Source: Sandaracinaceae bacterium
GTDB taxonomy: Bacteria; Myxococcota_A; Polyangia; Polyangiales; Sandaracinaceae
Reading direction: 5' to 3'
Length of the DNA: 64,000 nt
Assembly: GCA_040218145.1 (NCBI GenBank)
Contig: JAVJQK010000127.1
Span: 1 to 64,000 of the forward strand
A program made the position numbers and the translations under genes. The notes beneath the pieces are model-generated. The model worked only from the letters and a program-made list of their open reading frames with translations, was not told the DNA's origin and made no database searches. Numbering within the stretch: the first letter of the stretch is position 1; each line of letters opens with the position of its first letter. Below, piece after piece: positions 1 through 64,000 of the stretch.

Positions 1-2
1 GC

Positions 3-110
3 GATTACATCCATTTCTTCTACAATCTCGAGCGGCGCCACTCGCTGCTGGATTACCTCAGCCCTGTCGAGTTCGAACTGAAGACCCAGGTCGCCGCGTC
101 GGCGGCATAG
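3..110 (+). CDS. IS3-family transposase OrfB, C-terminal end (partial)
   Basis: Only the last 35 residues are present. They start DYIHFFYNLERRHSLLDY and continue LSPVEFE, which is the hallmark C-terminal segment of the DDE integrase domain of IS3-family OrfB proteins (usual form FYN-x-x-RRHS-x-LGYLSPxEFE). The TAG stop lies 6 bases before the terminal inverted repeat. The full protein would be about 270-300 aa and catalyse cut and circularisation of the element; the catalytic DDE residues lie upstream of the window. Confidence 0.88.
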   Translation, partial: DYIHFFYNLERRHSLLDYLSPVEFELKTQVAASAA

Positions 111-116
111 TCAGAC

Positions 117-141
117 TGTCCACGAGACCGGGGGAACCTCA
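117..141. repeat. IS3-type right terminal inverted repeat
   Basis: The segment beginning TGTCCACGAGACCGG and ending GGGAACCTCA, read on the minus strand, starts TGAGGTTCCCCCGG, the usual TG...CA form of IS3-family ends. Its outer TGA doubles as the stop codon of the interrupted gene fragment on the minus strand. Confidence 0.75.
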
Positions 142-234
142 TACCGCAGCCGCTTCCGCCTCCGCTTCGACGGCGGCTCGTGTTCCTCCGTCGCACTGGA
201 CGAGCAGGAGCAGACACAGGGTGAGCGCGCGCAT
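139..234 (-). pseudogene. Lipoprotein gene truncated by the IS3 insertion (5' fragment)
   Basis: A minus-strand frame starts at ATG 234, preceded by a good AGGAGG ribosome binding site, and encodes a lipoprotein signal peptide: MRALTLCLLLLVQC, with the lipobox cysteine at residue 14, then DGG and an Ala/Glu-rich linker. After 31 residues it meets a TGA supplied by the first three bases of the IS terminal repeat. What remains is a signal peptide and linker only. It sits 70 bp after the Ser/Thr kinase gene (305-3250) on the same strand and was probably the last gene of that operon. The rest of the gene should lie beyond the other IS end, outside the window. Confidence 0.7.
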
Positions 235-304
235 CGCCTCCTGGTACGCGCGGCCGACGGGAAACCTTGGCTCGTGGGGCTCAGGGGGCCCAGGGGGAAG
301 CGGA

Positions 305-3250
305 TCATCTCTCCAGGAGGGCGCGCATGCGCGTCACGGCGGGGACCTCGACGTCGGCGGAGGCCCAGGCGCGGAGGACCCGCTCGGCCAGCTCCCTCGC
401 GCGCGCGGCGTCCCCCTCGTCCGCGGCGCGCTGGGCGCGCAGGGCGTGCACGGGGTGGGCGCCCGCGAAGTCGCCGCGGCGCAGCGCGGAGCGCTCGAGG
501 CGGCGCGCGATCTCGGTCTCGCCGACCTCTCGGAACGGCGCGGCGGGCAAGAACGGCGATCGCGAGCGCACCATCGGGCGCCAGGCGTCGACCGCCCCCT
601 GCCAGTCCTCTTCGACGTAGCGCTCCGCGCCCGCGAGGAACGCCGCGGCGCCGTCGAGGCGGCCGGCCCGCGCGGTGCGCCCCTCGCGGAGGGAGCGGAG
701 CTTCGCCAGACACGGGCGCGCCAGCTCCGGCGTCGCGTGCATGCAGAGCGCGATCGCGGGCAGCTCGTAGTGGGGCTGATCCGTGTGCAGGCGATGGACG
801 TCGCCCAGCACCCACGCGCGCACGAGCGGGTCGGCGGTCTCGTGCTCGCGCTCGAGGAGCGCGGCCAGCTCCAGCAGCCAGACGAGCGCGTCGTGGTCGC
901 CGTTGATGAGCCGGCCGAAGGTCAGCTGGTCGTGGGAGAGCGCCTCGCCCAGCCGCTCGTACGCGCGCCCGAAGCGGGCCTCGCTGATCTCCACCCGCGC
1001 CCGCAGGTACTCGCCCGCCAGCCGGCTCATCGGCCCGGCCGTCGCGTAGCGCGCGGCCATGCGCCGTACCTCCTCGCGCCGCCCCTCGCGCAGGAGCTGA
1101 TCCGCGAGCAGCGTCCCGTGCAGGGGGAGCATGCCGCCGCTCTGGTAGGCCCGGCGGAGGAGGGGCAGGGCGCGCTCGGGATCGCCGAGCACGGGCAGCG
1201 CGAGCGTGCGCCAGGCCTCGGGCGAGCCGGGGTGCCAGGCGGCGAGCGCGCGGGTCGCGGCGACGGCGCCCGGCGTGCGCAGCATCGCCCGGACGAAGTG
1301 CACGCGGAGCCACCAGTCCCGCGGGAGATCCTCCACCGCGGTGAGCAAGAGGTCGCGCGCCCGGTCCATCTCGTCGAGCAGCTCCCAGAGCTGGATCTCG
1401 CCGCGGGCGAGCGTGGCCCGCGCGATCGGGTGCGTCTCGTCGCGGCGCGCGGCGCCGAGCGTCTCGGCGATCTCGCGCAGCGCCTCCGGGGACAGGGCGT
1501 CGGCGTTCTCGGGCGCGGTCAGCGCGAGCCGCGCCGGGCTGCTGCGGTCGAGCGACGGAGGGGTCAACGCGTCCGCCCCGTCCACGCGCCACTGGGTGCA
1601 GATGCGGCCGATCTCTCCCTCGATGGGCCCGAGCTCCGCGCGCCGCGCGATCAGCGCCTCGCAGCGCGCCTCCACGCCCACGCCGGTCAGCGACGCGTCG
1701 AAGAGCTCGTCCGCGAGCCACATCACCGCCGCGCTCTCCGTGCCCGTCCAGGTCGCGATCACTGGATCGAGCTGCTCCCGGAACGGCAGCCCGTCCGCGA
1801 GCGCGTCGATCGCCTGCGCCACGGCGGCGTAGAGCGCCTGACCCTCACCCTCGCCGGACGCGAGCGCCTCGCCGCCCCGGAGCACCCGCAGCGAGACGTG
1901 CATGGTTCCGTCTTCGTCCCGGGAGACCTCGCCGTCGACGTACGCGTCCGCCTGGCGCGCGGCCTCCAGGGTCGTCGCGCGCGCGTCGTCTGCCCCCCAC
2001 GGATCCTCGGGGAAGTCGTCGCCGGCCACGATCGGCAGGCCCGCCAGCGCCGCCGGTCCCCGGGTGCGCGCCGGGTCACCGCCCAGCCGCCAGCCGAGGC
2101 GCGCGCACACGAGGTCGGCCGCCATCGCGCCCAGCCAGCCCGTGGGCGCCTCCACCCCGGACGCCTCGAGCACGGGGCACGCGAGGGTCGGGTCGTCGGG
2201 CAGCCCCTCCGGCTCTGGCGGCGGTGGATCGGACCAGAGCAGCGAGCCGGCGAGCGCGCCCGCGAGCAAGACCAGCACGCCGCCCGCCATCCAGCCCCAG
2301 GGGAGGCCGGAGCCCGTCTCGGGCGGCGTGACGGAGGGCGTCATCGCGAGCGGATCGATCGGGGCGTCTCCCGCCTCGCTCCGATCGAAGGCCTCGCGGA
2401 GCGCGCGCACGAAGCTCGCCGCGTCCTCGAAGCGATCGGCCGCGTCCTTCGAGAGCGCCTTGGCGAAGACCTGGTCGACCTCGATGGGGAGCGAGGACTC
2501 GAGGCTGCTCGGGGGCGGCGCGTCGTCGATGAGGATCTGCGCGAGGATGGCGGCCGCGTTCGGCCCGTCCCAGGGCAGCACGCCCGTGAGCGCCTCGTAG
2601 GCCGAGGTCGCGAGGGCGAACTGATCGCTCCGTGGGCCCACGTCCCGTCCCCGCGCCTGCTCGGGCGCGAGGTACGAGAGGGTCCCGATGAGCGTGCCCT
2701 CCTTGGTCAGGTTGGCGTCCTCGGTCGGCGTGTCCGGGCCCACCGTGTCCGCGACCGCGGGGCCGAAGTCCTTCGCGAGCCCGAAGTCGACGAGGACCGC
2801 GCGGCCGTCCTCACGGACCATGATGTTGTCGGGCTTGATGTCCCGGTGCACGACGCCGTTCGCGTGCGCGTGATCGAGCGCGTCGGCGACCTGGCCGAGA
2901 CACTCGAGCAGCGCGTCGCGATCGAGCGCGTCGTCCTCCATCCGGGCGCGCAGGCTCTCGCCCCGGACCAGCTCCATCACGAGGAAGGCGCCGCCGTCTT
3001 CGGTCTCGCCCACGTCGAAGACCTGCGCGATGCCCGGATGCTCGAGCGCGGCGGCCGAGCGGGCCTCGCGCACCAGGCGCGCCCGCGCCTTGCTGTCCCC
3101 GATGCGATCCTTCGGCAGCGTCTTGAGGGCCACCAGCCGGCCGAGCTTCTCGTCCCGCGCGCGGTAGACGACGCCCATGCCGCCCGCCCCGAGGGGGCCG
3201 ACGACGCGATAGCGTTCTCCGACGAGCGCGTTGGCCGGGAGCTGCTCCAT
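305..3250 (-). CDS. Transmembrane Ser/Thr protein kinase with C-terminal TPR-like domain
   Basis: A 981-aa Hanks-type kinase. The catalytic domain covers about residues 13-275: Gly-loop GAGGMGVVYR (21-30), lysine 43, HRDIKPDN (135-142), DFG (155-157) and APEQ (185-188). A Pro-rich linker leads to one membrane helix (about 308-328). The roughly 650-residue C-terminal part is presumably extracytoplasmic and contains Ala/Leu-rich helical repeats of TPR type (about 560-980), so it probably binds a ligand or partner protein. All catalytic residues are present, so activity is expected. It follows the lipoprotein at 3264-4334 by 13 bp and is likely cotranscribed with it. The substrate is unknown. 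Confidence 0.93.
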   Translation of the reverse strand: MEQLPANALVGERYRVVGPLGAGGMGVVYRARDEKLGRLVALKTLPKDRIGDSKARARLVREARSAAALEHPGIAQVFDVGETEDGGAFLVMELVRGESLRARMEDDALDRDALLECLGQVADALDHAHANGVVHRDIKPDNIMVREDGRAVLVDFGLAKDFGPAVADTVGPDTPTEDANLTKEGTLIGTLSYLAPEQARGRDVGPRSDQFALATSAYEALTGVLPWDGPNAAAILAQILIDDAPPPSSLESSLPIEVDQVFAKALSKDAADRFEDAASFVRALREAFDRSEAGDAPIDPLAMTPSVTPPETGSGLPWGWMAGGVLVLLAGALAGSLLWSDPPPPEPEGLPDDPTLACPVLEASGVEAPTGWLGAMAADLVCARLGWRLGGDPARTRGPAALAGLPIVAGDDFPEDPWGADDARATTLEAARQADAYVDGEVSRDEDGTMHVSLRVLRGGEALASGEGEGQALYAAVAQAIDALADGLPFREQLDPVIATWTGTESAAVMWLADELFDASLTGVGVEARCEALIARRAELGPIEGEIGRICTQWRVDGADALTPPSLDRSSPARLALTAPENADALSPEALREIAETLGAARRDETHPIARATLARGEIQLWELLDEMDRARDLLLTAVEDLPRDWWLRVHFVRAMLRTPGAVAATRALAAWHPGSPEAWRTLALPVLGDPERALPLLRRAYQSGGMLPLHGTLLADQLLREGRREEVRRMAARYATAGPMSRLAGEYLRARVEISEARFGRAYERLGEALSHDQLTFGRLINGDHDALVWLLELAALLEREHETADPLVRAWVLGDVHRLHTDQPHYELPAIALCMHATPELARPCLAKLRSLREGRTARAGRLDGAAAFLAGAERYVEEDWQGAVDAWRPMVRSRSPFLPAAPFREVGETEIARRLERSALRRGDFAGAHPVHALRAQRAADEGDAARARELAERVLRAWASADVEVPAVTRMRALLER

Positions 3251-3263
3251 GGATCGCCAGAGT

Positions 3264-4334
3264 CTACCGACTCTCGGCGCCCGCGGGGTCGTCGAGACGC
3301 CGTGCGAGGGGCACGCTCGGATCGATGACGTCGCGCGCCGCGACGCAGAGGGTGATGAACGCGCTCGGATCGGGCGCCGCGGCCTCGGGTGGAACGAAGC
3401 GCAGCGCGTGGGTGAAGCAGCGGCGGCCCTCCGCGCCCGCGATCTCGCGGCGCAGGAACAGGCGCTCGCTGGTGCGCCCCGCCTCGCGCCCGTCGCCCCA
3501 GAAGAGCGGGGTGCCCGCCTCGAGGAAGGTGTCGCCCGTCGTGTCGCGGCCGAGCGCGCCGAAGAGCAGCCCGGCGGGCGGACCGACGGCGTGGAACGGC
3601 ACGCGCACCACCAGCCGGCCGCAGCGCGGTCGGATCTCGACTCTCGACTCGCTGCCGCCCTGCATGTCGATCACCTCGGCGGGCATCGCGTTCGCGTGGT
3701 CCGAGTGCACACGCCCGCTCCCCGCGATCGTCGGCACGCCCGCCTCGAGCGCCTCGCCGTTGAGCATCATCGCCCGGCCCAGTGGGGGCGCGGGCGTGCT
3801 CGGCAGGTAGCGCGTGCCGACCTCGCCGGGGGCCAGCCGCACCACCGTGGTGAGCGATCCGAAGCGCGCGCGGAAGAGGTTCTGATTGCCGAGCGGCTCG
3901 AGTGGCACGCCGCGCCCGAGGTGGATCGACGTGCCGTCCTGGAAGCTCTGGTCGACCTCCCGCGTCGTGACCGGCACCAGCGCCGCGCTCGGCACGAAGA
4001 GCTTCAGCCGCATCGACGCGAGCGCGGGCGGCGAGGTCGCGCAGTGGGGATCCGACGGTGCCCCCAGGGTCTCGAGCGCCACCCAGCCGTCTCGCTCCCA
4101 GAGCACGCGGAAGGGCGCGAGCGCGGTGCGTCCCCACGGCTCGCGGGCCGCGCGGGCGGAGAGCAGGGTGAGCGACGGCGCGCTTCGATCCGGCGCGACG
4201 TGCATCGGCGCGCCCTGCCAGATGACCGCGTAGCTCGACGTCTCCGTGCTCTGCACGGGCTGCCACGAGCGCCGCGGAGGCGCGCACGATGTCGTCGCGG
4301 CGAGGAGGAGAGAGAAGAGCGCCAAGCGCGCCAT
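3264..4334 (-). CDS. Lipoprotein of unknown function
   Basis: A 356-aa protein. I chose the ATG at 4334 because it opens a clean lipoprotein signal, MARLALFSLLLAATTSC, with the acylated Cys at residue 17; the open frame extends further upstream but without signal-like sequence. The mature part (about 340 aa) has alternating beta-strand-like segments and repeated 'GxPxHVAPDR' and 'AGVPTIAGSG' stretches, some resembling SH3b/bacterial-SH3 sequence near the N-terminus. I do not recognise a full-length family. It lies between another lipoprotein (47 bp upstream) and the Ser/Thr kinase (13 bp downstream); co-function with the kinase is possible but inferred from position only. Confidence 0.8.
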   Translation of the reverse strand: MARLALFSLLLAATTSCAPPRRSWQPVQSTETSSYAVIWQGAPMHVAPDRSAPSLTLLSARAAREPWGRTALAPFRVLWERDGWVALETLGAPSDPHCATSPPALASMRLKLFVPSAALVPVTTREVDQSFQDGTSIHLGRGVPLEPLGNQNLFRARFGSLTTVVRLAPGEVGTRYLPSTPAPPLGRAMMLNGEALEAGVPTIAGSGRVHSDHANAMPAEVIDMQGGSESRVEIRPRCGRLVVRVPFHAVGPPAGLLFGALGRDTTGDTFLEAGTPLFWGDGREAGRTSERLFLRREIAGAEGRRCFTHALRFVPPEAAAPDPSAFITLCVAARDVIDPSVPLARRLDDPAGAESR

Positions 4335-4381
4335 GGCCCTGCGATGACACAGCGGCCGGGCGGGCGCACGGGCTCCGCGTG

Positions 4382-5863
4382 TCAGGGGCCGCAGATCGGC
4401 ATCGCGGCGACGGGGTCGCCGGCCACGACGTCGTCGATCCAGACGGCGTCGGAGCCGCTCGAGACCGAGCCGTCCTTGTCGTACCGCCACTCCAGCGTGT
4501 GCATGCCGGCGCCGACCGGATAGGTGGACTGCGCCCAGCTGGTGGTGCCGGACCAGCGGTCCATGCGCGTGCCGTCGAGGTAGAACTCGAGGTAGTCGAA
4601 GCCGCTCTCGGTGCTCGTCCTGCGCCAGAAAGAGATGTTCCCGGCCGCGCTCATCATGACGGTGTGATGGAGGCTCGTGACCTGGTTGTGCCCGATGGTG
4701 CCGCTCTCGGCGGACCGGGCGCCGCCGTGGGACTGCGCGGTCGACGTCCGCCAGCTCGCGTCGCCCGTGGTCGTGTATCCCGTGGGCAGCGACGTGCTCT
4801 CGAAGCCCTCGGCGCCGCCGCCGGAGCGGATCACCACGTCGTCGATCCAGACGCGGTCGTCACCGCTCGAGACCGAGCCGTCTTTCGTGTAGCGCCACTC
4901 GACGGTGTGCCGGCCCGCGCCGCCGAGGGACACGGTGGTCTGGGTCCACCCGAGGGTGCCCGCCCACCGACCCTGGCGCGCGCCGTCCACCCAGATCTCC
5001 AGGTAGTCGAAGCCGCTCTCGGTGCTCGTCGTGTACCAGAACGCCAGCTCGGCCGGGCTCGACAGATCGAAGACCGCCGTGAGCGTCGAGGACTGCGAGT
5101 GCGTGATGGCGCCGCTGTGCGCGGCCATCGCGCCGCCGTGCGTCCGGCTGCCGTCCACGACCCAGCCCGCCGTCCCGCCCGGGGTCCAGCCCCCCGGCAT
5201 GCCGCCCTCGAAGTCGTACGTCAGCGTCGTCGGCGCCGCGCCGCACGCGCCGCCAGCGCACACCGTGCCGCCGCTGGCGCACGCCGAACAGTCCGCGGCC
5301 GGCGCGCCGGTGCACGCGCCCGCCTGGCAGGTCTCGGCGACGCAGTCCGAGGGATCGGCGTCGCAGTCCGCGCCGTCCGCGCGCGGCGCCGTCGTGCAGC
5401 CGAGGGAAGGATCGCACGTTCCGATGACGCAGGGGCCATCCATCGCCGAGCAGTCGGCCGCCGCGCCGCCGCACGTGCCCGCCGCGCAGGCGTCGTCCAT
5501 CGTGCACGCGTCTCCGTCGTCGCACGCGGTCCCGTCCGCGCGCGGCTGCGCGCCGCACGCGCCGGTCCCCGGGTCGCACACCCCCATCACGCACGGGCCG
5601 TCGAGCCCGCTGCAGTCGACGCCCATGCACGCGGGGGAAACGCCCGAGTCGGCGGCCCCCGAGTCCACGCCCATCGGCACGCCCGAGTCGACGAGCGGCG
5701 GCACCTCGGCGTCCGTCTCGCCGCCGTCGACGCCCGGGAGCGTGCCCGCGTCACGCACCCCGGAGTCGGTCGTGGGCGGTGGACGGACGCCCGTGTCCGG
5801 GTCCGTGTCTCCGCCGCGCGCGCAGGCGCTGAGCAGGAGCGCCAGGCAGCAAAGACGACGCAT
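4382..5863 (-). CDS. Cys-rich lipoprotein with two tandem MAM/jelly-roll-like domains
   Basis: A 493-aa protein starting at ATG 5863, 2 bp after the stop of the CoA-transferase gene (TGAGGATG), which suggests translational coupling. The signal MRRLCCLALLLSAC is followed by an Asp/Gly/Pro linker with repeated 'DSGV' units. Next come Cys-rich repeats of myxobacterial type (CDDGDAC, CDPGTGAC, DxCxAGxC; about residues 90-200). Then come two copies of a roughly 130-residue beta-sandwich-like module with the shared core STESGFDYLE-x(15-20)-W-x-HT(V/L)EWRY-KDGSVSSG-D-VWIDDVV. The second half duplicates the first, so it is likely a surface binding or adhesion protein. No catalytic residues were recognised. 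Confidence 0.85.
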   Translation of the reverse strand: MRRLCCLALLLSACARGGDTDPDTGVRPPPTTDSGVRDAGTLPGVDGGETDAEVPPLVDSGVPMGVDSGAADSGVSPACMGVDCSGLDGPCVMGVCDPGTGACGAQPRADGTACDDGDACTMDDACAAGTCGGAAADCSAMDGPCVIGTCDPSLGCTTAPRADGADCDADPSDCVAETCQAGACTGAPAADCSACASGGTVCAGGACGAAPTTLTYDFEGGMPGGWTPGGTAGWVVDGSRTHGGAMAAHSGAITHSQSSTLTAVFDLSSPAELAFWYTTSTESGFDYLEIWVDGARQGRWAGTLGWTQTTVSLGGAGRHTVEWRYTKDGSVSSGDDRVWIDDVVIRSGGGAEGFESTSLPTGYTTTGDASWRTSTAQSHGGARSAESGTIGHNQVTSLHHTVMMSAAGNISFWRRTSTESGFDYLEFYLDGTRMDRWSGTTSWAQSTYPVGAGMHTLEWRYDKDGSVSSGSDAVWIDDVVAGDPVAAMPICGP

Positions 5864-5865
5864 CC

Positions 5866-7017
5866 TCAAAGGGTCGGCGCGGCGGCCTCCCCGGTCAAGG
5901 CGGCGAGGATCGCGTCGGTGTGCTCGCCGCGCTTCGGGGCCGGCGTGTCGGGGTGCACCGCGCCGGGCAGGGGCGACTTCATCCAGCCGCGCGCGTCCGC
6001 CAGCCCGCGGGCGCGGACCTGCGGGTGTCCGGCCGCCTCCTCCGGGCTGAGCACGGCGCTCGCCGGCACGCCGATCTCCTCGAAGCGGCGCAGCCACTCG
6101 TCGCACGCGCGTCCGCGCAGCCGCCGCGCCACGACCGGCTTGAGCGCGGGCCCGGCCGCGATGCGCGCCGCGAGCGGGAGCTTCTTCATCGGCCCGAGGT
6201 CGAGCTCCTCGCAGAGCGCCTTCCAGAAGTGGCCCTCGTCGACGATGCCGACGCTGATCCAGCGATCGTCGGCGCACCGGAAGACGCCGTAGTGCGGCAT
6301 CGCGTAGAGCTTCGCGCGGGCGAGGAATTCGAGGAGCGGGCGGGTGATCGCGTCGACGAGCAGGCCGCTCCCGAGCTGCTTCTTCGCGCCGCCGGCGAGG
6401 TCGACGCCGAGGCCCCAGACGTTCACCCAGGAGAGCACGCCGTCGGCCATCGCGACGTCGAGGTAGGCGCCGCCGCCCTTGGCCCGCGCGGCGCAGATGC
6501 CGCTCACCGCGAGGAGCGACGAGCTGAGGTCGGCGATGGGGAGCATCGAGTAGCCCGGCTCCCCCTTGCCGTCGCGCTCGAGGTGGGAGACGCCGGCGAG
6601 CGACTGCAGGTTCAGATCGTGCCCGGGGTGCGTGCGGTAGGGGCCGTCCTGGCCGAAGGCGCTGATCGAGCAGTACACGAGGTCGGGGTTGAGGGCCTTC
6701 GCGCGCGGGTAGTCCAGCTCGAGGCGCTCCATCACACCCGGACGGAAGCCCTCCACGAGCACGTCGGCCCACCGCACGAGCGCCTCCACGTGTGGGCGAC
6801 TCTCCGCGTCGCGCAGGTCGAGCACCACGCTCCGCTTGCCGCGGTTCACCATCGAGAAGAACGGCTCCATGAACCGGCCGGGATCGCCCTTCGGCGGCTC
6901 GACCTTGACCACGTCGGCGCCCCAGCAGCTGAGCAGAAAGGTGGCGTAGGGGCCGGGGAGGTTCTGACTGAAGTCGAGGACCTTCAGCCCGGCCAGCGGG
7001 AGCGCTTCGTCGGTCAT
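5866..7017 (-). CDS. CoA-transferase family III (CaiB/BaiF-type; AMACR-like)
   Basis: A 383-aa cytoplasmic enzyme matching class III CoA-transferases and alpha-methylacyl-CoA racemases. Visible features are the N-terminal LAGLKVLDFSQNLPGPYAT, the CoA-binding VVKVEPPKGDPGR, NRGKRSVVLDLR, the ADVLVEGFRPGVMERLELDY segment, ISAFGQDGPYRTHPGHDLN with the expected catalytic Asp, and a C-terminal small domain ending GLADARGWM. It would either transfer CoA between carboxylic acids or epimerise 2-methylacyl-CoA; the sequence does not settle which. FGQDGPYRTHPGHDLN is the racemase-like form. The start at 7017 lies 37 bp from the divergent kinase at 7055. Its coupling to a lipoprotein gene is unusual for this family. 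Confidence 0.9.
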   Translation of the reverse strand: MTDEALPLAGLKVLDFSQNLPGPYATFLLSCWGADVVKVEPPKGDPGRFMEPFFSMVNRGKRSVVLDLRDAESRPHVEALVRWADVLVEGFRPGVMERLELDYPRAKALNPDLVYCSISAFGQDGPYRTHPGHDLNLQSLAGVSHLERDGKGEPGYSMLPIADLSSSLLAVSGICAARAKGGGAYLDVAMADGVLSWVNVWGLGVDLAGGAKKQLGSGLLVDAITRPLLEFLARAKLYAMPHYGVFRCADDRWISVGIVDEGHFWKALCEELDLGPMKKLPLAARIAAGPALKPVVARRLRGRACDEWLRRFEEIGVPASAVLSPEEAAGHPQVRARGLADARGWMKSPLPGAVHPDTPAPKRGEHTDAILAALTGEAAAPTL

Positions 7018-7054
7018 GAGCGCGCGAGGATAGCTTCATGCATCATCGGTCGCG

Positions 7055-8848
7055 ATGACCCCGACGCGGATCGACCGCTACGAGATCGAGGGCCGCCTGG
7101 GACAGGGCGGCTTCGGAGAGGTCCTGCGCGCGCGGCACACGGTGCTCGGCACACGCGTGGCGCTCAAGCTCCTCGCCGCCCAGCACAGCGCCTCGCCGGG
7201 CATGGTCGAGCGTTTTCTCCGCGAGGCGCAGATGGCGGCCGCCATCGGCAACCCGCACATCGTCTCCGTCACCGACGCGGGCGTGACGAGCGACGGCCAG
7301 CCCTTCCTCGCGATGGAGCTGCTCGACGGTGAGGACCTCGAGCAGCGGATCGAGCGGGGCGGGCCGCTCCACGTGCACGAGGCGATCGACGTCGTGCTCC
7401 AGATCCTCGAGGGGCTCCGCGCGGCGCACGCGGCCGGCATCGTGCATCGCGACATGAAGCCCGCGAACGTCTTCCTCGTGAAGGGCCCGGACGGCCGCCC
7501 CTTCGTGAAGCTGCTCGACTTCGGCATCAGCAAGGTGACCGAGCCGGGCAAGGTGTCTTCGCTGACCAAGACGGGCGTGATGCTGGGCACGCCTGCGTAC
7601 ATGGCGCCGGAGCAGCTACAGGACACGCGCTCGGTCGATCAGCGCGCGGACCTGTACGCGGTCGCGGCGATCCTGTTCGAGGCGCTCACCGGCCGGCTCC
7701 CCTACGACGCCGACTCCTTCGCGGACTTGATGGCGCGCGTGCAGGGACGTGAGCCGCTCCGCCTCGATCAGGCGATGCCCCAGGCGCCGCGGGCGCTCGT
7801 CGAGCTCATCGATCGGGGCCTGATGCCGGATCCGCGGGCGCGCTATCGGGACGCGGCCGAGATGGCGGACGCGCTCCGTCGGGCGCGTGAGGCGATCACC
7901 CCCACGGTCGCGCGGGCCGAGCCCGGGACCGGCCCGATGGGGGACTGGGGCGCGGGCGCGTCGCAGCCGAACCCGCACGCGCACTCTCACGCGCTGCCTC
8001 ACACGCGCGGCGCGCCTCCGTCCATGTCGGGCTCGAATCCCGGCTCCGTCCCGGGACCGACGGCGTCGGTCACCGCCGCGCGATCGCCGTCGAGCGGTCC
8101 GCTGTGGCTGGCCGGCGTGGCGGGCGGCGTCGTGCTCGTCGGCGCGTGCCTCGTCGGCGGCGCGATCGCCTACAGCTTCCTCGACGAGGACGCGCCCACG
8201 CCCTCGACGCCGGTGATGCCCGTGCCGCCGACGCCGCCTCCGATCGTCGCGCCGACGCCGCCTCCGATCGTCACACCACCCGTCGCGCCCGCCCCCCCAT
8301 CGCAGGGCGGACCGCAGCCCGTCGATCCCGACGCGCCGCTCGTGGCCACGCCGATCCCCGAGGGCGCCGAGCCTTGCGACGTGCCGGTCGTGCACGACGT
8401 CGCCTGCGACCGCGGCTGGGACCGCCACCTCCCCGAGACGTGCGAGGTGCGCCGCGGCCGTGAGCTGCACGTGTTCGGCGCCTACTCGCCCGTCAACGGG
8501 ACCATTCGCGTGGACGTCTCCCGGACCGCGGCGCCCCTGATCCTCGTGCTCAACGCCTACACCGCGACGCGGTGGGAGATCCGCGCGGCGGAGGGCGTGG
8601 AGATCGAGGAGATCATCGTCAGCGGCATGAACCAGCACAGCGTGACCGGCGCCCCGGCTGGCACCCGCATCACCAACCGCGGCCCGCGCGGCGGCGGCTA
8701 TCCGATCATGGCGTGGGAGTGGGAGGGCCGGAGCTGGTCCGGCGAGCAGGCGGCGCAGGTGGCCGAGCGAAACACGCGCCTCCCGCTGCGCAGCTGGGTC
8801 GGTTGCTACGAGGCGAGCCGGTTCGCGCTGGGACAGCTGGCGCCGTAG
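7055..8848 (+). CDS. Transmembrane Ser/Thr protein kinase
   Basis: A 597-aa kinase. The domain covers about residues 8-275, with GQGGFGEVLRA (Gly-loop), lysine 38, HRDMKPAN (131-138), DFG (155-157) and APEQ (184-187), all intact. A His/Pro/Ser-rich juxtamembrane linker (about 280-348) is followed by a membrane helix (351-373) and a Pro-Thr-rich stalk with three PTPPPIV units. The last 190 residues form a Cys-containing, beta-rich outer domain (CDVPVVHDVACDRGW...) that I do not recognise. The architecture implies sensing outside the membrane and phosphorylation inside. It is divergent from the CoA-transferase operon, sharing a 37-bp intergenic gap. Confidence 0.93.
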   Translation: MTPTRIDRYEIEGRLGQGGFGEVLRARHTVLGTRVALKLLAAQHSASPGMVERFLREAQMAAAIGNPHIVSVTDAGVTSDGQPFLAMELLDGEDLEQRIERGGPLHVHEAIDVVLQILEGLRAAHAAGIVHRDMKPANVFLVKGPDGRPFVKLLDFGISKVTEPGKVSSLTKTGVMLGTPAYMAPEQLQDTRSVDQRADLYAVAAILFEALTGRLPYDADSFADLMARVQGREPLRLDQAMPQAPRALVELIDRGLMPDPRARYRDAAEMADALRRAREAITPTVARAEPGTGPMGDWGAGASQPNPHAHSHALPHTRGAPPSMSGSNPGSVPGPTASVTAARSPSSGPLWLAGVAGGVVLVGACLVGGAIAYSFLDEDAPTPSTPVMPVPPTPPPIVAPTPPPIVTPPVAPAPPSQGGPQPVDPDAPLVATPIPEGAEPCDVPVVHDVACDRGWDRHLPETCEVRRGRELHVFGAYSPVNGTIRVDVSRTAAPLILVLNAYTATRWEIRAAEGVEIEEIIVSGMNQHSVTGAPAGTRITNRGPRGGGYPIMAWEWEGRSWSGEQAAQVAERNTRLPLRSWVGCYEASRFALGQLAP

Positions 8849-8856
8849 CGCGCTGT

Positions 8857-9417
8857 TCAAGCGCGCTGGTCGCCGATCCACGCGCGCCGCGGGTCGTGAC
8901 GCGAGCGGAACCGCGCCACGGTCCGCACCGGGCAGGTGGCGATCAGCGTGCGCTCCTCGAGCTGCAGCGGCACCCGCCGCGACGCGAGCAGCGTCCGCAT
9001 CGCCACGTTCTCGGGGAGCACCATGAAGCGAAGGCGCGCCACGCCGCGCAGGTTGGCCACCCAGGCGACCCGCCGGAGCAGGCCCACGCCGAGGCCGCGG
9101 CCCTGGGCCTCGTCCAGCACGGTGACGGCGACGTGGGCGAGCTTCGGGTCGTCCGGGCTGCGCACGTAGCGCGCGACGCCGAGCCCCTCGAGCATGCCCG
9201 AAGGGTGGAGCCACGCGGCGCCCAGCGCGAAGTGGTCGTCGCCGTCCGGCTCGCTCAGGTAGCGCAGCTCCCCCGGCGTCAGGCGGTGCTTCGCCCCGAA
9301 GAAGCGCAGGTATCTCGCGTCGGGAGACAGGCGCGCGAACCCCTCCTCGATGAGCTCGCGGTGCTCGGGTCCGATCGCGCGAAAGACAATCTTCGGCTCC
9401 AGCTTCGAGTCCGACAT
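8857..9417 (-). CDS. GNAT-family N-acetyltransferase
   Basis: A 186-aa protein with the acetyl-CoA-binding signature of the GNAT fold: VAVTVLDEAQGRGLGVGLL (motif A with Q/R-x-x-G-x-G/A), then LRFMVLPENVAMRTLLAS (motif B). It starts ATG 9417, with AAGG 7 bases upstream. The N-terminal FRAIGPEHRELIEEGFARLSP...YLRFFG resembles acetyltransferases fused in Pat-type protein acetylases, but no CoA-ligase or cyclic-nucleotide domain is attached. The substrate cannot be read from sequence. It is convergent with the kinase at 7055-8848 (8 bp between stops) and divergent from the lipoprotein at 9553. Confidence 0.88.
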   Translation of the reverse strand: MSDSKLEPKIVFRAIGPEHRELIEEGFARLSPDARYLRFFGAKHRLTPGELRYLSEPDGDDHFALGAAWLHPSGMLEGLGVARYVRSPDDPKLAHVAVTVLDEAQGRGLGVGLLRRVAWVANLRGVARLRFMVLPENVAMRTLLASRRVPLQLEERTLIATCPVRTVARFRSRHDPRRAWIGDQRA

Positions 9418-9451
9418 GACGTCTACCTTGGCCGCGGCGCGTTTCGACGCG

Positions 9452-9495
9452 GTTTCGTGTCCGAAACATCGTGTGGGCGCCAACGCGGTTGGCGC
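9452..9495. promoter_or_regulatory. Two inverted repeats in a divergent intergenic region
   Basis: The 135-bp gap between the GNAT gene and the lipoprotein gene holds two short dyads: GTTTCG-tgtc-CGAAAC (9452-9467) and GCGCCAAC-gcg-GTTGGCGC (9477-9495). Both are perfect in their arms and lie where operators for divergent promoters are expected. In DNA this GC-rich, 8-bp GC dyads can arise by chance, so the first (AT-containing) one is the better candidate. No regulator is encoded next door. Confidence 0.3.
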
Positions 9496-9552
9496 ACCTT
9501 CGTCACACGCTCGCCGCTCGGCGTTGGCGCGCATCTTGAGAAGCAGGGGCGC

Positions 9553-9912
9553 ATGCGCTCTCTCTCCGCGTGCTCGACGCTGCTCGCGTCGGTCCTCCTG
9601 GCCGCTTGCACCGGCCAGCCCATCGGTGATCCCTGCATCCCCGAGCGCGTGCCCCCCGGCGGCTTCGTCGCGGCCGAGACCTACCTCGAGACGGGCTCCG
9701 TGGACTGCGAGACCCGGCTCTGCATGGTGCGCGGGCTCGACGGGGACCCGCGTCGCCAGTGCGACGACGGCACGTGTCCGTCGGAGACCATGGTGAGGGA
9801 CCACGTCTATTGCACGGCCGCGTGCGCGGCCGACGTCGAATGCCCCGATGGCTTCGTGTGCGTCGACGTCGGCGCCGGGTCCTTCTGCGCCCGCGATCTG
9901 CCTCCCGGATAG
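9553..9912 (+). CDS. Small Cys-rich lipoprotein
   Basis: A 119-aa protein. The ATG at 9553 gives a lipoprotein signal, MRSLSACSTLLASVLLAAC, with an AGGGG-like ribosome binding site upstream. The mature part carries about ten cysteines in a pattern common in myxobacterial surface proteins: CDDGTCPS, YCTAACAADVECPDGFVCVDVG, FCARD. The last motif resembles disulfide-bonded 'DxECPxGxxC' repeats. Its role is unknown; it is probably an exported disulfide-rich domain. Confidence 0.75.
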   Translation: MRSLSACSTLLASVLLAACTGQPIGDPCIPERVPPGGFVAAETYLETGSVDCETRLCMVRGLDGDPRRQCDDGTCPSETMVRDHVYCTAACAADVECPDGFVCVDVGAGSFCARDLPPG

Positions 9913-9946
9913 TGGCGTCGCGACGAGGGTCGGGTACTCTGGCCCG

Positions 9947-10552
9947 GTGGAGCTTCTGATCGCGCTCGCCGTCGCGCTCGCCGTGGTCGGCATCGTCGCC
10001 CTCGTCGTGCAGAAGACGCAGCCGGCCCTGTCCGCGGGAGACGACCCCAAGGCGCGCGCGTGGGAGATGTTCCAGATGGTCGCCGAAGAGGTCGGCGGGC
10101 TGACGGTGGTGAAGACCGACGACGGGTGGCCCCGCCTCCGTGGGCTGGTCGACGGGCTCGACGTGGAGATCGACTACGACAACCACCTGGCCAAGGGCCT
10201 CGAGGCGATGCTCGGCATGCGGTGCCGGATCCCCGAGGCGGAGGGCTCGCCGCCGACGGTGGTCTGGGTCGGCAGCGTCGACGTGCTGCACGCGCACTAC
10301 GGGCGGCCTCGCCCGGCGGGAGACGCCGACGGCCTGTTCGAGGTGTACACGCGCCGCGAGCCGACGGCGTCGGAGTGGTGGCAGGACAAGGAGCTGTACG
10401 AGGTCCTCGCGACGCTGCCGGGCGCAGGCGTGGTCCTCGAGGACGGGCAGCTCACGGTCGTCTTCGTCGACCTGGACGCAGACTCCATCCGTACCGCGCT
10501 GGGCGTTCCGTCCCTCATTCGCCGCGGCGTCCGACAGGTCACGCTCCACTGA
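9947..10552 (+). CDS. Single-pass membrane-anchored protein of unknown function
   Basis: About 201 aa. I chose the GTG at 9947 because the protein then starts with one N-terminal membrane helix (VELLIALAVALAVVGIVALV); upstream codons in the same frame only overlap the previous gene. The soluble part (about 30-201) is a mixed alpha/beta domain with many Trp/Asp/Glu residues (GWPRLRGLVDGLDVEIDYDN, TVVWVGSVDVLHAHYG, EWWQDKELYEVLATLPGAGVVLEDGQLTVVF). It resembles the general style of myxobacterial proteins with 'no known domain'; I do not recognise a family. It starts 34 bp after the small lipoprotein and is likely cotranscribed. Confidence 0.7.
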   Translation: MELLIALAVALAVVGIVALVVQKTQPALSAGDDPKARAWEMFQMVAEEVGGLTVVKTDDGWPRLRGLVDGLDVEIDYDNHLAKGLEAMLGMRCRIPEAEGSPPTVVWVGSVDVLHAHYGRPRPAGDADGLFEVYTRREPTASEWWQDKELYEVLATLPGAGVVLEDGQLTVVFVDLDADSIRTALGVPSLIRRGVRQVTLH

Positions 10553-10634
10553 GCGCCTCGCGCTGGCCGAGCGCCCGCGGGGGCACGCTCCCTTGGCTCG
10601 AAGGCGGGGAGAGACTAGATTTGGGGCGTTCCCG

Positions 10635-11744
10635 ATGCCTCCCACGAGCAGCCAAGCGCATTGCATGATCGCGTACGCGCTCGTGAGCGCCCTCGTGGCG
10701 TGCGACGGGCCGTGCGACCCGAGCGCGCCCGGAGTGATCTGCGCCCTCGCGGGCACCGGTGAGTTCGGGTTCAACCGCGACGGCCACCCCCCGGAGGAGA
10801 CCGACTTCTACCTGCTCTCGGCGGTGCGACGGGGACCTGAGGGCCGCATCTACCTCATGGACTTCAACAACCAGCGAGTGCGTCGCATCGACGACGAAGG
10901 GCTGGTGCGAACCGTCATCGGCAACGGGTTTCACGCCCTCGCCGACCCGACGGTGCCGGCGATCGACTCGCCCCTCGAGAACCCCGTCGACTTCGCGTTC
11001 GCGCCCGACGGCGCCCTCGTGTTCACCTCCTATCACGACCCGCGCGTCATGCGTCTGGAGGCGGACGGAACGCTGAGCGTCCTCGCGGGCACGGGCGAGA
11101 TCGGGCTCCGGGGAGTCGAGGGCGACTTCGAGGACGCGCTCTTGGCGCAGTTCAACCAGCTCGACGGCATCGCGATCGACGACGCCGGCGCCATCTACGT
11201 CTCGGACAGCCTCACCCACCGCGTTCGGGTCATCCGCGACGGCGTCGTGTACCCCGTCGCGGGGACTGGCGAGCGGGCCTTCTCGGGCGACGGGGGGCCC
11301 GCCACCGCGGCCGCGCTCCACTGGCCGACGGCCATCGAGCTCGACGCCGACGGCGCGCTCTACATCGCAGACAGCCTCAACCACGCCATCCGGCGCGTGG
11401 CCCCCGACGGGACGATCACCACGGTCGCGGGGACCGGAACGCCGGGCTTCTCGGGCGACGGGGGGCCGGCGACCGAGGCGCAGCTGAACCAGCCGAACGG
11501 CCTCGCGATCGACCCCGACGGCGTCCTCTACGTCGCGGACCGCGAGAGCTTCCGCATCCGTCGGATCGGCACCGACGGGGTGATCGAGACCATCGCGGGC
11601 ACCGGAGAGCGCGGGTGGTCCGGAGACGGCGGCCCCGCGCTCGACGCTCGCTTCGGCCATGTCGCGCGCATCGCGCTCGATGGCGACCACCTCCTGGTCG
11701 CCGATCAGTCCAACGCGTGCGCGCGTCGAATCAGGCTGCCCTGA
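10635..11744 (+). CDS. NHL-repeat beta-propeller lipoprotein
   Basis: About 369 aa. A lipobox ending LVAC (residue 23 from the ATG at 10635; 13 from an alternative ATG at 10665) is followed by CDGPCDPSAPGVICALAGTG. There are at least five NHL repeats with the core (A/I)-GTG-x-x-G-F-SGDGGPA-x-A-x-L-x-x-P-x-x-(I/L)-x-D-x-x-G-x-LY-x-AD-x-x-N-x-x-IRR. These fold into a six-bladed propeller of the type seen in surface binding proteins. It faces the four-gene minus-strand cluster (3 bp between stops), whose NHL members share the 'CDxPCDPS...GVIC' start, so this is a paralog of the gene at 12236-13498. The start is uncertain because neither ATG has a clear ribosome binding site. Confidence 0.88.
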   Translation: MPPTSSQAHCMIAYALVSALVACDGPCDPSAPGVICALAGTGEFGFNRDGHPPEETDFYLLSAVRRGPEGRIYLMDFNNQRVRRIDDEGLVRTVIGNGFHALADPTVPAIDSPLENPVDFAFAPDGALVFTSYHDPRVMRLEADGTLSVLAGTGEIGLRGVEGDFEDALLAQFNQLDGIAIDDAGAIYVSDSLTHRVRVIRDGVVYPVAGTGERAFSGDGGPATAAALHWPTAIELDADGALYIADSLNHAIRRVAPDGTITTVAGTGTPGFSGDGGPATEAQLNQPNGLAIDPDGVLYVADRESFRIRRIGTDGVIETIAGTGERGWSGDGGPALDARFGHVARIALDGDHLLVADQSNACARRIRLP

Positions 11745-11747
11745 GCC

Positions 11748-12239
11748 TCACGGCTCGGTGCACGTTCCGAGGTAGCCGACCGGAGGGTCGCCGCAGCCCT
11801 GGTGGCACTGCGCGCAGCGAGCGGGGTTGTCCTCGTCGACCACGAAGTCGGCGTCGATGCCCTGCCAGTACCAGTCGAGGTCGAGCGGCGCGCTGCCGTC
11901 CTCGAGGCGCTGCATCACCGTCCACCGGACGACCTCGCCGCTGCAGTCCGCGTCGCCGAAGTCGTACTCCTCCTTGACGACGATGGAGCCGACCGGGAAG
12001 GGGTCCATGCGGTTCTCGTAGGGACCGAGCGCGTCGGGGTCGGCGAGTACGCGGATCACGTGGAGATCGTGATCGCCGCTCTGCCGGCAGCCGCGCACCT
12101 CCGTGTAGGTGTCCGCGTAGTCGATCGGCAGGATGGGGTCGGGGGGCGGAGGCGGGGGCGGCTCCATCGGACACCCCCCGAGCAGCCCCGCCGCCACCAG
12201 CGCGAGCCCCGCCGCGCAGAGTCTGTGCGCGTGCCTCAT
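11748..12239 (-). CDS. Cytochrome-P460-like lipoprotein with CxxCH motif
   Basis: A 163-aa lipoprotein (lipobox LLGGC, Cys 23). The mature domain shows the P460/P450-like small haem-protein layout: HVIRVLADPDA, then NRMDPFPVGSIVVKEEYDF and WYWQGIDADF, and near the C-terminus ARCAQCHQGCGDPP with a CxxCH haem c motif (C142, C145, H146). Members of this family carry a c-type, sometimes cross-linked, haem and act on hydroxylamine or NO, or as electron carriers; the substrate here is not readable. It is the last gene of the propeller operon, and its ATG overlaps the TGA of the NHL gene upstream (ATGA). Confidence 0.8.
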   Translation of the reverse strand: MRHAHRLCAAGLALVAAGLLGGCPMEPPPPPPPDPILPIDYADTYTEVRGCRQSGDHDLHVIRVLADPDALGPYENRMDPFPVGSIVVKEEYDFGDADCSGEVVRWTVMQRLEDGSAPLDLDWYWQGIDADFVVDEDNPARCAQCHQGCGDPPVGYLGTCTEP

Positions 12240-13498
12240 GGGGTGTTGAACACGCGGATGACGCTGTTGCCTGTGTCGGCCACGTAGAGGCGGCCGTTCG
12301 CCCACTCCAGACCGAAGGGGAGGTTGAAGACCGCGTCCTCGGGAGGACCGCCGTCGCCGGCGTAGCCGTTCTCGCCGCACGTCCCGGCGACGCGGTCGAT
12401 CGTCCCGTCGGGGTAGATGGCGCGCACGCAGTGGTTGCGCACATCGGTGAAGTAGAGCGTTCCGTCGTCGGCGATGTCGAGGTCGACCGGGTAGTCGAGG
12501 AGCGCGTCGACCGCCGCGCCTCCGTCGCCCGCGTAGCCGGACTGCGCGATGCCGTCCACCGGCGGCTGCCCGGCGACGCGGTGGACGATCCCGGCGGTGT
12601 CGATCATGCGGATCAGGTGGTTGCCCGTGTCGGCGAAGTAGAGGTTGCCCGCGTCGTCGTAGACGATCCGGCCCGCCGGGGTGGCTGACTGGCCGAAGGG
12701 CTGCGCCATGCGCAGCTCGGTGGCCGGACCTTCGTCGCCCGCGTAGCCGGGAGTGCAGGGTCGCGAGCACCACTCGGCCGGGTCACCGCACGTCATCTTG
12801 CCGGAGCCGTCGGGGCACTGCACCGGGTCGACGCCGTCGGGGCATGGGCCGGGGCCGCCCGGAGCGGGGGCGTCGATGACGCAACGCCCGTAGAGGAGGT
12901 CGATGTTGCCCGCCTCGTCGATGCGGCGCAGGACCTGGTTCGCCTGGTCCATGATGACGAGGCTCCCGGTCGGGTCGAACGCGATGCTGGCGGGCAGGTC
13001 GAGCGTGGCAGTCAGCGCGGGCCCGCCGTCCCCGAAGTACGCGCGCCGCCCGTCGCCGCAGCTATCTGCCACCTCCCCGGTGGCGAGGTCGACGACGCGG
13101 ATCTTGCTGTTGTGCCACGCGGCCATGATGAGCTGCGTGCCCGTCTCGTCGAGGATCATGTTCGTGGGGTGGTTGAAGTCGCCGTTGGCCGGGTCGTCGA
13201 GCGAGCCGCCGAGCTCGCCTCGGCCCGCCACCCAGCGGAGCTGGCCATCCGCCGTGAGCTCGCGCAGGCGGTGGTTGTTCCAGTCGAGGATGAGGAGCTC
13301 GCCGTCCGGCTCCTCGAGGATGTCCTGCGGGAGCGAGAGCCGCGCCTCGAGCGCCGGGTAGGGCGTGTCGTCGGCGTCGCGATCGTAGCCGTTGTCGCCG
13401 TTGCCGACGATCGTGCAGATGACGCCGGTGCTCGGGTCGCACGGTGCGTCGCACGCGACGAGCGCCAGCGCGAGGAGGATGTGGGTCGTGTACCTCAT
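12236..13498 (-). CDS. NHL-repeat beta-propeller lipoprotein
   Basis: 420 aa; signal MRYTTHILLALALVAC with acylated Cys 16, followed by DAPCDPSTGVICTIVGNG. Six NHL-type blades carry recurring YAGDGGPA-x-x-A-x-L-x-x-P and LYFADTGN-x-x-IR motifs. A Cys-rich insert (about 215-265: CPDGVDPVQCPDGSGKMTC...CSRPC) breaks the repeat series between blades and is probably a disulfide-bonded loop. Both ends overlap neighbours by ATGA (13495-13498 and 12236-12239), so translation of the cluster is coupled. Likely exported to the outer membrane or surface; the ligand is unknown. Confidence 0.9.
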   Translation of the reverse strand: MRYTTHILLALALVACDAPCDPSTGVICTIVGNGDNGYDRDADDTPYPALEARLSLPQDILEEPDGELLILDWNNHRLRELTADGQLRWVAGRGELGGSLDDPANGDFNHPTNMILDETGTQLIMAAWHNSKIRVVDLATGEVADSCGDGRRAYFGDGGPALTATLDLPASIAFDPTGSLVIMDQANQVLRRIDEAGNIDLLYGRCVIDAPAPGGPGPCPDGVDPVQCPDGSGKMTCGDPAEWCSRPCTPGYAGDEGPATELRMAQPFGQSATPAGRIVYDDAGNLYFADTGNHLIRMIDTAGIVHRVAGQPPVDGIAQSGYAGDGGAAVDALLDYPVDLDIADDGTLYFTDVRNHCVRAIYPDGTIDRVAGTCGENGYAGDGGPPEDAVFNLPFGLEWANGRLYVADTGNSVIRVFNTP

Positions 13499-14658
13499 CG
13501 GGCCACCATCACGATGCGGTTGTTGAGTGAGTCCATGACGTAGAGGTTGCCGGCGTCGTCGAAGGCGACGCCGAAGGGCCGGCGCAGCATCGTCTCGGTG
13601 CCCGGGAGCCCGTCCTCGTTGAGGCCGAGCTCGCCCGTGCCGACCACCGTGCGGATGACGTTGGTCGAGAGGTCGACGGCGCGCACGCGCCCGTTGTTCG
13701 TGTCGGCGAAGTAGAGGTCGCCGTCTGGACCGATCTCGAGGTCGCGAGGCCCGTTCAGCGCGGCCTCGAGCGCGGGCCCGCCGTCCGGGCCGTCGCCGGC
13801 CTCGCCCGTGCCCGCGAAGCCATCGATCGTGCCCGTCTCGAGGTCGATCACGCGGATGCGGTTGGCCTCGGTGTCCGACACATAGAGGCGCCCCTCGTGG
13901 AAGACGATCCCACCGCTGGGGTTGGGGTTGGAGCCCGCCGCCCACGAGAACTGCGCGTCGATGGCCATCCCGCCGTCGCCGCCGCCGCCGACGGTGCCGT
14001 CGCCGGCGATGGTGTCGATGATCCCGGCCGTGTCGATGCGTCGGATGCGCTGGTTCTGCTGGTCGACGATGTAGAGGTTGCCCGCGTCGTCGAAGGTCCC
14101 ATCCGACAGCTGCTTGAAGAGCGCGCCCTCCACGGGACCGCCGTCGCCCGCGTACCCCGCGCCCGCCCCGCACACCACGCGAACGAACCCGTCGTCGGGA
14201 TCGATGCGGAGCACCTTGTGGTTGTGCCAGGCGATGACGACGAGGTCGCCGTCGGGGCCGAGGAGCAGGTTGGTCGGGTGGTTGAGCTGCCACTCCGCGC
14301 CCGGCGCGCCGTCCGCGGGGATCCCTCCGAGGGGCCCGTCGCCGGGGAAGACGGGATCGGTCCACCCGACCATCGACTCGACCTGCCCGTCGGGGTGGAT
14401 GCGGCGCAGGAGGAAGTTGTTGAAGTCGCTGATCCACGCCGTCCCGTCGGGGAGGAAGATCATGTCCTGCACCTGGGCCAGGCGGGTCTCCTGGCGGTGA
14501 AGGTCGCCGTTGAACCCCTCCTCGCCGTAGACGCCCGCCCACGTGCACGCGTGGCCCGACTCCAGACCGTCGCACGGGTCGGGGTCGCCTTCGCACCCCG
14601 TCACGGCCAGGGCCATCCCGAGCGCGGCCGCCGCCATCTGCCTCGAGCTCGTCGTCAT
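13495..14658 (-). CDS. NHL-repeat beta-propeller lipoprotein
   Basis: 387 aa; lipobox AVTGC (Cys 22) after MTTSSRQMAAAALGMAL, then EGDPDPCDG. Six NHL blades are visible from motifs such as GDLYFADTNNGRVRAVD, GNLYIVDQQNQRIRRID and GYAGDGGPVEGALF; the last ends GNLYVMDSLNNRIVMVAR at the C-terminus. It differs from the neighbouring NHL protein in lacking the Cys-rich insert. The start codon follows the upstream propeller gene's TGA by one base (TGAGATG), and its own TGA overlaps the next ATG. Part of the 15640-to-11748 operon. Confidence 0.9.
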   Translation of the reverse strand: MTTSSRQMAAAALGMALAVTGCEGDPDPCDGLESGHACTWAGVYGEEGFNGDLHRQETRLAQVQDMIFLPDGTAWISDFNNFLLRRIHPDGQVESMVGWTDPVFPGDGPLGGIPADGAPGAEWQLNHPTNLLLGPDGDLVVIAWHNHKVLRIDPDDGFVRVVCGAGAGYAGDGGPVEGALFKQLSDGTFDDAGNLYIVDQQNQRIRRIDTAGIIDTIAGDGTVGGGGDGGMAIDAQFSWAAGSNPNPSGGIVFHEGRLYVSDTEANRIRVIDLETGTIDGFAGTGEAGDGPDGGPALEAALNGPRDLEIGPDGDLYFADTNNGRVRAVDLSTNVIRTVVGTGELGLNEDGLPGTETMLRRPFGVAFDDAGNLYVMDSLNNRIVMVAR

Positions 14659-14659
14659 C

Positions 14660-15640
14660 TCACTCCACTCCGGTCACGATGGTCTCACCACGATGCAGCA
14701 GCACGCCCCGCGCGAGCGGGAACGAGGCGGTCCTTCCACCGACCGCCCAGACGCCGCCGCTAGGGTCGATCCACACCGCGTGGAGGTTCTCGTCCACCGC
14801 CAGATCCGTCTCTTCCGTGTGCCAGCCCGCTCCGTCCCGCGCAAGCACCGTGCCGTACGCGCCGACCGCGAAGCCGGCGTCGGCGTCGCCGAGGACCACA
14901 CCGGAGAGGCCCGGAAGCGCGGGGTCGGGTGTCACATCGTGCCAACCGTCGCCCTCGTTCTCCACGACGATCCCGCTGCTCAGTCCGCCGACCGCCGCGT
15001 AGCGCCCCTCGTTGGCGCTGACGGTGAAGAGCGAGGAGCCCACACCGGTCGTCATCGGGGTGAGCGCGCTGCCGTCCCAGTGCAGCGACACCCCGTTGCT
15101 CCCGACCAGCCACGCGTCGTTGGCGGACCGACCCTGGACCTTCCAGATGGCGGCGCCGGTGGGGACCTCGGCCGGGAGCGTCGGCTCCTCGACCCACGCG
15201 TCGCCGTCGAGCCGCCAGGCGAAGCCGCCGGTGGCGTCGGACGCGCCGCCGACCGCCCACACGTCGCTCGGTGAGGCCCCCCAGATCCCGAACACGGTCT
15301 CGGTCCCCGGCGTGGTCATCGGGGTGAAGGTCCCGCCTTCGTAGCGAAGGATCGCGCCGCCCTCTCCGCCCATGTAGATCGGTCCGCCCTCGAAGCCGAA
15401 GACCCACCAGAGCGCGCCCGTGTGGCCGGTCTCGACGCGCTCCCATCGGTTGCCATCGAAGTGCAACACCTCGGGGCCCATCCCCACGTCGCCGCCGACC
15501 GCCCAGACATCGGTCGCGCTCGTGCCCCAGACGGAGAGGAGCGCGCCGTCGAGCTCGGAATGGACCAGCTGCCAGCTCGGCTTCGGAGGCCCGCAAGCCA
15601 CGCACAAGAAGAGAATCGGGATGAGGAGACGAGCCGTCAC
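14660..15640 (-). CDS. 'DVWAVGG' beta-propeller lipoprotein
   Basis: About 326 aa. It starts at GTG 15640, chosen because it opens VTARLLIPILFLCVAC, a lipoprotein signal. The mature part carries repeats built on W-G-(T/A)-S-x-x-DVWAVGG, a signature of large myxobacterial paralog families with six or seven propeller blades: SVWGTSATDVWAVGGDV, GIWGASPSDVWAVGGAS, GRSANDAWLVGSNG and a C-terminal DPSGGVWAVGGRT. No catalytic residues are known for this family; the proteins are thought to be surface-exposed. It is the first gene of the four-gene propeller/P460 operon. Confidence 0.85.
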   Translation of the reverse strand: MTARLLIPILFLCVACGPPKPSWQLVHSELDGALLSVWGTSATDVWAVGGDVGMGPEVLHFDGNRWERVETGHTGALWWVFGFEGGPIYMGGEGGAILRYEGGTFTPMTTPGTETVFGIWGASPSDVWAVGGASDATGGFAWRLDGDAWVEEPTLPAEVPTGAAIWKVQGRSANDAWLVGSNGVSLHWDGSALTPMTTGVGSSLFTVSANEGRYAAVGGLSSGIVVENEGDGWHDVTPDPALPGLSGVVLGDADAGFAVGAYGTVLARDGAGWHTEETDLAVDENLHAVWIDPSGGVWAVGGRTASFPLARGVLLHRGETIVTGVE

Positions 15641-15793
15641 GCGGCGATTCTTGCACGGGTGCGGTCGCGCTGGCGACCCCCGAAGTCCCGTCGGTCGTGT
15701 TGCACCGGCAGCCGCCCTGCCGCGGACGCGACCGAGCGCCAAGACATCGCCACGGGGCGGCCGCGTGCTGTATTGTTCCGTTCGCAGGGCAGG

Positions 15794-17014
<1,221 letters not shown>

Positions 17015-17018
17015 TTGA

Positions 17019-17438
17019 TCACTCGGCGTCGGCGAGGCGCTCCACCAGCCCGATCAGCTCCGCCATCGGGGCCGGCTTCACGAAGTGCGCGTCGAAGCCC
17101 ACGCGCTCGGACTCGAGGCGGGCCTCCGCCCGGCCGTCCCCGGTCAGCGCGATCAGGCGCGGGCGGTCGCCGTTGGTCCGGAGCGTTTCGCCCAGTCGAT
17201 GCCCGTGAAGGTGAGGGAGCCCGAGGTCCACGATGGCCACGTCGAAGCGCGCGCGGCGCGACTCCTCGATGCCCTTCAGGCCGTCCTTCGCGGTCATCAC
17301 CTCCATCCCGCGTTTCCGTAGCGCGAGGGAGACCATCTCCAGGGTGTCCCAGTCGTCATCGATGATGAGGACACGGATGGGCGCGGTGCGCTCGGTGGGT
17401 TGGGCTCGTCCGCCTTCGTCTGCCAGCACGTTGGACAC
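17019..17438 (-). CDS. Stand-alone response-regulator receiver protein
   Basis: 139 aa; a single REC domain (about residues 20-135) after a short polar tail. The acidic pair IIDDDWDT, phospho-acceptor Asp in VAIVDLGLPHLHG, Thr in LIALTGDG and Lys in HFVKPAP are all in place, so it should be phosphorylatable. There is no output domain, and no histidine kinase gene is adjacent. It starts at GTG 17438; a second GTG at 17429 sits at a better distance from GGAGA. Its stop lies 5 bp from the convergent kinase stop. Confidence 0.9.
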   Translation of the reverse strand: MSNVLADEGGRAQPTERTAPIRVLIIDDDWDTLEMVSLALRKRGMEVMTAKDGLKGIEESRRARFDVAIVDLGLPHLHGHRLGETLRTNGDRPRLIALTGDGRAEARLESERVGFDAHFVKPAPMAELIGLVERLADAE

Positions 17439-17493
17439 TCTCCGATTGATGGAGAGGGTAGGTCCTCGCGTGGCGTCGACAACGCTCGGGTGG

Positions 17494-18057
17494 CTATTCC
17501 CAGCGCCACTCGAGCGCGTCGAGGGAGGCGTCGCCGTCGATGTCCCAGTAGCTGAAGAGCGCGTCGGACAGCTCGAGGTCGGTCACCGAGCCGTCGTCGT
17601 CGCCGTCGTAGTGAGCGAAGACGCGGACCCGCTCGAGGCCCGCGTGCAGCTCGGCCCGGTCCAGCGCGCCGTCGTTACTCGTGTCCCACTGGTCGAAGCG
17701 GACCTCGATGCGGCTCGGGAACCAGGCGACGACGGCCCGGCCGAGCTCGGACTCGTCGATGGCCCCGTCGCGGTCGAGGTCCCACGCCGCGTAGAGCCCG
17801 TTGGCGGTCTCGGCGTGGTCGAGGCGGCCGTCCTGGTTGGCGTCGAAGTCGTCGTAGAACCCCTCGATCGCCCCGTAGAACTCCGCGCTGGTCACCGTCG
17901 CGTCCTGATCGACGTCCATGTCGTCGAAGGCGGCGCGGCGAGGACCGGGGTCCCCGACCGGAGTGGTACGAGCGTGTTCACTGGAGGCGCCGCAGCCCAC
18001 GAGCGTCAGGAGGAGTCCGAGGGCGGCGAGGGCACCGAGGAGACGGTTGCGTTCCAT
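17494..18057 (-). CDS. EF-hand lipoprotein with six calcium-binding-type loops
   Basis: 187 aa from ATG 18057, which gives MERNRLLGALAALGLLLTLVGC with lipobox LVGC. The mature part is almost entirely EF-hand-like loops: DVDQDATVTSAEF, DANQDGRLDHAE, DLDRDGAIDESEL, DTSNDGALDRAEL, DGDDDGSVTDLEL and DIDGDASLDALEW. Spacing is roughly 25-40 residues; positions 1, 3, 5 and 12 of each loop are mostly D/N and E, so most should bind calcium. Likely an exported calcium sensor or buffer. The nearby receiver gene is on the same strand, 55 bp downstream. Confidence 0.88.
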   Translation of the reverse strand: MERNRLLGALAALGLLLTLVGCGASSEHARTTPVGDPGPRRAAFDDMDVDQDATVTSAEFYGAIEGFYDDFDANQDGRLDHAETANGLYAAWDLDRDGAIDESELGRAVVAWFPSRIEVRFDQWDTSNDGALDRAELHAGLERVRVFAHYDGDDDGSVTDLELSDALFSYWDIDGDASLDALEWRWE

Positions 18058-18160
18058 GGCGAGACCACGACGCAGCGGCCGTGCCAGCCTCTCGACGCGC
18101 CCAGGAGACGTCAGCCCGTCGCGTTTCGTCACGCCGTGACGTGTGCGTGGGGCGCGCCGC

Positions 18161-18186
18161 ACACGCACGGTTCACGGTGTGCGTGT
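18161..18186 (-). terminator. Possible hairpin downstream of the UbiA gene
   Basis: ACACGCAC-(10 nt)-GTGCGTGT forms an 8-bp stem in the 193-bp gap after the UbiA stop and before the EF-hand gene start. There is no T-tract, so intrinsic termination is doubtful. The same gap is rich in GTGCGTG words, which may produce the dyad by chance. Confidence 0.25.
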
Positions 18187-18250
18187 CGCGGCCCGTTCAC
18201 GTGCAGCTTTCCAGGTCCGTGCGTGCGCGACACGCGCCCGAGGACACCGC

Positions 18251-19186
18251 TCAGCAGTCGAGGCCGTCGGGGACGATCGCCGTGCCGCAGCCGCCCGGGG
18301 CGTCGCCCAGCGCCATGCCCCCGAAGTGAGACGCGTATACGGCGCCGAGCACGAGCAGCACGCCGGCGGCCAGCCGCACGATCAGCTGCCCGGCGTGCTT
18401 GCCCTCGCCCCCGCCGGGGAGCGCGGCCCAGCGGGTGAGGTGCAAATGCGTCCAGATCCAGGCCGGCGCGCTCGCGAGCAGGGCGCGCGGGTAGACGCCG
18501 GCGGCGGCGAAGGCCAGCAGCCCGAGGACCGCGAGGCCGAGCAGCACGCGCGTCACGCCCAGGGTCCACGCCGGGCCGTGGGTGACGACGAGCGTCCGGT
18601 AGCCGCGCCCGCGGTCCTCGTCGCGCTGGAAGACCTGCGCCGCGAAGTAGAGACCGAGCATGAAGCTGACCGTGAGGGCGAGGGTCACGATCGCGCGCCA
18701 CGTCAGCGGCGTGTCCGCGGCCCACCAGCCGGCGAGGGGCGAGATCACGCCGTAGCCCACCGCGTTGACGAAGGGGCCGCCGAGCGCGCTGCCCTTCCAC
18801 GCCGCGCGCGGGTGCGAATAGAGGACGGCCAGGACGGCGCAGGCGAGCGAGCAGCCCAGGACGACCGGGCCGAGCGCGGCCGCGATGGCCACGGAGGCCG
18901 CGAGCGCCGCGTACCCGGCCGGGCCCGCCGCCGACGGAACCGCGACCGCGCGCCCGAGCAGCACCGCCCCGCTGTCGCGGTCGAGCACCGCGTTGAGCCA
19001 GAGCGCGCCCGCGTGCCCGACCAGCCACGACGCGAAGAGGAGCGCCAGCGTCGGCGCGGCCACCCACGGGTGAATCGTCGAGCCGCGCTCCCACAGGCCG
19101 TACCCGTATCCGAAGAGGGGCAGACACGCGATCAGCCAAGCCCCCTTCGGACGCGCCAGGATCAACAGCCGAACGACGACCGACAC
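18251..19186 (-). CDS. UbiA-family prenyltransferase, membrane protein
   Basis: About 311 aa with eight or nine membrane helices. The two Asp-rich substrate/Mg motifs of UbiA enzymes are present: NAVLDRDSG (N65, D69, D71) and a second one, QVFQRDEDRGRGYRT, in the middle of the protein. The first is NxxxD rather than the classic NDxxDxxxD, as in several homologs that transfer large prenyl chains. I place the start at GTG 19186 because upstream codons in frame are not protein-like; no clear ribosome binding site supports it. The acceptor (quinone, chlorophyll-like, haem or lipid head group) cannot be named; no pathway genes are adjacent. Confidence 0.8.
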   Translation of the reverse strand: MSVVVRLLILARPKGAWLIACLPLFGYGYGLWERGSTIHPWVAAPTLALLFASWLVGHAGALWLNAVLDRDSGAVLLGRAVAVPSAAGPAGYAALAASVAIAAALGPVVLGCSLACAVLAVLYSHPRAAWKGSALGGPFVNAVGYGVISPLAGWWAADTPLTWRAIVTLALTVSFMLGLYFAAQVFQRDEDRGRGYRTLVVTHGPAWTLGVTRVLLGLAVLGLLAFAAAGVYPRALLASAPAWIWTHLHLTRWAALPGGGEGKHAGQLIVRLAAGVLLVLGAVYASHFGGMALGDAPGGCGTAIVPDGLDC

Positions 19187-19282
19187 GAGTCGGCCATCAT
19201 GCCAGCCGGCCGGGGCCCCGGCCAGCGCCTCAGCCGGCAGCGCTCGCTGGCGCGAGCGGGCTCCGGCCACGACACTGAGGCG

Positions 19283-19792
19283 GTGAGCGAGCCCACGCGC
19301 ACGAAGGATGGGCGCTACGTCGTGATCGACGGGCGGAAGTGGCGGGCCACCGACCCCTCCATCCCCGAGCCGCTCCGGGTCGCGCTCGTGAAGGAGCTGA
19401 TGGCCGCTCGTCGGGCCGTACGTGCCGCGGCATCGGATGAGGAGGCGGTCCGCGCCGCACGGGGACGTGTTCGAGACGCGAAGGTCGCCCTCGGGGAGCG
19501 GGGATGCCCCTGGTGGGAGGAGGCGACCGACGAGCAGCTGGCTCCGCGCCTCGCGGCCGCCTTCCGAGCGCTCCTCCGGGGTCGAGCCGAGGACGCGACC
19601 GTTTGCCCCAGTGACGGGGCCCGGGTCGCGGGGGGCGAGGGCTGGCGCGCGCGGATGGACCTGGCGCGCCGCGTCGCGCAGGAGGGGGTTGCCCGTGGAG
19701 AGCTCCAGCTGCTGCGCGGTGGTGAGCCGGTGGAGGAGGGGGCCGAGCTCCATGGTCCGATCCGGGTCGGGCGCGGGCCGCGCTTCCGCTGA
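19283..19792 (+). CDS. DUF3253-type small protein (often mislabelled 'biopolymer transporter Tol')
   Basis: 169 aa from GTG 19283, with GAGG just upstream. The N-terminal segment KDGRYVVIDGRKWRATDPSIPEPLR followed by LVKELMAARRAVRAA and KVALGERGCPWWEE is characteristic of this soluble family. The C-terminal region (about 85-169) ends ELHGPIRVGRGPRF, matching the winged-helix-like DUF3253 part, with L-L-R-G near the end. No membrane segment exists, so a Tol role is unlikely; the function is unknown. The gene is divergent from UbiA and convergent with the udgX-like gene across an 81-bp gap. Confidence 0.82.
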   Translation: MSEPTRTKDGRYVVIDGRKWRATDPSIPEPLRVALVKELMAARRAVRAAASDEEAVRAARGRVRDAKVALGERGCPWWEEATDEQLAPRLAAAFRALLRGRAEDATVCPSDGARVAGGEGWRARMDLARRVAQEGVARGELQLLRGGEPVEEGAELHGPIRVGRGPRFR

Positions 19793-19815
19793 GCCCAGTC
19801 GTCTGTGACCGCTGA

Positions 19816-19862
19816 TTCGCGGGCATGGGCATGGGTGAGGGGCAGGCAGGCTGAAGAATGCG
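19816..19862. repeat. Dispersed GGGCAN hexamer repeat, copy 1
   Basis: TTCGCGGGCATGGGCATGGG followed by a GGGGCAGGCAG core and TGAAGAA-x-GC. The same framework, with more GGGCAN units, occurs at 33456-33511. Both copies sit in an intergenic gap just beyond the stop codon of a minus-strand gene. No ORF or transposase is linked to them. Confidence 0.55.
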
Positions 19863-19873
19863 AGGGGGCACTT

Positions 19874-21253
19874 CTACGACGCCATCGCGTGGGCGCGCGC
19901 CAGCGCGTCGCGGAGCTCTCGCTCGATGCGGCGTCGCTCCAGTGGGTCGCTCGCCCGGAGCACGGCGGCGGGATGCCACGTGGGCAGCAGCGAGGGCCCG
20001 AGGTCGCTCTCGAGCACGCGTCCACGCACCGCGGCGAGCTTCACCGTCTGACCGAGCAGCGCTCGCGTCGGCGTGAGCCCCATCGGGACGACCACCCGCG
20101 GGTTCGCGAGCTCGATCTCCCGGAGCAGCCACGGGCGGCACGCGCGTACGTGCTCGAGCGTAGGTCGCTGATGGAGGCGCCGCTTGCCTCGTCGCGTGAA
20201 GCGAAAGTGCTTGACCGTGTTGGTCAAGCGGAGAGCAGCGCGCGGCACGCCAGCGTCACGGAGCGCCGCGTCGAGCACCGCGCCCGCGGGTCCGACGAAC
20301 GGCTTCCCTTCGAGGTCCTCCTCGTCGCCCGGTTGTTCACCGACGAGCATCACGCCGCCACTCGCCCCGACGCCGGGAACCGCCTGGGTCGCCGCTCGAC
20401 AGAGCGCGCACGCGGCGCAGCGTCGAACGCCATCAGCGAGCGCCTCGAGGCTGTCCGCCGCGTCCGCCGCCTCGCGCGTGTCCGGCGCCGACGCCGTCTG
20501 CATCTCTGTCGCGCGCGCACCCGCGGTCCGCACGAGCTCCGGGATCAGCGCGGCTTCGGGCAACGTGCGCCAGTGCTTCAGCGGCATCTCGGCGCGCATC
20601 GCTCTCGGGTTCACGCGCGCGGGGTTGAAGATCGACGCGTAGTAGGCGCGCCAGGTCTCGTCCATCGCGTCGGCGTCCGGCACGCCCGCCTCGCGCCGAC
20701 CGCTCCCCTCGCCGTAGCGCAGGTGGCTCCCATCGAACGCGACCGACTCGTGTGGGGTGATGATCACCCATCGCATGTCGCTGAAACGGTCGGCGAAGAA
20801 GGGGCCGACCAGCCTCATCACGTGGTGCTCTGCGCCGTGCCAGGCGGCGAAGGTGCCGTCGTCCAGCTTCCGGAAGCGGACGAAGGCGGTTGCCTCGTGG
20901 GCATCCCGTCGGACCGCGCTGTCGAGCGCGCGCAAGGCCGCGACCTCGGGGTCCGCCCGGTCCTCGAGGAGCGCGGGCGCGCCGTGGGTCAGCCGCCATG
21001 CGACGCGGTAGAGCAGGTCGTAGCGGTCGGCGTCCGCGTGACACGCAACCCGGCGCGCGATGGTGAAGAAGCGTCGCGGCGCCTTCGCTCCGGCGCGGGG
21101 GCTGACCGGCTGGCCCTCACCCAAAGAGAGCAGCGTCGTCTGCGCTCGGGAGTCGGTCACGCGGACGTCCTCTGGCGGGAGCCCTTCGGCGAGCAGGCGT
21201 CGAAATGGCGCCCGCCACCCGTCGGGGCCGCGCTCGACCACGACCTCCCGCAT
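19874..21253 (-). CDS. DUF4130-UdgX fusion: uracil-DNA-binding/cross-linking glycosylase
   Basis: 459 aa. Residues 1-250 match the DUF4130 'probable DNA metabolism' family (TIGR03915-like; RFRKLDDGTFAAWHGAEHHV, RWVIITPHESVAFDG, PLKHWRTLPEAALIPEL). Residues 265-459 are a family-4-type uracil-DNA glycosylase of UdgX type: GEQPGD (305-310), Fe-S cysteines C279, C282, C285 and C372, the diagnostic loop KRRLHQRP (357-364) whose histidine H361 forms the covalent bond to the abasic sugar in UdgX, and TWHP (425-428). It therefore probably traps uracil sites covalently. It overlaps the radical SAM gene by one base (TGATG), so the two are cotranslated. Leu 360 in place of the usual Ile is conservative. 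Confidence 0.93.
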   Translation of the reverse strand: MREVVVERGPDGWRAPFRRLLAEGLPPEDVRVTDSRAQTTLLSLGEGQPVSPRAGAKAPRRFFTIARRVACHADADRYDLLYRVAWRLTHGAPALLEDRADPEVAALRALDSAVRRDAHEATAFVRFRKLDDGTFAAWHGAEHHVMRLVGPFFADRFSDMRWVIITPHESVAFDGSHLRYGEGSGRREAGVPDADAMDETWRAYYASIFNPARVNPRAMRAEMPLKHWRTLPEAALIPELVRTAGARATEMQTASAPDTREAADAADSLEALADGVRRCAACALCRAATQAVPGVGASGGVMLVGEQPGDEEDLEGKPFVGPAGAVLDAALRDAGVPRAALRLTNTVKHFRFTRRGKRRLHQRPTLEHVRACRPWLLREIELANPRVVVPMGLTPTRALLGQTVKLAAVRGRVLESDLGPSLLPTWHPAAVLRASDPLERRRIERELRDALARAHAMAS

Positions 21254-22488
21254 CAGAGCTGCCCGTCCCGTGCGCTCGCCCGCGCGCCGAAGAGCTCGAG
21301 CTGCTCGGGCGGCTTCACGCGCGCTCGCAGGTCCATGCGGTCCAGCCAACGCGCCGCGTCGGAGCCCGGCAGGTCTAGAAAGGGTCTCACCTTGCGGGTC
21401 GAGATCCGGAGTCGCCGCAGGTCGTCGAGCGTCAGGCGTCGGTGCTTGCGCGCCGCCAAGATCGCGTCGACGCCACGTGTGCCGAGGCCGGGCACCCTCA
21501 GGAGCTGCTCGCGGTCGGCGCGCATGGGATCGATCGGGAAGAGCGCGCGATGTCGGAGGGCCCAGGCCAGCTTCGGATCCATATCGTCCGGCAGGTTCGG
21601 CCGGCTCGCGTCCACGAGCTCGTCCACCGCGAAGCCGTAGAACCGCAAGAGCCAGTCGGCCTGATAGAGACGGTGCTCGCGTATCAGCGAGGGCCGCGCG
21701 ACGGGGAGCGCCCCGTCGGCGTGCGGGGTGGGGCTGTACGCGGAGTAGTAGACGCGTCGGAGTCGGTGCCGCGTGTAGAGCGCGTCGGCGGTCTCGAGGA
21801 CGTCTCGGTCCGGGGTGGGGGTCGCGCCGACGATCATCTGGGTGCTCTGCCCGGCCGGAGCGAAGCGCTTGGAGCGTCGATCGCGATCCTCGTCGATGCG
21901 CGCCTTGGTCACCTGCATCGCCCGGTCGATCTCCGTCGCGCGCTTCTCCGGGGCGAGCTTCGCGAGGTCTCTGCGGGTCGGCAGCTCGACGTTGCAGCTG
22001 ATCCGGTCGGCCCACCGACCGGCCTCGGCGATGGCTTCGTCCGAGGCGCCTGCCACCGTCTTGAGGTGAATGTAGCCTCCGAAGCCGCGCTCCTGTCGGA
22101 GGGTCCGCGCGACCTCGACCATCTCCGCCATCGTGTGGTCGGGGCTCTTGAGGACGCCGCTCGAGAGAAACAGGCCCTCGATGTAGTTGCGACGGTACAT
22201 CTCGACCGTGAGGTGCACGACCTCGGCTGGCGTGAAGCGCGCGCGAGGCACGTCGCTCGACGTGCGGTTCACGCAGTAGAGGCAGTCGAACACGCAATAG
22301 TTGGTCAGCAGGATCTTGAGCAGCGACACGCACCGCCCATCCGGCGTGTAGGAGTGGCAGATCCCGTTCGACGTGTTGCCGAGTCCGCGACCCCCCTGGG
22401 TGGCACGCCCCTTCGCGCCGCTGCTCGCGCAGCTGGCGTCGTACTTGGCGGCGTCGGCGAGGATCGTCAGTTTGCGGTGGAGCTTCAT
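21253..22488 (-). CDS. Radical SAM protein linked to UDG (TIGR03916-like putative DNA modification/repair protein)
   Basis: 411 aa from ATG 22488. The Fe-S motif CVFDCLYC (C65, C69, C72; CX3CX2C) follows LLKILLTNYC, as in radical SAM enzymes. The family signature GRGLGNTSNGICHSYTPDGRC precedes it, and SSGVLKSPDHTMAEM with YIHLKTVAG follow. Near the C-terminus there is a helix-hairpin-helix DNA-binding segment, LLRVPGLGTRGVDAILAARK. The family is known to be encoded beside DUF4130/UDG proteins, as here, and is proposed to repair or modify DNA, but the reaction is not established. Its promoter must lie in the 85-bp gap shared with the divergent gene at 22574. Confidence 0.92.
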   Translation of the reverse strand: MKLHRKLTILADAAKYDASCASSGAKGRATQGGRGLGNTSNGICHSYTPDGRCVSLLKILLTNYCVFDCLYCVNRTSSDVPRARFTPAEVVHLTVEMYRRNYIEGLFLSSGVLKSPDHTMAEMVEVARTLRQERGFGGYIHLKTVAGASDEAIAEAGRWADRISCNVELPTRRDLAKLAPEKRATEIDRAMQVTKARIDEDRDRRSKRFAPAGQSTQMIVGATPTPDRDVLETADALYTRHRLRRVYYSAYSPTPHADGALPVARPSLIREHRLYQADWLLRFYGFAVDELVDASRPNLPDDMDPKLAWALRHRALFPIDPMRADREQLLRVPGLGTRGVDAILAARKHRRLTLDDLRRLRISTRKVRPFLDLPGSDAARWLDRMDLRARVKPPEQLELFGARASARDGQL

Positions 22489-22573
22489 GTCTCGAGCTCG
22501 CCCACCCCCCACGCTGAGTAGCGGCGCACTGACCGGATGTCCAGTGCAAGTGAAAACGGGGTCTCGGACGCCG

Positions 22574-24331
22574 ATGCTCGAGAGGTCCCGGGAACGAGAC
22601 AGCGAGCTGAGGCCGAACAGGACGCTCGCGCGAACCCGAGACCTCGCGATAGGCTCTGCGGCGGAGGCGAGGTTCTTGCTGAGTATCGACGCGGTGGAGC
22701 GGCGCTTTGCGGAGCGCGACTGGAACGACCTCGAAGACGTCGCGACGGCGACGCTTCGCGAGGCGGGCACCGAAGAGGGGCTGCGTGCGCTCGCGCGTGT
22801 GGCCCGCGCACGCGCCGTCGAAGGGCACCCGGAGGACGCGGCGCGGCTCGCGCACGCCGTGCTGTGCGCGGTCGACCCCGAGGCCGCGGACGAAGGTGAA
22901 GACGAGGGCAGCTACCAGCGCCTGCAGACGCGTACCTGGGCGCGGTGGAGTCTCCAGGTGCTCGTGCGCGAGGCGCCCGATGGGCTCGCGATCGACGCCC
23001 TGCCGGAGTCGGACCGCGAGTCGGTCGCCCCGCCGGAAGCGCCGCTGGATGTCCCGCCTCCCTCGGACCTCGACGCGCTCGAGGCCCAGATCGACGCGCG
23101 CCTCCCCATCGACGACGGAATCGCCTTCGCGGACGCCCTCTGGGCGTCCGTCCGCGCGATCGAGCGCTGCGAGAAGGACGGCCTCGGCGCGGCGGTGATG
23201 CGGGCCAGCCGCGTGGTCCTCGGCCGCTACGAGAAGGCCATCCGCACCGTCAGCGACGAAGGCGAGCTGGCCCTCACGCCCTTCCAGCGCACGCTTCGGC
23301 GGGCCTTGCTGCGCGCCTGGCAGTCCGCGCCCGACGACGACAAGGAGTACCGCGAGACGCGTGAGTGGATGCTCGCCGAGCGCTCCGGCGCGGTGCGCAT
23401 CATCGACTTCGATCCCGACGCGATGACCCTGCGCGCGCGGGAGGCGCTGCTCGCCGCGCTCGAGGAGAAGCACGAGCGGGCTCGGACGACGATGCGCTAC
23501 GCGTTTGCGATGCTCCACTTCGGCAAGGGGCTCATCGACGAGGAGCGCTACGTGTCGCTCGCGCGCGACCTCGGGGCCACGACCACCCTGGTCGACGTGC
23601 TCATCGAGATGGGCCGCGGCGGAGAGGCGGCGGAGGCGGCGCTCGACGCCGTGCGCGGCGAGGCCGGGCCCGGTCACCTCGAGGCGCTCGCGATCGCGAA
23701 GCAGCTCGACGAGGCCGGCGAGACCGACGCGGCCATCGAGCTGATGCAGGTCGTCACCAAGGACAGCCTCGAGTCGAGCTGCGATCACTGGCTCGCGCAG
23801 CGGCTGAGTGATCTCGGCCGCGACGAAGAGGCGCTCGCGGTGCTCGAGCGGCGCTTCCACAAGCGCACGGGGCTCTCGACCTACGCCGAGCTGCGCGAGC
23901 ACGCGCCGGAGAAGGCGTGGCCCGCGCTCCGCGAGAAGATCATGGAGCGGCTCGCCCAGCGGCGCCTGCACCGCGTGATCATCGACATCGCCCTCGAGGA
24001 GCGGGACGGTGAGCTGCTCGAGGCGCACGCGAAGGGCCTCGACGACGGTCAGCGCGAGTACCTCGCGGGCCGCCTCGACGTGCACCAGGACCTCTTCGAG
24101 CCCGCGTTCGTCGCGAAGCTCATCGCCTCGCTGGCGGTCAGCAGCAATGGGCAAGTCGTCTTCCGGCACGCGAGCGTGCCTCCGCCCGCGCGCGTGCGGC
24201 ACGCCAAGTACGGCGTGGGCGACGTCGTCAGCCACGAGGGCGAGGGCGAGGAGCGCAAGCTCACGATCGAGTTCAAGACCTTCGGGACGAAGACGATCCT
24301 CGAGCGCTTCGTCAAGCCGGTCACGGACTGA
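22574..24331 (+). CDS. Helical-repeat protein with C-terminal Tudor/UvrD-tail-like domain
   Basis: About 585 aa from ATG 22574; the frame is open upstream but overlaps the divergent radical SAM gene. Most of the protein is Ala/Leu/Glu-rich helical repeats (TPR-like stretches around 320-420, e.g. LVDVLIEMGRGGEAAEAALDA and AIAKQLDEAGETDAAIELMQ). The last 50 residues, VRHAKYGVGDVVSHEGEGEE then KLTIEFKTFGTKTILERFVKP, resemble the beta-barrel at the C-terminus of UvrD/PcrA helicases that contacts RNA polymerase. This suggests a transcription/repair adaptor and fits its divergent position from the radical SAM/UdgX pair. The function is inferred; it overlaps the convergent TetR gene by 11 bp. Confidence 0.75.
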   Translation: MLERSRERDSELRPNRTLARTRDLAIGSAAEARFLLSIDAVERRFAERDWNDLEDVATATLREAGTEEGLRALARVARARAVEGHPEDAARLAHAVLCAVDPEAADEGEDEGSYQRLQTRTWARWSLQVLVREAPDGLAIDALPESDRESVAPPEAPLDVPPPSDLDALEAQIDARLPIDDGIAFADALWASVRAIERCEKDGLGAAVMRASRVVLGRYEKAIRTVSDEGELALTPFQRTLRRALLRAWQSAPDDDKEYRETREWMLAERSGAVRIIDFDPDAMTLRAREALLAALEEKHERARTTMRYAFAMLHFGKGLIDEERYVSLARDLGATTTLVDVLIEMGRGGEAAEAALDAVRGEAGPGHLEALAIAKQLDEAGETDAAIELMQVVTKDSLESSCDHWLAQRLSDLGRDEEALAVLERRFHKRTGLSTYAELREHAPEKAWPALREKIMERLAQRRLHRVIIDIALEERDGELLEAHAKGLDDGQREYLAGRLDVHQDLFEPAFVAKLIASLAVSSNGQVVFRHASVPPPARVRHAKYGVGDVVSHEGEGEERKLTIEFKTFGTKTILERFVKPVTD

Positions 24332-24932
24332 CGGGTGGGCTGACGGGCGCGAGCATCCTCAGGACGTTCTCCGCCACCGCGCCCGCGTCGTGGGGCACGT
24401 CGAGCTCGGTCGCGATCTCGGTGCCCAGCACGAGCGCCAGCAGCAGCTGCGCCACCGCGTCCGCGTCCAGGTCTGCGCGGACCGTCCCCGCCTCCTGCCC
24501 GCGCCGCGCCGTGATCGCCAGCCGCGCGCGCGCCTGCTCGATGAGCTCCAGGTAGGTCGCGTGGAGCTCGGGAGAGCGCGCGCAGGCCTCGAGGATCTGA
24601 TGCGGCCGCACCTCGCCGCGGAAGGGGAACGCGCCGCTCTTCACCGCGATGGCGAAGGTGCGCACGATGGTCGCGAGGTCGGCGCCTGCCTCTCCGGCCA
24701 TGAGGATCGCGTCGATGAACCCGCCCATGATCTTTTCGACCACCGCGACGATGAGGTCGTCCCGGCTCGAGAAGTGGACGTAGAACGCGCCGCGCGTGAA
24801 CCCCGCGTGCTTGCAGATCGCGTCGAGGCTCGGGCCGCCGAGGCCCTCGCGCGCGAAGAGCTCCGTGGCCGCGTCGATCAGCCGCGCCCGGGTCTTCTCC
24901 GCCGCCTCGGCGCGCGTCTTCGTCGTGGTCAC
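24321..24932 (-). CDS. TetR/AcrR-family transcriptional regulator
   Basis: 203 aa. The N-terminal helix-turn-helix (about 14-60) is canonical: TRARLIDAATELFAREGLGG, then SLDAICKHAGFTRGAFYVHFSSRDDL. The remainder is the helical ligand-binding/dimerisation domain, ending in a Pro/Ser tail that overlaps the convergent gene's 3' end. It is divergent from the AarF/UbiB-type gene, and the 161-bp gap between them carries two nearly identical palindromes (24970-24989, 25034-25053), so it likely represses itself and that gene. The inducer is unknown. Confidence 0.93.
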   Translation of the reverse strand: MTTTKTRAEAAEKTRARLIDAATELFAREGLGGPSLDAICKHAGFTRGAFYVHFSSRDDLIVAVVEKIMGGFIDAILMAGEAGADLATIVRTFAIAVKSGAFPFRGEVRPHQILEACARSPELHATYLELIEQARARLAITARRGQEAGTVRADLDADAVAQLLLALVLGTEIATELDVPHDAGAVAENVLRMLAPVSPPVSP

Positions 24933-24969
24933 GCCTTGACTTACGAGGCCGGAGGGCTCACATCAAGGC

Positions 24970-24989
24970 CACATACGAGCTCGTATGTG
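24970..24989. promoter_or_regulatory. TetR-type operator 1 (perfect 20-bp palindrome)
   Basis: CACATACGAG followed by its exact reverse complement, CTCGTATGTG. It is AT-richer than its surroundings, lies 38 bp upstream of the TetR start codon and matches operator 2 in both outer half-sites. This is the strongest regulatory signal in the window. Confidence 0.8.
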
Positions 24990-25033
24990 AAATCTCAGGG
25001 TCCAGCCCTCGCCCCATGAATCACGGGCGAAAC

Positions 25034-25053
25034 CGCATACGAAATCGTATGTG
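25034..25053. promoter_or_regulatory. TetR-type operator 2 (near-perfect palindrome)
   Basis: CGCATACGAAATCGTATGTG repeats operator 1 with changes only at its second base and the centre. The arms CATACGA/TCGTATG are perfect around a central AA. Its centre is 64 bp from the centre of operator 1 and the site ends 40 bp upstream of the AarF/UbiB start, so each divergent promoter has its own site and looping or cooperative binding is possible. Confidence 0.75.
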
Positions 25054-25093
25054 AGGTGAAATGCGGGCCCCGAAGCCGACGTAGGGGACGAGC

Positions 25094-26500
25094 ATGACGA
25101 CGATGGTCGGGGTGGCGCCGACGGGCGCCGAGGATGGACGAGACATGAGCGTGAGCGAGGGGAAGGGCCTGCCCCAGCTGCCGGAGGTTTCGGCGTGGCG
25201 GATGGTCTCGCGGGCCGCGCTGGTGACCGCGGTCTTCGTGTGGTTCGTCTCCCTGCGCCTCCTCGATCTGGTCGGGCTGCGCTGGCTCGCCTTCACCCTC
25301 ACGGGCCAACGCGCGCGCTACGAGCGGCTGAGCGGCCCGGTCGCCTTCCGCCGCGCGTTCGAGGTCCTCGGCCCGACCTACGTCAAGCTCGGCCAGCTCG
25401 TCGCGTCCGGCGAGGCGCTCTTCCCCGAGCGCTACAGCGAGGAGTTCCGCAAGCTCCTCGACCGCGTGCCGCCCTTCGACTTCGCGGACGTGGAGCGCAC
25501 CATCGAAGCCGACGTCGACGGCGCGGCCGCGCGCTTCGCCTACATCGATCCTTCGCCCATCGCGGCGGCGAGCATCGCGCAGGTGCACGCGGCCACCCTC
25601 GACGACGGCGAGGAGGTCGTCGTGAAGGTGCAGCGCCCGGGCATCGGAGAGCTCGCCGCGGCCGACATCGCCCTGATGCGCATCTTCGCCCGCGTCGCGC
25701 ATCGGGTCAGCCTGCACGCGCGCCGCGCGAACGCGCTCGCCATCATCGAGGACTTCGAGGCGAACCTCGTGGAGGAGCTCGACTTCCGGAACGAGGCCGG
25801 GCGCATGCGCGAGTTCAACCAGGTGATGAAGGCGATGGGCACCGACAGCGTCGCCGCCCCGCGCATCGAGGACGACCTGAGCGGCCCGCGCGTGCTGACG
25901 ATGGAGCGCTTCGACGGCTGGCGCCTCGACGACACCGCCTCGATCCTCGCGAGCGACTTCGACGCCGAGGAGCGCCTGCTGACGGGGATCCGCGCCTGGT
26001 TCCAGACCCTCATCTGCAAGGGGTTCTTCCACGGCGACGTGCACGCGGGGAACTTCCTCCTGCTGAAGGACGGCCGCATCGGCTACCTCGACTTCGGCAT
26101 CGTCGGCGTCTTCACCGAGGACCAGAAGAAGAACGTGCTCGAGTACGTGCTCGGCTTCCAGAGCCGCGACTTCGAGCGCGTGGGCCGCTCCATGCTCGCC
26201 ATGGGCGTGACGGACGAGTCCAAGATCGAGTTCGACGTGTTCGTCGTCGACCTCACCGAGGCCTACGCCCCGCTCATCGACGGCCGCAAGATGAAGGAGC
26301 TGATCCCGAACATCATGCGCGTCGGCCGCAAGCACCAGCTCCGCATGCCGCGCGATCTGGTGCTCGTCACCAAGCAGCTCGTCTACCTCGACCGCTACAG
26401 CCGCGCGCTGGGCGGCGAGGGCATGAACGTCCTGACCGACCAGCGCCTGAGCAACCTGATCATGCAGGACATGCTCGCGGCGATGTTCGCCCCGACCTGA
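25094..26500 (+). CDS. ABC1/AarF/UbiB-family atypical kinase
   Basis: 468 aa. One hydrophobic segment near the N-terminus (about 40-58) anchors a UbiB-like kinase: the family KxGQ motif YVKLGQLVASGEALFPERY, the Ala-rich loop AAASIAQVHAATLDDG, ATP-anchoring Lys in VVVKVQRPG, LVEELDFRNEAGRM, then FFHGDVHAGNFLL and LDFGIVG. All residues of a functional ABC1 kinase are visible. Related proteins support ubiquinone synthesis or handle lipids. TetR control and the absence of other quinone genes here point to a regulated lipid or stress role rather than housekeeping. ATG 25094 has GGGGA upstream; 25145 is an alternative. Confidence 0.92.
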   Translation: MTTMVGVAPTGAEDGRDMSVSEGKGLPQLPEVSAWRMVSRAALVTAVFVWFVSLRLLDLVGLRWLAFTLTGQRARYERLSGPVAFRRAFEVLGPTYVKLGQLVASGEALFPERYSEEFRKLLDRVPPFDFADVERTIEADVDGAAARFAYIDPSPIAAASIAQVHAATLDDGEEVVVKVQRPGIGELAAADIALMRIFARVAHRVSLHARRANALAIIEDFEANLVEELDFRNEAGRMREFNQVMKAMGTDSVAAPRIEDDLSGPRVLTMERFDGWRLDDTASILASDFDAEERLLTGIRAWFQTLICKGFFHGDVHAGNFLLLKDGRIGYLDFGIVGVFTEDQKKNVLEYVLGFQSRDFERVGRSMLAMGVTDESKIEFDVFVVDLTEAYAPLIDGRKMKELIPNIMRVGRKHQLRMPRDLVLVTKQLVYLDRYSRALGGEGMNVLTDQRLSNLIMQDMLAAMFAPT

Positions 26501-26504
26501 GCCC

Positions 26505-27875
26505 TCAGATCCGGCGGAACGCGCCGAAGGTCTCGTCGGGGACTGCCTCGAGCCGGTGGACGCGCTCTCCCATTCGCAGCTCCACCGGCACGCACGCGCC
26601 GTCTTCGTCGCGCTCGAACCCAGCCTCGGTCTCCGGACCGACACGGAAGAACTGCGACGCTCCGCCCAGGCAGCCGGGCTCGGACTCGAACCACCACCGG
26701 TACTCCGAGCACTCCGAGCCCGACTCGACCGAGGCGGGCTCCGAACAGCCGGCGTCCGCGTAGACGGGGGCTACTTGATGTGCTCTCGCCGGAACGCAGC
26801 GCATGACGCCGTTCACATCCCGAGGCGCGCAGTCACCGCCGAGCGAGGCGTCCTCGAACGTGCCCAAGTGGAATGGCGGATATGACGCCATCCACGCGGT
26901 GCGGCCGCGGATTCGACGCAACCGCCCGGTTCCTTCGGGCCGGTTCGAGAGGGTGGCCACACGTCCCTCCGGCAGCTCGACCGGGCGGTGGAACGTCGCG
27001 TCTTCCCGGACCGAGCAGGTCAGGGACTCGGCCGGGATCTCCTCGCCGGCTCCGTACACGGTCACCTCCTCCACCGCGCATCCGGTCTCGTCGAAGCGGG
27101 CAGACACGAACTCCTCGGTCGGCGGGAACAGCGCGCAGCTCGCCTCGACGCGCTCGACCAGGGGCCCGCCGCAGTCCCCGCTCGGATCTCTGGCGATGCC
27201 CCAACGACCCACCAGGCATGGGATGGGCCCACTTCGCGCTCCGAACGGAACGCAGAAGTCCTCGCGCCCGTGGTCGTAGAACGAGTTCCAGAACCGTGAG
27301 CCATCGTCACCCACCAGGTAGGTAGCACCCAGGCGCTCGACGCCCGAGCGCTCCCCCACGACGAGCTCCGCGCTCACGAATTGCTCGTCGGCCATCCGCT
27401 CGAGCGCGCGGAGCTCACCCTCCGGCCGGCTGGTCGCCTCCACGCAGGCGCCCGTGTCGTCGAGCTCGAAGAGCCGCTCCGCGTCCACCCGGTCGCGGAC
27501 TCGGTAGCCGGCCCCCGAGAATCTCCAGATGGTGCCGCCACAACCCGTGTCGACCGGCGTCAACCGGCCCGCCGTCACGTACGTCGGGTCGCACCCTGCC
27601 GCGATGGCGGCAGCGGGGCGGGCGCACCAATCATCGGTGAACATCAGGCGGCGGGAGGGAGACGGCAGGCACCGAAGGTTTCCGTCGGCCATCGAGCGAT
27701 ACCCGCACCTCACGGCGAGCTCTCGATCGAACAGGCCCTCGACATGGACACCGCTCCCGTCCTCGGGCGCCCACGCGATCAGCTCGAGGCGGGCGCCGGA
27801 CTCACCCTCTTCGAGCGGATGGGCCGAGAAACAACCCGTGCACAGCAACGCGAGGAGAGGGGCAACGCGAGTCAT
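26505..27875 (-). CDS. Cys-rich repeat lipoprotein of unknown function
   Basis: 456 aa; signal MTRVAPLLALLCTGC (Cys 15). The mature protein contains about three degenerate modules of 110-140 residues, each with the pattern C-x(5-9)-G-x-x-RC(L/V)P, then a (F/Y)-x-D-x-x-C-x-x-P segment and later a Cys before an aromatic (RYGY, RWWFESEPGC). Examples are RCGYRSMADGNLRCLPSPS, CVPFGARSGPIPC and CAPRDVNGVMRCVP. These look like disulfide-bonded surface modules found repeatedly in Sandaracinus-type genomes. No enzymatic motif is seen. It converges on the AarF gene, 4 bp between stops. Confidence 0.8.
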   Translation of the reverse strand: MTRVAPLLALLCTGCFSAHPLEEGESGARLELIAWAPEDGSGVHVEGLFDRELAVRCGYRSMADGNLRCLPSPSRRLMFTDDWCARPAAAIAAGCDPTYVTAGRLTPVDTGCGGTIWRFSGAGYRVRDRVDAERLFELDDTGACVEATSRPEGELRALERMADEQFVSAELVVGERSGVERLGATYLVGDDGSRFWNSFYDHGREDFCVPFGARSGPIPCLVGRWGIARDPSGDCGGPLVERVEASCALFPPTEEFVSARFDETGCAVEEVTVYGAGEEIPAESLTCSVREDATFHRPVELPEGRVATLSNRPEGTGRLRRIRGRTAWMASYPPFHLGTFEDASLGGDCAPRDVNGVMRCVPARAHQVAPVYADAGCSEPASVESGSECSEYRWWFESEPGCLGGASQFFRVGPETEAGFERDEDGACVPVELRMGERVHRLEAVPDETFGAFRRI

Positions 27876-27920
27876 GCTGCAAACGGTAGTCGAGTTGCCT
27901 CTCGCGAGCCACGTCTCTCG

Positions 27921-28619
27921 TCACTCGACGCCGAGGAGCGCGGGGAGCACCTCTTCCGCGCGCCCGAGCACGGTCTGACGGAACGCCGGGTTCGGAGGAT
28001 CCATCGGGGTGAGGTTGATGTAGACGGTGTGCGCGCCTTCGTACGCGGCGGACCGCACGAAGTTGGACGCGGGGCTCACCGTGCCGGACGTGCCGATGGC
28101 GAGGAACAGGTCGCAGTCGCGGAGCGCGCGCTTCGCCGCGTACTCGGCGTCCACGGGGAGCGGCTCCTCGAAGAGCACCACGTCGGGCCGCAGCGCGCCG
28201 CCGCATTCGCAGCGCGGGGCGGTGGCGTGTGGCACCAAATCCTCGGTGACGCGGTCGCACGCGACACATCGGCTGCGGCCGAGGGCGCCGTGGAGCTCGA
28301 CCACGCTCTGACTGCCGGCGCGCTGATGCAGGCCATCGATGTTCTGGGTGATCACGGTCAGCGGCACGCGCGCCTCGAGCGCAGCCAGGGCGCGGTGGGC
28401 GGCGCTCGGCTCGGCCCGCGCCACCTCCCCGCGGAGAGGGCCGAAGAGGTGCCACAGGTCGTCCGGCGCCGCGCCCGCCGTCATGCGCGCGGCGAGCTCG
28501 GGCTGCTCGGTCCAGAGCCCGCCCGGGCCTCGATAGGGGCGCAGCCCGGACGCCACGGAGACGCCCGCGCCGGTCAGCACGACCACCTTGCGCGCGCTCC
28601 GGAGATCGAGCGCTCTCAT
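27921..28619 (-). CDS. Sir2-family NAD-dependent protein deacylase (sirtuin)
   Basis: 232 aa from ATG 28619. NAD-binding GAGVSVASGLRPYRG and the GLW segment, catalytic QNIDGLHQRAG plus ELHG (acid-base His), and the zinc site RCVACD...RCECGG (four Cys) are present, followed by PDVVLFEEPLP and LAIGTSGTVSPASNF. The form GLRPYRGPGGLW is that of bacterial CobB-like class III/U sirtuins. It would remove acetyl or longer acyl groups from lysines, consuming NAD. Its ATG overlaps the TGA of the membrane protein gene upstream (ATGA), so they are cotranslated. Confidence 0.92.
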   Translation of the reverse strand: MRALDLRSARKVVVLTGAGVSVASGLRPYRGPGGLWTEQPELAARMTAGAAPDDLWHLFGPLRGEVARAEPSAAHRALAALEARVPLTVITQNIDGLHQRAGSQSVVELHGALGRSRCVACDRVTEDLVPHATAPRCECGGALRPDVVLFEEPLPVDAEYAAKRALRDCDLFLAIGTSGTVSPASNFVRSAAYEGAHTVYINLTPMDPPNPAFRQTVLGRAEEVLPALLGVE

Positions 28620-29155
28620 GGGCCCTCCGCGAGGCAGCGGTAGAGAGCGTGCCCTTCGGGCGTGTTGGGGACGGGGTCGGGGTATTCGACGCGGTCGCTG
28701 GCGTCGAGACCGCGGTGGACCGGGAGCTCGACCGAGCCGACGGCGCGGACGCAGCCCTCCGCGCGGGCCTCGCAGTCGGCGAAGTCGCCCCAGCTGCACG
28801 CCTCGAGGACCCGCGCCGCCATCGACGCGCGCTTCTCCACGACGATGCCCCAGCCGAACCAGCCGCCGGCCGCCGCGCCCGCCACGCCGCCGAAGACGAG
28901 GAGCGACGCCAGGACCGGGCGAGACGTCTCGGCGCGGGTGGTCGCGTAGATGGAGTAGCCGACCACGGCGAGCGGGCCGAAGAAGAAGATCGCCGCCTGC
29001 GCCGCTTCGCCGGCGCTCACGGGGTCACCGACCGCGAGCGTGTAGACGCTCAGCACGCCGATCGAGACGACGAGCGCGGCGCAGACGGGAACGGCGACGA
29101 GCACGAGGAGAAACGCCACCTGCCTGCGTTCGCATGGATTCGCCGCGTGCGTCAA
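28616..29155 (-). CDS. Membrane protein with C-terminal Cys-containing domain
   Basis: About 179 aa from TTG 29155; a GTG at 29119 is an alternative and no ribosome binding site clearly favours either. Basic CERR residues precede a first long membrane helix (about 13-35), then two or three more helices follow (about 51-70, 80-105). The last 70 residues (SMAARVLEACSWGDFADCEARAEGC...) hold four cysteines and should be soluble. I do not recognise the family. It starts 19 bp from the divergent cyclophilin gene and is translationally coupled to Sir2. Confidence 0.72.
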   Translation of the reverse strand: MTHAANPCERRQVAFLLVLVAVPVCAALVVSIGVLSVYTLAVGDPVSAGEAAQAAIFFFGPLAVVGYSIYATTRAETSRPVLASLLVFGGVAGAAAGGWFGWGIVVEKRASMAARVLEACSWGDFADCEARAEGCVRAVGSVELPVHRGLDASDRVEYPDPVPNTPEGHALYRCLAEGP

Positions 29156-29174
29156 TCGAGGCTAGCGTCCGGCG

Positions 29175-29765
29175 ATGAACCGCACGCCACTGTTGCTCGC
29201 CGCGCTCCTGTTCGCCTGCGATGGAGGCGGCACGACGACCGACGCGGGGCCGCCCGCGGAGATGTTCGTCGTCGACTTCGACACGAGCGCGGGGCCCATC
29301 GCGGTCGAGGTGCACCCCGAGTGGGCGCCGCTCGGGGCCGCGCGCTTCCGCGAGCTGGTGGAGATGGGCTTCTACGACGACACGCGCTTCTTCCGCGTGG
29401 TGCCCGGGTTCGTCGCGCAGTTCGGGCTGTCGGGAGACCCCGCGGTCAACGCGGCGTGGCAGTCCAACCGCATCGGCGACGACCCGGTCGTGGCCTCGAA
29501 CACGCGCGGACGCGTCACCTTCGCCACCGCGGGGCCGGGCACGCGCACGACGCAGCTCTTCCTCAACTACGGTGACAACGCCGGCCTCGACCCGATGGGG
29601 TTCGCGCCCTTCGGCGAGGTGATCGAGGGCATGGAGAACGCGGACGCCATCGAGGCCGAGTACGGCGAGATGCCGCAGCAGCCGCGCATCCAGTCGGAGG
29701 GCAACGCCTACCTCGACGCGCAGTTCCCGAACCTGACCGCCATCCGGAGCGCGTCGGTTCGCTGA
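29175..29765 (+). CDS. Cyclophilin-type peptidyl-prolyl isomerase, lipoprotein
   Basis: 196 aa; lipoprotein signal MNRTPLLLAALLFAC, then a short linker and a cyclophilin domain: TSAGPIAVEVHPEWAPLGAARF, FYDDTRFFRVVPGFVAQFGLSG (catalytic Arg in FRVVPGF), TRTTQLFLNYGDNAGLD and FAPFGEVIEGM. In classical cyclophilins the second motif is QGGDP; here it is QFGLSGDP, the form seen in many secreted bacterial members. It probably helps fold proteins in the periplasm or on the outer membrane. Only 19 bp separate it from the divergent gene. Confidence 0.92.
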   Translation: MNRTPLLLAALLFACDGGGTTTDAGPPAEMFVVDFDTSAGPIAVEVHPEWAPLGAARFRELVEMGFYDDTRFFRVVPGFVAQFGLSGDPAVNAAWQSNRIGDDPVVASNTRGRVTFATAGPGTRTTQLFLNYGDNAGLDPMGFAPFGEVIEGMENADAIEAEYGEMPQQPRIQSEGNAYLDAQFPNLTAIRSASVR

Positions 29766-29775
29766 GTGTTGCAAT

Positions 29776-29811
29776 CCTCCAGGTGCCGCGTCATGGTGGC
29801 GGGCCTGGAGG
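29776..29811 (+). terminator. Possible terminator hairpin after the cyclophilin gene
   Basis: CCTCCAGG and CCTGGAGG form a perfect 8-bp inverted repeat with a 20-nt loop, starting 11 bp after the stop codon. No T-run follows, so Rho-independent termination is uncertain. The rest of the 214-bp gap to 29980 holds no supportable gene. Confidence 0.3.
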
Positions 29812-29979
29812 CTCTCGATGCTGCTCTCTGCGACCAGCCCGAGCCTTCCGCCCACGCGCTGACTCTGCCTCCGAAGCCGAGCTCGCGCGTCCCGCGGAAC
29901 GCTCCCCATTCGCCCGCGCTGCACGCCCACCCGACGGGCGCGCCGGCGTATCCATGCGAGCTTCTGCAGAGAGATTCAC

Positions 29980-30390
29980 GTGAGCAAAAGAAAAAAGCGG
30001 GGCCGTGGCCATCGAGGCGACGCGCTCCCCGGACCCGATGATCTGTTCTCCGCCGGCGGCGCCGATCGACGCGCCGGCATCAAGGAGGCCCAGCTCTGCG
30101 CGCAGGTGCGCGAGACGCTGAGCTTCGCCCTGGCCGACACCACCGACGAGACGCTCCTGAGCGTGTTCGTGATCGACGTCGTCCCCGCCCCCGACTCGAG
30201 CCGCCTCGCGGTGAAGGTCGAGGCGCCGGGGGATCCCGACGTGGTGCACGAGCGCCTCGCGCGCGAGCTCGGCCGCCTTCGCACGGAGATGGCCCACGCC
30301 ATTCACCGCAAGAAGGTGCCGAACCTCACCTTCGTGGTCTTCCCGACCCAGCGCGCCGAGCGCGACGAGGACCATGACGGGGAGAGCTGA
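29980..30390 (+). CDS. rbfA: RbfA-like ribosome-binding factor
   Basis: 136 aa from GTG 29980, preceded by AGAGAG. A basic, disordered N-terminus (SKRKKRGRGHRG) leads to an alpha-beta domain (about 35-125) with LCAQVRETLSFALAD, DETLLSVFVIDVVPAPDSS, RLAVKVEAPG and RTEMAHAIHRKKVPNLTFVVFP. The last motif matches the KH-like core of RbfA (RxxxAxxLxxRxxPxLxF). RbfA matures the 30S subunit by binding near the 5' end of 16S rRNA. It is not next to infB, so this may be a diverged second copy. It overlaps the rtcB-like frame by 17 bp. Confidence 0.75.
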   Translation: MSKRKKRGRGHRGDALPGPDDLFSAGGADRRAGIKEAQLCAQVRETLSFALADTTDETLLSVFVIDVVPAPDSSRLAVKVEAPGDPDVVHERLARELGRLRTEMAHAIHRKKVPNLTFVVFPTQRAERDEDHDGES

Positions 30391-31482
30391 GCTCCACACC
30401 TGGCTCCCCGGGCCGCTCGACCGCGACATGGAGCGCGCGGTCGAGCGGCTGCTCCGCACCGAGGGCATCGCGCACGTCGCGTTGATGCCGGACGCGCACC
30501 TCGCCGAAGACGTCTGCGTCGGCACCGTGCTCGCCTCCGAGGATCGCGTCTTCCCCGACGCGGTCGGCGGAGACATCGGCTGCGGCATGCGCGCGCTCGC
30601 GCTCGACGTGCAGCGGACGCGATCGATCGACAGGCCGCGGCCGACATCCTCAACGGGCTCCACACCCGCGTCCCCATCCTCAAGCACGCGCGCGGGCCCG
30701 AACGCGCGCTCCCACCCGCGCCGCCTGCGCTCCGAAAGCGCGCGGAGCGAGAGGGGCGCGTCCAGCTCGGCACCCTCGGGCGCGGCAACCACTTCCTCGA
30801 GCTCCAGCGCGATGAGGGCGGCGGGCTCTGGGTGATGATCCACACCGGCTCGCGCGGGCTCGGCCCCGCCATCCGCGCCGCGCATCGGGACCACGCCGAG
30901 CGCACCTCGACCGGGCTCGCCTTCTTGCCCGCCGGCGATCCGCGCTGCGACGCCTACCTGGCCGAGGCGGCGTGGGCGCGGGCGTGGGCGCGGGAGAGCC
31001 GCGCCGTCATCGAGGAGGCGGTGGTCGCCATCCTCGGAGACGTGCTCGGCGCCGAGCCCGTCGAGGACACGCGGATCGACGTCGACCACAACCACGTCCA
31101 GCGCGAGACCCACCTCGGGCGCAGCCTCTTCGTGCACCGCAAGGGCGCGATGCACGCGCCGGAGGGAGAGCTCGGCGTGATCCCGGGCTCCATGGGCACC
31201 TCGAGTCACCACGTGGAGGGCCGCGGGCACGGGCCCGCCCTCGCGTCGTGCTCGCACGGAGCCGGCCGCGCGATGAGCCGGAGCGAGGCGCGGCGGCGCA
31301 TCGCCACGAAGAAGCTGTACGCCGAGACGGAGGGCGTCTTCTTCGACCACCGCATCGCGCGGCGCCTGCGCGAAGAGGCGCCCAGCGCGTACAAGGACAT
31401 CGACGCGGTCATGCGCGCGCAGCGCGAGCTCGTGAAGGTGCGGCGCACGCTGACCCCGGTGCTGGTCTACAAGGGCGCGTGA
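30374..31482 (+). pseudogene. rtcB: RtcB-type RNA ligase with a one-base frameshift
   Basis: The reading frame begins at ATG 30374 and carries the RtcB N-terminus (HVALMPDAHLAEDVCVGT, AVGGDIGCGMRALALD, with the metal-binding Cys). Around 30611-30616 (CAGCGG) the coding sequence jumps back one base. The homologous sequence resumes as ADAIDRQAAADILNGLH, then LGRGNHFLEL, HTGSRGLGP, DHNHV and the guanylylated-His motif SHGAGRAMS. Both halves have strong G/C at third positions in their own frame. Rejoined, the protein would be about 369 aa with all metal and catalytic residues, shorter than typical RtcB (about 400-480 aa). Either the gene is recently inactivated or one base is missing from the sequence. 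Confidence 0.85.
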
Positions 31483-32570
31483 AGTACGTTTCGGGGGTGC
31501 GCTGGTCGCTCGCCCTCTTCGTGCTCGCCGCCTGCGGCGCGCCCTCGCCGCGCGCGCGCGTGGAGCCCGAGCCGGCTCCCGCGCCGCGCGTCGAGCCTGC
31601 GCGCCCTCCCACGTGCCGCCTCGAGGTGCGCAGCGCCGACGCGATCGAGGTCCACGTCTCCGGGGTCGAGCCGTTCGGTGTGGCGGTGAGCGACGGCGTC
31701 GTCTCGCTCGCCCCGACCGACGATCCGGCCACCTACGAGCTCGCGGTGACGGCGCCCCTTCGCTTCGACGCCACCGCGCGCGCCGATGGCCAGCTCCTCG
31801 AGCTCTCCGGCGCGGGCGTGCACGCGGCTGGCTCGGTCACCGCGGTCGAAGGGACCCTCGTCCGCACCCTCCACCGCGACGGCGCGCGCCTCGTGGCGGA
31901 GCTCCAGGTGGGCCAGCGCGTGCCCGGCGCGCGCCACGGCCTCGAGCTCGCGGTCGGCCCCGTGCCCCTCGGCTGCGAAGACGTGCGCGGCGTCGAATCG
32001 GACCGCCTCACCCTCGCCACCCCCCGGCGCGTCCCCAGCGTCGCGCTCGCCGTCGCCGATCCGCCCGTCGTCCTCCGCCCGGTGCGCGCCGCCCCCACCG
32101 AGCTGAGTCTCCGCCCGCTCGAGCGCGGCGTGCCCGTCCCGCTCTGGGTGCTCGAGGAGCGCGGAGAGGACGCGCGCGTGGCCATCGCCTTCTCGGACGG
32201 TGCGCGCCTCGAGGGTTGGGTCGCGCGCGAAGCCCTGCGCGAGCCGAGCGCCGAAGAGGCGGAGTGGATCGAGCGCATCACCGCGGACGTCGATCCCGGC
32301 GAAGCCCTGCACGCCTACGGCGGACACACCGCGCCCGAGCCCGCGCCAGAGGAGAACGTCTACGTCGGCCTCGCCTCCCTCCGCCCCTTCAGCCCCATCC
32401 TCGTCGCCCCCGACGGCGCCCGCTGGGCCGAGAGCGCCGAGCACCCCCTCGAGGTCCGCGTGCGCTGGGACCGCGACGCCGACCACGCCCAGTTCCTGCG
32501 CATCCCCGGCCTCTTCGTCAGCGCCGAGCGCGCCTGGGTCCGGGTCCGCTCCCTCGCCATCCCCGAATGA
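31479..32570 (+). CDS. Lipoprotein of unknown function
   Basis: About 363 aa starting at GTG 31479, which overlaps the rtcB stop (GTGA); AAGGG sits at the right distance. The signal KYVSGVRWSLALFVLAAC ends in a lipobox, followed by a Pro-rich linker (EPEPAPAPRVEP). The mature part is beta-rich with repeated LAV-x-x-P and VRPVRAAP segments, and two 'GVPVPLWVLEERGEDARVAI'-like stretches that resemble SH3b sequence (about 220-255). No enzymatic motif was recognised. It may be cotranscribed with the RNA-ligase gene. Confidence 0.8.
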   Translation: MKYVSGVRWSLALFVLAACGAPSPRARVEPEPAPAPRVEPARPPTCRLEVRSADAIEVHVSGVEPFGVAVSDGVVSLAPTDDPATYELAVTAPLRFDATARADGQLLELSGAGVHAAGSVTAVEGTLVRTLHRDGARLVAELQVGQRVPGARHGLELAVGPVPLGCEDVRGVESDRLTLATPRRVPSVALAVADPPVVLRPVRAAPTELSLRPLERGVPVPLWVLEERGEDARVAIAFSDGARLEGWVAREALREPSAEEAEWIERITADVDPGEALHAYGGHTAPEPAPEENVYVGLASLRPFSPILVAPDGARWAESAEHPLEVRVRWDRDADHAQFLRIPGLFVSAERAWVRVRSLAIPE

Positions 32571-32674
32571 GCGCGCTCGCCTGCAGTTCGCAGCGAGGCA
32601 GGCGCGTGAGCGCGCGCCGCAGCGCGACCCGTCCTCCGCGTCGCCGCCCGCGTCCGTAGCGCGCCCCGTCATCC

Positions 32675-33095
32675 GCATCGGCGTCCGCTCCCGCTCCCGC
32701 TCCCGCCTCCGCCTCCGCTCCCGCTCCCGCTTCCGCTTCCGCTCCCGCTCCCGCTGCCGCGTCCGCTCCCGCTCCCGCGTCGGGAGGCGCGGTCGCGGCC
32801 TCCTCCGCGGCGGCGGAGTCGGCAGCGTCCTCGGTCGCGGATGCGGAGTCGGCAGCGGCCTCGGTCGCGGCGGCGGTCGTGGATGCGGTCGCGGAGTCGG
32901 CAGCGGTCTCGGTCGCGGAGTCGGAGTCGGCGGCGGCCTCGGTCGCGGCGGCGGTAGCGGAGTCGGTAGCGGTCGCGGCCTCGGTCGCGGAGTCGGCAGC
33001 GGCCTCGGTCGCGGAGTCCGCCTCGGTCGCGGAGTCGGTCGCGGTGGCGGCGGCGGTCGCAGAGGCGGTCGTGGAGTCGTCGGCGGACGCGGACA
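32675..33095. repeat. Period-6 low-complexity region
   Basis: About 420 bp made of hexamers. The first part is built from CGCTCC/CGCCTC/CGCTTC units and the rest from GGNNNC units (GGTCGC, GGAGTC, GGCAGC, GGCCTC). Open frames exist on both strands but encode only dipeptide-like strings (GRGVGS, RSRSRL, or ATEAADS on the other strand); none starts with a signal or ends in a recognisable domain. I read it as non-coding, expanding simple-sequence DNA between the lipoprotein gene and the penicillin-acylase gene. Confidence 0.7.
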
Positions 33096-33455
33096 TGGCG
33101 AGGCGAGAGCGTGCCGCAGTCAGCGGAGCGACCAGAGGTGGCGCGGATGCGCAGATGCGGAAGAAGGCGCGTCTGCGGCCGGGAGCTGGGGTTGATGGGT
33201 ACGATCGTCCTGGGGTCAGCCAGCATCTCGTGCGTGGACCCGGAAGTTTGGGTTGCTAGGTGGGGGCGTCCTCGGGGCCCCCGGGGTCAGCCGTCGTCTC
33301 GGCATGGCGCGGCGATCGAGACGGTCGCCTCGACGTTCTGCGAACGACGCTCGAGCAGCGTGAGCAGGTCGTCTCGACGCTCCCGCGGTCCTCGAGAAGT
33401 GTGACCGCCAACGCGCACCAGCGCCGCTTCGCCTCGCGGTGCTTCTCCCGGCTAG
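33096..33455. other. Non-coding stretch after the hexamer region
   Basis: About 360 bp without a supportable gene. A short plus-strand frame (33111-33404) contains MGTIVLGSASISCVDPEVW, which resembles a lipoprotein signal and lipobox, but it has no ribosome binding site, its mature part is Arg/Ser-rich shadow sequence, and third-position GC is mixed. It may be the eroded start of a lost lipoprotein gene. Confidence 0.4.
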
Positions 33456-33511
33456 TTCGCGGGCAAGGGCACGGGCAAGGGCAGGGGCAAGGGGCAGGCA
33501 GTGAAGAACGC
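33456..33511. repeat. Dispersed GGGCAN hexamer repeat, copy 2
   Basis: Starts TTCGCGGGCAAGGGCACGGG, continues with further GGGCAA/GGGCAG units and ends GGGGCAGGCAG-TGAAGAACGC. Copy 1 at 19816-19862 has the same order with two fewer units. It ends at the stop codon of the acylase gene, where its last part also forms a hairpin. Confidence 0.6.
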
Positions 33512-33532
33512 TCGCGTTCCTCAGCTGCCTGC
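33494..33532 (-). terminator. Hairpin at the 3' end of the acylase gene
   Basis: GCAGGCAG/CTGCCTGC (8 bp) encloses GAACGC-tc-GCGTTC (6 bp), giving a two-part stem that abuts the TAG stop at 33532-33534. There is no T-tract. It could end transcription of the acylase gene or simply be part of the dispersed repeat. Confidence 0.35.
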
Positions 33533-36500
33533 TAGGGAAACGGGACGAACCGTTGCCGGCTCACGGCGCCCTCTGCGACCTCCTCGGGGAGGTAGCGCAT
33601 CGGCATCGTCTCGTTCGCCAGCCAGAGGCGCGCCTGGTCGTTGAAGTGCGCCGAGTCGGGGTTGCCGCTCTGGCCGCCGGGCAGGATGTTTTGCCCGCGT
33701 ACGCCGTCGGGGCCGAGGGCGATGACCATGCGGAAGACCGGGCCGCTGCCGTGGCTGAAGGTCTCGCCGTCGAGGCCGGGGTTCGCCGCGTCGACGTCGA
33801 ACTGGTCGCCCGGGCGCGGGAACCAGCGGAGGCCGGCGCGCGGGTCGTCGGCCGGGAGATCCGCCGCGAGCGGCATGCGGGAGGTCGTGACGTTGAACAT
33901 GTCGAGGAGCGCGCCGAGGCCGCCCGCGTCGCCGAGGAAGCCGGCCAGGAGCGACTCGAAGCGCACCTGGTGGCGCAGGCCCCACAGGTACGTGCTCATG
34001 TCGGCGGAGCCGAAGCCGCCCACGCCGGGCTCGGTCGGCTCGGCGAGCAGGAAGTCCAGCGCCTCGACCAGCGCGCGCACGCCGATCTCCCGGCTGCTCT
34101 CGGTCTCGGGCGTGTCGATGTCGTCGAAGAAGACCGACTCGCGCGTGGCCGGGTTCCAGGACCCGAGCCCCTCGGGGTTTCCGTCGCCCCGGCCGTTCAC
34201 GAGGAGCTGGATGGTCATCATCGTGTAGGTGTCGCCCGTGACCGCGGGCGAGAGGTTCCGCGGGATGCCCTCGTCGTTCAGCACGCCGCGGATGAAGCGC
34301 GGGAACCAGTGACCGAAGAGCGTCGTGGCGACGCTCGACTCGGCGTCGCCCGCGCCGGGCGTGGAGTAGAAGGTCTCCACGCCGCTCGGCGTGGGGTAGC
34401 CGGCGTCGCGCCACGCGAGCATGCGGCTCTCCACCTCGGTGAAGCGCGCCTCGTTCGCCGTCCACATCGCCGCCATGCGCTCCTCGGTCGAGCCGGGGTC
34501 GGGCGTGCCGAGCGACGCGCTGCGGGCCGCGTCGATGACCTCGAGCAGCAGCGGGACGTAGTCCTCGCCGAGGTTCGAGTGGTGGTCGCCGTGAAGACGC
34601 TGCATCTCCTCGAAGGTCGCGTCGCCCGCCCCGATGGCCGCCGTCAGGCGCTCGTCGATGCGCCGCGCGCGGTAGCCCTCGATCCACGGGCCGCCGATGT
34701 AGTGAGGGTCGTCGAAGATGTCTCCGTCGGTGGCGATGTTCCCCGGGTCGTTGTTCGCGTGCATCACGTATTGACGCGCTGGGTTCACCGCCTGCGGCCA
34801 CTCGTCGAAGGGCACGGCGCAGCCCGTCGGCCCACCCGCGGCCGCGGCCGCCTCGTCCACGCGCCCCTGCGCGTCGAGCGGCAGAGACCACGCCCCGAAG
34901 CGCGTGCCGTCGATCAGCCGCCGAGGATCCGCGCCCTCGACCCAGACGTTCGTGCCCGGGTCCCGCGGCAGGTGATCGCGGCACGGCACCGCGTGGTAGG
35001 CGGAGTAGAGGACGGAGCCGTCTGCGTCGGCCGCCATCATGCTGCCGCCGTAGCCGATGAAGTGCCGCATCGACTGGCGGAAGTCCTCGACGTTCTCCGC
35101 GTCCGCGAAGCCGCGGAAGGCCCGCAGCAGCGTGCCGCCGTCGAAGGGGCCGTAGTAGAAGCTGATGGCGCTGATCACGCCGTCCTCGTCCTGGTCACCC
35201 GGGACGATCCAGTCGCCCATGAGGTTCACGCGGAACTCGCCGGGCCCGAGCGGCTCGTCCTCGGTGACGCTGCGCCCCTCGATCGAGGTGATGAAGCGGC
35301 CGTCGAAGGTCACGAACCGGGCGAGCTCCTCGGTGCGGCCCACGCTGTCGAGCTCCGGCACGTCGCGGATCTCGAAGGCCTCGTCCACACGCACGAGCGG
35401 CCGGTCCTCGCCCTCGAAGCGCGAGAACGCCGGCACGCCGTCGTCGTCCAGCACGATCTCCTCCGCGTACCAGTCGGTCACGTCCGCGAAGAAGGCGGTC
35501 TGCGTCCAGGCGACGCGGCCGTTGGTGCCGACGCCCAGGGCCGGCAGCCCGGCGATCGTCGCCCCCATCAGGCGCTGCGGGTTCTCGTCGCCCATCAGCT
35601 CCGTGTCGAGGCCGTACTGCCAGAAGAGCGCGGGCACGCTGAGCTGGAGGTGACCGTCCCCGGCCAGCAGCGAGGCGCCGTCCGGCGTGGCGCTGCCCAT
35701 GACGGCCCACGAGTTGGAGCCCCAGCCCTCGTGACCCGTCGGGTGCAGCCGCGCCTCGACGCGCTCGAGGTGCCCGACGAGGCGGTCGAGGGCGCTGCGC
35801 TCGATCCGGGGGAGACCCATCGGGATCGGGCGGCGGACCGGGCGGCCGTCCACGATCGGCGCGGAGGTGCGCCCGGTCGTCTCGAGCCCCCAGCCCGCGG
35901 CGGAGCTGTTCGTGTTCGGCGGCGCGTAGCGCTCGATGATGTCCTGCTGCAGGCCGGCGCGGCGGAGGGCCTCGTCGGGCGCGCCCACGAAGTACTCGTC
36001 GATCGGGCGCTCGAACGTCGCGGCGCGGCCCACGTCGCCGGTCTCGAAGCTCGTCCCGTAGAGGATGGTCGCGCCGGTCGCGACCACATCGCGGCGATCC
36101 CACGGGATCATGAGGTCGACCGCGCGGCGCCCGCCGAGCAGCGCGAACGCGAGCTCGAGCTCCTTGGGCGGCGGGAGCTGGCGGCCGCGCACCGCCTCGA
36201 TGTAGCCGTTGACGCCGTCGGCGAAGGCGTCGAGGTCGGCCGCCTCTTCATCCGTGAGCCCCTCCAGGAAGAGGTCGGTCACGTAGGTGGCGCCGGTCTG
36301 CCGGTTCTCGATGTCGCTCCCGAGCGCGGCGTCGCCGATGAGCTCGCTGAGCGTCCCCTGCGACAGGCGCGAGGTGAGGTCCATCTGGAAGAATCGGTCG
36401 GCGGCCATCGTGAACCCGAGCACGCGCATCGCGTCGCGGCGGTTCGCCGCGTAGACGTGCGGCACGTCCATCTCGGTGCGGACGACGTGGGCCTGCTCCT

Positions 36501-36687
36501 CCAGGTTGGGCACGAAGAAGCGCCCGGTCTCCTCGAGCTCGGCGAAGATCTCCGGCGGCGGCGGGTCGGGGGGACCCGCGTCGGGCGCGCTCCCGTCGGG
36601 CCCCGCGTCGACGGGCGCCTCCCCGTCATCGCACCCCATCACCAGCAGCGCCGCGCAGGCGCCGATCCCCAGCCACCGTCCAAGCAT
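33532..36687 (-). CDS. Penicillin-acylase-family (Ntn hydrolase) lipoprotein
   Basis: 1051 aa; signal MLGRWLGIGACAALLVMGC, then an Asp/Gly/Pro linker. The alpha chain includes DVPHVYAANRRDAMRVLGF and DRFFQMDLTSRLSQGTLSEL. The autocleavage and nucleophile site is HEGWGSNSWAVMGS, with cleavage before S324 expected. The beta chain has LLAGDGHLQLSVPALFWQYGL, GLPALGVGTNGRVAWTQTAF, YVMHANNDP (oxyanion/catalytic Asn region) and a C-terminal PGGQSGNPDSAHFNDQARLW, matching the QSGxxxSPHYxDQ family end. Such enzymes cleave amide-linked acyl groups, e.g. beta-lactams or acyl-homoserine lactones. At about 1050 aa it is longer than the usual 750-850. Lipid anchoring suggests it acts at the outer membrane. 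Confidence 0.93.
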   Translation of the reverse strand: MLGRWLGIGACAALLVMGCDDGEAPVDAGPDGSAPDAGPPDPPPPEIFAELEETGRFFVPNLEEQAHVVRTEMDVPHVYAANRRDAMRVLGFTMAADRFFQMDLTSRLSQGTLSELIGDAALGSDIENRQTGATYVTDLFLEGLTDEEAADLDAFADGVNGYIEAVRGRQLPPPKELELAFALLGGRRAVDLMIPWDRRDVVATGATILYGTSFETGDVGRAATFERPIDEYFVGAPDEALRRAGLQQDIIERYAPPNTNSSAAGWGLETTGRTSAPIVDGRPVRRPIPMGLPRIERSALDRLVGHLERVEARLHPTGHEGWGSNSWAVMGSATPDGASLLAGDGHLQLSVPALFWQYGLDTELMGDENPQRLMGATIAGLPALGVGTNGRVAWTQTAFFADVTDWYAEEIVLDDDGVPAFSRFEGEDRPLVRVDEAFEIRDVPELDSVGRTEELARFVTFDGRFITSIEGRSVTEDEPLGPGEFRVNLMGDWIVPGDQDEDGVISAISFYYGPFDGGTLLRAFRGFADAENVEDFRQSMRHFIGYGGSMMAADADGSVLYSAYHAVPCRDHLPRDPGTNVWVEGADPRRLIDGTRFGAWSLPLDAQGRVDEAAAAAGGPTGCAVPFDEWPQAVNPARQYVMHANNDPGNIATDGDIFDDPHYIGGPWIEGYRARRIDERLTAAIGAGDATFEEMQRLHGDHHSNLGEDYVPLLLEVIDAARSASLGTPDPGSTEERMAAMWTANEARFTEVESRMLAWRDAGYPTPSGVETFYSTPGAGDAESSVATTLFGHWFPRFIRGVLNDEGIPRNLSPAVTGDTYTMMTIQLLVNGRGDGNPEGLGSWNPATRESVFFDDIDTPETESSREIGVRALVEALDFLLAEPTEPGVGGFGSADMSTYLWGLRHQVRFESLLAGFLGDAGGLGALLDMFNVTTSRMPLAADLPADDPRAGLRWFPRPGDQFDVDAANPGLDGETFSHGSGPVFRMVIALGPDGVRGQNILPGGQSGNPDSAHFNDQARLWLANETMPMRYLPEEVAEGAVSRQRFVPFP

Positions 36688-36730
36688 GGGGCGAAGCCTA
36701 TCGGATTCGCCCGCGGCTGCGTAGCGACGC

Positions 36731-37378
36731 TCAGCCGTCGCTTCGTGCCGGCCGGGGGGCGCGGAAGCAGAGCTCCACGCCGCGCAGGCCCTGCCCGAGC
36801 GCGACGGTCCAGCGCTCCTCCACGGGCACGAGGTGCGCGCTGCAGAGGCGCATCCCGCTGTCCGCGAGCGACATGCGGCCGGTCTGGAACACGAAGGTGC
36901 GGTCGTCGCAGCCCGACTCGGGCAGGAAGCGCTCGTTCTGGTAGGGCCGCGCGTTCGCTTCGGCGGCGGCGCGGACGTCGAGGGCGCGCCCCTCCAGGCT
37001 CACGCTCGCGCCGTTGTGACCCTCGACCCGCAGGACCGCCTCGCTCGGATCGCACACCGTGACGGTCAGCTCGACCTCGTGCAGCCCGGACACGTCCACG
37101 GACGCGCGCGCCCCCTCGACCCGCACACGCTCGCCACACGTCGTCTCTCCGCTCGCCGGATCGATCTCGCAGGACTCCGAGCAGAGCGCCGTCTCGGCCA
37201 TGGTGACGTCGGGGTCGCACAGCGCCGCGCCGTCCCCCGCGGAGGGATCCTCCACGATGTCGGGCTGGCCGACGAGGGGCTGCTCGAACGCGACCAGCTG
37301 GACGCAGCCGCCCGCCATCATCGAGGTCGCGAGGGAGGCGAGCAACAAGGAGGCGATCCGCGTCATCGGCGCGTTCAT
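36731..37378 (-). CDS. Lipoprotein of unknown function
   Basis: 215 aa from ATG 37378, which has GAGAGG at a good distance; a second ATG at 37366 is possible. The signal ends MMAGGC. The mature part has a Cys-rich N-terminal third (CDPDVTMAETALCSESCEID and a following TTCGER) and a beta-rich remainder (VDVSGLHEVELTVTVC, VLRVEGHNGASVSLEG) that looks like a small beta-sandwich. I do not recognise a family. It is 43 bp upstream of the acylase gene on the same strand. Confidence 0.75.
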   Translation of the reverse strand: MNAPMTRIASLLLASLATSMMAGGCVQLVAFEQPLVGQPDIVEDPSAGDGAALCDPDVTMAETALCSESCEIDPASGETTCGERVRVEGARASVDVSGLHEVELTVTVCDPSEAVLRVEGHNGASVSLEGRALDVRAAAEANARPYQNERFLPESGCDDRTFVFQTGRMSLADSGMRLCSAHLVPVEERWTVALGQGLRGVELCFRAPRPARSDG

Positions 37379-37499
37379 AGCCTCTCGTCGACGCGGGGGC
37401 GAGCGGCATGCCCTCGAATCGGCCGTTGTGTGGCCAAACCGAGGTGTCTCAACGGGAGTCACTCAAGATCTCGATTCGGTGCGCCGTTGGATCCACTCG

Positions 37500-40265
37500 A
37501 TGAAGCTCCGCCTCCGATCATGGCTCCTCCCGGCGCTGCTGCTCGCGCCGCTCGCGTTCGCGGGCGACGCGCGAGCCGAGGACGCCGCCGAGGTCACGCC
37601 CATCCAGGTCACCAGCCTCGAGGGCGGCGTGTCCGTCGCCGGCCAGTGGCACTTCACCCGCGAAGACGATCCCGCGAACGCGGCGCCCGAGAGCTCGACC
37701 GAGGGCTGGGTGTCTCTGTCGACGCCGGGGCCGTGGAGCAACGCGTACCCGGGCTCGGAGCCCTTCCGCGTGGGCTGGTATCGCCGGGAGGTCCACTTCG
37801 ACCCGTCCCTGGTGGGCACGGAGGTGGACCTGCTGGTCGACACCTACATGGCCAGCCTCGATGTCTACGTCGATGGGGAGCGGGTCTACCACCGCGGCGA
37901 AGCGAACATCTACGAGTCCTACTACGCGATCCGCGCGGTCCCCGTGAGCTTCACGGTCGAGCGCCCGGTGCACGTGGTGGCCATCCGCGTGGACACCCCG
38001 CTGATGGTGGGCGTCTACCAGCTCCCGTTCGAGCTGCGGGCGCACGGTGATCACAGCGCGGCGCTCATCGCCTACGAGAGCTTCAACGGCGACTTCCGCG
38101 TCCTGCTCGGCTCGGTGATCTTCTTCTTCGGGTTGTTCTTCCTGTTCCTCTCGTGGCGGGTGAAGCAGCGCGCGTACCTCGTGGCCGGCCTGGCCTGCGT
38201 CGCGCTCTTCCCGTTCCTGGTCGGCACGTCGGACACCTTCGCGGCGTTCATGGATCCCGAGATCCTGCTGCTCCTGATCTATCCGGCGATCGCGACCCAG
38301 GGCACGCTCAACCACCTCTTCATGCAGAGCGTGGCCGGGCGCCCGATGCCTCGCTTCAACCGCGTGCTGATCACGTTCGCGGTCGTGCTCTTCCTGGTGG
38401 ACGTCTCCCAGCTCTTCTTCTTCCACCACTCGCTCTTCCTGGTGGCGCGCAAGATCACCTTCCTCTCGGGGCTCGTCCTCGGGGCGCACGCCACCTGGCT
38501 CGGCGTGAAGGCCGCGCGGCAGGGGCGCCGCGGCGCGCTCATCCTCGCGTTCGGCACGTTCGCCTACATCGCGGCGGCGGCGCACGACACGCTCATCGCC
38601 CTCGGCAAGATCCACAGCACGGGGCTCGTGCTCACCGGCACCCTCTGCGTGACCGGCGCGATGATCGCCATCGCGGTCGACCGCTTCGCGAACACCTTCC
38701 TGGAGAACGCGAAGCTGCTCGGCGACGTCCAGCAGATGAACGAGAACCTCGAGGGGCTCGTGGAGGAGCGCACGGCCGAGCTCCACGCCCGCCAGAAGGA
38801 CATGGCGGAGATCCTCGCCAACGTGCCGGAGGCGATCGTCGCGATCGTGCCCGGGCTGACGCTGCACGAGGAGCACTCGGCCTGCGCGCCGGAGATCCTC
38901 GGCGTCGAGGACGTGCCGGGCGCCAGCGTGATGGTGGCCGTGTTCGGCGGCGCCGAGCTGGACGACGACCGGGTCGACCAGGTGAAGAGCGCGCTGCTCG
39001 CCATCGTGGGTGAAGACTCCGTCAATCACCTGATCAACGAGCACCTGCTCCCCGAAGAGGTCTGCCGCCTGCGACCCGACGGCACCAGGCAGTACCTGGA
39101 GCTGTCGTGGGCTCCCATCGAGGACGCGAACGAGATCGTCAACAAGATGCTGCTCAGCGTGCGCGACGTGACCGAGCTGCGGGAGCTCCGCGGGGCGGCG
39201 GAGGCGCGCACCAAGGAGCTGGCCGCCATCGGCGAGCTCATCGCGGTCGGTCCCGAGGTCGCGCCGCGGCTGCTGTCGGACGGGCGCTGTCTCGTGGACC
39301 GCGCGAAGGCGACCGCGCTCGACGACGCCGAGGCGGTGCGCGAGCTGAAGCGCTTCGCGCACACCCTCAAGGGCGAGGCGCGCACCTACGGGCTCGGCGC
39401 GCTCGCGGCCGGCGTGCACAACCTCGAGACCGCCTGCACGGCGGGCGACGACGCGCCCGAGGAGGTCCGTCTCGCCACGGCCGCGCTCGCGGAGGAGGTG
39501 GCGCTGCTCACCGACGTCTGGACCGAGAAGCTGGGGCACGACGCGTCCGAGGACGCGCGACGCACCCTGGACGCCGAGCGCATCCAGCGCGCGCTCTCGC
39601 TGCTCTCCGAGTCCGCGAACGACAGCCGCGCGGTGCTCGAGATCCAGCAGGCGGCGCGCGCGGAGCTGCAGCTCGTCGGCCGGGCGCCCCTCGCGGAGCT
39701 GCTCGAGGACGAGATCGGCGCGGCGCGGCGCCTCGCGACCGAGCGCGGGAAAGAGCCGCCGAGCATCACGGTCTCGGGCGAGGAGGTCTTGCTCGACCGG
39801 AACGCGGAGGGGCGCGAGCTCGTCCGGGCCCTGGGGCACGTGCTGCGCAACGCCGTCGACCACGGGCTCGAGGCGGCGGAGGACCGGCTCGCGCGCGGTA
39901 AGCCGGCGGCCGGCGCCGTCCGCGTCACGGTGGGCCGCGATGGAGGGCACGTCACCGTGCGCGTCGCCGACGACGGTCGCGGGCTCGACCTCGCCCAGCT
40001 CGCGCGGAAGGCAGGACTCGAGGACGACGCGCCGGAGCAAGAGATCGCGCGCTGCGTCTTCCGCAGCGGTCTGTCCACCGCCGGCCAGGTCGACCTGGTC
40101 TCGGGCCGTGGAGTCGGGATGGACGCGGTCGCGCGCATGATGACGGGGCTCGGAGGGGCGGCCGACGTCGAGCTCGGGCCGATCGACGAGGCGACGGGCC
40201 GCCGCGCGTTCACGCTGCGCCTCAGCATGTTGGACCCGAGCTTCGAGCAGCGGGCCACGGCCTGA
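37500..40265 (+). CDS. 7TM receptor (7TMR-DISM-like) fused to a CheA-like Hpt-HATPase kinase
   Basis: 921 aa. A signal peptide (1-26) is followed by a beta-sandwich sensory domain (about 30-185: WYRREVHFDPSLVGTEVDLL, LDVYVDGERVYHRG), seven membrane helices (about 200-395), a short coiled coil (NLEGLVEERTAELHARQ) and a PAS-like segment (435-565). An Hpt domain follows with phospho-acceptor H621 in AHTLKGEA, then a CheA-type HATPase (about 715-915): N box GHVLRNAVDHGLEAAEDRLARG, G1 VADDGRGLDL, G2 FRSGLSTAG...SGRGVGMDAV. It ends right after the ATPase; the CheW-like P5 domain is absent. This is a receptor and CheA in one chain, and it heads an operon with an MCP-like protein and CheY. Confidence 0.9.
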   Translation: MKLRLRSWLLPALLLAPLAFAGDARAEDAAEVTPIQVTSLEGGVSVAGQWHFTREDDPANAAPESSTEGWVSLSTPGPWSNAYPGSEPFRVGWYRREVHFDPSLVGTEVDLLVDTYMASLDVYVDGERVYHRGEANIYESYYAIRAVPVSFTVERPVHVVAIRVDTPLMVGVYQLPFELRAHGDHSAALIAYESFNGDFRVLLGSVIFFFGLFFLFLSWRVKQRAYLVAGLACVALFPFLVGTSDTFAAFMDPEILLLLIYPAIATQGTLNHLFMQSVAGRPMPRFNRVLITFAVVLFLVDVSQLFFFHHSLFLVARKITFLSGLVLGAHATWLGVKAARQGRRGALILAFGTFAYIAAAAHDTLIALGKIHSTGLVLTGTLCVTGAMIAIAVDRFANTFLENAKLLGDVQQMNENLEGLVEERTAELHARQKDMAEILANVPEAIVAIVPGLTLHEEHSACAPEILGVEDVPGASVMVAVFGGAELDDDRVDQVKSALLAIVGEDSVNHLINEHLLPEEVCRLRPDGTRQYLELSWAPIEDANEIVNKMLLSVRDVTELRELRGAAEARTKELAAIGELIAVGPEVAPRLLSDGRCLVDRAKATALDDAEAVRELKRFAHTLKGEARTYGLGALAAGVHNLETACTAGDDAPEEVRLATAALAEEVALLTDVWTEKLGHDASEDARRTLDAERIQRALSLLSESANDSRAVLEIQQAARAELQLVGRAPLAELLEDEIGAARRLATERGKEPPSITVSGEEVLLDRNAEGRELVRALGHVLRNAVDHGLEAAEDRLARGKPAAGAVRVTVGRDGGHVTVRVADDGRGLDLAQLARKAGLEDDAPEQEIARCVFRSGLSTAGQVDLVSGRGVGMDAVARMMTGLGGAADVELGPIDEATGRRAFTLRLSMLDPSFEQRATA

Positions 40266-40273
40266 ACGGCGGG

Positions 40274-41347
40274 ATGGGGAAGTCGATGGGATGGATCGGA
40301 AGCTGGCTGGGCAAGAGCCCACCTGCCAACCAGAACGACCGGATCGAGCCGCCCGACCAGTCGGGGCCGATCGCGGTGCCGCAGCCCTCCCGCCTCGGTG
40401 AGCTCGCACGCAAGGCCGTCGATCTGGTCCGAGCCCGCGTGGTGCACGCCGTCGAGACCTCCGAGCGCGAGATCCTCGCCGTGGGGGAATGCCTGCAAGA
40501 CCTGATGACTCAGGCGCAGCGCCAGTCCGCGATCCTCCGGCAGATGGAGGGCGACATCGGCGACGGCTCGGCCATGAGCGGCGCGCTTCATCGACAGAAG
40601 GAGACCGTCAGTCGGTTCGTCGAGGGGCTGGTGGCGCGCGCCTCCGAGCAGCAGGCGCTCGCGCAGGCGGCGCACGAGCGGACGCAGCGGATCGGCGAGG
40701 CCGGTCACCGCATCCAGAACATCGCCACCCACTCGCGCCTCCTGAGCTTCAACGCCCAGATGGAGGCGGCGCGCCTCGGATCGCGCGGACACGCGTTCCA
40801 GGTGATCGCCAAGGAGATCCGCGAGCTCGCGGCCGAGGTCGAGAAGACCAACGCGCTGATCGCGGAGCTCGCCGACGACGTGGCGATGCACATGCCGAAG
40901 CTGGACGAGTCGGCGGGCGCGCTGCGCGAAGAGGCGGACCGGTTCAGCGACGCGGTGGACGACGGCCTCCGCGAGGTCGACGCGGCGCAGGCCAGCGTGC
41001 GCGAGCGGTTCTTCGCGTCCCTCCGCGACAGCGAAGTGCAGGCCGAGCAGACCGTCGCCTCCTCGGGCGCGGCGCTCTCGCATCTGCAGTTCCAGGATCC
41101 CGTCAGCCAGGCCATGCGGCAGGCGCTGGTGGTCCTCGATCACATGGTGGACTCGCTCGCGCTAGGCGAGGGGGGGGTAGAGGGGCTGGAGATGGCCCTG
41201 CGCGATGGGCGCGCGAAGATGGAGCTGCCAGCGCTGAGCCGCGACCCGATCGCGGGAGCGGCCATCGCGGCAGCGAAGGCATCGGACGAAATGGCAGGGG
41301 ACGGCGAAGAGGCTCCCCTGGCCAGCGGCGAGGTTCTCCTCTTCTGA
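40274..41347 (+). CDS. Soluble methyl-accepting-chemotaxis-like signalling protein
   Basis: 357 aa with no membrane segment. It is almost entirely helical. The hairpin tip of the MCP signalling domain is readable at about residues 147-193: IQNIATHSRLLSFNAQMEAARLGSRGHAFQVIAKEIRELA, matching the usual I-x-x-IA-x-QTNLLALNAAIEAARAGE...FAVVAxEVRxLA but with changes (THSRLLSFNAQM; RGHAFQVIAKEIR). The flanking coiled coil is shorter than in true MCPs. It starts 8 bp after the receptor-kinase stop. Since no CheW, CheR or CheB is encoded nearby, it may contact the kinase directly or act as its output scaffold. Confidence 0.82.
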   Translation: MGKSMGWIGSWLGKSPPANQNDRIEPPDQSGPIAVPQPSRLGELARKAVDLVRARVVHAVETSEREILAVGECLQDLMTQAQRQSAILRQMEGDIGDGSAMSGALHRQKETVSRFVEGLVARASEQQALAQAAHERTQRIGEAGHRIQNIATHSRLLSFNAQMEAARLGSRGHAFQVIAKEIRELAAEVEKTNALIAELADDVAMHMPKLDESAGALREEADRFSDAVDDGLREVDAAQASVRERFFASLRDSEVQAEQTVASSGAALSHLQFQDPVSQAMRQALVVLDHMVDSLALGEGGVEGLEMALRDGRAKMELPALSRDPIAGAAIAAAKASDEMAGDGEEAPLASGEVLLF

Positions 41348-41357
41348 GAAGGTCGTA

Positions 41358-41720
41358 ATGAGCAAGAAAATTCTCATCGTGGATGACTCGGCGACGGTCC
41401 GGCAGCAGGTCGGGATGGCGTTGTCGGGCGCGGGCTTCGCCGTGCTGGAGGCGGTGGACGGGGTCGATGGAGCGACGCAGCTCACGAGCGATGGCTCGAT
41501 CGGGCTGGTCATCTGCGACGTCAACATGCCGCGGATGAACGGGCTGGAGATGCTCGAGAAGGTGCGCGGAGAGGGCGTCTCCGTCCCGGTGCTCATGCTC
41601 ACCACCGAGGGCGATCCGGTGCTGGTGGCGCGCGCGAAGAGCGCGGGCGCGAAGGGGTGGATCGTCAAGCCGTTCAACCCCGTCGCCCTGGTCGCCGCCG
41701 CGAAGAAGCTCTGCGCCTGA
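41358..41720 (+). CDS. CheY-like response regulator
   Basis: 120 aa, single receiver domain. ILIVDDSATVRQQVG provides the acidic pocket, VICDVNMPRMNGLEML the phospho-acceptor Asp, VLMLTTEGDP the Thr, and AKGWIVKPFNP the Lys, matching CheY closely (including the MPxMNG loop). GAGAAGG lies just upstream of the ATG, which is 10 bp from the MCP-like stop. As the third gene of the operon it is the likely phosphate sink or output of the receptor kinase. No DNA-binding or enzymatic output domain is present. Confidence 0.93.
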   Translation: MSKKILIVDDSATVRQQVGMALSGAGFAVLEAVDGVDGATQLTSDGSIGLVICDVNMPRMNGLEMLEKVRGEGVSVPVLMLTTEGDPVLVARAKSAGAKGWIVKPFNPVALVAAAKKLCA

Positions 41721-41751
41721 CGTCGCTCGAGCGGGCTGCTACACGGGAGCC

Positions 41752-43887
41752 ATGCGTTGGCTCGCCTCCCTCGCTCCCGGCTTCGCCACCCTGGGCCTTC
41801 TCCTCGCCGCGTGTGACGGCGAGCCGCCTCCTCCACCGTCGGTGGACGGAGGCGAAGTCGCGTTGGCGGACGGGACGCGCGTGGTGATCGCGGACGGCTC
41901 CGGCGCGGTCGCCCTCTTCGACGGCGATCGACCGCTCCTCGCGAGCCCCGAGCGCGCCCACCCCATCGCGCGCACCTTCACCGAGCGGGTGACGGGCAAC
42001 CTCGGCATCTGGAGCTTCCGCAGGCAAGGCGTCGCGGAGCACCGCTACGACCGCTTCCAGGCGTGGCGCGAGGAGGCGGGCGCCGCGGTCGTGGAGTACG
42101 CGCTCGTGCCCGACCCGGAGGGGGAGACGCCGTCCGAAGGCGTGGCCACCCTGCGGATCGCGCCTGGTGAGAGGGACGACACCACCGTCATCACCCTCTC
42201 GGTGACCGGCGTCGACGCGACCTCGATCGCGCTCCCCGTGCGCTGCGACGAGGCCGGCAGCTTCCACGGCTTCGGCGAGCAGTACCAGGCCACCGAGCAG
42301 ACCGGCGAGGCCTTCGAGCTGATGGTGACCGAGCAGGGCATCGGGCGCGAGGGCGGGCTCCGCGACGTCAACGGCGACGCGCACACCACCTACTTCCCGA
42401 TGCCGTACTACCTCGACGCTCGCGGGTTCGGCGTGCTCGTGCGGACCGATCGCCGGGTGGGCGTCGACGTCTGCGCGGCCGACGCCGAGGTGGCCTGGCT
42501 CGAGGTGATCGACGGCGCGCCCCTCGAGCTGGTCGTCTTTCACGGCCCGACCCCGTACGACGTCCTCGCGCAGCTCGGCGACGAGGTCGGCCGCCCCGCG
42601 CCGCCGCCGCGATGGGCCTTCGATGGCGCGTGGATCAGCAGCCAGGGCGGACGCGACGCCGTGCTCGCCGACGTCGACGCGCTCGAGGCGGCCGGCGTCC
42701 CCGTCAGCGCGATCTGGTCGCAGGACTGGACGGGCGTGCGCATGAACATCGGGGGCGGCTTCGGCGTGCAGTACCGATGGAACGCGGACCTCGCCCATTA
42801 CCCGGACCTCGCGGGCATGGTCGACACCCTTCACACGCGCGGCTACCGCTTCCTCGCGTACGCCAACCCCTTCGTCGACCCGGACCTCGACGACCACTTC
42901 CCCGAGATGCGCGACATGGGCTGGCTCGTCGAGGATCCGAGCGGCGACGCCTACGTCTTCAACGCGCCGAACGAGCAGAGCGCGCACCCCGACCTGACGG
43001 ACCCCGCCGCCCGCGCGTACGTGCAGGGGGAGCTCGAGGGCATGGTGAGCGAGGTGGGGATCGACGGCTGGATGGCCGACTTCGGAGAGTGGAACCCGCT
43101 CGACGCGGTCATGCACGACGGCAGCGCGCCCGAGGGCTACCACAACCGCTTCCCGGTCGACTGGCACTGCACCAACCGCGCGGCCATGGACGCCGCCCGC
43201 CCCGACGGCGACTGGGTGCTCTTCGCGCGGAGCGGTTGGACCGGCGTGCAGGCCTGCTCGATGATCCACTGGGTCGGCGACCAGGAGGCGACCTGGTCCG
43301 AGAGCGACGGCTTGCCCACGGTGGTCCCGGCGATGATCAACCTCGGCCTCGCGGGCGTGCCCTACGTGACCCACGACATCGCGGGCTTCAGCGGCGGGCC
43401 GAGCACGCGCGAGCTCTACATGCGATGGACCGAGCTGGGCGCGTTCACGCCCATCATGCGCACCCACGAGGGCAACCGGCGCGACGTCAACCACAACTGG
43501 GACAGCGACGCCGAGACGCTCGCCCACTTCCGTCGCTTCGCGTCGATCCACGCCGCGCTCGCCGACGACATGATGACCTGGAGCGACGAGGCGCAGGCGA
43601 CCGGAAAGCCGCTGGTGCGGCACCTGTTGCTCGAGTTCCCCGAGGACCTCGCGACCTGGGAGATCCACGACCAGTACCTCCTGGGCGACGCCCTGCTCGT
43701 CGCGCCCGTGCTCGAGGAGGGCGCGACCGAGCGCGCCGTCTACCTGCCGGCCGGCGCGACCTGGTTCGACGTCTGGACGGGGGAGTCGCTCGAGGGCGGG
43801 CAGACGGTCACGGTCGCCGCGCCGCTCGGCAGCCCGCCCGTGTTCCACCGCGACTCGGACCGCGACGACCTGCGCGCGATCCTCTGA
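41752..43887 (+). CDS. GH31-family glycosidase lipoprotein (sulfoquinovosidase-like branch)
   Basis: 711 aa; lipoprotein signal ending LLLAAC (about residue 24). A glycoside hydrolase 31 barrel follows: HGFGEQYQATEQTGEAFEL, PYYLDARGFGVLVRT, GVPVSAIWSQDWTG, the nucleophile region GWMADFGEWNP (D443) and FARSGWTGVQACSM, then VPYVTHDIAGFSGGPSTRELYMRWTELGAFTPIMRTHEG. MADFGEWNPLDAVMHDG with a nearby HNRFPVDWH resembles YihQ sulfoquinovosidases more than maltases; the substrate is inferred only. It follows cheY by 31 bp and may be in the same transcript, so the operon may sense and degrade a sugar. Confidence 0.9.
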   Translation: MRWLASLAPGFATLGLLLAACDGEPPPPPSVDGGEVALADGTRVVIADGSGAVALFDGDRPLLASPERAHPIARTFTERVTGNLGIWSFRRQGVAEHRYDRFQAWREEAGAAVVEYALVPDPEGETPSEGVATLRIAPGERDDTTVITLSVTGVDATSIALPVRCDEAGSFHGFGEQYQATEQTGEAFELMVTEQGIGREGGLRDVNGDAHTTYFPMPYYLDARGFGVLVRTDRRVGVDVCAADAEVAWLEVIDGAPLELVVFHGPTPYDVLAQLGDEVGRPAPPPRWAFDGAWISSQGGRDAVLADVDALEAAGVPVSAIWSQDWTGVRMNIGGGFGVQYRWNADLAHYPDLAGMVDTLHTRGYRFLAYANPFVDPDLDDHFPEMRDMGWLVEDPSGDAYVFNAPNEQSAHPDLTDPAARAYVQGELEGMVSEVGIDGWMADFGEWNPLDAVMHDGSAPEGYHNRFPVDWHCTNRAAMDAARPDGDWVLFARSGWTGVQACSMIHWVGDQEATWSESDGLPTVVPAMINLGLAGVPYVTHDIAGFSGGPSTRELYMRWTELGAFTPIMRTHEGNRRDVNHNWDSDAETLAHFRRFASIHAALADDMMTWSDEAQATGKPLVRHLLLEFPEDLATWEIHDQYLLGDALLVAPVLEEGATERAVYLPAGATWFDVWTGESLEGGQTVTVAAPLGSPPVFHRDSDRDDLRAIL

Positions 43888-43913
43888 CCCGGTCTCGACC
43901 TCTCAGCCTCTCG

Positions 43914-44243
43914 GTCATCGGTCCATCGGAGCAGGCTGCCCTGGAAGGAGCCCACGAAACCCTCCAGCGATCCGTCGCTCCGACGCGCAATCCCCGCCGC
44001 ACCCGTGTTCTGGCCCTCGGCGATCCGCTGGCAGCGTAGGCTCCCGTCGCTGCCGCGCACGATCACGTCACCGCGTCCGCCGCCGATCAACACTTCGCCC
44101 GTCGCGGCGCCCGCCGTGCTCTCGGCGCCGATCGAGCAAGGCAGCGTCTCGATCGTCCACCGGCCCCCGCGTCTGTAGCCCCGCTTCGGTCACCAGGGTG
44201 AGGCCCGTCGTGTAGGACATCGCGGCGGCGGCCGTCACGCCTC
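43914..44243 (-). pseudogene. Remnant of a third copy of the duplicated propeller lipoprotein
   Basis: Minus-strand frames here encode GEVLIGGGRGDVIVRGSDGS, then LRCQRIAEGQNTGAAGIARR and SLEGFVGSFQGSLLRWTDD. The two intact copies have GELLISGGRGDVIARRSGGA and VEGYVGSYRGNLLRWTGE at the same place. Upstream (about 44160-44243) the match continues in another frame (AMSYTTGLTLVTEAGLQT versus RAALHAGGLALVGDGDLHT), so there is at least one frameshift near 44165. Only about 110 residues of the middle of the gene survive, with no start and no proper end. It lies directly downstream of the intact copy at 44270-46465. Confidence 0.8.
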
Positions 44244-44269
44244 GTGCGGGTGTGCGTAGGCGCGTCGCC

Positions 44270-46465
44270 TCAGTCGAGCCAGCGGCGCGCGATCTTGCCC
44301 GTGGCGCCCGCCAGGATACCGTAGGGGCGCCCATCGGCGTCCATGTTGCGTGCGTAGACGTGCAGCCCGGAGTCGTTGGACAAACGCCACGCGGCGCCGC
44401 TGGTCAGAACCACGAACATGCGCCCCTCGGAGTCGCGGTATCCGATGACCTCCTCTCCCTCCGTCCAGAGGCGGGTGACGGTCCCGAGGCCTCCCTCCAG
44501 CACCACCGCGCCGAGGCGCGCTCCGTCCCAGCGGAAGACGTCCCGCCCCGCGACCCACATCTCGCCGCCCGGGATGGGACCCAGGTCACTGATCGCGCAG
44601 CGCGTCGCGCCGAGCGTGTCCCAGCCTCCCCCGCGCAAGCGGTGCACGCTGCCGCCGTCACACACGCCCTCGCCGTCTCGGGTGCCGACCCAGATCGCGC
44701 CGGTGTCGTCGATCGCGAGCGCGCTGATCACGGGCTCGCCCGGCAGCGGCGGCGCGACGGGGACCCATTCCCGCTCCGTCGACTCGAACACGATCCCGTC
44801 CTCGCCTCCCATCACCCAGCGGTCGCCCGACGAGGCGACCGCGAGGAGCGCGCCGCTGACGGGAACGTCGGCGCGCACCCAGCTCTCGCCATCCTCACGG
44901 AGCTCGATCACGACGCCCTCGCTGCCGACCGCGACGGCCCGTGTCTCGGACGCGGCGACGGCGAAGAGCGTCGCCTCGCCGTCAATCGGGGGCGCGAGCC
45001 GTCGCCAGCCACCTTCCGCGTCGCTCCGCTGCACGAGGAGTGGGAGCCTGTCGTCGGTGCGGCCGACGCCGAGGAATTCGTGCGCCGAGCCAGGCCGCGC
45101 GACGAGATCGAGCACGTCGCCGACGAAGGCCAGCGCGCCCGCCGGGAGGATCGCTTCGCCCGTCCACCGAAGCAGGTTGCCCCGGTAGGAGCCGACGTAC
45201 CCCTCCACCTCTCCCGCCGCGTCTCGCCCGATGCCCACGGCTCCGAGCTCCTGCCCCTGCGCGATCCGTACACACTCGAGCGCGCCGCCCGAGCGTCGAG
45301 CGATCACGTCCCCTCTCCCGCCCGAGATCAACAGCTCCCCCGTGACGAGGCCGGAGGCGCCCCCCACCCCGGTGAGCGTGCACGGCAGCGGCTCGCTCGA
45401 CCACACGCCCCCCGCCCACGTGTGCAAGTCGCCGTCGCCCACGAGGGCCAGTCCGCCCGCGTGCAATGCGGCGCGCCACGTCATGAGCCCCGGGGGCGGG
45501 GCGATCGGCTCCCACGTCGCGCCGTCGAAGCGCAGCAGGCCGCCGCCTCGGATGGCCCACACCTCCGAGCCGTCGGACGCCACGACGAGTCGCGACAGAC
45601 CTCGGCCGTCGGCGGGCGGCGCGACCGGCTCCCAGCGCCCACGGCCGAGCCGGCGCAGGAGCACGTCCCCCCCGGCGGCCCACGCCCAGGCTTCGCTCCC
45701 TCCCCCCGCCGCGTCCACGCTCTCGGTGGTGCCGACATCGACGTTCGTCCACACGCCGTCCAGGTCCCTCTCGAGCAGGGAGCCTCGCTGTCCCGCGGCC
45801 ACGGCGAGGCCGCCGTCGAGGCAGACCATCGACCGGAAGTCGAGCTGCTCGCGGTGCTCGACCTCCCAGACGCCGCTCACGTCGGTGAGCAGCCCGTAGT
45901 TGGTGGAGAGCGCGGCGAAGGCGTCACCCACACATGCGTCGAACGAGCCTGGGCCGGGCCGCGGGTTCTCGAAGCAATAGCTCGCTCCTGGCGCGCAGCT
46001 CTCGGGCTGGCGGCGGAGCACGCCGTCCTCCGTGACGTCCGGGGGAACGCACTCGCCCTCGAGGCAGGTCAGCGCCTCGTCGCAGGTGACGCCCACACAC
46101 GCATCGGAGAGGTAGAGCTGGAGCTCGGATCGCTTGCCTGGATCGAAGCGGCCGGTGGCGTGCTGAGAGACGAAGCAGTCGTCGCACGACGTTCGGCAAG
46201 CGCGCGCCTCGACCGTGAAGAGCGCGTCCGGACTCTCGAGCGGATGGATGGGTGGGCGCGTCGGCAGGGTGACCTCTTCGGGCACGCGGACCGCTCGCGC
46301 GTACTGGACGCGGCCCTCCTCGCGGCGGCCGCTGTAGACGATGACGCAGAGCGCCCGCGTCGCTTCTCGCACTTGCGCGTCGGCGTCGATGGAGACGAAC
46401 ACCTGCGTATGGATCTGGCAGCTGGCCAGAAAGGGGCAGAGGAGAAGCAGCACACGTGGAGACAT
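44270..46465 (-). CDS. Large beta-propeller lipoprotein, tandem paralog A
   Basis: 731 aa; signal MSPRVLLLLCPFLASC. A Cys-rich N-terminal domain (about 20-185: CRTSCDDCF, CVGVTCDEALTCLEGEC) precedes about 540 residues of WD/YVTN-like repeats with recurrent motifs W-x-PV-APP, GDVIARR, LVVASDGSEVWAIRGGGLLRF and AVAVGSEGVVIELREDG. It probably forms one or two beta-propellers on the cell surface. Paralog B lies upstream (46542-48749), with long identical stretches, e.g. ALCVIVYSGRREEGRVQY. The -10-like box ends only 10 bp before the ATG, so the mRNA may be leaderless. Ligand unknown. Confidence 0.88.
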   Translation of the reverse strand: MSPRVLLLLCPFLASCQIHTQVFVSIDADAQVREATRALCVIVYSGRREEGRVQYARAVRVPEEVTLPTRPPIHPLESPDALFTVEARACRTSCDDCFVSQHATGRFDPGKRSELQLYLSDACVGVTCDEALTCLEGECVPPDVTEDGVLRRQPESCAPGASYCFENPRPGPGSFDACVGDAFAALSTNYGLLTDVSGVWEVEHREQLDFRSMVCLDGGLAVAAGQRGSLLERDLDGVWTNVDVGTTESVDAAGGGSEAWAWAAGGDVLLRRLGRGRWEPVAPPADGRGLSRLVVASDGSEVWAIRGGGLLRFDGATWEPIAPPPGLMTWRAALHAGGLALVGDGDLHTWAGGVWSSEPLPCTLTGVGGASGLVTGELLISGGRGDVIARRSGGALECVRIAQGQELGAVGIGRDAAGEVEGYVGSYRGNLLRWTGEAILPAGALAFVGDVLDLVARPGSAHEFLGVGRTDDRLPLLVQRSDAEGGWRRLAPPIDGEATLFAVAASETRAVAVGSEGVVIELREDGESWVRADVPVSGALLAVASSGDRWVMGGEDGIVFESTEREWVPVAPPLPGEPVISALAIDDTGAIWVGTRDGEGVCDGGSVHRLRGGGWDTLGATRCAISDLGPIPGGEMWVAGRDVFRWDGARLGAVVLEGGLGTVTRLWTEGEEVIGYRDSEGRMFVVLTSGAAWRLSNDSGLHVYARNMDADGRPYGILAGATGKIARRWLD

Positions 46466-46475
46466 CGGCTGCGTG

Positions 46476-46504
46476 CACGCTAGTGGGTGAGGGTACGCTC
46501 GCCA
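46476..46504 (-). promoter_or_regulatory. Putative promoter of paralog A (TTGGCG-N17-TAGCGT)
   Basis: On the minus strand TTGGCG (46504-46499) and TAGCGT (46481-46476) are separated by 17 bp. The same two boxes with the same spacing but a different spacer sit before paralog B. TTGGCG matches TTGACA at 4 of 6 and TAGCGT matches TATAAT at 3 of 6. Conservation of the boxes, not of the spacer, is the main support. Confidence 0.5.
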
Positions 46505-46541
46505 ATTACAGAGGCTGCGCGGGCCACGGCGAGGCGTCGCC

Positions 46542-48749
46542 TCAGTCGAGCAAGCGCCGAGCGATCCTGCCGGTGCGGCCCGCCAGGATGCCGTAGGCTC
46601 GTCCGTCGGCGTCCACGTTGCGTGCGTACACGTTCAGGCCCGAGTAGGTGTTCGTGCCCGCGACGCCCCCGCTCGCGAGGACCGCATGGAGTCGCCCCTC
46701 GAGGTCCCGGTACCCGACGACCTCCCCGCGCTCCGTGAAGAGGCGCGCGGCCGTCGCCGTCCCGTCTTCCAGGGGCACCGCGACGAGGGCCGCGCCGTCC
46801 CAACGGAAGAGGTCTCTCCCCGCGACCCACATGCCCCCGCCGGGGATGGGGCCGAGGTCGCTGATGGCGCAGCGTGTCGTGCCGAGCGTCTCCCAGGCCC
46901 CCGCGCGCAGGCGGTGCACGGCGCCGCCGTCGCACGTGTCTTCGCCTTCCTGCGTGCCCACCCAGACCGCGCCGGCGTCGTCGATGGCGAGGGCGCGGAT
47001 CGCGGGCGCCACGGGGAGCGGCGGCGTGACGGGGATCCACTCGCGCCCGATCGACTCGAACACGATCCCGTCCTCGCCTCCCACCACCCAGCGCTCGCCG
47101 GAGTGGGCCACCGCGTGCAGGGCGCCCGCGGTGAAGGCCTCGGCCCGCACCCAGCCCGCGCCGTCTTCACGGCGCTCGACCACGACGCCGTCGCTCCCCA
47201 CCGCCACGGCCCGTGTCTCGGAGGCGTCGACGGCCAGGAGCGTCGCCTCCCCGTCGATGGGGAGCGCGCGTCGCCGCCAGTGACCCTCTGCGTCGATCCG
47301 CTCCACGAGGAGCGGGAAGCGGTAGTTGGTTCGGCCGACGCCCAGGAACCCGTGCGCCGAGCCCGGTCGTGCGACGAGATCGATCACCTCGCCGACGAAG
47401 GCCAGCGCGCCCGCGGGGCGAATCCGCTCGCCCGTCCAGTGCAGGAGGTTGCCCTCGAAGGAGCCCACGTACCCTTCGACCTCCCCCGCCGCGTTTCTCC
47501 CGATGCCGACCGCCCCGAGGTTCTGGCCCACCGCGATCTGCACACACTCGAGCGCGCCGCCCGAGCGTCGGGTGATCACGTCGCCGCGCGCGCCCGAGAT
47601 CAGCAGCTCCCCCGAGGCGAGGCCGGACGCGCCTGCCACCCCCGTGAGCACGCACGGCAGCGGCTCGCTCGACCAGACGCCGCCCACCCGGGTGTGCAGC
47701 GCGTCGTTGCCCACGAGCGCCAGCCCACCAGCGTGCATCGCGGCGCGCCACTCGGTGAGCCCCGGAGGCGGGGCGATCGGCTCCCACGTCGCACCGTCGA
47801 AGCGCAGCAGGCCGCCGACTCGGATGGCCCACACCTCCGAGCCGTCCGACGCCACGACGATCTTCGAGATACCCAGTCCGTCGGCGGGCGGCGCGACCGG
47901 CTCCCAGCGCCCGGGTCCGAGGCGGCGCACGAGCACGTCCCCTCCGGCGGCCCACGCCCACGCCTCGCTCCCACCCCCCGCCGCGCCCACGTTCTCGGTG
48001 GTGCCGACGTCGACGTTCGTCCAGACGCCGTCCGGACCCCTCTCGAGCAGCGAGCCTCGCTGGCCCGCGGCCACCGCGACGCCCCCGTCGAGGCAGACCA
48101 TCGACCCGAAGTCGAGCCGCGCGCGGTGCTCGACCTCCCAGACGCCGCTCACGTTGGTGAGCAGCCCGTAGTTGGTGGAGAGCGCGGCGAAGGCGTCACC
48201 CACACACGCGTCGAAGGAGCCTGGGCCGGGCCGCGGGTTCTCGAAGCAATAGCTCGAACCGGCCGCACAGCTCTCGGGCTGGGCGTCGGAGGGGAGGGGG
48301 AGCTCGCCGTCCTCCGTGACATCCGGGAGGACGCACTCGCCCTCCAGGCACGTCAGCGCCTCGTCGCAGGTGACGCCCACGCAGGCCTCGGAGAGATGGA
48401 GCTGGAGCTCGGACCGCTCGCCGGGCCGGAAGCGGTCGGTGGCGTGGGCGGTGACGAAGCAGTCGTCGCACGACGTGCGGCAGCCGCGCGCCTCCACCGT
48501 GAAGAGGGCGTTCGGGCTCTCGAGCGGATGGAGCGGCGGGCGCGTGGGCAGAGTGACGTCCTCGGGGACACGCACCACGCGCGAGTACTGGACGCGGCCC
48601 TCCTCGCGGCGGCCGCTGTAGACGATGACGCAGAGCGCGCGGGTGCTGGCCCGCACCTGCGGGTCGCCGTCGATGAAGACCAGGGCTTGAGTCGGGACCT
48701 GACAGCCGGCCAGCAGAGCCGCGAGGGGGAGCGCCATGCGTGCGAACAT
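46542..48749 (-). CDS. Large beta-propeller lipoprotein, tandem paralog B
   Basis: 735 aa; MFARMALPLAALLAGC signal (ATG 48749; a second ATG at 48737 gives an equally good signal). Domain layout is the same as paralog A: Cys-rich N-terminal domain (CRTSCDDCF, CVGVTCDEALTCLEGEC) and a long propeller region with LVRRLGPGRWEPVAPPADG, VVASDGSEVWAIRVGGLLRF, GAVGIGRNAAGEVEGYVGS and a C-terminal NVDADGRAYGILAGRTGRIARRLLD. It has a four-residue insertion (around 158-165) relative to A. It lies 76 bp upstream of A on the same strand; both carry their own promoter, so they may be expressed separately. Confidence 0.88.
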   Translation of the reverse strand: MFARMALPLAALLAGCQVPTQALVFIDGDPQVRASTRALCVIVYSGRREEGRVQYSRVVRVPEDVTLPTRPPLHPLESPNALFTVEARGCRTSCDDCFVTAHATDRFRPGERSELQLHLSEACVGVTCDEALTCLEGECVLPDVTEDGELPLPSDAQPESCAAGSSYCFENPRPGPGSFDACVGDAFAALSTNYGLLTNVSGVWEVEHRARLDFGSMVCLDGGVAVAAGQRGSLLERGPDGVWTNVDVGTTENVGAAGGGSEAWAWAAGGDVLVRRLGPGRWEPVAPPADGLGISKIVVASDGSEVWAIRVGGLLRFDGATWEPIAPPPGLTEWRAAMHAGGLALVGNDALHTRVGGVWSSEPLPCVLTGVAGASGLASGELLISGARGDVITRRSGGALECVQIAVGQNLGAVGIGRNAAGEVEGYVGSFEGNLLHWTGERIRPAGALAFVGEVIDLVARPGSAHGFLGVGRTNYRFPLLVERIDAEGHWRRRALPIDGEATLLAVDASETRAVAVGSDGVVVERREDGAGWVRAEAFTAGALHAVAHSGERWVVGGEDGIVFESIGREWIPVTPPLPVAPAIRALAIDDAGAVWVGTQEGEDTCDGGAVHRLRAGAWETLGTTRCAISDLGPIPGGGMWVAGRDLFRWDGAALVAVPLEDGTATAARLFTERGEVVGYRDLEGRLHAVLASGGVAGTNTYSGLNVYARNVDADGRAYGILAGRTGRIARRLLD

Positions 48750-48760
48750 CGGGTGGGACC

Positions 48761-48789
48761 ACGCTAGTCGGTGATCCGACGCTCGCCAA
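48761..48789 (-). promoter_or_regulatory. Putative promoter of paralog B (TTGGCG-N17-TAGCGT)
   Basis: TTGGCG (48789-48784) and TAGCGT (48766-48761) with a 17-bp spacer, reading toward the lipoprotein start at 48749, 11 bp from the -10-like box. A near-identical arrangement precedes paralog A. The 77-bp gap is shared with the divergent gene at 48827. Confidence 0.5.
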
Positions 48790-48826
48790 TTTCACAGTCT
48801 GCGCGCTCCCGAGATCCGGGGTTGAT

Positions 48827-49324
48827 ATGCTGCGGCCAGTGACGGCCCATCGCTTCGCGTTCCTGGCGATTCTCTCTCTCGTCGGCTGCGCCGCCGCGCC
48901 GCGGCCGGTCGAGCCGATGGGCGAGGTCACGACCTACCGCGGCCGCGTGGTGGCGGCGCGTGGCCCCACCATGGCCGAGGACGGCGGGCTCTGCGCCATC
49001 GAGGTGCAGGCGGCCGACGGCGACTTCCTGAACTGCCGCATCCGCATCCGCTGCAACGACGACCTCGTCTACGGGCTCAGCGGCGCGGGGTTCAACAACT
49101 GCCGCCGCGATCGGGACACCTTCGTCTTCGCCCACGACCACAACGGCACCCGGCGCGACGGCGATCCGCGCATGTTCTTCGACCTCCGGGCGGGGCGCGT
49201 GATCATCAGCGACGACGACCCCGACGTGGAGGTCCTGATCGACCTGATGACCCCACCGCGGGGGTACGGCGCGGGCCATGAGGATGGAAATCCGAGCCAG
49301 AGCCTGGCCGCGCCCTCGACATGA
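48827..49324 (+). CDS. Small lipoprotein of unknown function
   Basis: 165 aa from ATG 48827, with GGGG upstream; a GTG at 48839 also fits. The signal MLRPVTAHRFAFLAILSLVGC is a lipobox type. The mature part is beta-rich: TTYRGRVVAARGP, LCAIEVQAADGDFLNCRIRIRC, CRRDRDTFVFAHDHNG and RVIISDDDPDVEVLIDL, with four cysteines. It resembles a small beta-barrel or OB-type domain but I cannot assign a family. Divergent from the duplicated lipoproteins. Confidence 0.75.
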   Translation: MLRPVTAHRFAFLAILSLVGCAAAPRPVEPMGEVTTYRGRVVAARGPTMAEDGGLCAIEVQAADGDFLNCRIRIRCNDDLVYGLSGAGFNNCRRDRDTFVFAHDHNGTRRDGDPRMFFDLRAGRVIISDDDPDVEVLIDLMTPPRGYGAGHEDGNPSQSLAAPST

Positions 49325-49356
49325 TGAACCAAATTCAATAGCTTGTGCCCGCTCAC

Positions 49357-51621
49357 ATGACGCGGCGCACCATCGGGTTGGTTCTTCTTCTCTCTCTCCA
49401 GCTCTCGTGTGAGGGGTCGGTGCTACGGCCGCCTCCGCCCGAGCACGGCGGGATCCACTCCTTCGCCCACGGCTGCTACGCCATGGACGCGACCGCCCCG
49501 GGCAGCGAGGACACGCGCTGGCTCGAGGCCATCGACTGGGAGGACGGCGAGGCGACGCGCGAGGGCTACGCGTTCACCGCGCGCGCGCTCGAGGACGGGG
49601 CGCGCTTCTTCATGCAGCCGTCGGACCTGGGCCGGTACATCTTCTACGACGCGGACGAGAACTACCTCGTCGGGCGCGACGGGGAGCTGGTCCGGCAGTC
49701 CGAGGTGCTCAGCGACCTGCTGCTCGCGGACGACACCTACCTGCCCGGCATCCAGTGGGATCTCGAGGTCTCGGCCCACGATCCGGAGCGCTTCCAGCTT
49801 CGGCACGTCGCGAGCGGGCAGTACCTGACGCGCGACGGCTTCGCGGAGTCGGTGGACGAGGCGGCCGTGATCGCGCTCTACCCGAGCGAGGGCTGCGCCA
49901 CCTACCCGGAGCTGACGGTGGACGCGGAGGGGCTCCCGTCCCGCACGACCTTCGACGACGGAGACCTCTACGGCATCGTCGACACCCACTCGCACATCTT
50001 CTCGAACTACGCGTTCGGCGGCGGCGGCATCTTCCACGGCGCGCCCTACCATCCGTTCGGGGTGCCACACGCCTTGCCGAATTGCAGCATCTACCACGGG
50101 CGGGACGGGCGAGCAGACCTCTTCGGCTACGCGTTCGACGAATCCGGCGACCTCGACACGGAGGCGTTCGTGGGCACCCTCGTCACCGGCCGCACCCCCG
50201 AGCCCAACCACGCGACCGAGGGCTGGCCGGACTTCACGGACTGGCCGAGCGCGCACGACAGCTCGACCCATCAGACCCAGTACTACCGCTGGCTGGAGCG
50301 CGCCTGGCTGGGGGGCCTGCGGCTCGTGATCCAGCACGCGACGACCAACCAGATCATCTGCGAGCTCCTCGCGGGCAGCGGCGCGCAGCCCATCCGCTAC
50401 TCCTGCAACGACATGGTCGCCGTCGATCGCATCCTCGAGGAGACCTACGCGATGGAGCGCTACATCGACGCGCAGTCGGGTGGCCCGGGGGAGGGCTTCT
50501 TCCGGATCGTGACCACGCCGGCCGAGGCGCGCGCGGTGATCGCGGACGGCAAGATGGCCGTGGTCCTGGGCATCGAGACCTCGAACCTCTTCGACTGCTA
50601 CGTCAACGACCGCGACGGCTTCGAGCGCTGCGACGAGTCCGTGGTGATGGCGCAGCTCGACCGCTACCACGAGCTGGGCGTGCGGGTGATGTTCCCGGTC
50701 CACAAGTACGACAACGGCTTCTCCGCGGGAGACGGCCACAAGTCCTTCATCGAGGCGGGCAACTTCATCAACTCGGGGCATTGGTCGAACTTCACCCAGG
50801 ACTGCCCGGACATCCCGACCACGTTCGATCGCGGCGAGGTCTCGTTCGGCGGGCTGAACATGCCTCGCGACGACTACGACGCGGAGCCCCCGCACGACTT
50901 CTCGAGCTTCGGCGACAACCCCATCGGCACCCTCCTGCCCTTCGTGGACCAGCTCATGTCGCCGCCGCTCGAGGGCGACTGGTGCATGAACGCGGGCTTG
51001 ACGCCGCTCGGTGAGTCCCTGGTGGACGGCATGATGCGCCGCGGGATGATCCTGGAGATGGATCACTTCCCGCGCCGCGCCTATCTCAGCGCCTACGAGA
51101 TGGCCGAGGCGGCGGGCTACCCGGGCCTCGCGGGGACGCACGGTCTCAACTACGACGGGCGCATCTACGCGATGGGGGGCATCTCCAAGACGGGGCTCGG
51201 CCGCTGCGGCGTGGCGGGCAACCCCGGCGCGATGACCGAGCGCCTGGCCGGGCGTGTTCAGCTGATCCGTGACAACGGCGGCTATCCGGCCGAGGGCTTC
51301 GGCTTCGACCTCAACGGCTTCGCGGGGGCGCCGGGACCGCGCTTCGGCGACGGCGCCGGGTGCAGTGACCCGCAGGAGAACCCGATCACCTACCCCTTCA
51401 TGTCGGTGGCCGGGGACGTGACCTTCACCGAGCCGCGCGTCGGCAACCGCGTCATCGACTTCAACACCGAGGGCTTCGCGCACATCGGCATGTTGCCCGA
51501 GCTGCTCGAGGACGCGCGCCGCACGGGGGCCACCGAGGAGGACCTCGAGCCGCTCTTCCGCTCGGCCGAGGGCTACATCCGCATGTGGGAGGCCGCCGAG
51601 GCGCGGGCCGCCGAGCTGTGA
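49357..51621 (+). CDS. Large exported amidohydrolase-like lipoprotein (peptidase M19/dipeptidase-type barrel)
   Basis: 754 aa from ATG 49357, which gives MTRRTIGLVLLLSLQLSC; the frame also has a GTG 12 bases upstream. After a roughly 190-residue N-terminal domain with FQLRHVASGQYLTRDG (ricin/beta-trefoil-like), a metal-dependent hydrolase barrel begins with DTHSHIFSNYAF (HxH). Later motifs are GKMAVVLGIETSNLFDC, MFPVHKYDNGFSAGDG, MILEMDHFPRRA (expected metal ligands E/D and H) and GLAGTHGLNYDGR. This order fits renal-dipeptidase (M19) relatives, but with unusual insertions and Cys residues. It would act outside the inner membrane; the substrate is unknown. Confidence 0.8.
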   Translation: MTRRTIGLVLLLSLQLSCEGSVLRPPPPEHGGIHSFAHGCYAMDATAPGSEDTRWLEAIDWEDGEATREGYAFTARALEDGARFFMQPSDLGRYIFYDADENYLVGRDGELVRQSEVLSDLLLADDTYLPGIQWDLEVSAHDPERFQLRHVASGQYLTRDGFAESVDEAAVIALYPSEGCATYPELTVDAEGLPSRTTFDDGDLYGIVDTHSHIFSNYAFGGGGIFHGAPYHPFGVPHALPNCSIYHGRDGRADLFGYAFDESGDLDTEAFVGTLVTGRTPEPNHATEGWPDFTDWPSAHDSSTHQTQYYRWLERAWLGGLRLVIQHATTNQIICELLAGSGAQPIRYSCNDMVAVDRILEETYAMERYIDAQSGGPGEGFFRIVTTPAEARAVIADGKMAVVLGIETSNLFDCYVNDRDGFERCDESVVMAQLDRYHELGVRVMFPVHKYDNGFSAGDGHKSFIEAGNFINSGHWSNFTQDCPDIPTTFDRGEVSFGGLNMPRDDYDAEPPHDFSSFGDNPIGTLLPFVDQLMSPPLEGDWCMNAGLTPLGESLVDGMMRRGMILEMDHFPRRAYLSAYEMAEAAGYPGLAGTHGLNYDGRIYAMGGISKTGLGRCGVAGNPGAMTERLAGRVQLIRDNGGYPAEGFGFDLNGFAGAPGPRFGDGAGCSDPQENPITYPFMSVAGDVTFTEPRVGNRVIDFNTEGFAHIGMLPELLEDARRTGATEEDLEPLFRSAEGYIRMWEAAEARAAEL

Positions 51622-51652
51622 TCCGCCCGGCGGTCGCGTATGCTCCGCCGCG

Positions 51653-52609
51653 ATGACGTCCCAGCTCGCCGACTCGCTCGAAGCCGCGCGCCCCGAGGAC
51701 CTGGTCCACATCGACCGGGAGGGGCGGGTGCGCTCGCCGGCGCGCTACCGCGCCATCACCGGGGTCTACTGGGTCACCCTCCTCGGGCTCACCGGGATCG
51801 AGGGCTACCTCGGCTACCTCCTCTTCGGCGCGCCCGGCCTGTCGCTCGGGATCGTGATCGGCGGCGCCTTGGCCTGGGTCGGGAGCCGACATGTGCTCTT
51901 GCGGCGGTCGAGCACGGCCGCGCTCTCCGGCGAGGTCGACCTGGCCGAGGCGATGGCGGAGCGCGTCGCCAAGGGCTGGCTCGTGCCCCGCAGCCTGCGC
52001 GCGATCGCGTACGGCCGGCTCGCCTTCTGCGCGAGCCTGCGCGGCGACCCGGACGCGATGCTGCGTCACACCCGCGAGTCGCTCCGGCTCTGGGGCAAGA
52101 GCGGCAACGTCGTCGCGCGCATCACGCGCTACGGCGAGGTCTTCGCCCTGACGCGCATGGGCACGCTCGACACCGCGACCGACAAGCTCGAGATGCTCGG
52201 CCCCGAGCCGACCGGCGACTACCTGCGGCTGACCCACTGGACCACCGAGCTCTTCCTCGCCTTCCGCAAGGGCGCGCACGAGCTCGACGAAGACGTGCTG
52301 CACGAGCGCGCCAAGCACGCGCTCGGCATCACCTCCGCGAGCCCGCTCCTCGCGCTCCTCGCCTGGGCGTTCGAGCAGATCGGCGACGCCGACATGGCCG
52401 AGCTGCTGATGGAGGAGGCGCGCGACCGGCACCCGGGCGACCTGCTCTCGAAGCGCATGCCGGAGCTGCAGCGCTGGATGGACGGCGCCGAGGCCGAGCC
52501 CGTCCGGGCGCGCGTCGAGATCGAGGAGGCGGAGGACCGAATGGAGGACCAAGCGGAGGACTCGGTGGACGAAGAGATGTCGGGGCTGAAGAAGAAGCGA
52601 GGCGCCTGA
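51653..52609 (+). CDS. Membrane protein with helical-repeat cytoplasmic domain
   Basis: 318 aa. After about 30 polar residues, two adjacent membrane helices (about 35-58, 63-80: YWVTLLGLTGIEGYLGYLLF and LGIVIGGALAWVGS) form a hairpin, so both termini face the same side. Residues 95-290 are TPR-like helices (AYGRLAFCASLRGDPDAMLRH, ALLAWAFEQIGDADMAELLM). The C-terminus is acidic then basic (DEEMSGLKKKRGA). No family recognised; probably a scaffold or assembly factor. Its TGA overlaps the next ATG (TGATG), so translation is coupled with the lipoprotein at 52609. Confidence 0.78.
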   Translation: MTSQLADSLEAARPEDLVHIDREGRVRSPARYRAITGVYWVTLLGLTGIEGYLGYLLFGAPGLSLGIVIGGALAWVGSRHVLLRRSSTAALSGEVDLAEAMAERVAKGWLVPRSLRAIAYGRLAFCASLRGDPDAMLRHTRESLRLWGKSGNVVARITRYGEVFALTRMGTLDTATDKLEMLGPEPTGDYLRLTHWTTELFLAFRKGAHELDEDVLHERAKHALGITSASPLLALLAWAFEQIGDADMAELLMEEARDRHPGDLLSKRMPELQRWMDGAEAEPVRARVEIEEAEDRMEDQAEDSVDEEMSGLKKKRGA

Positions 52610-53280
52610 TGATGCGCGCCCTCGCGTTCCTGGCGCTCACGGCGCTCGCGGCCTGCGGCAACCCATCGAGCCCCATCGCCCCGGCCGACCCGCCTCAGCC
52701 CGAGCCGCCGTCTCCGGAGCCGCCCTCTCCCTCTCCCGAGCCGCCCGAGGCGGCGCAGAGCGCAGTCGCCCCCGCGCTCTTCTACGACGACGAGGAGCTC
52801 GCCGAGCTCGGCTACCGGCTCGAGCCGCTCGAGGAAGAGAACGCGCGGTGGTGTCGTGGAGACGGCTGCCTGTGTCGCGAGCCACTCGAGACCACCATGA
52901 CCTTCGACGAGAACCTGCGTGTCTTCCGCGAGGCTCTCGCGCGCGGCCAGGGTGAGGGCTCCGAGCGCCGCACCGTCAATTGCCTGACCGCGGAGACCGG
53001 GCGCTGCGGCGCCTTCCGCTACTTCCTCTTCGTGGGCGACATCTACCGACACGAGCTGCGCTGGTTCGACGCCGACGGCGCCATGGTCGCGTGGCGCAAC
53101 GTGACCGACTACGACGCCTACTGTGGCGGCTCGCTCGCGCGCTGGAAGGGCCGCGTCCCGCGCTGCGAAGAGGTCGAGCGAACCGAGCTCATCTGCGGCG
53201 AAGGCCAGACCGTCCTGACCCCCCTCGAAGACCTCCACGCCCTCGCCGCCGGCCGCGGCCCCCGAGGCGCGGGCCCCTGA
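52609..53280 (+). CDS. Lipoprotein of unknown function
   Basis: 223 aa from ATG 52609 (a second ATG follows directly). The signal MMRALAFLALTALAAC has lipobox LAAC, then a long Pro/Glu/Ser linker with repeated EPPSP units. The compact domain (about 65-215) has paired cysteines (CRGDGCLCREP, NCLTAETGRCGAF, YCGGSLARWKGRVPRCEEV) and Trp/Tyr-rich strands (RYFLFVGDIYRHELRWFDADG). It is translationally coupled to the membrane protein upstream. It is followed by a palindromic element at 53306-53407. Confidence 0.78.
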   Translation: MMRALAFLALTALAACGNPSSPIAPADPPQPEPPSPEPPSPSPEPPEAAQSAVAPALFYDDEELAELGYRLEPLEEENARWCRGDGCLCREPLETTMTFDENLRVFREALARGQGEGSERRTVNCLTAETGRCGAFRYFLFVGDIYRHELRWFDADGAMVAWRNVTDYDAYCGGSLARWKGRVPRCEEVERTELICGEGQTVLTPLEDLHALAAGRGPRGAGP

Positions 53281-53305
53281 ATAGAGACCCCCACCCAGGG
53301 CCAAG

Positions 53306-53407
53306 GGGACGGTGTTTACTTGTTGACTTCTGCTCGGAAACTTTGCGTACCTCCGGATGGGGGTACGCAAAAAGTCAGGCCACAAGTCAACAAGTAAACA
53401 CCGTCCC
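53306..53407. repeat. 102-bp palindromic MITE/REP-like element
   Basis: Perfect 24-bp terminal inverted repeats, GGGACGGTGTTTACTTGTTG followed by ACTT at 53306-53329 and the exact complement at 53384-53407, enclose 54 bp. Inside, TTTGCGTACC (53342-53351) and GGTACGCAAA (53362-53371) form a second, nested 10-bp stem. The GGGACGGTGTTTACTTG end resembles repeats linked to Y1/REP-type transposases, and its AT content contrasts with the flanks. No ORF lies inside, so it would have to be mobilised in trans. It sits between a lipoprotein stop and the convergent enoyl-CoA hydratase stop and could also act as a bidirectional terminator. Confidence 0.8.
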
Positions 53408-53426
53408 TTCCTCCCCGGATGCGGAG

Positions 53427-54212
53427 TCACTGTCCGGTGAACTTCGCGTCGCGTCGCTCGACGAACGATCGCAAGCCTTCCTCCGCGTCCTCGCTGTTCA
53501 TGAGCACCCGCGCCTGGGCCAGGAGCGCCTCCGCCGCGGCGTCGGGGCCTTCGTGCAGGGTCTTGCGGCTCGACTCGAGGGTCGCGCGGACGCCGAGGGG
53601 CGCGCGGCTGGCGATCGTCTCCGCGATCGCGACCGCCTTCGCCTTCTGCTCCCCGGCGGCGACCACCTCCTGCACCAACCCGATCCGGTGCGCCTCGGCC
53701 GCGTCGAAGATGTCCCCCGTCAGCAGCCAGCGCATCGCGTTGCCCCACCCCGCGATCTGCGGGAGCCGGATCGTCGCGCCGCCGAAAGGAAAGATGCCGC
53801 GGTTGATCTCGATCTGACCGAAGCGCGTGTCCTCGGAAGCGACGCGTACGTCAGCCGCGAGCGACAGCTCGATGCCGATGGTCAGGCACCAGCCCTGCAC
53901 CGCCATCACGAGCGGCTTCGTCCGGACACGGCCGTGCAGCCCGAGCGGGTCGACTGCGCCTTCGGGAAAGAGCGCCGCGCCGCCCTTCACCGCGGGCCCC
54001 ACCTCCGCGAGGTCGAGCCCGGCCGTGAAGTGATCTCCCTCGGCGTAGAGCACCGCGCAGCGCGCGTCGTCGTCGTCCTCGTACGCCGTCAGCGCCTCGG
54101 CGAGCTCGCGCAACATCCGGAGGTCGAACGCGTTCCGTTTCTCGGCGCGGTCGAGCCCGATCAGGTGGAGGTGGTCTCGCTTCTCGACGGTGACGCGGGG
54201 CTGGTCGCTCAT
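53427..54212 (-). CDS. Enoyl-CoA hydratase/isomerase (crotonase) family protein
   Basis: 261 aa from ATG 54212. Crotonase features: LDRAEKRNAFDLRMLREL, oxyanion-hole segment VLYAEGDHFTAGLDLAEV, then VMAVQGWCLTIGIELSLAADVRVASEDTRFGQIEINRGIFPFGG, and LLTGDIFDAAEAHRIGLVQEVV. In active hydratases two Glu residues are expected, at GIELSLA and in the region RFGQIEINRGIFP; both segments contain Glu (E of GIELS, E of QIEIN). It would hydrate trans-2-enoyl-CoA or act in a related CoA reaction. It is the last gene of a minus-strand run, 48 bp after the DUF1517-like gene. Confidence 0.92.
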   Translation of the reverse strand: MSDQPRVTVEKRDHLHLIGLDRAEKRNAFDLRMLRELAEALTAYEDDDDARCAVLYAEGDHFTAGLDLAEVGPAVKGGAALFPEGAVDPLGLHGRVRTKPLVMAVQGWCLTIGIELSLAADVRVASEDTRFGQIEINRGIFPFGGATIRLPQIAGWGNAMRWLLTGDIFDAAEAHRIGLVQEVVAAGEQKAKAVAIAETIASRAPLGVRATLESSRKTLHEGPDAAAEALLAQARVLMNSEDAEEGLRSFVERRDAKFTGQ

Positions 54213-54260
54213 GCCCTCGTTGTCGCACGCGCCGGCCGACGCGAACAAGCCGCCGCCCGC

Positions 54261-55124
54261 TCACCTGCCCAGCGCGAGCACGGCGTCCACGTCCTCCCGA
54301 GACAGCCCCTCACCGTCGCCGTCCAAGAGATGAACGTGGAGCGCGCGCATGGTGGTCGGGGATTCCGCGAACAGTCCCAGCGCCTCGAGGGCGAAATCCG
54401 TAGGCGGGCGGCCGAGCGCGCTGGCCACCACGATCGAGACGGTGCGAAGCGACGCCTGCGATGTCGCGGACTCCTCGATGCGGGACAGCCCGAGCTGGAC
54501 CTCCTCGAAGCGCGCCCTCGCGCGCCCCGGCGGCAACGATCGCACGTAGGTGCGCTCGTCGTCGGCGACGTCCGTGGTGAGTTGCCGCAAGATCTCCACC
54601 GTCTGCCGGAGCGTGTCAGCGAGCGCCCCGGGGGTGTCAGGAGCCTTCCACCTGGAGAGCTCTCGGAGCGAGTCCACGACGTCCCGCCCGACGTCACCGA
54701 CGAACACGAAGTGAGCCGTGTAGACGCAGAGCTGGTCGGTCCGGCGAGGTGTGAGGTTGACGGCGAACGCGAGGAGTCCGGCCAGACCGGCCCCCATCGC
54801 CATCAAGAAGCACAGCCCGGTCCAGTTCACCGGGCCAAACTCCACCGAGCCTCCGCTGGAGCTCCGCCCGGAGTATGTCGTCTCGGGCTCCGAGCGAGCC
54901 GGCGACGGTTCGGGATCCGTGTCCCAGCTGCTGCTGGACGAGGAGCTGGTATCCGCGCTCGAGCTCGAGCTGGAACCGCCTCCGCCGCCGCCCCACGCAG
55001 ATCCCCCGTAGCTGCTCCCCCCGCTCCCCCCGAAGCTCCCCCCGGTCGACTGCGCCGCGGCGGGTGTTGCCGCCACGGTGGAGAAGGCCATCAGGGCCCA
55101 ACAGGCGACGCGGAGCGTGCTCAC
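54261..55124 (-). CDS. DUF1517-like secreted or membrane protein with Gly/Ser-rich region
   Basis: About 287 aa from GTG 55124; AGGAG lies 8-10 bases upstream and the signal peptide STLRVACWALMAFSTVAATPAAAQ follows. Next come a Gly-rich segment (GGSFGGSGGSSYGGSAWGGG) and a Ser-rich tract, then one hydrophobic helix (about 140-165). The C-terminal helical domain (LCVYTAHFVFVGDVGRDVVD, EEVQLGLSRIEESATSQASLRTVSIVVASALG) resembles the DUF1517 family, whose function is not established. The assignment is tentative. It ends 48 bp before the enoyl-CoA hydratase gene. Confidence 0.7.
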   Translation of the reverse strand: MSTLRVACWALMAFSTVAATPAAAQSTGGSFGGSGGSSYGGSAWGGGGGGSSSSSSADTSSSSSSSWDTDPEPSPARSEPETTYSGRSSSGGSVEFGPVNWTGLCFLMAMGAGLAGLLAFAVNLTPRRTDQLCVYTAHFVFVGDVGRDVVDSLRELSRWKAPDTPGALADTLRQTVEILRQLTTDVADDERTYVRSLPPGRARARFEEVQLGLSRIEESATSQASLRTVSIVVASALGRPPTDFALEALGLFAESPTTMRALHVHLLDGDGEGLSREDVDAVLALGR

Positions 55125-55146
55125 TCCTCGAGGCTCCTGTACCGCG

Positions 55147-55543
55147 TCACAGCTTCGCGAGCTCCGGGTTCGGGACGCGCTGCTCGAAGTCCACCCAGAA
55201 GCGCTTGTCCTCGCGGCAGTCGTAGCCACGGCAGACGAGGGGGCGCTGCGCGTGGACCTCGCACTTCTTCGAGCCGGGCGCGCAGTGGGTGCACCAGCCG
55301 CGGGCCCAGCTCGAGTCGCACGGGGACGGGCGTCAGGTCGCGCGTGACGCGATGCACGGCCATGAACGCGAGGCCCCCCAGGAGCCCGACCAGCCCTCCG
55401 AGCCACTCGACGCCGCGCCCCTCCGGGAGTCGCCGCTGAGAAGGTACTCCGTCTTTCCCCGGGCTGTGCTCGATGACGAGCCAGCCCTCACCGCGCCGGA
55501 TGCGCAGCCGCTCGGATTCGTGAAGGACGTCGCCGAGGCTCAC
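55147..55543 (-). pseudogene. Membrane protein with YkgJ-type Cys-cluster C-terminus, split by a one-base frameshift
   Basis: The frame from GTG 55543 reads RLRIRRGEGWLVIEHSPG, a membrane helix (GLVGLLGGLAFMAVH) and TRDLTPVP, with strong G/C third positions. At a CCCC run (55322-55325) the coding signature moves one base: the continuing frame gives CDSSWARGWCTHCAPGSKKC, then EVHAQRPLVCRGYDCREDKR and FWVDFEQRVPNPELAKL, ending at TGA 55147. The latter is the conserved C-terminal half of YkgJ-type zinc/iron-binding proteins. The second frame has no start codon of its own. Removing one C joins the two halves into a 131-aa protein, so the base run may be a sequencing error or a fresh mutation. Confidence 0.65.
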
Positions 55544-55568
55544 GCCGTCAGCCTATCATGCGCGCCTC

Positions 55569-56039
55569 TCACGCGAGCGCTTCGGCGTGTCGCTTCATCG
55601 CCGCCGCTTGCCGCTCGAAGCCGTCCTTCACGCGCGCGAGCGGGACCCAGCGCGCGGCGAGCCCGTGGAAGGCCTCCTCGCTGTGGTAGACCGTCGGCCC
55701 CGACGCCGCCTGCGTCAGAGTCTGCACGCGCGTCGCGCGCACCAATCGGAGCCGGGGGATCCAGCCGCTGAAGCGATAGGCGAGGGCGGCGCGCCAGACA
55801 CCGTCCACCTCTCTCGGCGGGTCGAGCTGAACGACGCGCTCGGGCGAGCTGAAGCCGCCGCCGGTCGCCCACTTCACGTGCAGCGTGAGGTCGTCCCCCA
55901 CCGCCAGCGGCCTCGCGGGGGCGTCGACGTCGACGATGAAGGGGTTCCAGTCTCGGTAGGCGCGCACGTCGACGAGGACCGACCACACCCGGTCGATCGG
56001 CGCGTCGATCTCGCGCTCGACCTCCGCCCGTGGGGTCAC
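55569..56039 (-). CDS. SRPBCC (START/Bet v1-like) domain protein
   Basis: About 156 aa from GTG 56039, which overlaps the stop of the lipoprotein upstream (GTGA). EVEREIDAPIDRVWSVLVDVRAYRDWNPFIVDV is the typical first helix and strand of polyketide-cyclase/SRPBCC proteins. LTLHVKWATGGGFSSPERVVQLDPPREVDGVWRAALAYRFSGWIPRLRLVRATRV and a long C-terminal helix (WVPLARVKDGFERQAAAMKRHAEAL) complete the hydrophobic-cavity fold. The family binds hydrophobic ligands; no specific ligand can be named. Confidence 0.85.
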   Translation of the reverse strand: MTPRAEVEREIDAPIDRVWSVLVDVRAYRDWNPFIVDVDAPARPLAVGDDLTLHVKWATGGGFSSPERVVQLDPPREVDGVWRAALAYRFSGWIPRLRLVRATRVQTLTQAASGPTVYHSEEAFHGLAARWVPLARVKDGFERQAAAMKRHAEALA

Positions 56040-56422
56040 TCCTCGCACTCGACGCCGCCGCGCCGTGTCCCCGCGGCCACCTCCGAGAGGCAGCGGTTCG
56101 CGCAGGTCACCGTCACGTACTGGAGCAGCCCGTCGTCGCGGAAGATCGCCTGGTCCTTGGTGACGCTCGGATCGCCGGCGGGAGAGTCGAGCCACACCCG
56201 GTACATGGCGTCGTACTGCGAGTCGGCCTCGCGACAATAGCCATTGCAGGCGAATCTCTGCGCCTCCTCGCGGTTCTCGGTGCCCGACTCCGGCGTGTGG
56301 CGCACGCCCTGGTCGTCTTCGACCCAGCCGAGACAGGTGGCGCCGCCGCTCCCGCCGCAGGCGAGGATGGGGAGGGCGAGGCCGCCATAGCAGGCCAGGC
56401 GGATGAGGAGTCGACGCAGCAT
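56036..56422 (-). CDS. Small Cys-rich lipoprotein
   Basis: 128 aa from ATG 56422. The signal MLRRLLIRLACYGGLALPILAC ends in a lipobox (Cys 22), followed by GGSGGATCLGWVED. Paired cysteines (FACNGYCREADSQYDAMYRVW, TVTCANRCLSEV) suggest a small disulfide-bonded domain. No known family. It overlaps the SRPBCC start and is 70 bp from the divergent cupin gene, so it likely begins this minus-strand transcript. Confidence 0.72.
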   Translation of the reverse strand: MLRRLLIRLACYGGLALPILACGGSGGATCLGWVEDDQGVRHTPESGTENREEAQRFACNGYCREADSQYDAMYRVWLDSPAGDPSVTKDQAIFRDDGLLQYVTVTCANRCLSEVAAGTRRGGVECEE

Positions 56423-56492
56423 GAGCGGAGGGTATCAGAGCCCGGCGCGCCGTTTTCTTGCCCGATCGGATCGAACCGTGCGCAATCGAGCC

Positions 56493-56936
56493 ATGCTACG
56501 ACCGAGCTCGAAGGGGGGCCGAGAGGCCGAAGCGACCCGGCCCGTACGCACCGTGTTTCTCCGACGCGGCGCGACCACGGACCTCCACCGGCACGCCGAG
56601 CCGAGCGCCTGGACCCGCGTGGTCTCCGGGCGCATCGTCGACGAGCGCTGGCACGAAGGTGAGGACGGCGCGCTCGTGCGAGAGGAGCGCGTGCTCCGCG
56701 CCGACCAGGCCCTCGCGGCGCCGACGGGCGCGCTGCACCGCGTACGCGCCCTCGAGGACACCGCCTTCGTCACCTCGTGCTCCGACGAGTGCGGCTGCGC
56801 GCAGGCGGCCGACGCCGACGAGAGCAGCGCGGTCGAGGTCGCGCGCGCGATGGCCGACCGGAGCGCGGTCGAGACGGCGGTGGGGGTGAGCGCCCCGGTC
56901 CCCCCGCGGCGGCTCGGTCCCGTGCTCGAACGCTGA
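56493..56936 (+). CDS. Cupin protein resembling cysteine dioxygenase
   Basis: 147 aa from ATG 56493. The cupin metal motif is readable: LHRHAEPSAWTRVVSGRIVDERW (HxH with a downstream arginine-tyrosine-type segment) and ALAAPTGALHRVRALEDTAFV with a second His. This is the layout of type I cysteine dioxygenases and related thiol dioxygenases that use Fe(II) with three His. The Tyr-Cys crosslink pair is not evident, so the substrate is uncertain. It is followed by the zinc-binding small protein after 34 bp. Confidence 0.75.
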   Translation: MLRPSSKGGREAEATRPVRTVFLRRGATTDLHRHAEPSAWTRVVSGRIVDERWHEGEDGALVREERVLRADQALAAPTGALHRVRALEDTAFVTSCSDECGCAQAADADESSAVEVARAMADRSAVETAVGVSAPVPPRRLGPVLER

Positions 56937-56970
56937 GACCGCCGCGGTCGGTCGGTGCTACCGTGCGCCA

Positions 56971-57177
56971 ATGAGCGACGACCAGTGGAAGCTCTGCAGC
57001 GCCTGTCGCAAGCCCATCGCGCACGGGCAGACCTACTACGCGTGCAGCGTCTCGACCTGCAACCGCAAGCGCACGGCGCTCTACTTCTGCACCGTAGATT
57101 GCTGGGACGCCCACGACGCCGGGGCCAACCATCGCAGCTCGTGGGCTGAGGAGAAGAAAGCCCCCGCCAAGCCATGA
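56971..57177 (+). CDS. Small zinc-binding protein
   Basis: 68 aa with cysteines in a treble-clef/zinc-ribbon pattern: CSACRKPIAHGQTYYACSVSTCNRKR, then YFCTVDCWDAHDAG and an adjacent His. Two zinc ions could be bound by C-x-x-C, C-x(4)-C and C-x-x-x-C-x(4)-H sets. The tail is basic and Pro-rich. It resembles zinc-finger proteins of the 'HIT/MYND' kind but is too short to place. Its TGA overlaps the ATG of the lipoprotein downstream (ATGA). Confidence 0.75.
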   Translation: MSDDQWKLCSACRKPIAHGQTYYACSVSTCNRKRTALYFCTVDCWDAHDAGANHRSSWAEEKKAPAKP

Positions 57178-57773
57178 CGCGGGCCGTCGTGTGGGTCAGC
57201 GTCGGCGCGCTGCTGGCGCTCGGTTGCAGCCCGAGCGTGCACCGCTGGACGCGGCCAGACGGCGTCACGCAGGAGGTCATGAGCCACGACCGCGGCCTCC
57301 AACCCTGTCCCCGCGGCGGCAGCAACCACTGCGACTGCGACTCTGACGGCGACTGCGCGGAGCGTCCCGGCGGGGAGTGTCACCCCGGCTTCCCGGACGG
57401 CGGCACGACCGGCTACGACCCGGGCCTCGTGCAGACCTGTCGCTATGCCGAGTGCCGGGCCGACGTGGACTGTGGCGAGGGCGCGCTCTGCATCCCGCGG
57501 GGCTTCCTCGCCCCCGTCGAGCGCTGCATCGCGGCCACCTGCCGGAGCAGCGCCGACTGCACCCGTGCCGCTGGCGGGGCCTGTCGCGTGATGTCGACCG
57601 GGCGCGGCGCGACCTACGAGGCGCACTGCGTGTATCCGGACGATCCGTGCGACCCCGTCGGAGGCCGCGGCTGCGCGCCCGTGGAAGACTCGTCCGGAGA
57701 CGCTCGAGAGCAACAGTGCGTGTTCAGCGGAGGCGCGGCGCGCTGCGCCCCCGTCCCCGACCCCGTCCCCTGA
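57174..57773 (+). CDS. Cys-rich lipoprotein with repeated DxDC-type modules
   Basis: 199 aa; signal MTRAVVWVSVGALLALGC (lipobox ALGC, Cys 18). The mature part consists of Cys-rich modules typical of myxobacterial surface proteins: CDCDSDGDCAERPGGECHPGF, CRYAECRADVDCGEGALCIP, CRSSADCTRAAGGACRVMS and a last CDPVGGRGCAPVED. Each should form internal disulfides. No catalytic motif. It is coupled to the zinc protein by an ATGA overlap. Confidence 0.8.
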   Translation: MTRAVVWVSVGALLALGCSPSVHRWTRPDGVTQEVMSHDRGLQPCPRGGSNHCDCDSDGDCAERPGGECHPGFPDGGTTGYDPGLVQTCRYAECRADVDCGEGALCIPRGFLAPVERCIAATCRSSADCTRAAGGACRVMSTGRGATYEAHCVYPDDPCDPVGGRGCAPVEDSSGDAREQQCVFSGGAARCAPVPDPVP

Positions 57774-58094
57774 CCGATCTCAGGGCGCGGGCGCGCTCAG
57801 ATCCTCGTCGTAGGGCGACCACGGACGGGTCGACGTCGCCCTCGGCGATACCCCGATGTACCCCGAACCCCGCGGGCGCGGCGGCTCCCGAATCGAACGC
57901 CGTACGGCTGTCGATCACCGTACGATTCGCGCTTCCCACCGGGGGCCGAGGCCCGACTACGCTCCGCGGGTGGATCGCGACGTCCGGCCGCCCGTCTTTC
58001 TCACGCTGCCGTCCCGAGGAGCGCACGAGGCGCCCGACGACGACGGTCAGGCACCAGGCGACCCCGAAACCGGGTATCATGGTGAGCGAGACTC
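57774..58094. other. Intergenic region before the TetR gene
   Basis: 321 bp without a supportable gene: both possible short frames (57724-58080 minus, 57856-58146 plus) are Arg/Pro-rich shadows with no domain. It holds a perfect 10-bp palindrome GCCGTACGGC and, 11 bp further, a second CCGTACG half-site (about 57898-57930), which could be operators for the TetR protein encoded just downstream, and a GGTATCATGGTGAG segment next to the TetR start. Confidence 0.45.
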
Positions 58095-58718
58095 ATGGCT
58101 CGACCGGTCGACGCCGATTCCGCGCACACCTACGACTCGATCGTGAGGGCTGCGCTCGATGTGCTGAACGAGGTCGGCCTCCCCGAGAAGCTGAGCATGC
58201 GCAAGGTCGCGTCTGCGGCCGAGGTCAGCCCGGGCACGATCCAGTACTACTTCGGCTCCAAGACCGACCTGCTCGAGGCCTGCCTCGACGGCTACTACCA
58301 GCGGCTGACCTTGCTCGCGGGTCAGCTCGGCGGCTCCATGCAAGGTCGCCAGGGCTCCGAGTTCGTGGAGTACGTGGCGCGGACCCTCTTCCGCTTCGCC
58401 CGCCGCGAGCGCGCGCTCATCAAGCTCCGCATGGCGACGAACGCCCAGCGCGGCGAGCTGCACCCGCAGCGTCAGCCCGAGTTCCTGGGCGCCATGATCG
58501 TCGAGGCCGCGAAGTCGTTCGCGCCGCACATCACCGTCGACCAGCTCCACGCGCGCCTCGCGATCCAGTCGATGTCGTCGATCATGGCCCGCATGGCCCT
58601 GCTGACGGACTCCGAGCTCGAGTGCCTGACCGATCGGACCGGCGAAGAGGGCTGGGACACGGTCGAGGAGTTCGTGGTGCAGGCGGCGCGGCGCATGCTC
58701 TGCCCCGCAGAGGGCTGA
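58095..58718 (+). CDS. TetR/AcrR-family transcriptional regulator
   Basis: 207 aa. N-terminal helix-turn-helix: YDSIVRAALDVLNEVGLPEK, then LSMRKVASAAEVSPGTIQYYFGSKTDLLEACLDG, the canonical TetR pattern, followed by an all-helical effector domain (about 70-205) with RFARRERALIKLRMATNAQRGELHP. The YYFGSKTDLLEA recognition helix differs from the TetR at 24321, so it is not a paralog acting on the same site. It precedes the CheA-like gene at 58761 by 42 bp, and the two may form one transcript. Confidence 0.92.
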   Translation: MARPVDADSAHTYDSIVRAALDVLNEVGLPEKLSMRKVASAAEVSPGTIQYYFGSKTDLLEACLDGYYQRLTLLAGQLGGSMQGRQGSEFVEYVARTLFRFARRERALIKLRMATNAQRGELHPQRQPEFLGAMIVEAAKSFAPHITVDQLHARLAIQSMSSIMARMALLTDSELECLTDRTGEEGWDTVEEFVVQAARRMLCPAEG

Positions 58719-58760
58719 GCGCCCCCTTCAATCGGGAGGCGGGCCGCCGATACCCGCACC

Positions 58761-60518
58761 GTGGCTACCGACTGGCGCCTTCCCCTCTCCGCGCACCTCG
58801 CGCAACAGCTCGACGTGAACGGCCTCGCGCACGAGCTCGTCTCTCGAATCGGCGCTCGCGCCGAGGCCCCCGCCTGGGTGGTGCTCGGAGACGAGTGCTG
58901 GGCCTGGGCCGATGGGGAGGTCGCTCGCGGCCCCCTCGATGGCGACGTCGCTCGCCGCGCCGCCCTGCGATCCGACGATGGGCCCGTCTTCGACGGAGAC
59001 GTCGCCGTGATCCCGATCGGCGCGCGCGGCAGCGTGCAGATCGGCTTCGAGCCGGGGCGCCCCGACCGGGAGAGCGTGACGGCCGACGTGGCCGAGCTGG
59101 GTCCGCTGGTCGCGTCGCTCGTCGACGGCGTCGAGATGTATCAGGCGCTCGACCTCGTGGTGCAGCAGGAGATGACGGCGGCGGTGCTGCGCGAGGAGCA
59201 CATCAAGCTCTTGATGGACAGCATGACCGACGGGCTGGTGGTCTGCGCCCTCGACGGCACGGTGACCGGGACCCAGTCACGCGCGGCGCGCGACCTGCTG
59301 GGCGACTGCGAGGGCGCCAAGATCTGGGACGTGCTCGCCCCCGACGACCCCGCGATGACGCGCCTCGCCTACGAGCAGGTGGCGGAGAACCTGCTGCCGT
59401 TCGAGGTCTCGGCCTCCCTGCTGCCCACCGAGCTCGAGCGCGATGACCGCGTGCTGCGCATGAGCTACGGCGAGGTCGTCGAGGGCGGCGAGTTCGTCTA
59501 CGTCATGCTGCTCGTCCGCGACGCGACGGCCGAGGTGGCGGCCGAGCGGGCCGACGCGGAGCGCCGCCAGCTGACGAACATCGTCTCGCACCTCATCGCC
59601 GATCACGGCGGCTTCGTCTCGTTCGTGCACGAGGTCGAAGAGCTCCTGGCGTCGCTGCGCGAAGACCAGGACGAGGCGACGCTCGCCCGGCGCCTGCACA
59701 CCATCAAGGGCAACGCCGCGATCTTCGGGTTCGACTCGGTCGCCTCGCGCTGCCACGCGCTCGAGGAGCGCATCCAGAGCGGCGCCACCTTCGCGAGCGC
59801 CGACCGTGAAGACCTCGTCGCGTCCTGGCGCGAGGCGCTCGGAGGCATCAGCGCCATGCTCGACGGACACGGCGGCGGCGACCTGCTGCTCCTGCGCGGC
59901 GAGTACGACCGGCTCTGCATCGCGCTCGAGCGCGCGGGCACGCCGGAGCCGGTGCGGGAGCTCGTCGCGAGCTGGGAGAACGACGCGGTGCGCGACCTGC
60001 TCGTCACGCCGAGTCGGCAGGCCGAGCGGCTGGCGCGCAGCCTCGGCAAGCGCGTGCAGGTCGTGGTCGAGCACAACGACGCGCGGCTGCCGAACGCCGG
60101 CGCCAAGATGCTCTTCCGGAACCTCGTGCACCTCGTGCGCAACGCCATCGACCACGGCATCGAGACGCCGGAGGAGCGCGCCCGTGGCGGCAAGGCGCCG
60201 GTCGGTCGCCTCCTGATCACCACGCTCCGCGAGGCGAGCGCCTTCACGGTCTCGGTTCAGGACGACGGCCGCGGGATCGACTGGGACCGCGTCCGGGCCC
60301 TCGCCTCCGAGCGCGGGCTGCCCGCCTCCACGCCGGAGGAGCTGTTCGCGGCCCTCGCCTCCGACGGGCTCTCCACGCGCGCGCAGGCCAGCGAGATCTC
60401 CGGCCGCGGCGTCGGGCTCGGCGCGGTGCGGCAAGCGTGCGAGGGGCTCGGCGGGACGTTCGACATCCAGAGCGAGCCCGGGAGCGGCACGACCTTCCGC
60501 TGCGTGATCCCGGTCTGA
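58761..60518 (+). CDS. CheA-like histidine kinase with GAF/PAS-type sensor, Hpt and HATPase
   Basis: 585 aa from GTG 58761, soluble. About 1-130 is a GAF-like sensor and about 145-260 a PAS-like domain (LLMDSMTDGLVVCALDGTVTGTQSRAARDLLG). The Hpt domain has phospho-acceptor H313 in LHTIKGNAAIFGFDSVASRC. The CheA-type HATPase (about 415-585) carries NLVHLVRNAIDHGIETPEERARGG, QDDGRGIDWDRVR and the G2 segment SDGLSTRAQASEISGRGVGLGAV. There is no CheW-like P5 domain, the same design as the receptor kinase at 37500, but without membrane segments. No receiver or MCP gene is adjacent, so its partner must act in trans. Confidence 0.9.
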   Translation: MATDWRLPLSAHLAQQLDVNGLAHELVSRIGARAEAPAWVVLGDECWAWADGEVARGPLDGDVARRAALRSDDGPVFDGDVAVIPIGARGSVQIGFEPGRPDRESVTADVAELGPLVASLVDGVEMYQALDLVVQQEMTAAVLREEHIKLLMDSMTDGLVVCALDGTVTGTQSRAARDLLGDCEGAKIWDVLAPDDPAMTRLAYEQVAENLLPFEVSASLLPTELERDDRVLRMSYGEVVEGGEFVYVMLLVRDATAEVAAERADAERRQLTNIVSHLIADHGGFVSFVHEVEELLASLREDQDEATLARRLHTIKGNAAIFGFDSVASRCHALEERIQSGATFASADREDLVASWREALGGISAMLDGHGGGDLLLLRGEYDRLCIALERAGTPEPVRELVASWENDAVRDLLVTPSRQAERLARSLGKRVQVVVEHNDARLPNAGAKMLFRNLVHLVRNAIDHGIETPEERARGGKAPVGRLLITTLREASAFTVSVQDDGRGIDWDRVRALASERGLPASTPEELFAALASDGLSTRAQASEISGRGVGLGAVRQACEGLGGTFDIQSEPGSGTTFRCVIPV

Positions 60519-60520
60519 CG

Positions 60521-61072
60521 TCAGCCGGGTAGATCCGGCGGCGGCTCCGCGCCGAGACGCGCGGACCGGAGCGCGTGCCAGCCGATCGAGAGGCTCCCCA
60601 CCGCGAGCCCGAGCACGACGCCCGCGTCGACGATGCCGCGCCACGGCTGCGGCGTCATTCGCACCAGCAGCACGAGCGCGCTGATCCCCGCGACGAGCGA
60701 CCACGCGACGATCTTCCCGCGGCGCGTCGAGGCGAACAGGGACATGCAGTACGCGGGCGCGAGCAGCGCGGAGCCGACCGAGCGGCCTCTCCCGAGGTGG
60801 AACGCCCGCGCGACGACCCGCGGCGAGAAGCGCCGATGGAAGCCGCGCCAGCCCTCGGCGTAGCCCATGAAGATCACCCAGCCGCCGAGCAGCATCCACT
60901 GGGCGCCGCTCAGCTCCATCGCGAGCGCCTCGACCGCGATCGGCGAGAGCCGCACGATTGCGTTCATCAGCAGCGCCAGGACGCCTCCGATGCCCCAGAG
61001 GACGACGAGCCAGCCCAGCGGCGACAGCTGATGCCGCTCTCTCTCCGTCGCACTGCCGTTGCGTCGCGCCAC
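60521..61072 (-). CDS. Small multi-pass membrane protein of unknown function
   Basis: 183 aa with four hydrophobic helices (about 18-42, 55-72, 103-135, 143-165). The N-terminus is basic and polar (ARRNGSATERERHQ), favouring a cytoplasmic start. Conserved-looking polar spots include WRGFHRRFSPRVV and FHLGRGRSV in the cytoplasmic loop. No family recognised. It converges on the CheA-like gene with only 2 bp between stops. Confidence 0.75.
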   Translation of the reverse strand: MARRNGSATERERHQLSPLGWLVVLWGIGGVLALLMNAIVRLSPIAVEALAMELSGAQWMLLGGWVIFMGYAEGWRGFHRRFSPRVVARAFHLGRGRSVGSALLAPAYCMSLFASTRRGKIVAWSLVAGISALVLLVRMTPQPWRGIVDAGVVLGLAVGSLSIGWHALRSARLGAEPPPDLPG

Positions 61073-61195
61073 GCACGGCAGTCTACCCCGTCCCGCGCCG
61101 GGGCGCGCGGACGAGAGCCGATAACCTCCCCCGCATGACGGCTCCCTGGGGGTGGTCGTCGCGCTCGAGGGCGACCCAGCGCGGGCGGCTGCGCT

Positions 61196-62065
61196 CTAGA
61201 TCCAGGCCGCCGGCTCGGGCACGCGCTGCAGCGCCTCGAGCAGGGCGCGCGCGTCCGGGAAACGGTCGTCGGCCTTCTTGGAGAGCGCGCGCATCACGAT
61301 CGCCTCGAGCGACGGCTGCACCTGCAAGCCCTCCCGCGCCTCGGCCAGCGGCGGCGCGGGCGTGACCACGTGGGCCCGGATCATGCTGGCCCGGCTCTCG
61401 TGCACGAACGGCGGCCGCCCCGCGAGCAGCTCGTAGAGCAGCACCCCCGCGGCGTAGACATCGCTCCGCGCGTCCACCCGGCTGCCGATCCCCTGCTCGG
61501 GCGGCATGTAGGCGGGCGTGCCGAGCACCGTGCCTTCCGTCGTCAGCGTCGCGTGCGTGCCCCAGCGGTCCGAGTCCGTGAAGCGCGCGAGCCCGAAGTC
61601 GAGCAGCTTCGGGTGGAGCTTCGCCCCCTCGAGCACCGCCACGAACACGTTCGCCGGCTTGAGGTCTCGGTGCAATACGCCGTGCGTGTGTGCGTGTGAC
61701 AGCCCCGCGATTACGCCCATCCCGATCTCGAACGCCACGGGCAGCGGCAGCGGCTTCTTCTTCATCATCTGATCGAGCGGCAGCCCGGTCAGCAGCTCCA
61801 TCACCGTGTAGGGCGTCCCCTCGAACACCCCGTAGTCGAGGATGCGGATGAGGTGCGGGTGGTCGAGCCCGTTCAGCGCGCGCGCCTCCCGCTCGAAGCG
61901 CTCGCGCATCTCCGCGCGCGTCCCCACCACCACGTCGAGGAGCTTCACCGCGACGGCGCGCCCCTCCGCGTTGGTCGCGCGATAGACCGTGCCCGCGCCG
62001 CCGCCCCCGAGCCTGGCGACCAGCGTGTATCGGCCATCGATGACCGTGCCCGAGGCGTCCTTCAC
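61196..62065 (-). CDS. Soluble Ser/Thr protein kinase
   Basis: 289 aa from GTG 62065. The kinase domain fills the protein: RLGGGGAGTVYRA (Gly-loop with GGGGAG), lysine 41, HRDLKPANV (132-140), DFG (156-158) and PPEQ (188-191, replacing APEQ as in the kinase at 15794). No membrane helix or sensor domain follows, so it is a cytoplasmic single-domain kinase with a short C-terminal tail. The substrate is unknown. The gap to the membrane protein downstream is 123 bp. Confidence 0.9.
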   Translation of the reverse strand: MKDASGTVIDGRYTLVARLGGGGAGTVYRATNAEGRAVAVKLLDVVVGTRAEMRERFEREARALNGLDHPHLIRILDYGVFEGTPYTVMELLTGLPLDQMMKKKPLPLPVAFEIGMGVIAGLSHAHTHGVLHRDLKPANVFVAVLEGAKLHPKLLDFGLARFTDSDRWGTHATLTTEGTVLGTPAYMPPEQGIGSRVDARSDVYAAGVLLYELLAGRPPFVHESRASMIRAHVVTPAPPLAEAREGLQVQPSLEAIVMRALSKKADDRFPDARALLEALQRVPEPAAWI

Positions 62066-62124
62066 GCGCGGAAGATAGCAGCGTCCGCGCGCCTGCGACG
62101 AGCCGGACTGCTAGCCTGCACGCC

Positions 62125-62751
62125 ATGGCGGAGCTCGGCCGACGTCACCTCTTCTACGGGGACCTCAACTGCCCCTTCTGCTTCGCGCAGAACGAGCGGC
62201 TCGAGCGACTCGGCGCGCACCACCTGGTCGAGTGGCGTGGGATCGAGCACCTCCCGCGGCAGCCCGTCCCACCGGTCGACGACCCGGCCGAGCGCCGGTC
62301 GATCGCCGGCGAGCTGACGCGCCTCCGCCTCAAGGCTCCCGACGTGGAAGTGCGGGACCCCCGGATCCGCCCCAACACGCACCTGGCCACCGCGGCCGTG
62401 GCTGTGGCCGCGGAGCGCGACGGACTCGCCGCGGCGCGGCTGCGCACGGAGCTCTACCGGGCCCTCTGGCAGGAGGGTCAGGACATCTCCTCGCGCGCCG
62501 TCGTCCTGCAGCGGATCCGAGCCGCCGGGCTGGGCGCGCTGGACCTCGACGCGGGCTCCGCCGCCGTCCGCCGCTGCACCGAGGAGTGGGAGCGAGGCGC
62601 CTTCGAGCGTCGCCTGCCGGCCATCGTCTCTCGCTCGGGTGACGTCCTGCTCGGCCTCGCCACCGAGGACTCGCTCCGGAGCTTCATCTGGATGCAGCCA
62701 GCGCAGGCCGACCCCCTCGCCACCTGCGCGACCGACGACCCGAAGCGCTGA
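62125..62751 (+). CDS. DsbA-family (FrnE/HCCA-isomerase-like) thioredoxin-fold protein
   Basis: 208 aa. Near the N-terminus, RRHLFYGDLNCPFCFAQNERLERL carries a CPFC active-site-like motif (C16, C19) at the place expected for DsbA-like oxidoreductases and GST-kappa/HCCA isomerases; N-terminal FYGDxxCP(F/W)C is typical. The middle is an inserted helical domain (RSIAGELTRLRLKAPDVEV...AERDGLAAARLRTELYRALWQEGQDISSRAVV). No signal peptide, so it is cytoplasmic. Redox or isomerase activity is inferred from the family only. Confidence 0.82.
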   Translation: MAELGRRHLFYGDLNCPFCFAQNERLERLGAHHLVEWRGIEHLPRQPVPPVDDPAERRSIAGELTRLRLKAPDVEVRDPRIRPNTHLATAAVAVAAERDGLAAARLRTELYRALWQEGQDISSRAVVLQRIRAAGLGALDLDAGSAAVRRCTEEWERGAFERRLPAIVSRSGDVLLGLATEDSLRSFIWMQPAQADPLATCATDDPKR

Positions 62752-62819
62752 GCGATCCTCGCTCGGGATCCTCGGTCGGGCGCGCTGGCCCGAGGGCCGC
62801 GACGCGTCATCTTCAATCC

Positions 62820-63731
62820 ATGAGCACCAGCGTCGCCCCGCCCCCTCTCGTGCACCTCGGCCGGAGCGCGGGCGCGACGCCGTCCCGCCCGAGGCACGCC
62901 GCCTCCACCCGGCACGAGCAGCGCGACGTCACCGTGCACGGCATGCGGCTCCGCTACATCGACGTCGCGCCGAGCGGCCACGAGGACGACGAGCCCATCC
63001 TGCTCATCCACGGCCACAGCTCGCGGCTCGAGGAGTACGAGGCGCTCATCCCGCACCTCGGCGCGCGCCGCCGCGTGCTCATCCCGGATCTCCCGGGCAG
63101 CGGCTACAGCGACAAGCCCGACCGCGCCTACGACCTCGCGCTCTTCGAGGACGCGCTCCTCGGCTTCCTCGACGCGCTCGGCGTCCAGCGCGCCCACCTC
63201 GGCGGCGGCAGCCTCGGCGGCAACCTCGTGCTCCGACTCGGCCACCGCGAGCCCGAGCGCTTCGACCGCCTCGCCGCGTGGGCGCCGGCGGGCTCGTGGG
63301 ACCCGATGCGTCGCTGGGCCATCTTCGGCCGCGTCATGAAGCGGCTGCCCTTCATGTTCTGGCCCTGCCTCTGGGTGCAGTCGCGCTTCTGGTACCGCCG
63401 CGACTGGGAGGGCCGCGACGCCGCCCTGCGCGAGGTCTGGGCCTACTACCGCGAGGTCTACGGCGCGGGCTTCCACCGCATGTACTGGGAGATCGGCGTC
63501 GACCAGGCCGAGCAGAGCCTCTTCGACCGCGCGCCCGACATCCACCACCCGACCTGGCTCGCGTACGGCGACCAGGACAAGGCGCTCGACATGGACCGCG
63601 GCGTCCAGCGCCTCGCCACCCTCCTGCCCCGCGTGAAGCTCCGCGTCTTCGAAGGCGCCCGCCACTCCCTCGCCAACGAGGTCCCCGAGGAGCTCGGCCG
63701 CGAGGTCGACGCCTTCCTCGCCGAGCCGTAG
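62820..63731 (+). CDS. Alpha/beta-hydrolase
   Basis: 303 aa. After a roughly 35-residue polar N-terminus the fold is clear: VHGMRLRYIDVAPSG, oxyanion-hole HGHSSRLEEYEALIPHL, VLIPDLPGSGYSDKP, nucleophile elbow GGGSLGGN (Ser expected), the acid in WLAYGDQDKALDMDRGVQ and the catalytic His in FEGARHSLANE. This is a complete Ser-Asp-His triad. The lid region (about 150-225, Trp/Tyr/Phe-rich: PFMFWPCLWVQSRFWYRRDW) suggests a hydrophobic or lipid substrate. It follows the DsbA-like gene by 68 bp. Confidence 0.9.
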   Translation: MSTSVAPPPLVHLGRSAGATPSRPRHAASTRHEQRDVTVHGMRLRYIDVAPSGHEDDEPILLIHGHSSRLEEYEALIPHLGARRRVLIPDLPGSGYSDKPDRAYDLALFEDALLGFLDALGVQRAHLGGGSLGGNLVLRLGHREPERFDRLAAWAPAGSWDPMRRWAIFGRVMKRLPFMFWPCLWVQSRFWYRRDWEGRDAALREVWAYYREVYGAGFHRMYWEIGVDQAEQSLFDRAPDIHHPTWLAYGDQDKALDMDRGVQRLATLLPRVKLRVFEGARHSLANEVPEELGREVDAFLAEP

Positions 63732-63822
63732 CGGCCGCCAGTCGAGTTGCTAGACTGCGCGTCGATGACCGGCGCCGGCAACCGGAGGCGAACCGGCACG
63801 CTCGACATCCGCGGAGCCCTCG

Positions 63823-64000
63823 GTGGTCCTCGGCGCGGCGTGGATCGTCCGCGCCTCTCAGGTCTTCGCGCTCTCGGTCGGAGTCCTGGCCGCGTGCTTC
63901 GGAGCGGCGGAAGTGTTCGAGACGGGCGGCGCCTCCTGGCCGCTCGACGTCGCGGGCGTGGTGGCCTTCTGCTGCGGCGTCGCCGTCATGCTGCAGCTCT
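63823..64000 (+). CDS. N-terminus of a membrane protein (partial, runs off the window)
   Basis: A GTG at 63823 with GGAG seven bases upstream opens a frame reading VVLGAAWIVRASQVFALSVG, VLAACFGAAEVFETGG, ASWPLDVAGVVAFCC and GVAVMLQL, two hydrophobic helices in 59 residues. A nearby ATG (63765) in another frame encodes only Arg-rich sequence and was not chosen. The sequence ends with the window, so the family cannot be told. Confidence 0.45.
   Translation, partial: MVLGAAWIVRASQVFALSVGVLAACFGAAEVFETGGASWPLDVAGVVAFCCGVAVMLQL

Follow-up and report, generated by a model that had tools for sequence, protein, structure and literature searches.

The window (the whole 64,000-nucleotide stretch analysed here) contains a tetR gene and a divergently oriented aarF gene separated by a gap of 161 bp. 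The gap has a GC content of 59%, against 72% across the window, and its coordinates confirm what the earlier note had reported: two near-identical palindromes, one of them perfect, lie 64 bp apart (centre to centre) between a tetR gene and an AarF/ABC1 gene. A third, decayed copy, termed site 0 here, had escaped that note. The genes, sites and predicted promoter elements are as follows.

24321..24932, minus strand: tetR, 203 amino acids, GTG start, predicted leaderless; Pfam TetR_N PF00440, 6e-14
24936..24941, plus strand: predicted aarF -35 TTGACT, overlapping site 0 and the tetR -10; TTGACA is conserved here in relatives with a divergent gene
24938..24943, minus strand: predicted tetR -10 TAAGTC, 5 nt ahead of the GTG
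24939-24956: site 0, the decayed operator, with sequence ACTTACGAGGCCGGAGGG; it agrees with the consensus at 11 of 16 positions, and its centre is exactly 32 bp from site 1
24959-24964, plus strand: possible aarF -10 CACATC, weak
24961..24966, minus strand: predicted tetR -35 TTGATG, 17 bp from the -10, assigned by comparison of relatives
24971-24988: site 1 operator ACATACGAGCTCGTATGT, perfect palindrome; with its flanks a 20-bp sequence, CACATACGAGCTCGTATGTG (24970-24989)
25035-25052: site 2 operator GCATACGAAATCGTATGT, one mismatch, 64 bp from site 1 and within the predicted leader of aarF
25094..26500, plus strand: aarF, 468-amino-acid ABC1/UbiB-superfamily atypical kinase; Pfam ABC1 PF03109, 4e-61, 207 bits

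Taken as a 20-mer (25034-25053), site 2 reads CGCATACGAAATCGTATGTG, in which 8 of 10 positions pair, and it is 41 bp from the aarF start. ACATACGA and TCGTATGT are separated by 2 bp and not by the 1 bp given previously. The pattern ACATACGANNTCGTATGT, with up to three mismatches allowed, has exactly two matches in the 64-kb window, sites 1 and 2, against an expectation of 0.02 from 100 shuffles, none of which contained two. CATACG-N4-CGTATG occurs twice in the whole 11.06-Mb genome, both times at this locus (reversed control, 0), and a genome search at two mismatches returned background only. The scan for a wider regulon proposed in the earlier note thus yielded no sites beyond the two described here. 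The score of site 0 is reached at only four positions in the window (site 0 included, the two operators excluded), and its flanks, CTTGAC...CACATCAAG, are those of the intact sites in genomes G174 and G178. Judged by these sequences, site 0 holds the place of the tetR-proximal operator of relatives, over the predicted tetR -10. The assignment of one site to each divergent gene is not supported: compared with relatives, site 1 lies just upstream of the predicted tetR -35, the tetR-proximal site is the decayed site 0, and site 2 falls within the probable aarF leader.

The aarF upstream region also holds a seven-codon frame (MRAPKPT-stop, 25061-25084) with a Shine–Dalgarno-like GAGGTGA, ending 9 nt ahead of the aarF start. 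It may be a chance frame or a leader peptide, and is not obvious in sister genera. Separately, contig C14 of genome G000 carries, at about 137.8 kb (L003 1501, 1599 and 1676), three near-identical copies of GCCGCAGACGAGTTTGTATAGATG in steps of 77-98 bp that are unrelated to the tetR/aarF operators.

The tetR product scores 52 bits against PF00440 (cut-off 24). Its AlphaFold model (pLDDT 86.4) has the all-helical TetR fold with a C-terminal ligand and dimer domain, and the best fold matches are TetR proteins, with Z about 17 over 180-190 residues. The fold search singled out no ligand class, the model resembling many TetR proteins with varied ligands. By sequence, the nearest solved relative is CprB (1ui5, 4pxi); the score against the ScbR family model NCBIfam NF041196 is 73.4 bits, below the cut-off of 150. 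The recognition helix, TRGAFYVHF, is nearly invariant across the alignment of the clade to which this protein belongs, and the genome of the window encodes one member only of that clade at E < 1e-20.

The aarF product combines the ABC1 domain with the KxGQ motif, Ala-rich loop, catalytic Lys, HGDxHxGN and DFG of an ABC1/UbiB-superfamily atypical kinase, with the catalytic and signature motifs KLGQ, AAAS, VKVQ, ELDFRNEA, HGDVHAGN and DFG all intact, and it matches solved ABC1 proteins and COQ8/ADCK3. It reaches 282 bits against the UbiB equivalog TIGR01982, below the cut-off of 487.55; the genome has eight strong ABC1 genes, the most UbiB-like of which is another paralogue (417 bits). A search of the genome for the quinone-pathway proteins UbiG, MqnA and menD found no UbiG match above cut-off (best 58 against 103 bits), no MqnA, and menD above cut-off. 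This combination would point to menaquinone; a paper on quinone distribution held no usable statement on Myxococcota quinones. We also considered aarF as a housekeeping UbiB gene, the role that the earlier note took to be normal for UbiB. The sub-cut-off score, the eight paralogues and the presence of menD without a UbiG-grade match speak against this assignment, and aarF is probably not a housekeeping UbiB.

A general promoter scan found no sigma-70-type site at the locus, so our promoter assignments rest on comparison of relatives. The arrangement TTGATn-N17-TATGTC-N5..7-(A/G)TG recurs on the tetR strand in Polyangiales homologues, and the geometry of predicted tetR promoter, operator and start codon is fixed in about ten homologues, which suggests that the tetR transcript is leaderless and that its -10 lies within the proximal operator. 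On the divergent strand, TTGACA occurs at the edge of the proximal operator and is missing beside tetR in G175 and G176, where no divergent gene was seen; it is likely to be the -35 of the divergent gene. In the window, the tetR -10 is predicted to persist as TAAGTC though the proximal operator has decayed.

The tetR–aarF arrangement with operators recurs across the Sandaracinaceae. The earlier note had named absence of the palindromes upstream of orthologues as grounds for abandoning its proposal, and an operator pair is in fact present upstream of the aarF orthologue in all eight Sandaracinaceae genomes that have one. These genomes represent five genera and are therefore not eight independent events. 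Outside the family we found nine aarF homologues, eight of them testable, and none of the eight has an operator pair. In G175 and G176, tetR and aarF are on different contigs and each gene retains its own operator pair. The Sandaracinaceae TetR proteins form one clade in the tree (support 100/98) with those of G175 and G176 nested inside it, indicating that the linkage is probably ancestral and was broken later in these two genomes. The retention of a separate pair by the unlinked aarF is our strongest argument that aarF is itself a target. The operator pairs of relatives are about 32 bp apart and site 2 is confined to the two genomes from this species, which, together with the decayed site 0, identifies the 64-bp pair as a derived arrangement and not the ancestral layout. 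Its conservation among relatives makes it almost certain that the circuit is real.

Two Sandaracinus genomes (G180 and G181) encode a second TetR protein from this clade elsewhere in the genome; the half-site there is identical, and the operators of the pair are 30 bp apart (L204 4673-4720, near 10.24 Mb in G180; also L205). Cross-talk of this second TetR with the aarF operators is possible in Sandaracinus-group genomes.

The half-site ACATACG is common to this TetR clade in Polyangiales and Gammaproteobacteria: the same motif is found at TetR homologues (roughly 38-50% identity) in other Polyangiales and at relatives in Marinobacter, Alcanivoracaceae, Oleispira, Moraxellaceae and strain HdN1. 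Spacing within pairs is mostly 31-34 bp, most commonly 32, with exceptions at 19, 29, 30 and 37 bp; in several homologues there is a single site or none. Among the divergent neighbours are fatty acid desaturases, short-chain dehydrogenases (SDRs), flavin monooxygenases and a family of about 190 amino acids, and the targets of the clade outside the Sandaracinaceae would mostly be lipid or redox enzymes.

Several further observations concern these loci. The family of about 190 amino acids, which has no Pfam match among the members scanned, repeatedly adjoins this operator type, often divergent from tetR (L012, L027, L028, L031, L096, L106, L118, L155, L204). Two contigs titled as a Klebsiella pneumoniae metagenome-assembled genome (CAMBZJ010000016.1 and CAMBZJ010000039.1; L113, L150) carry TetR, desaturase and AurF-like genes with myxobacterial-type operators, and the species label looks wrong. 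A looser scan also returned pairs of a sister motif, CCATACG-N4-CGTATGG (for example L050, L054, L074, L080, L099), with taxon-specific spacing of about 24-28 bp in actinobacteria and about 38-47 bp in alphaproteobacteria; these were set aside as lacking this TetR clade at the cut-off used.

We consider it likely that the tetR product is an autoregulated, effector-released repressor of its own gene and of the divergent aarF gene, acting at overlapping divergent promoters. The sites, their conservation, their uniqueness and their link to aarF are features of the sequences themselves; from them we infer what is set out below on DNA binding and repression, on cooperativity, on where the promoters lie, and on the ligand and the role of the kinase. 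TetR dimers would bind the palindromic operators (half-site ACATACG(A)) over the overlapping promoters, turning both genes off. Release would come from a small molecule that is most likely hydrophobic (a fatty acid, an acyl-CoA or a compound active on membranes), so that the kinase would be made only on demand. A lipid-like effector is our best guess and is based on the neighbours of relatives, not on this locus. Multiples of about 10.5 bp place dimers on the same DNA face. The two dimers of relatives, about 32 bp (three helical turns) apart, would share a face, an arrangement compatible with cooperative binding. The window has a decayed proximal site, and its aarF leader carries an extra site 64 bp, or six turns, further downstream; sites 1 and 2 probably carry repression in this species. 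With one ancestral site decayed, repression of tetR may be altered.

The palindromes might instead serve tetR autoregulation only, with aarF a bystander that has its own promoter. Site 0 does cover the predicted tetR -10, with site 1 abutting the -35, and the G175 and G176 tetR genes have a pair with no divergent gene in sight, but the unlinked aarF genes of the same two genomes retain their own pair with TTGACA at its edge, and site 2 is close to the aarF start; we regard this explanation as improbable. Binding of the sites by some other regulator, encoded elsewhere and sharing the motif, seems to us very improbable. Although G180 and G181 have the second same-clade TetR noted above, and other regulators seem to use CCATACG-N4-CGTATGG, the single clade member in the genome of the window and the co-occurrence of the motif with this TetR clade in distant genomes both argue for the linked gene product.

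The sign of the control is a separate question. TetR proteins can also activate, and sites 1 and 2 are not clearly over a strong aarF promoter, so that the protein could be an activator or mixed regulator of aarF; one TetR protein, AtrA, is reported to activate a divergent gene (PMC3511530). The sites of relatives, however, overlap with the target's predicted -35 and with the region where its transcription starts, a placement that suits blocking. Divergent genes less than 200 bp from a TetR gene are generally its targets in Streptomyces, and the five Streptomyces TetR proteins tested with such gaps all repressed (PMC3511530). The overlap with predicted promoter elements and these Streptomyces tests make repression likelier than activation, and we give activator or mixed control a low probability.

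Among the matches listed from the open-access literature searched there is no report of TetR control of an AarF/ABC1 gene, and the search of that literature gave no named TetR operator of this sequence. ABC1 kinases are widespread, and to our knowledge the job of most bacterial members is unknown. For a kinase under a dedicated effector-controlled repressor, the releasing signal would hint at the conditions that call for the kinase and at the reason for it, and the conserved operator code allows targets of this TetR clade to be predicted in many genomes. We tentatively propose, at slightly less than an even chance, that one fixed operator code, a pair of ACATACG-N4-CGTATGT sites usually 31-34 bp apart and read by a single recognition helix, is common to a TetR subfamily that extends over Myxococcota and Gammaproteobacteria. 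This subfamily would control enzymes that modify lipids, and in the Sandaracinaceae it would have captured an ABC1 kinase, which would then belong to an inducible membrane-lipid response and not act as a housekeeping quinone factor.

One close known parallel is offered by the CprB/ArpA-type γ-butyrolactone receptors of Streptomyces. CprB-bound DNA begins ACATACGG, and the CprB consensus DNA, which starts ACATACGGGAC, has the half-site ACATACG in common with the operators here (PMC4150764). CprB likewise places two dimers on one operator, an occupancy that we propose here from sequence. The CprB dimers lie on opposite sides of a single 22-bp element, whereas the palindromes here are separate and about 32 or 64 bp apart, and the tetR product falls outside the ScbR/CprB subfamily (73 against the NCBIfam cut-off of 150). 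With DesT/FadR-type lipid regulators the likeness is one of context, relatives of this TetR clade adjoining fatty acid desaturases, SDRs and flavin monooxygenases, whereas the protein appears from its model to share only the general fold with them. The aarF product has the ABC1 domain and all signature motifs of UbiB/COQ8/ADCK3 kinases and differs in falling below the UbiB equivalog cut-off and in being one of eight paralogues in a genome with menD and no UbiG-grade match. In genetic layout the locus resembles TetR/tetA, EthR/ethA and QacR/qacA, in which a repressor and its divergent target flank a short intergenic region containing the operators (161 bp here, with autoregulation likewise proposed), but it has two separated full palindromes and its target is neither a pump nor a monooxygenase. 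The system is well conserved and functionally plausible, and its kind, a probable TetR repressor facing a divergent target gene, is an ordinary one; its unusual point is that this target is an ABC1 atypical kinase.
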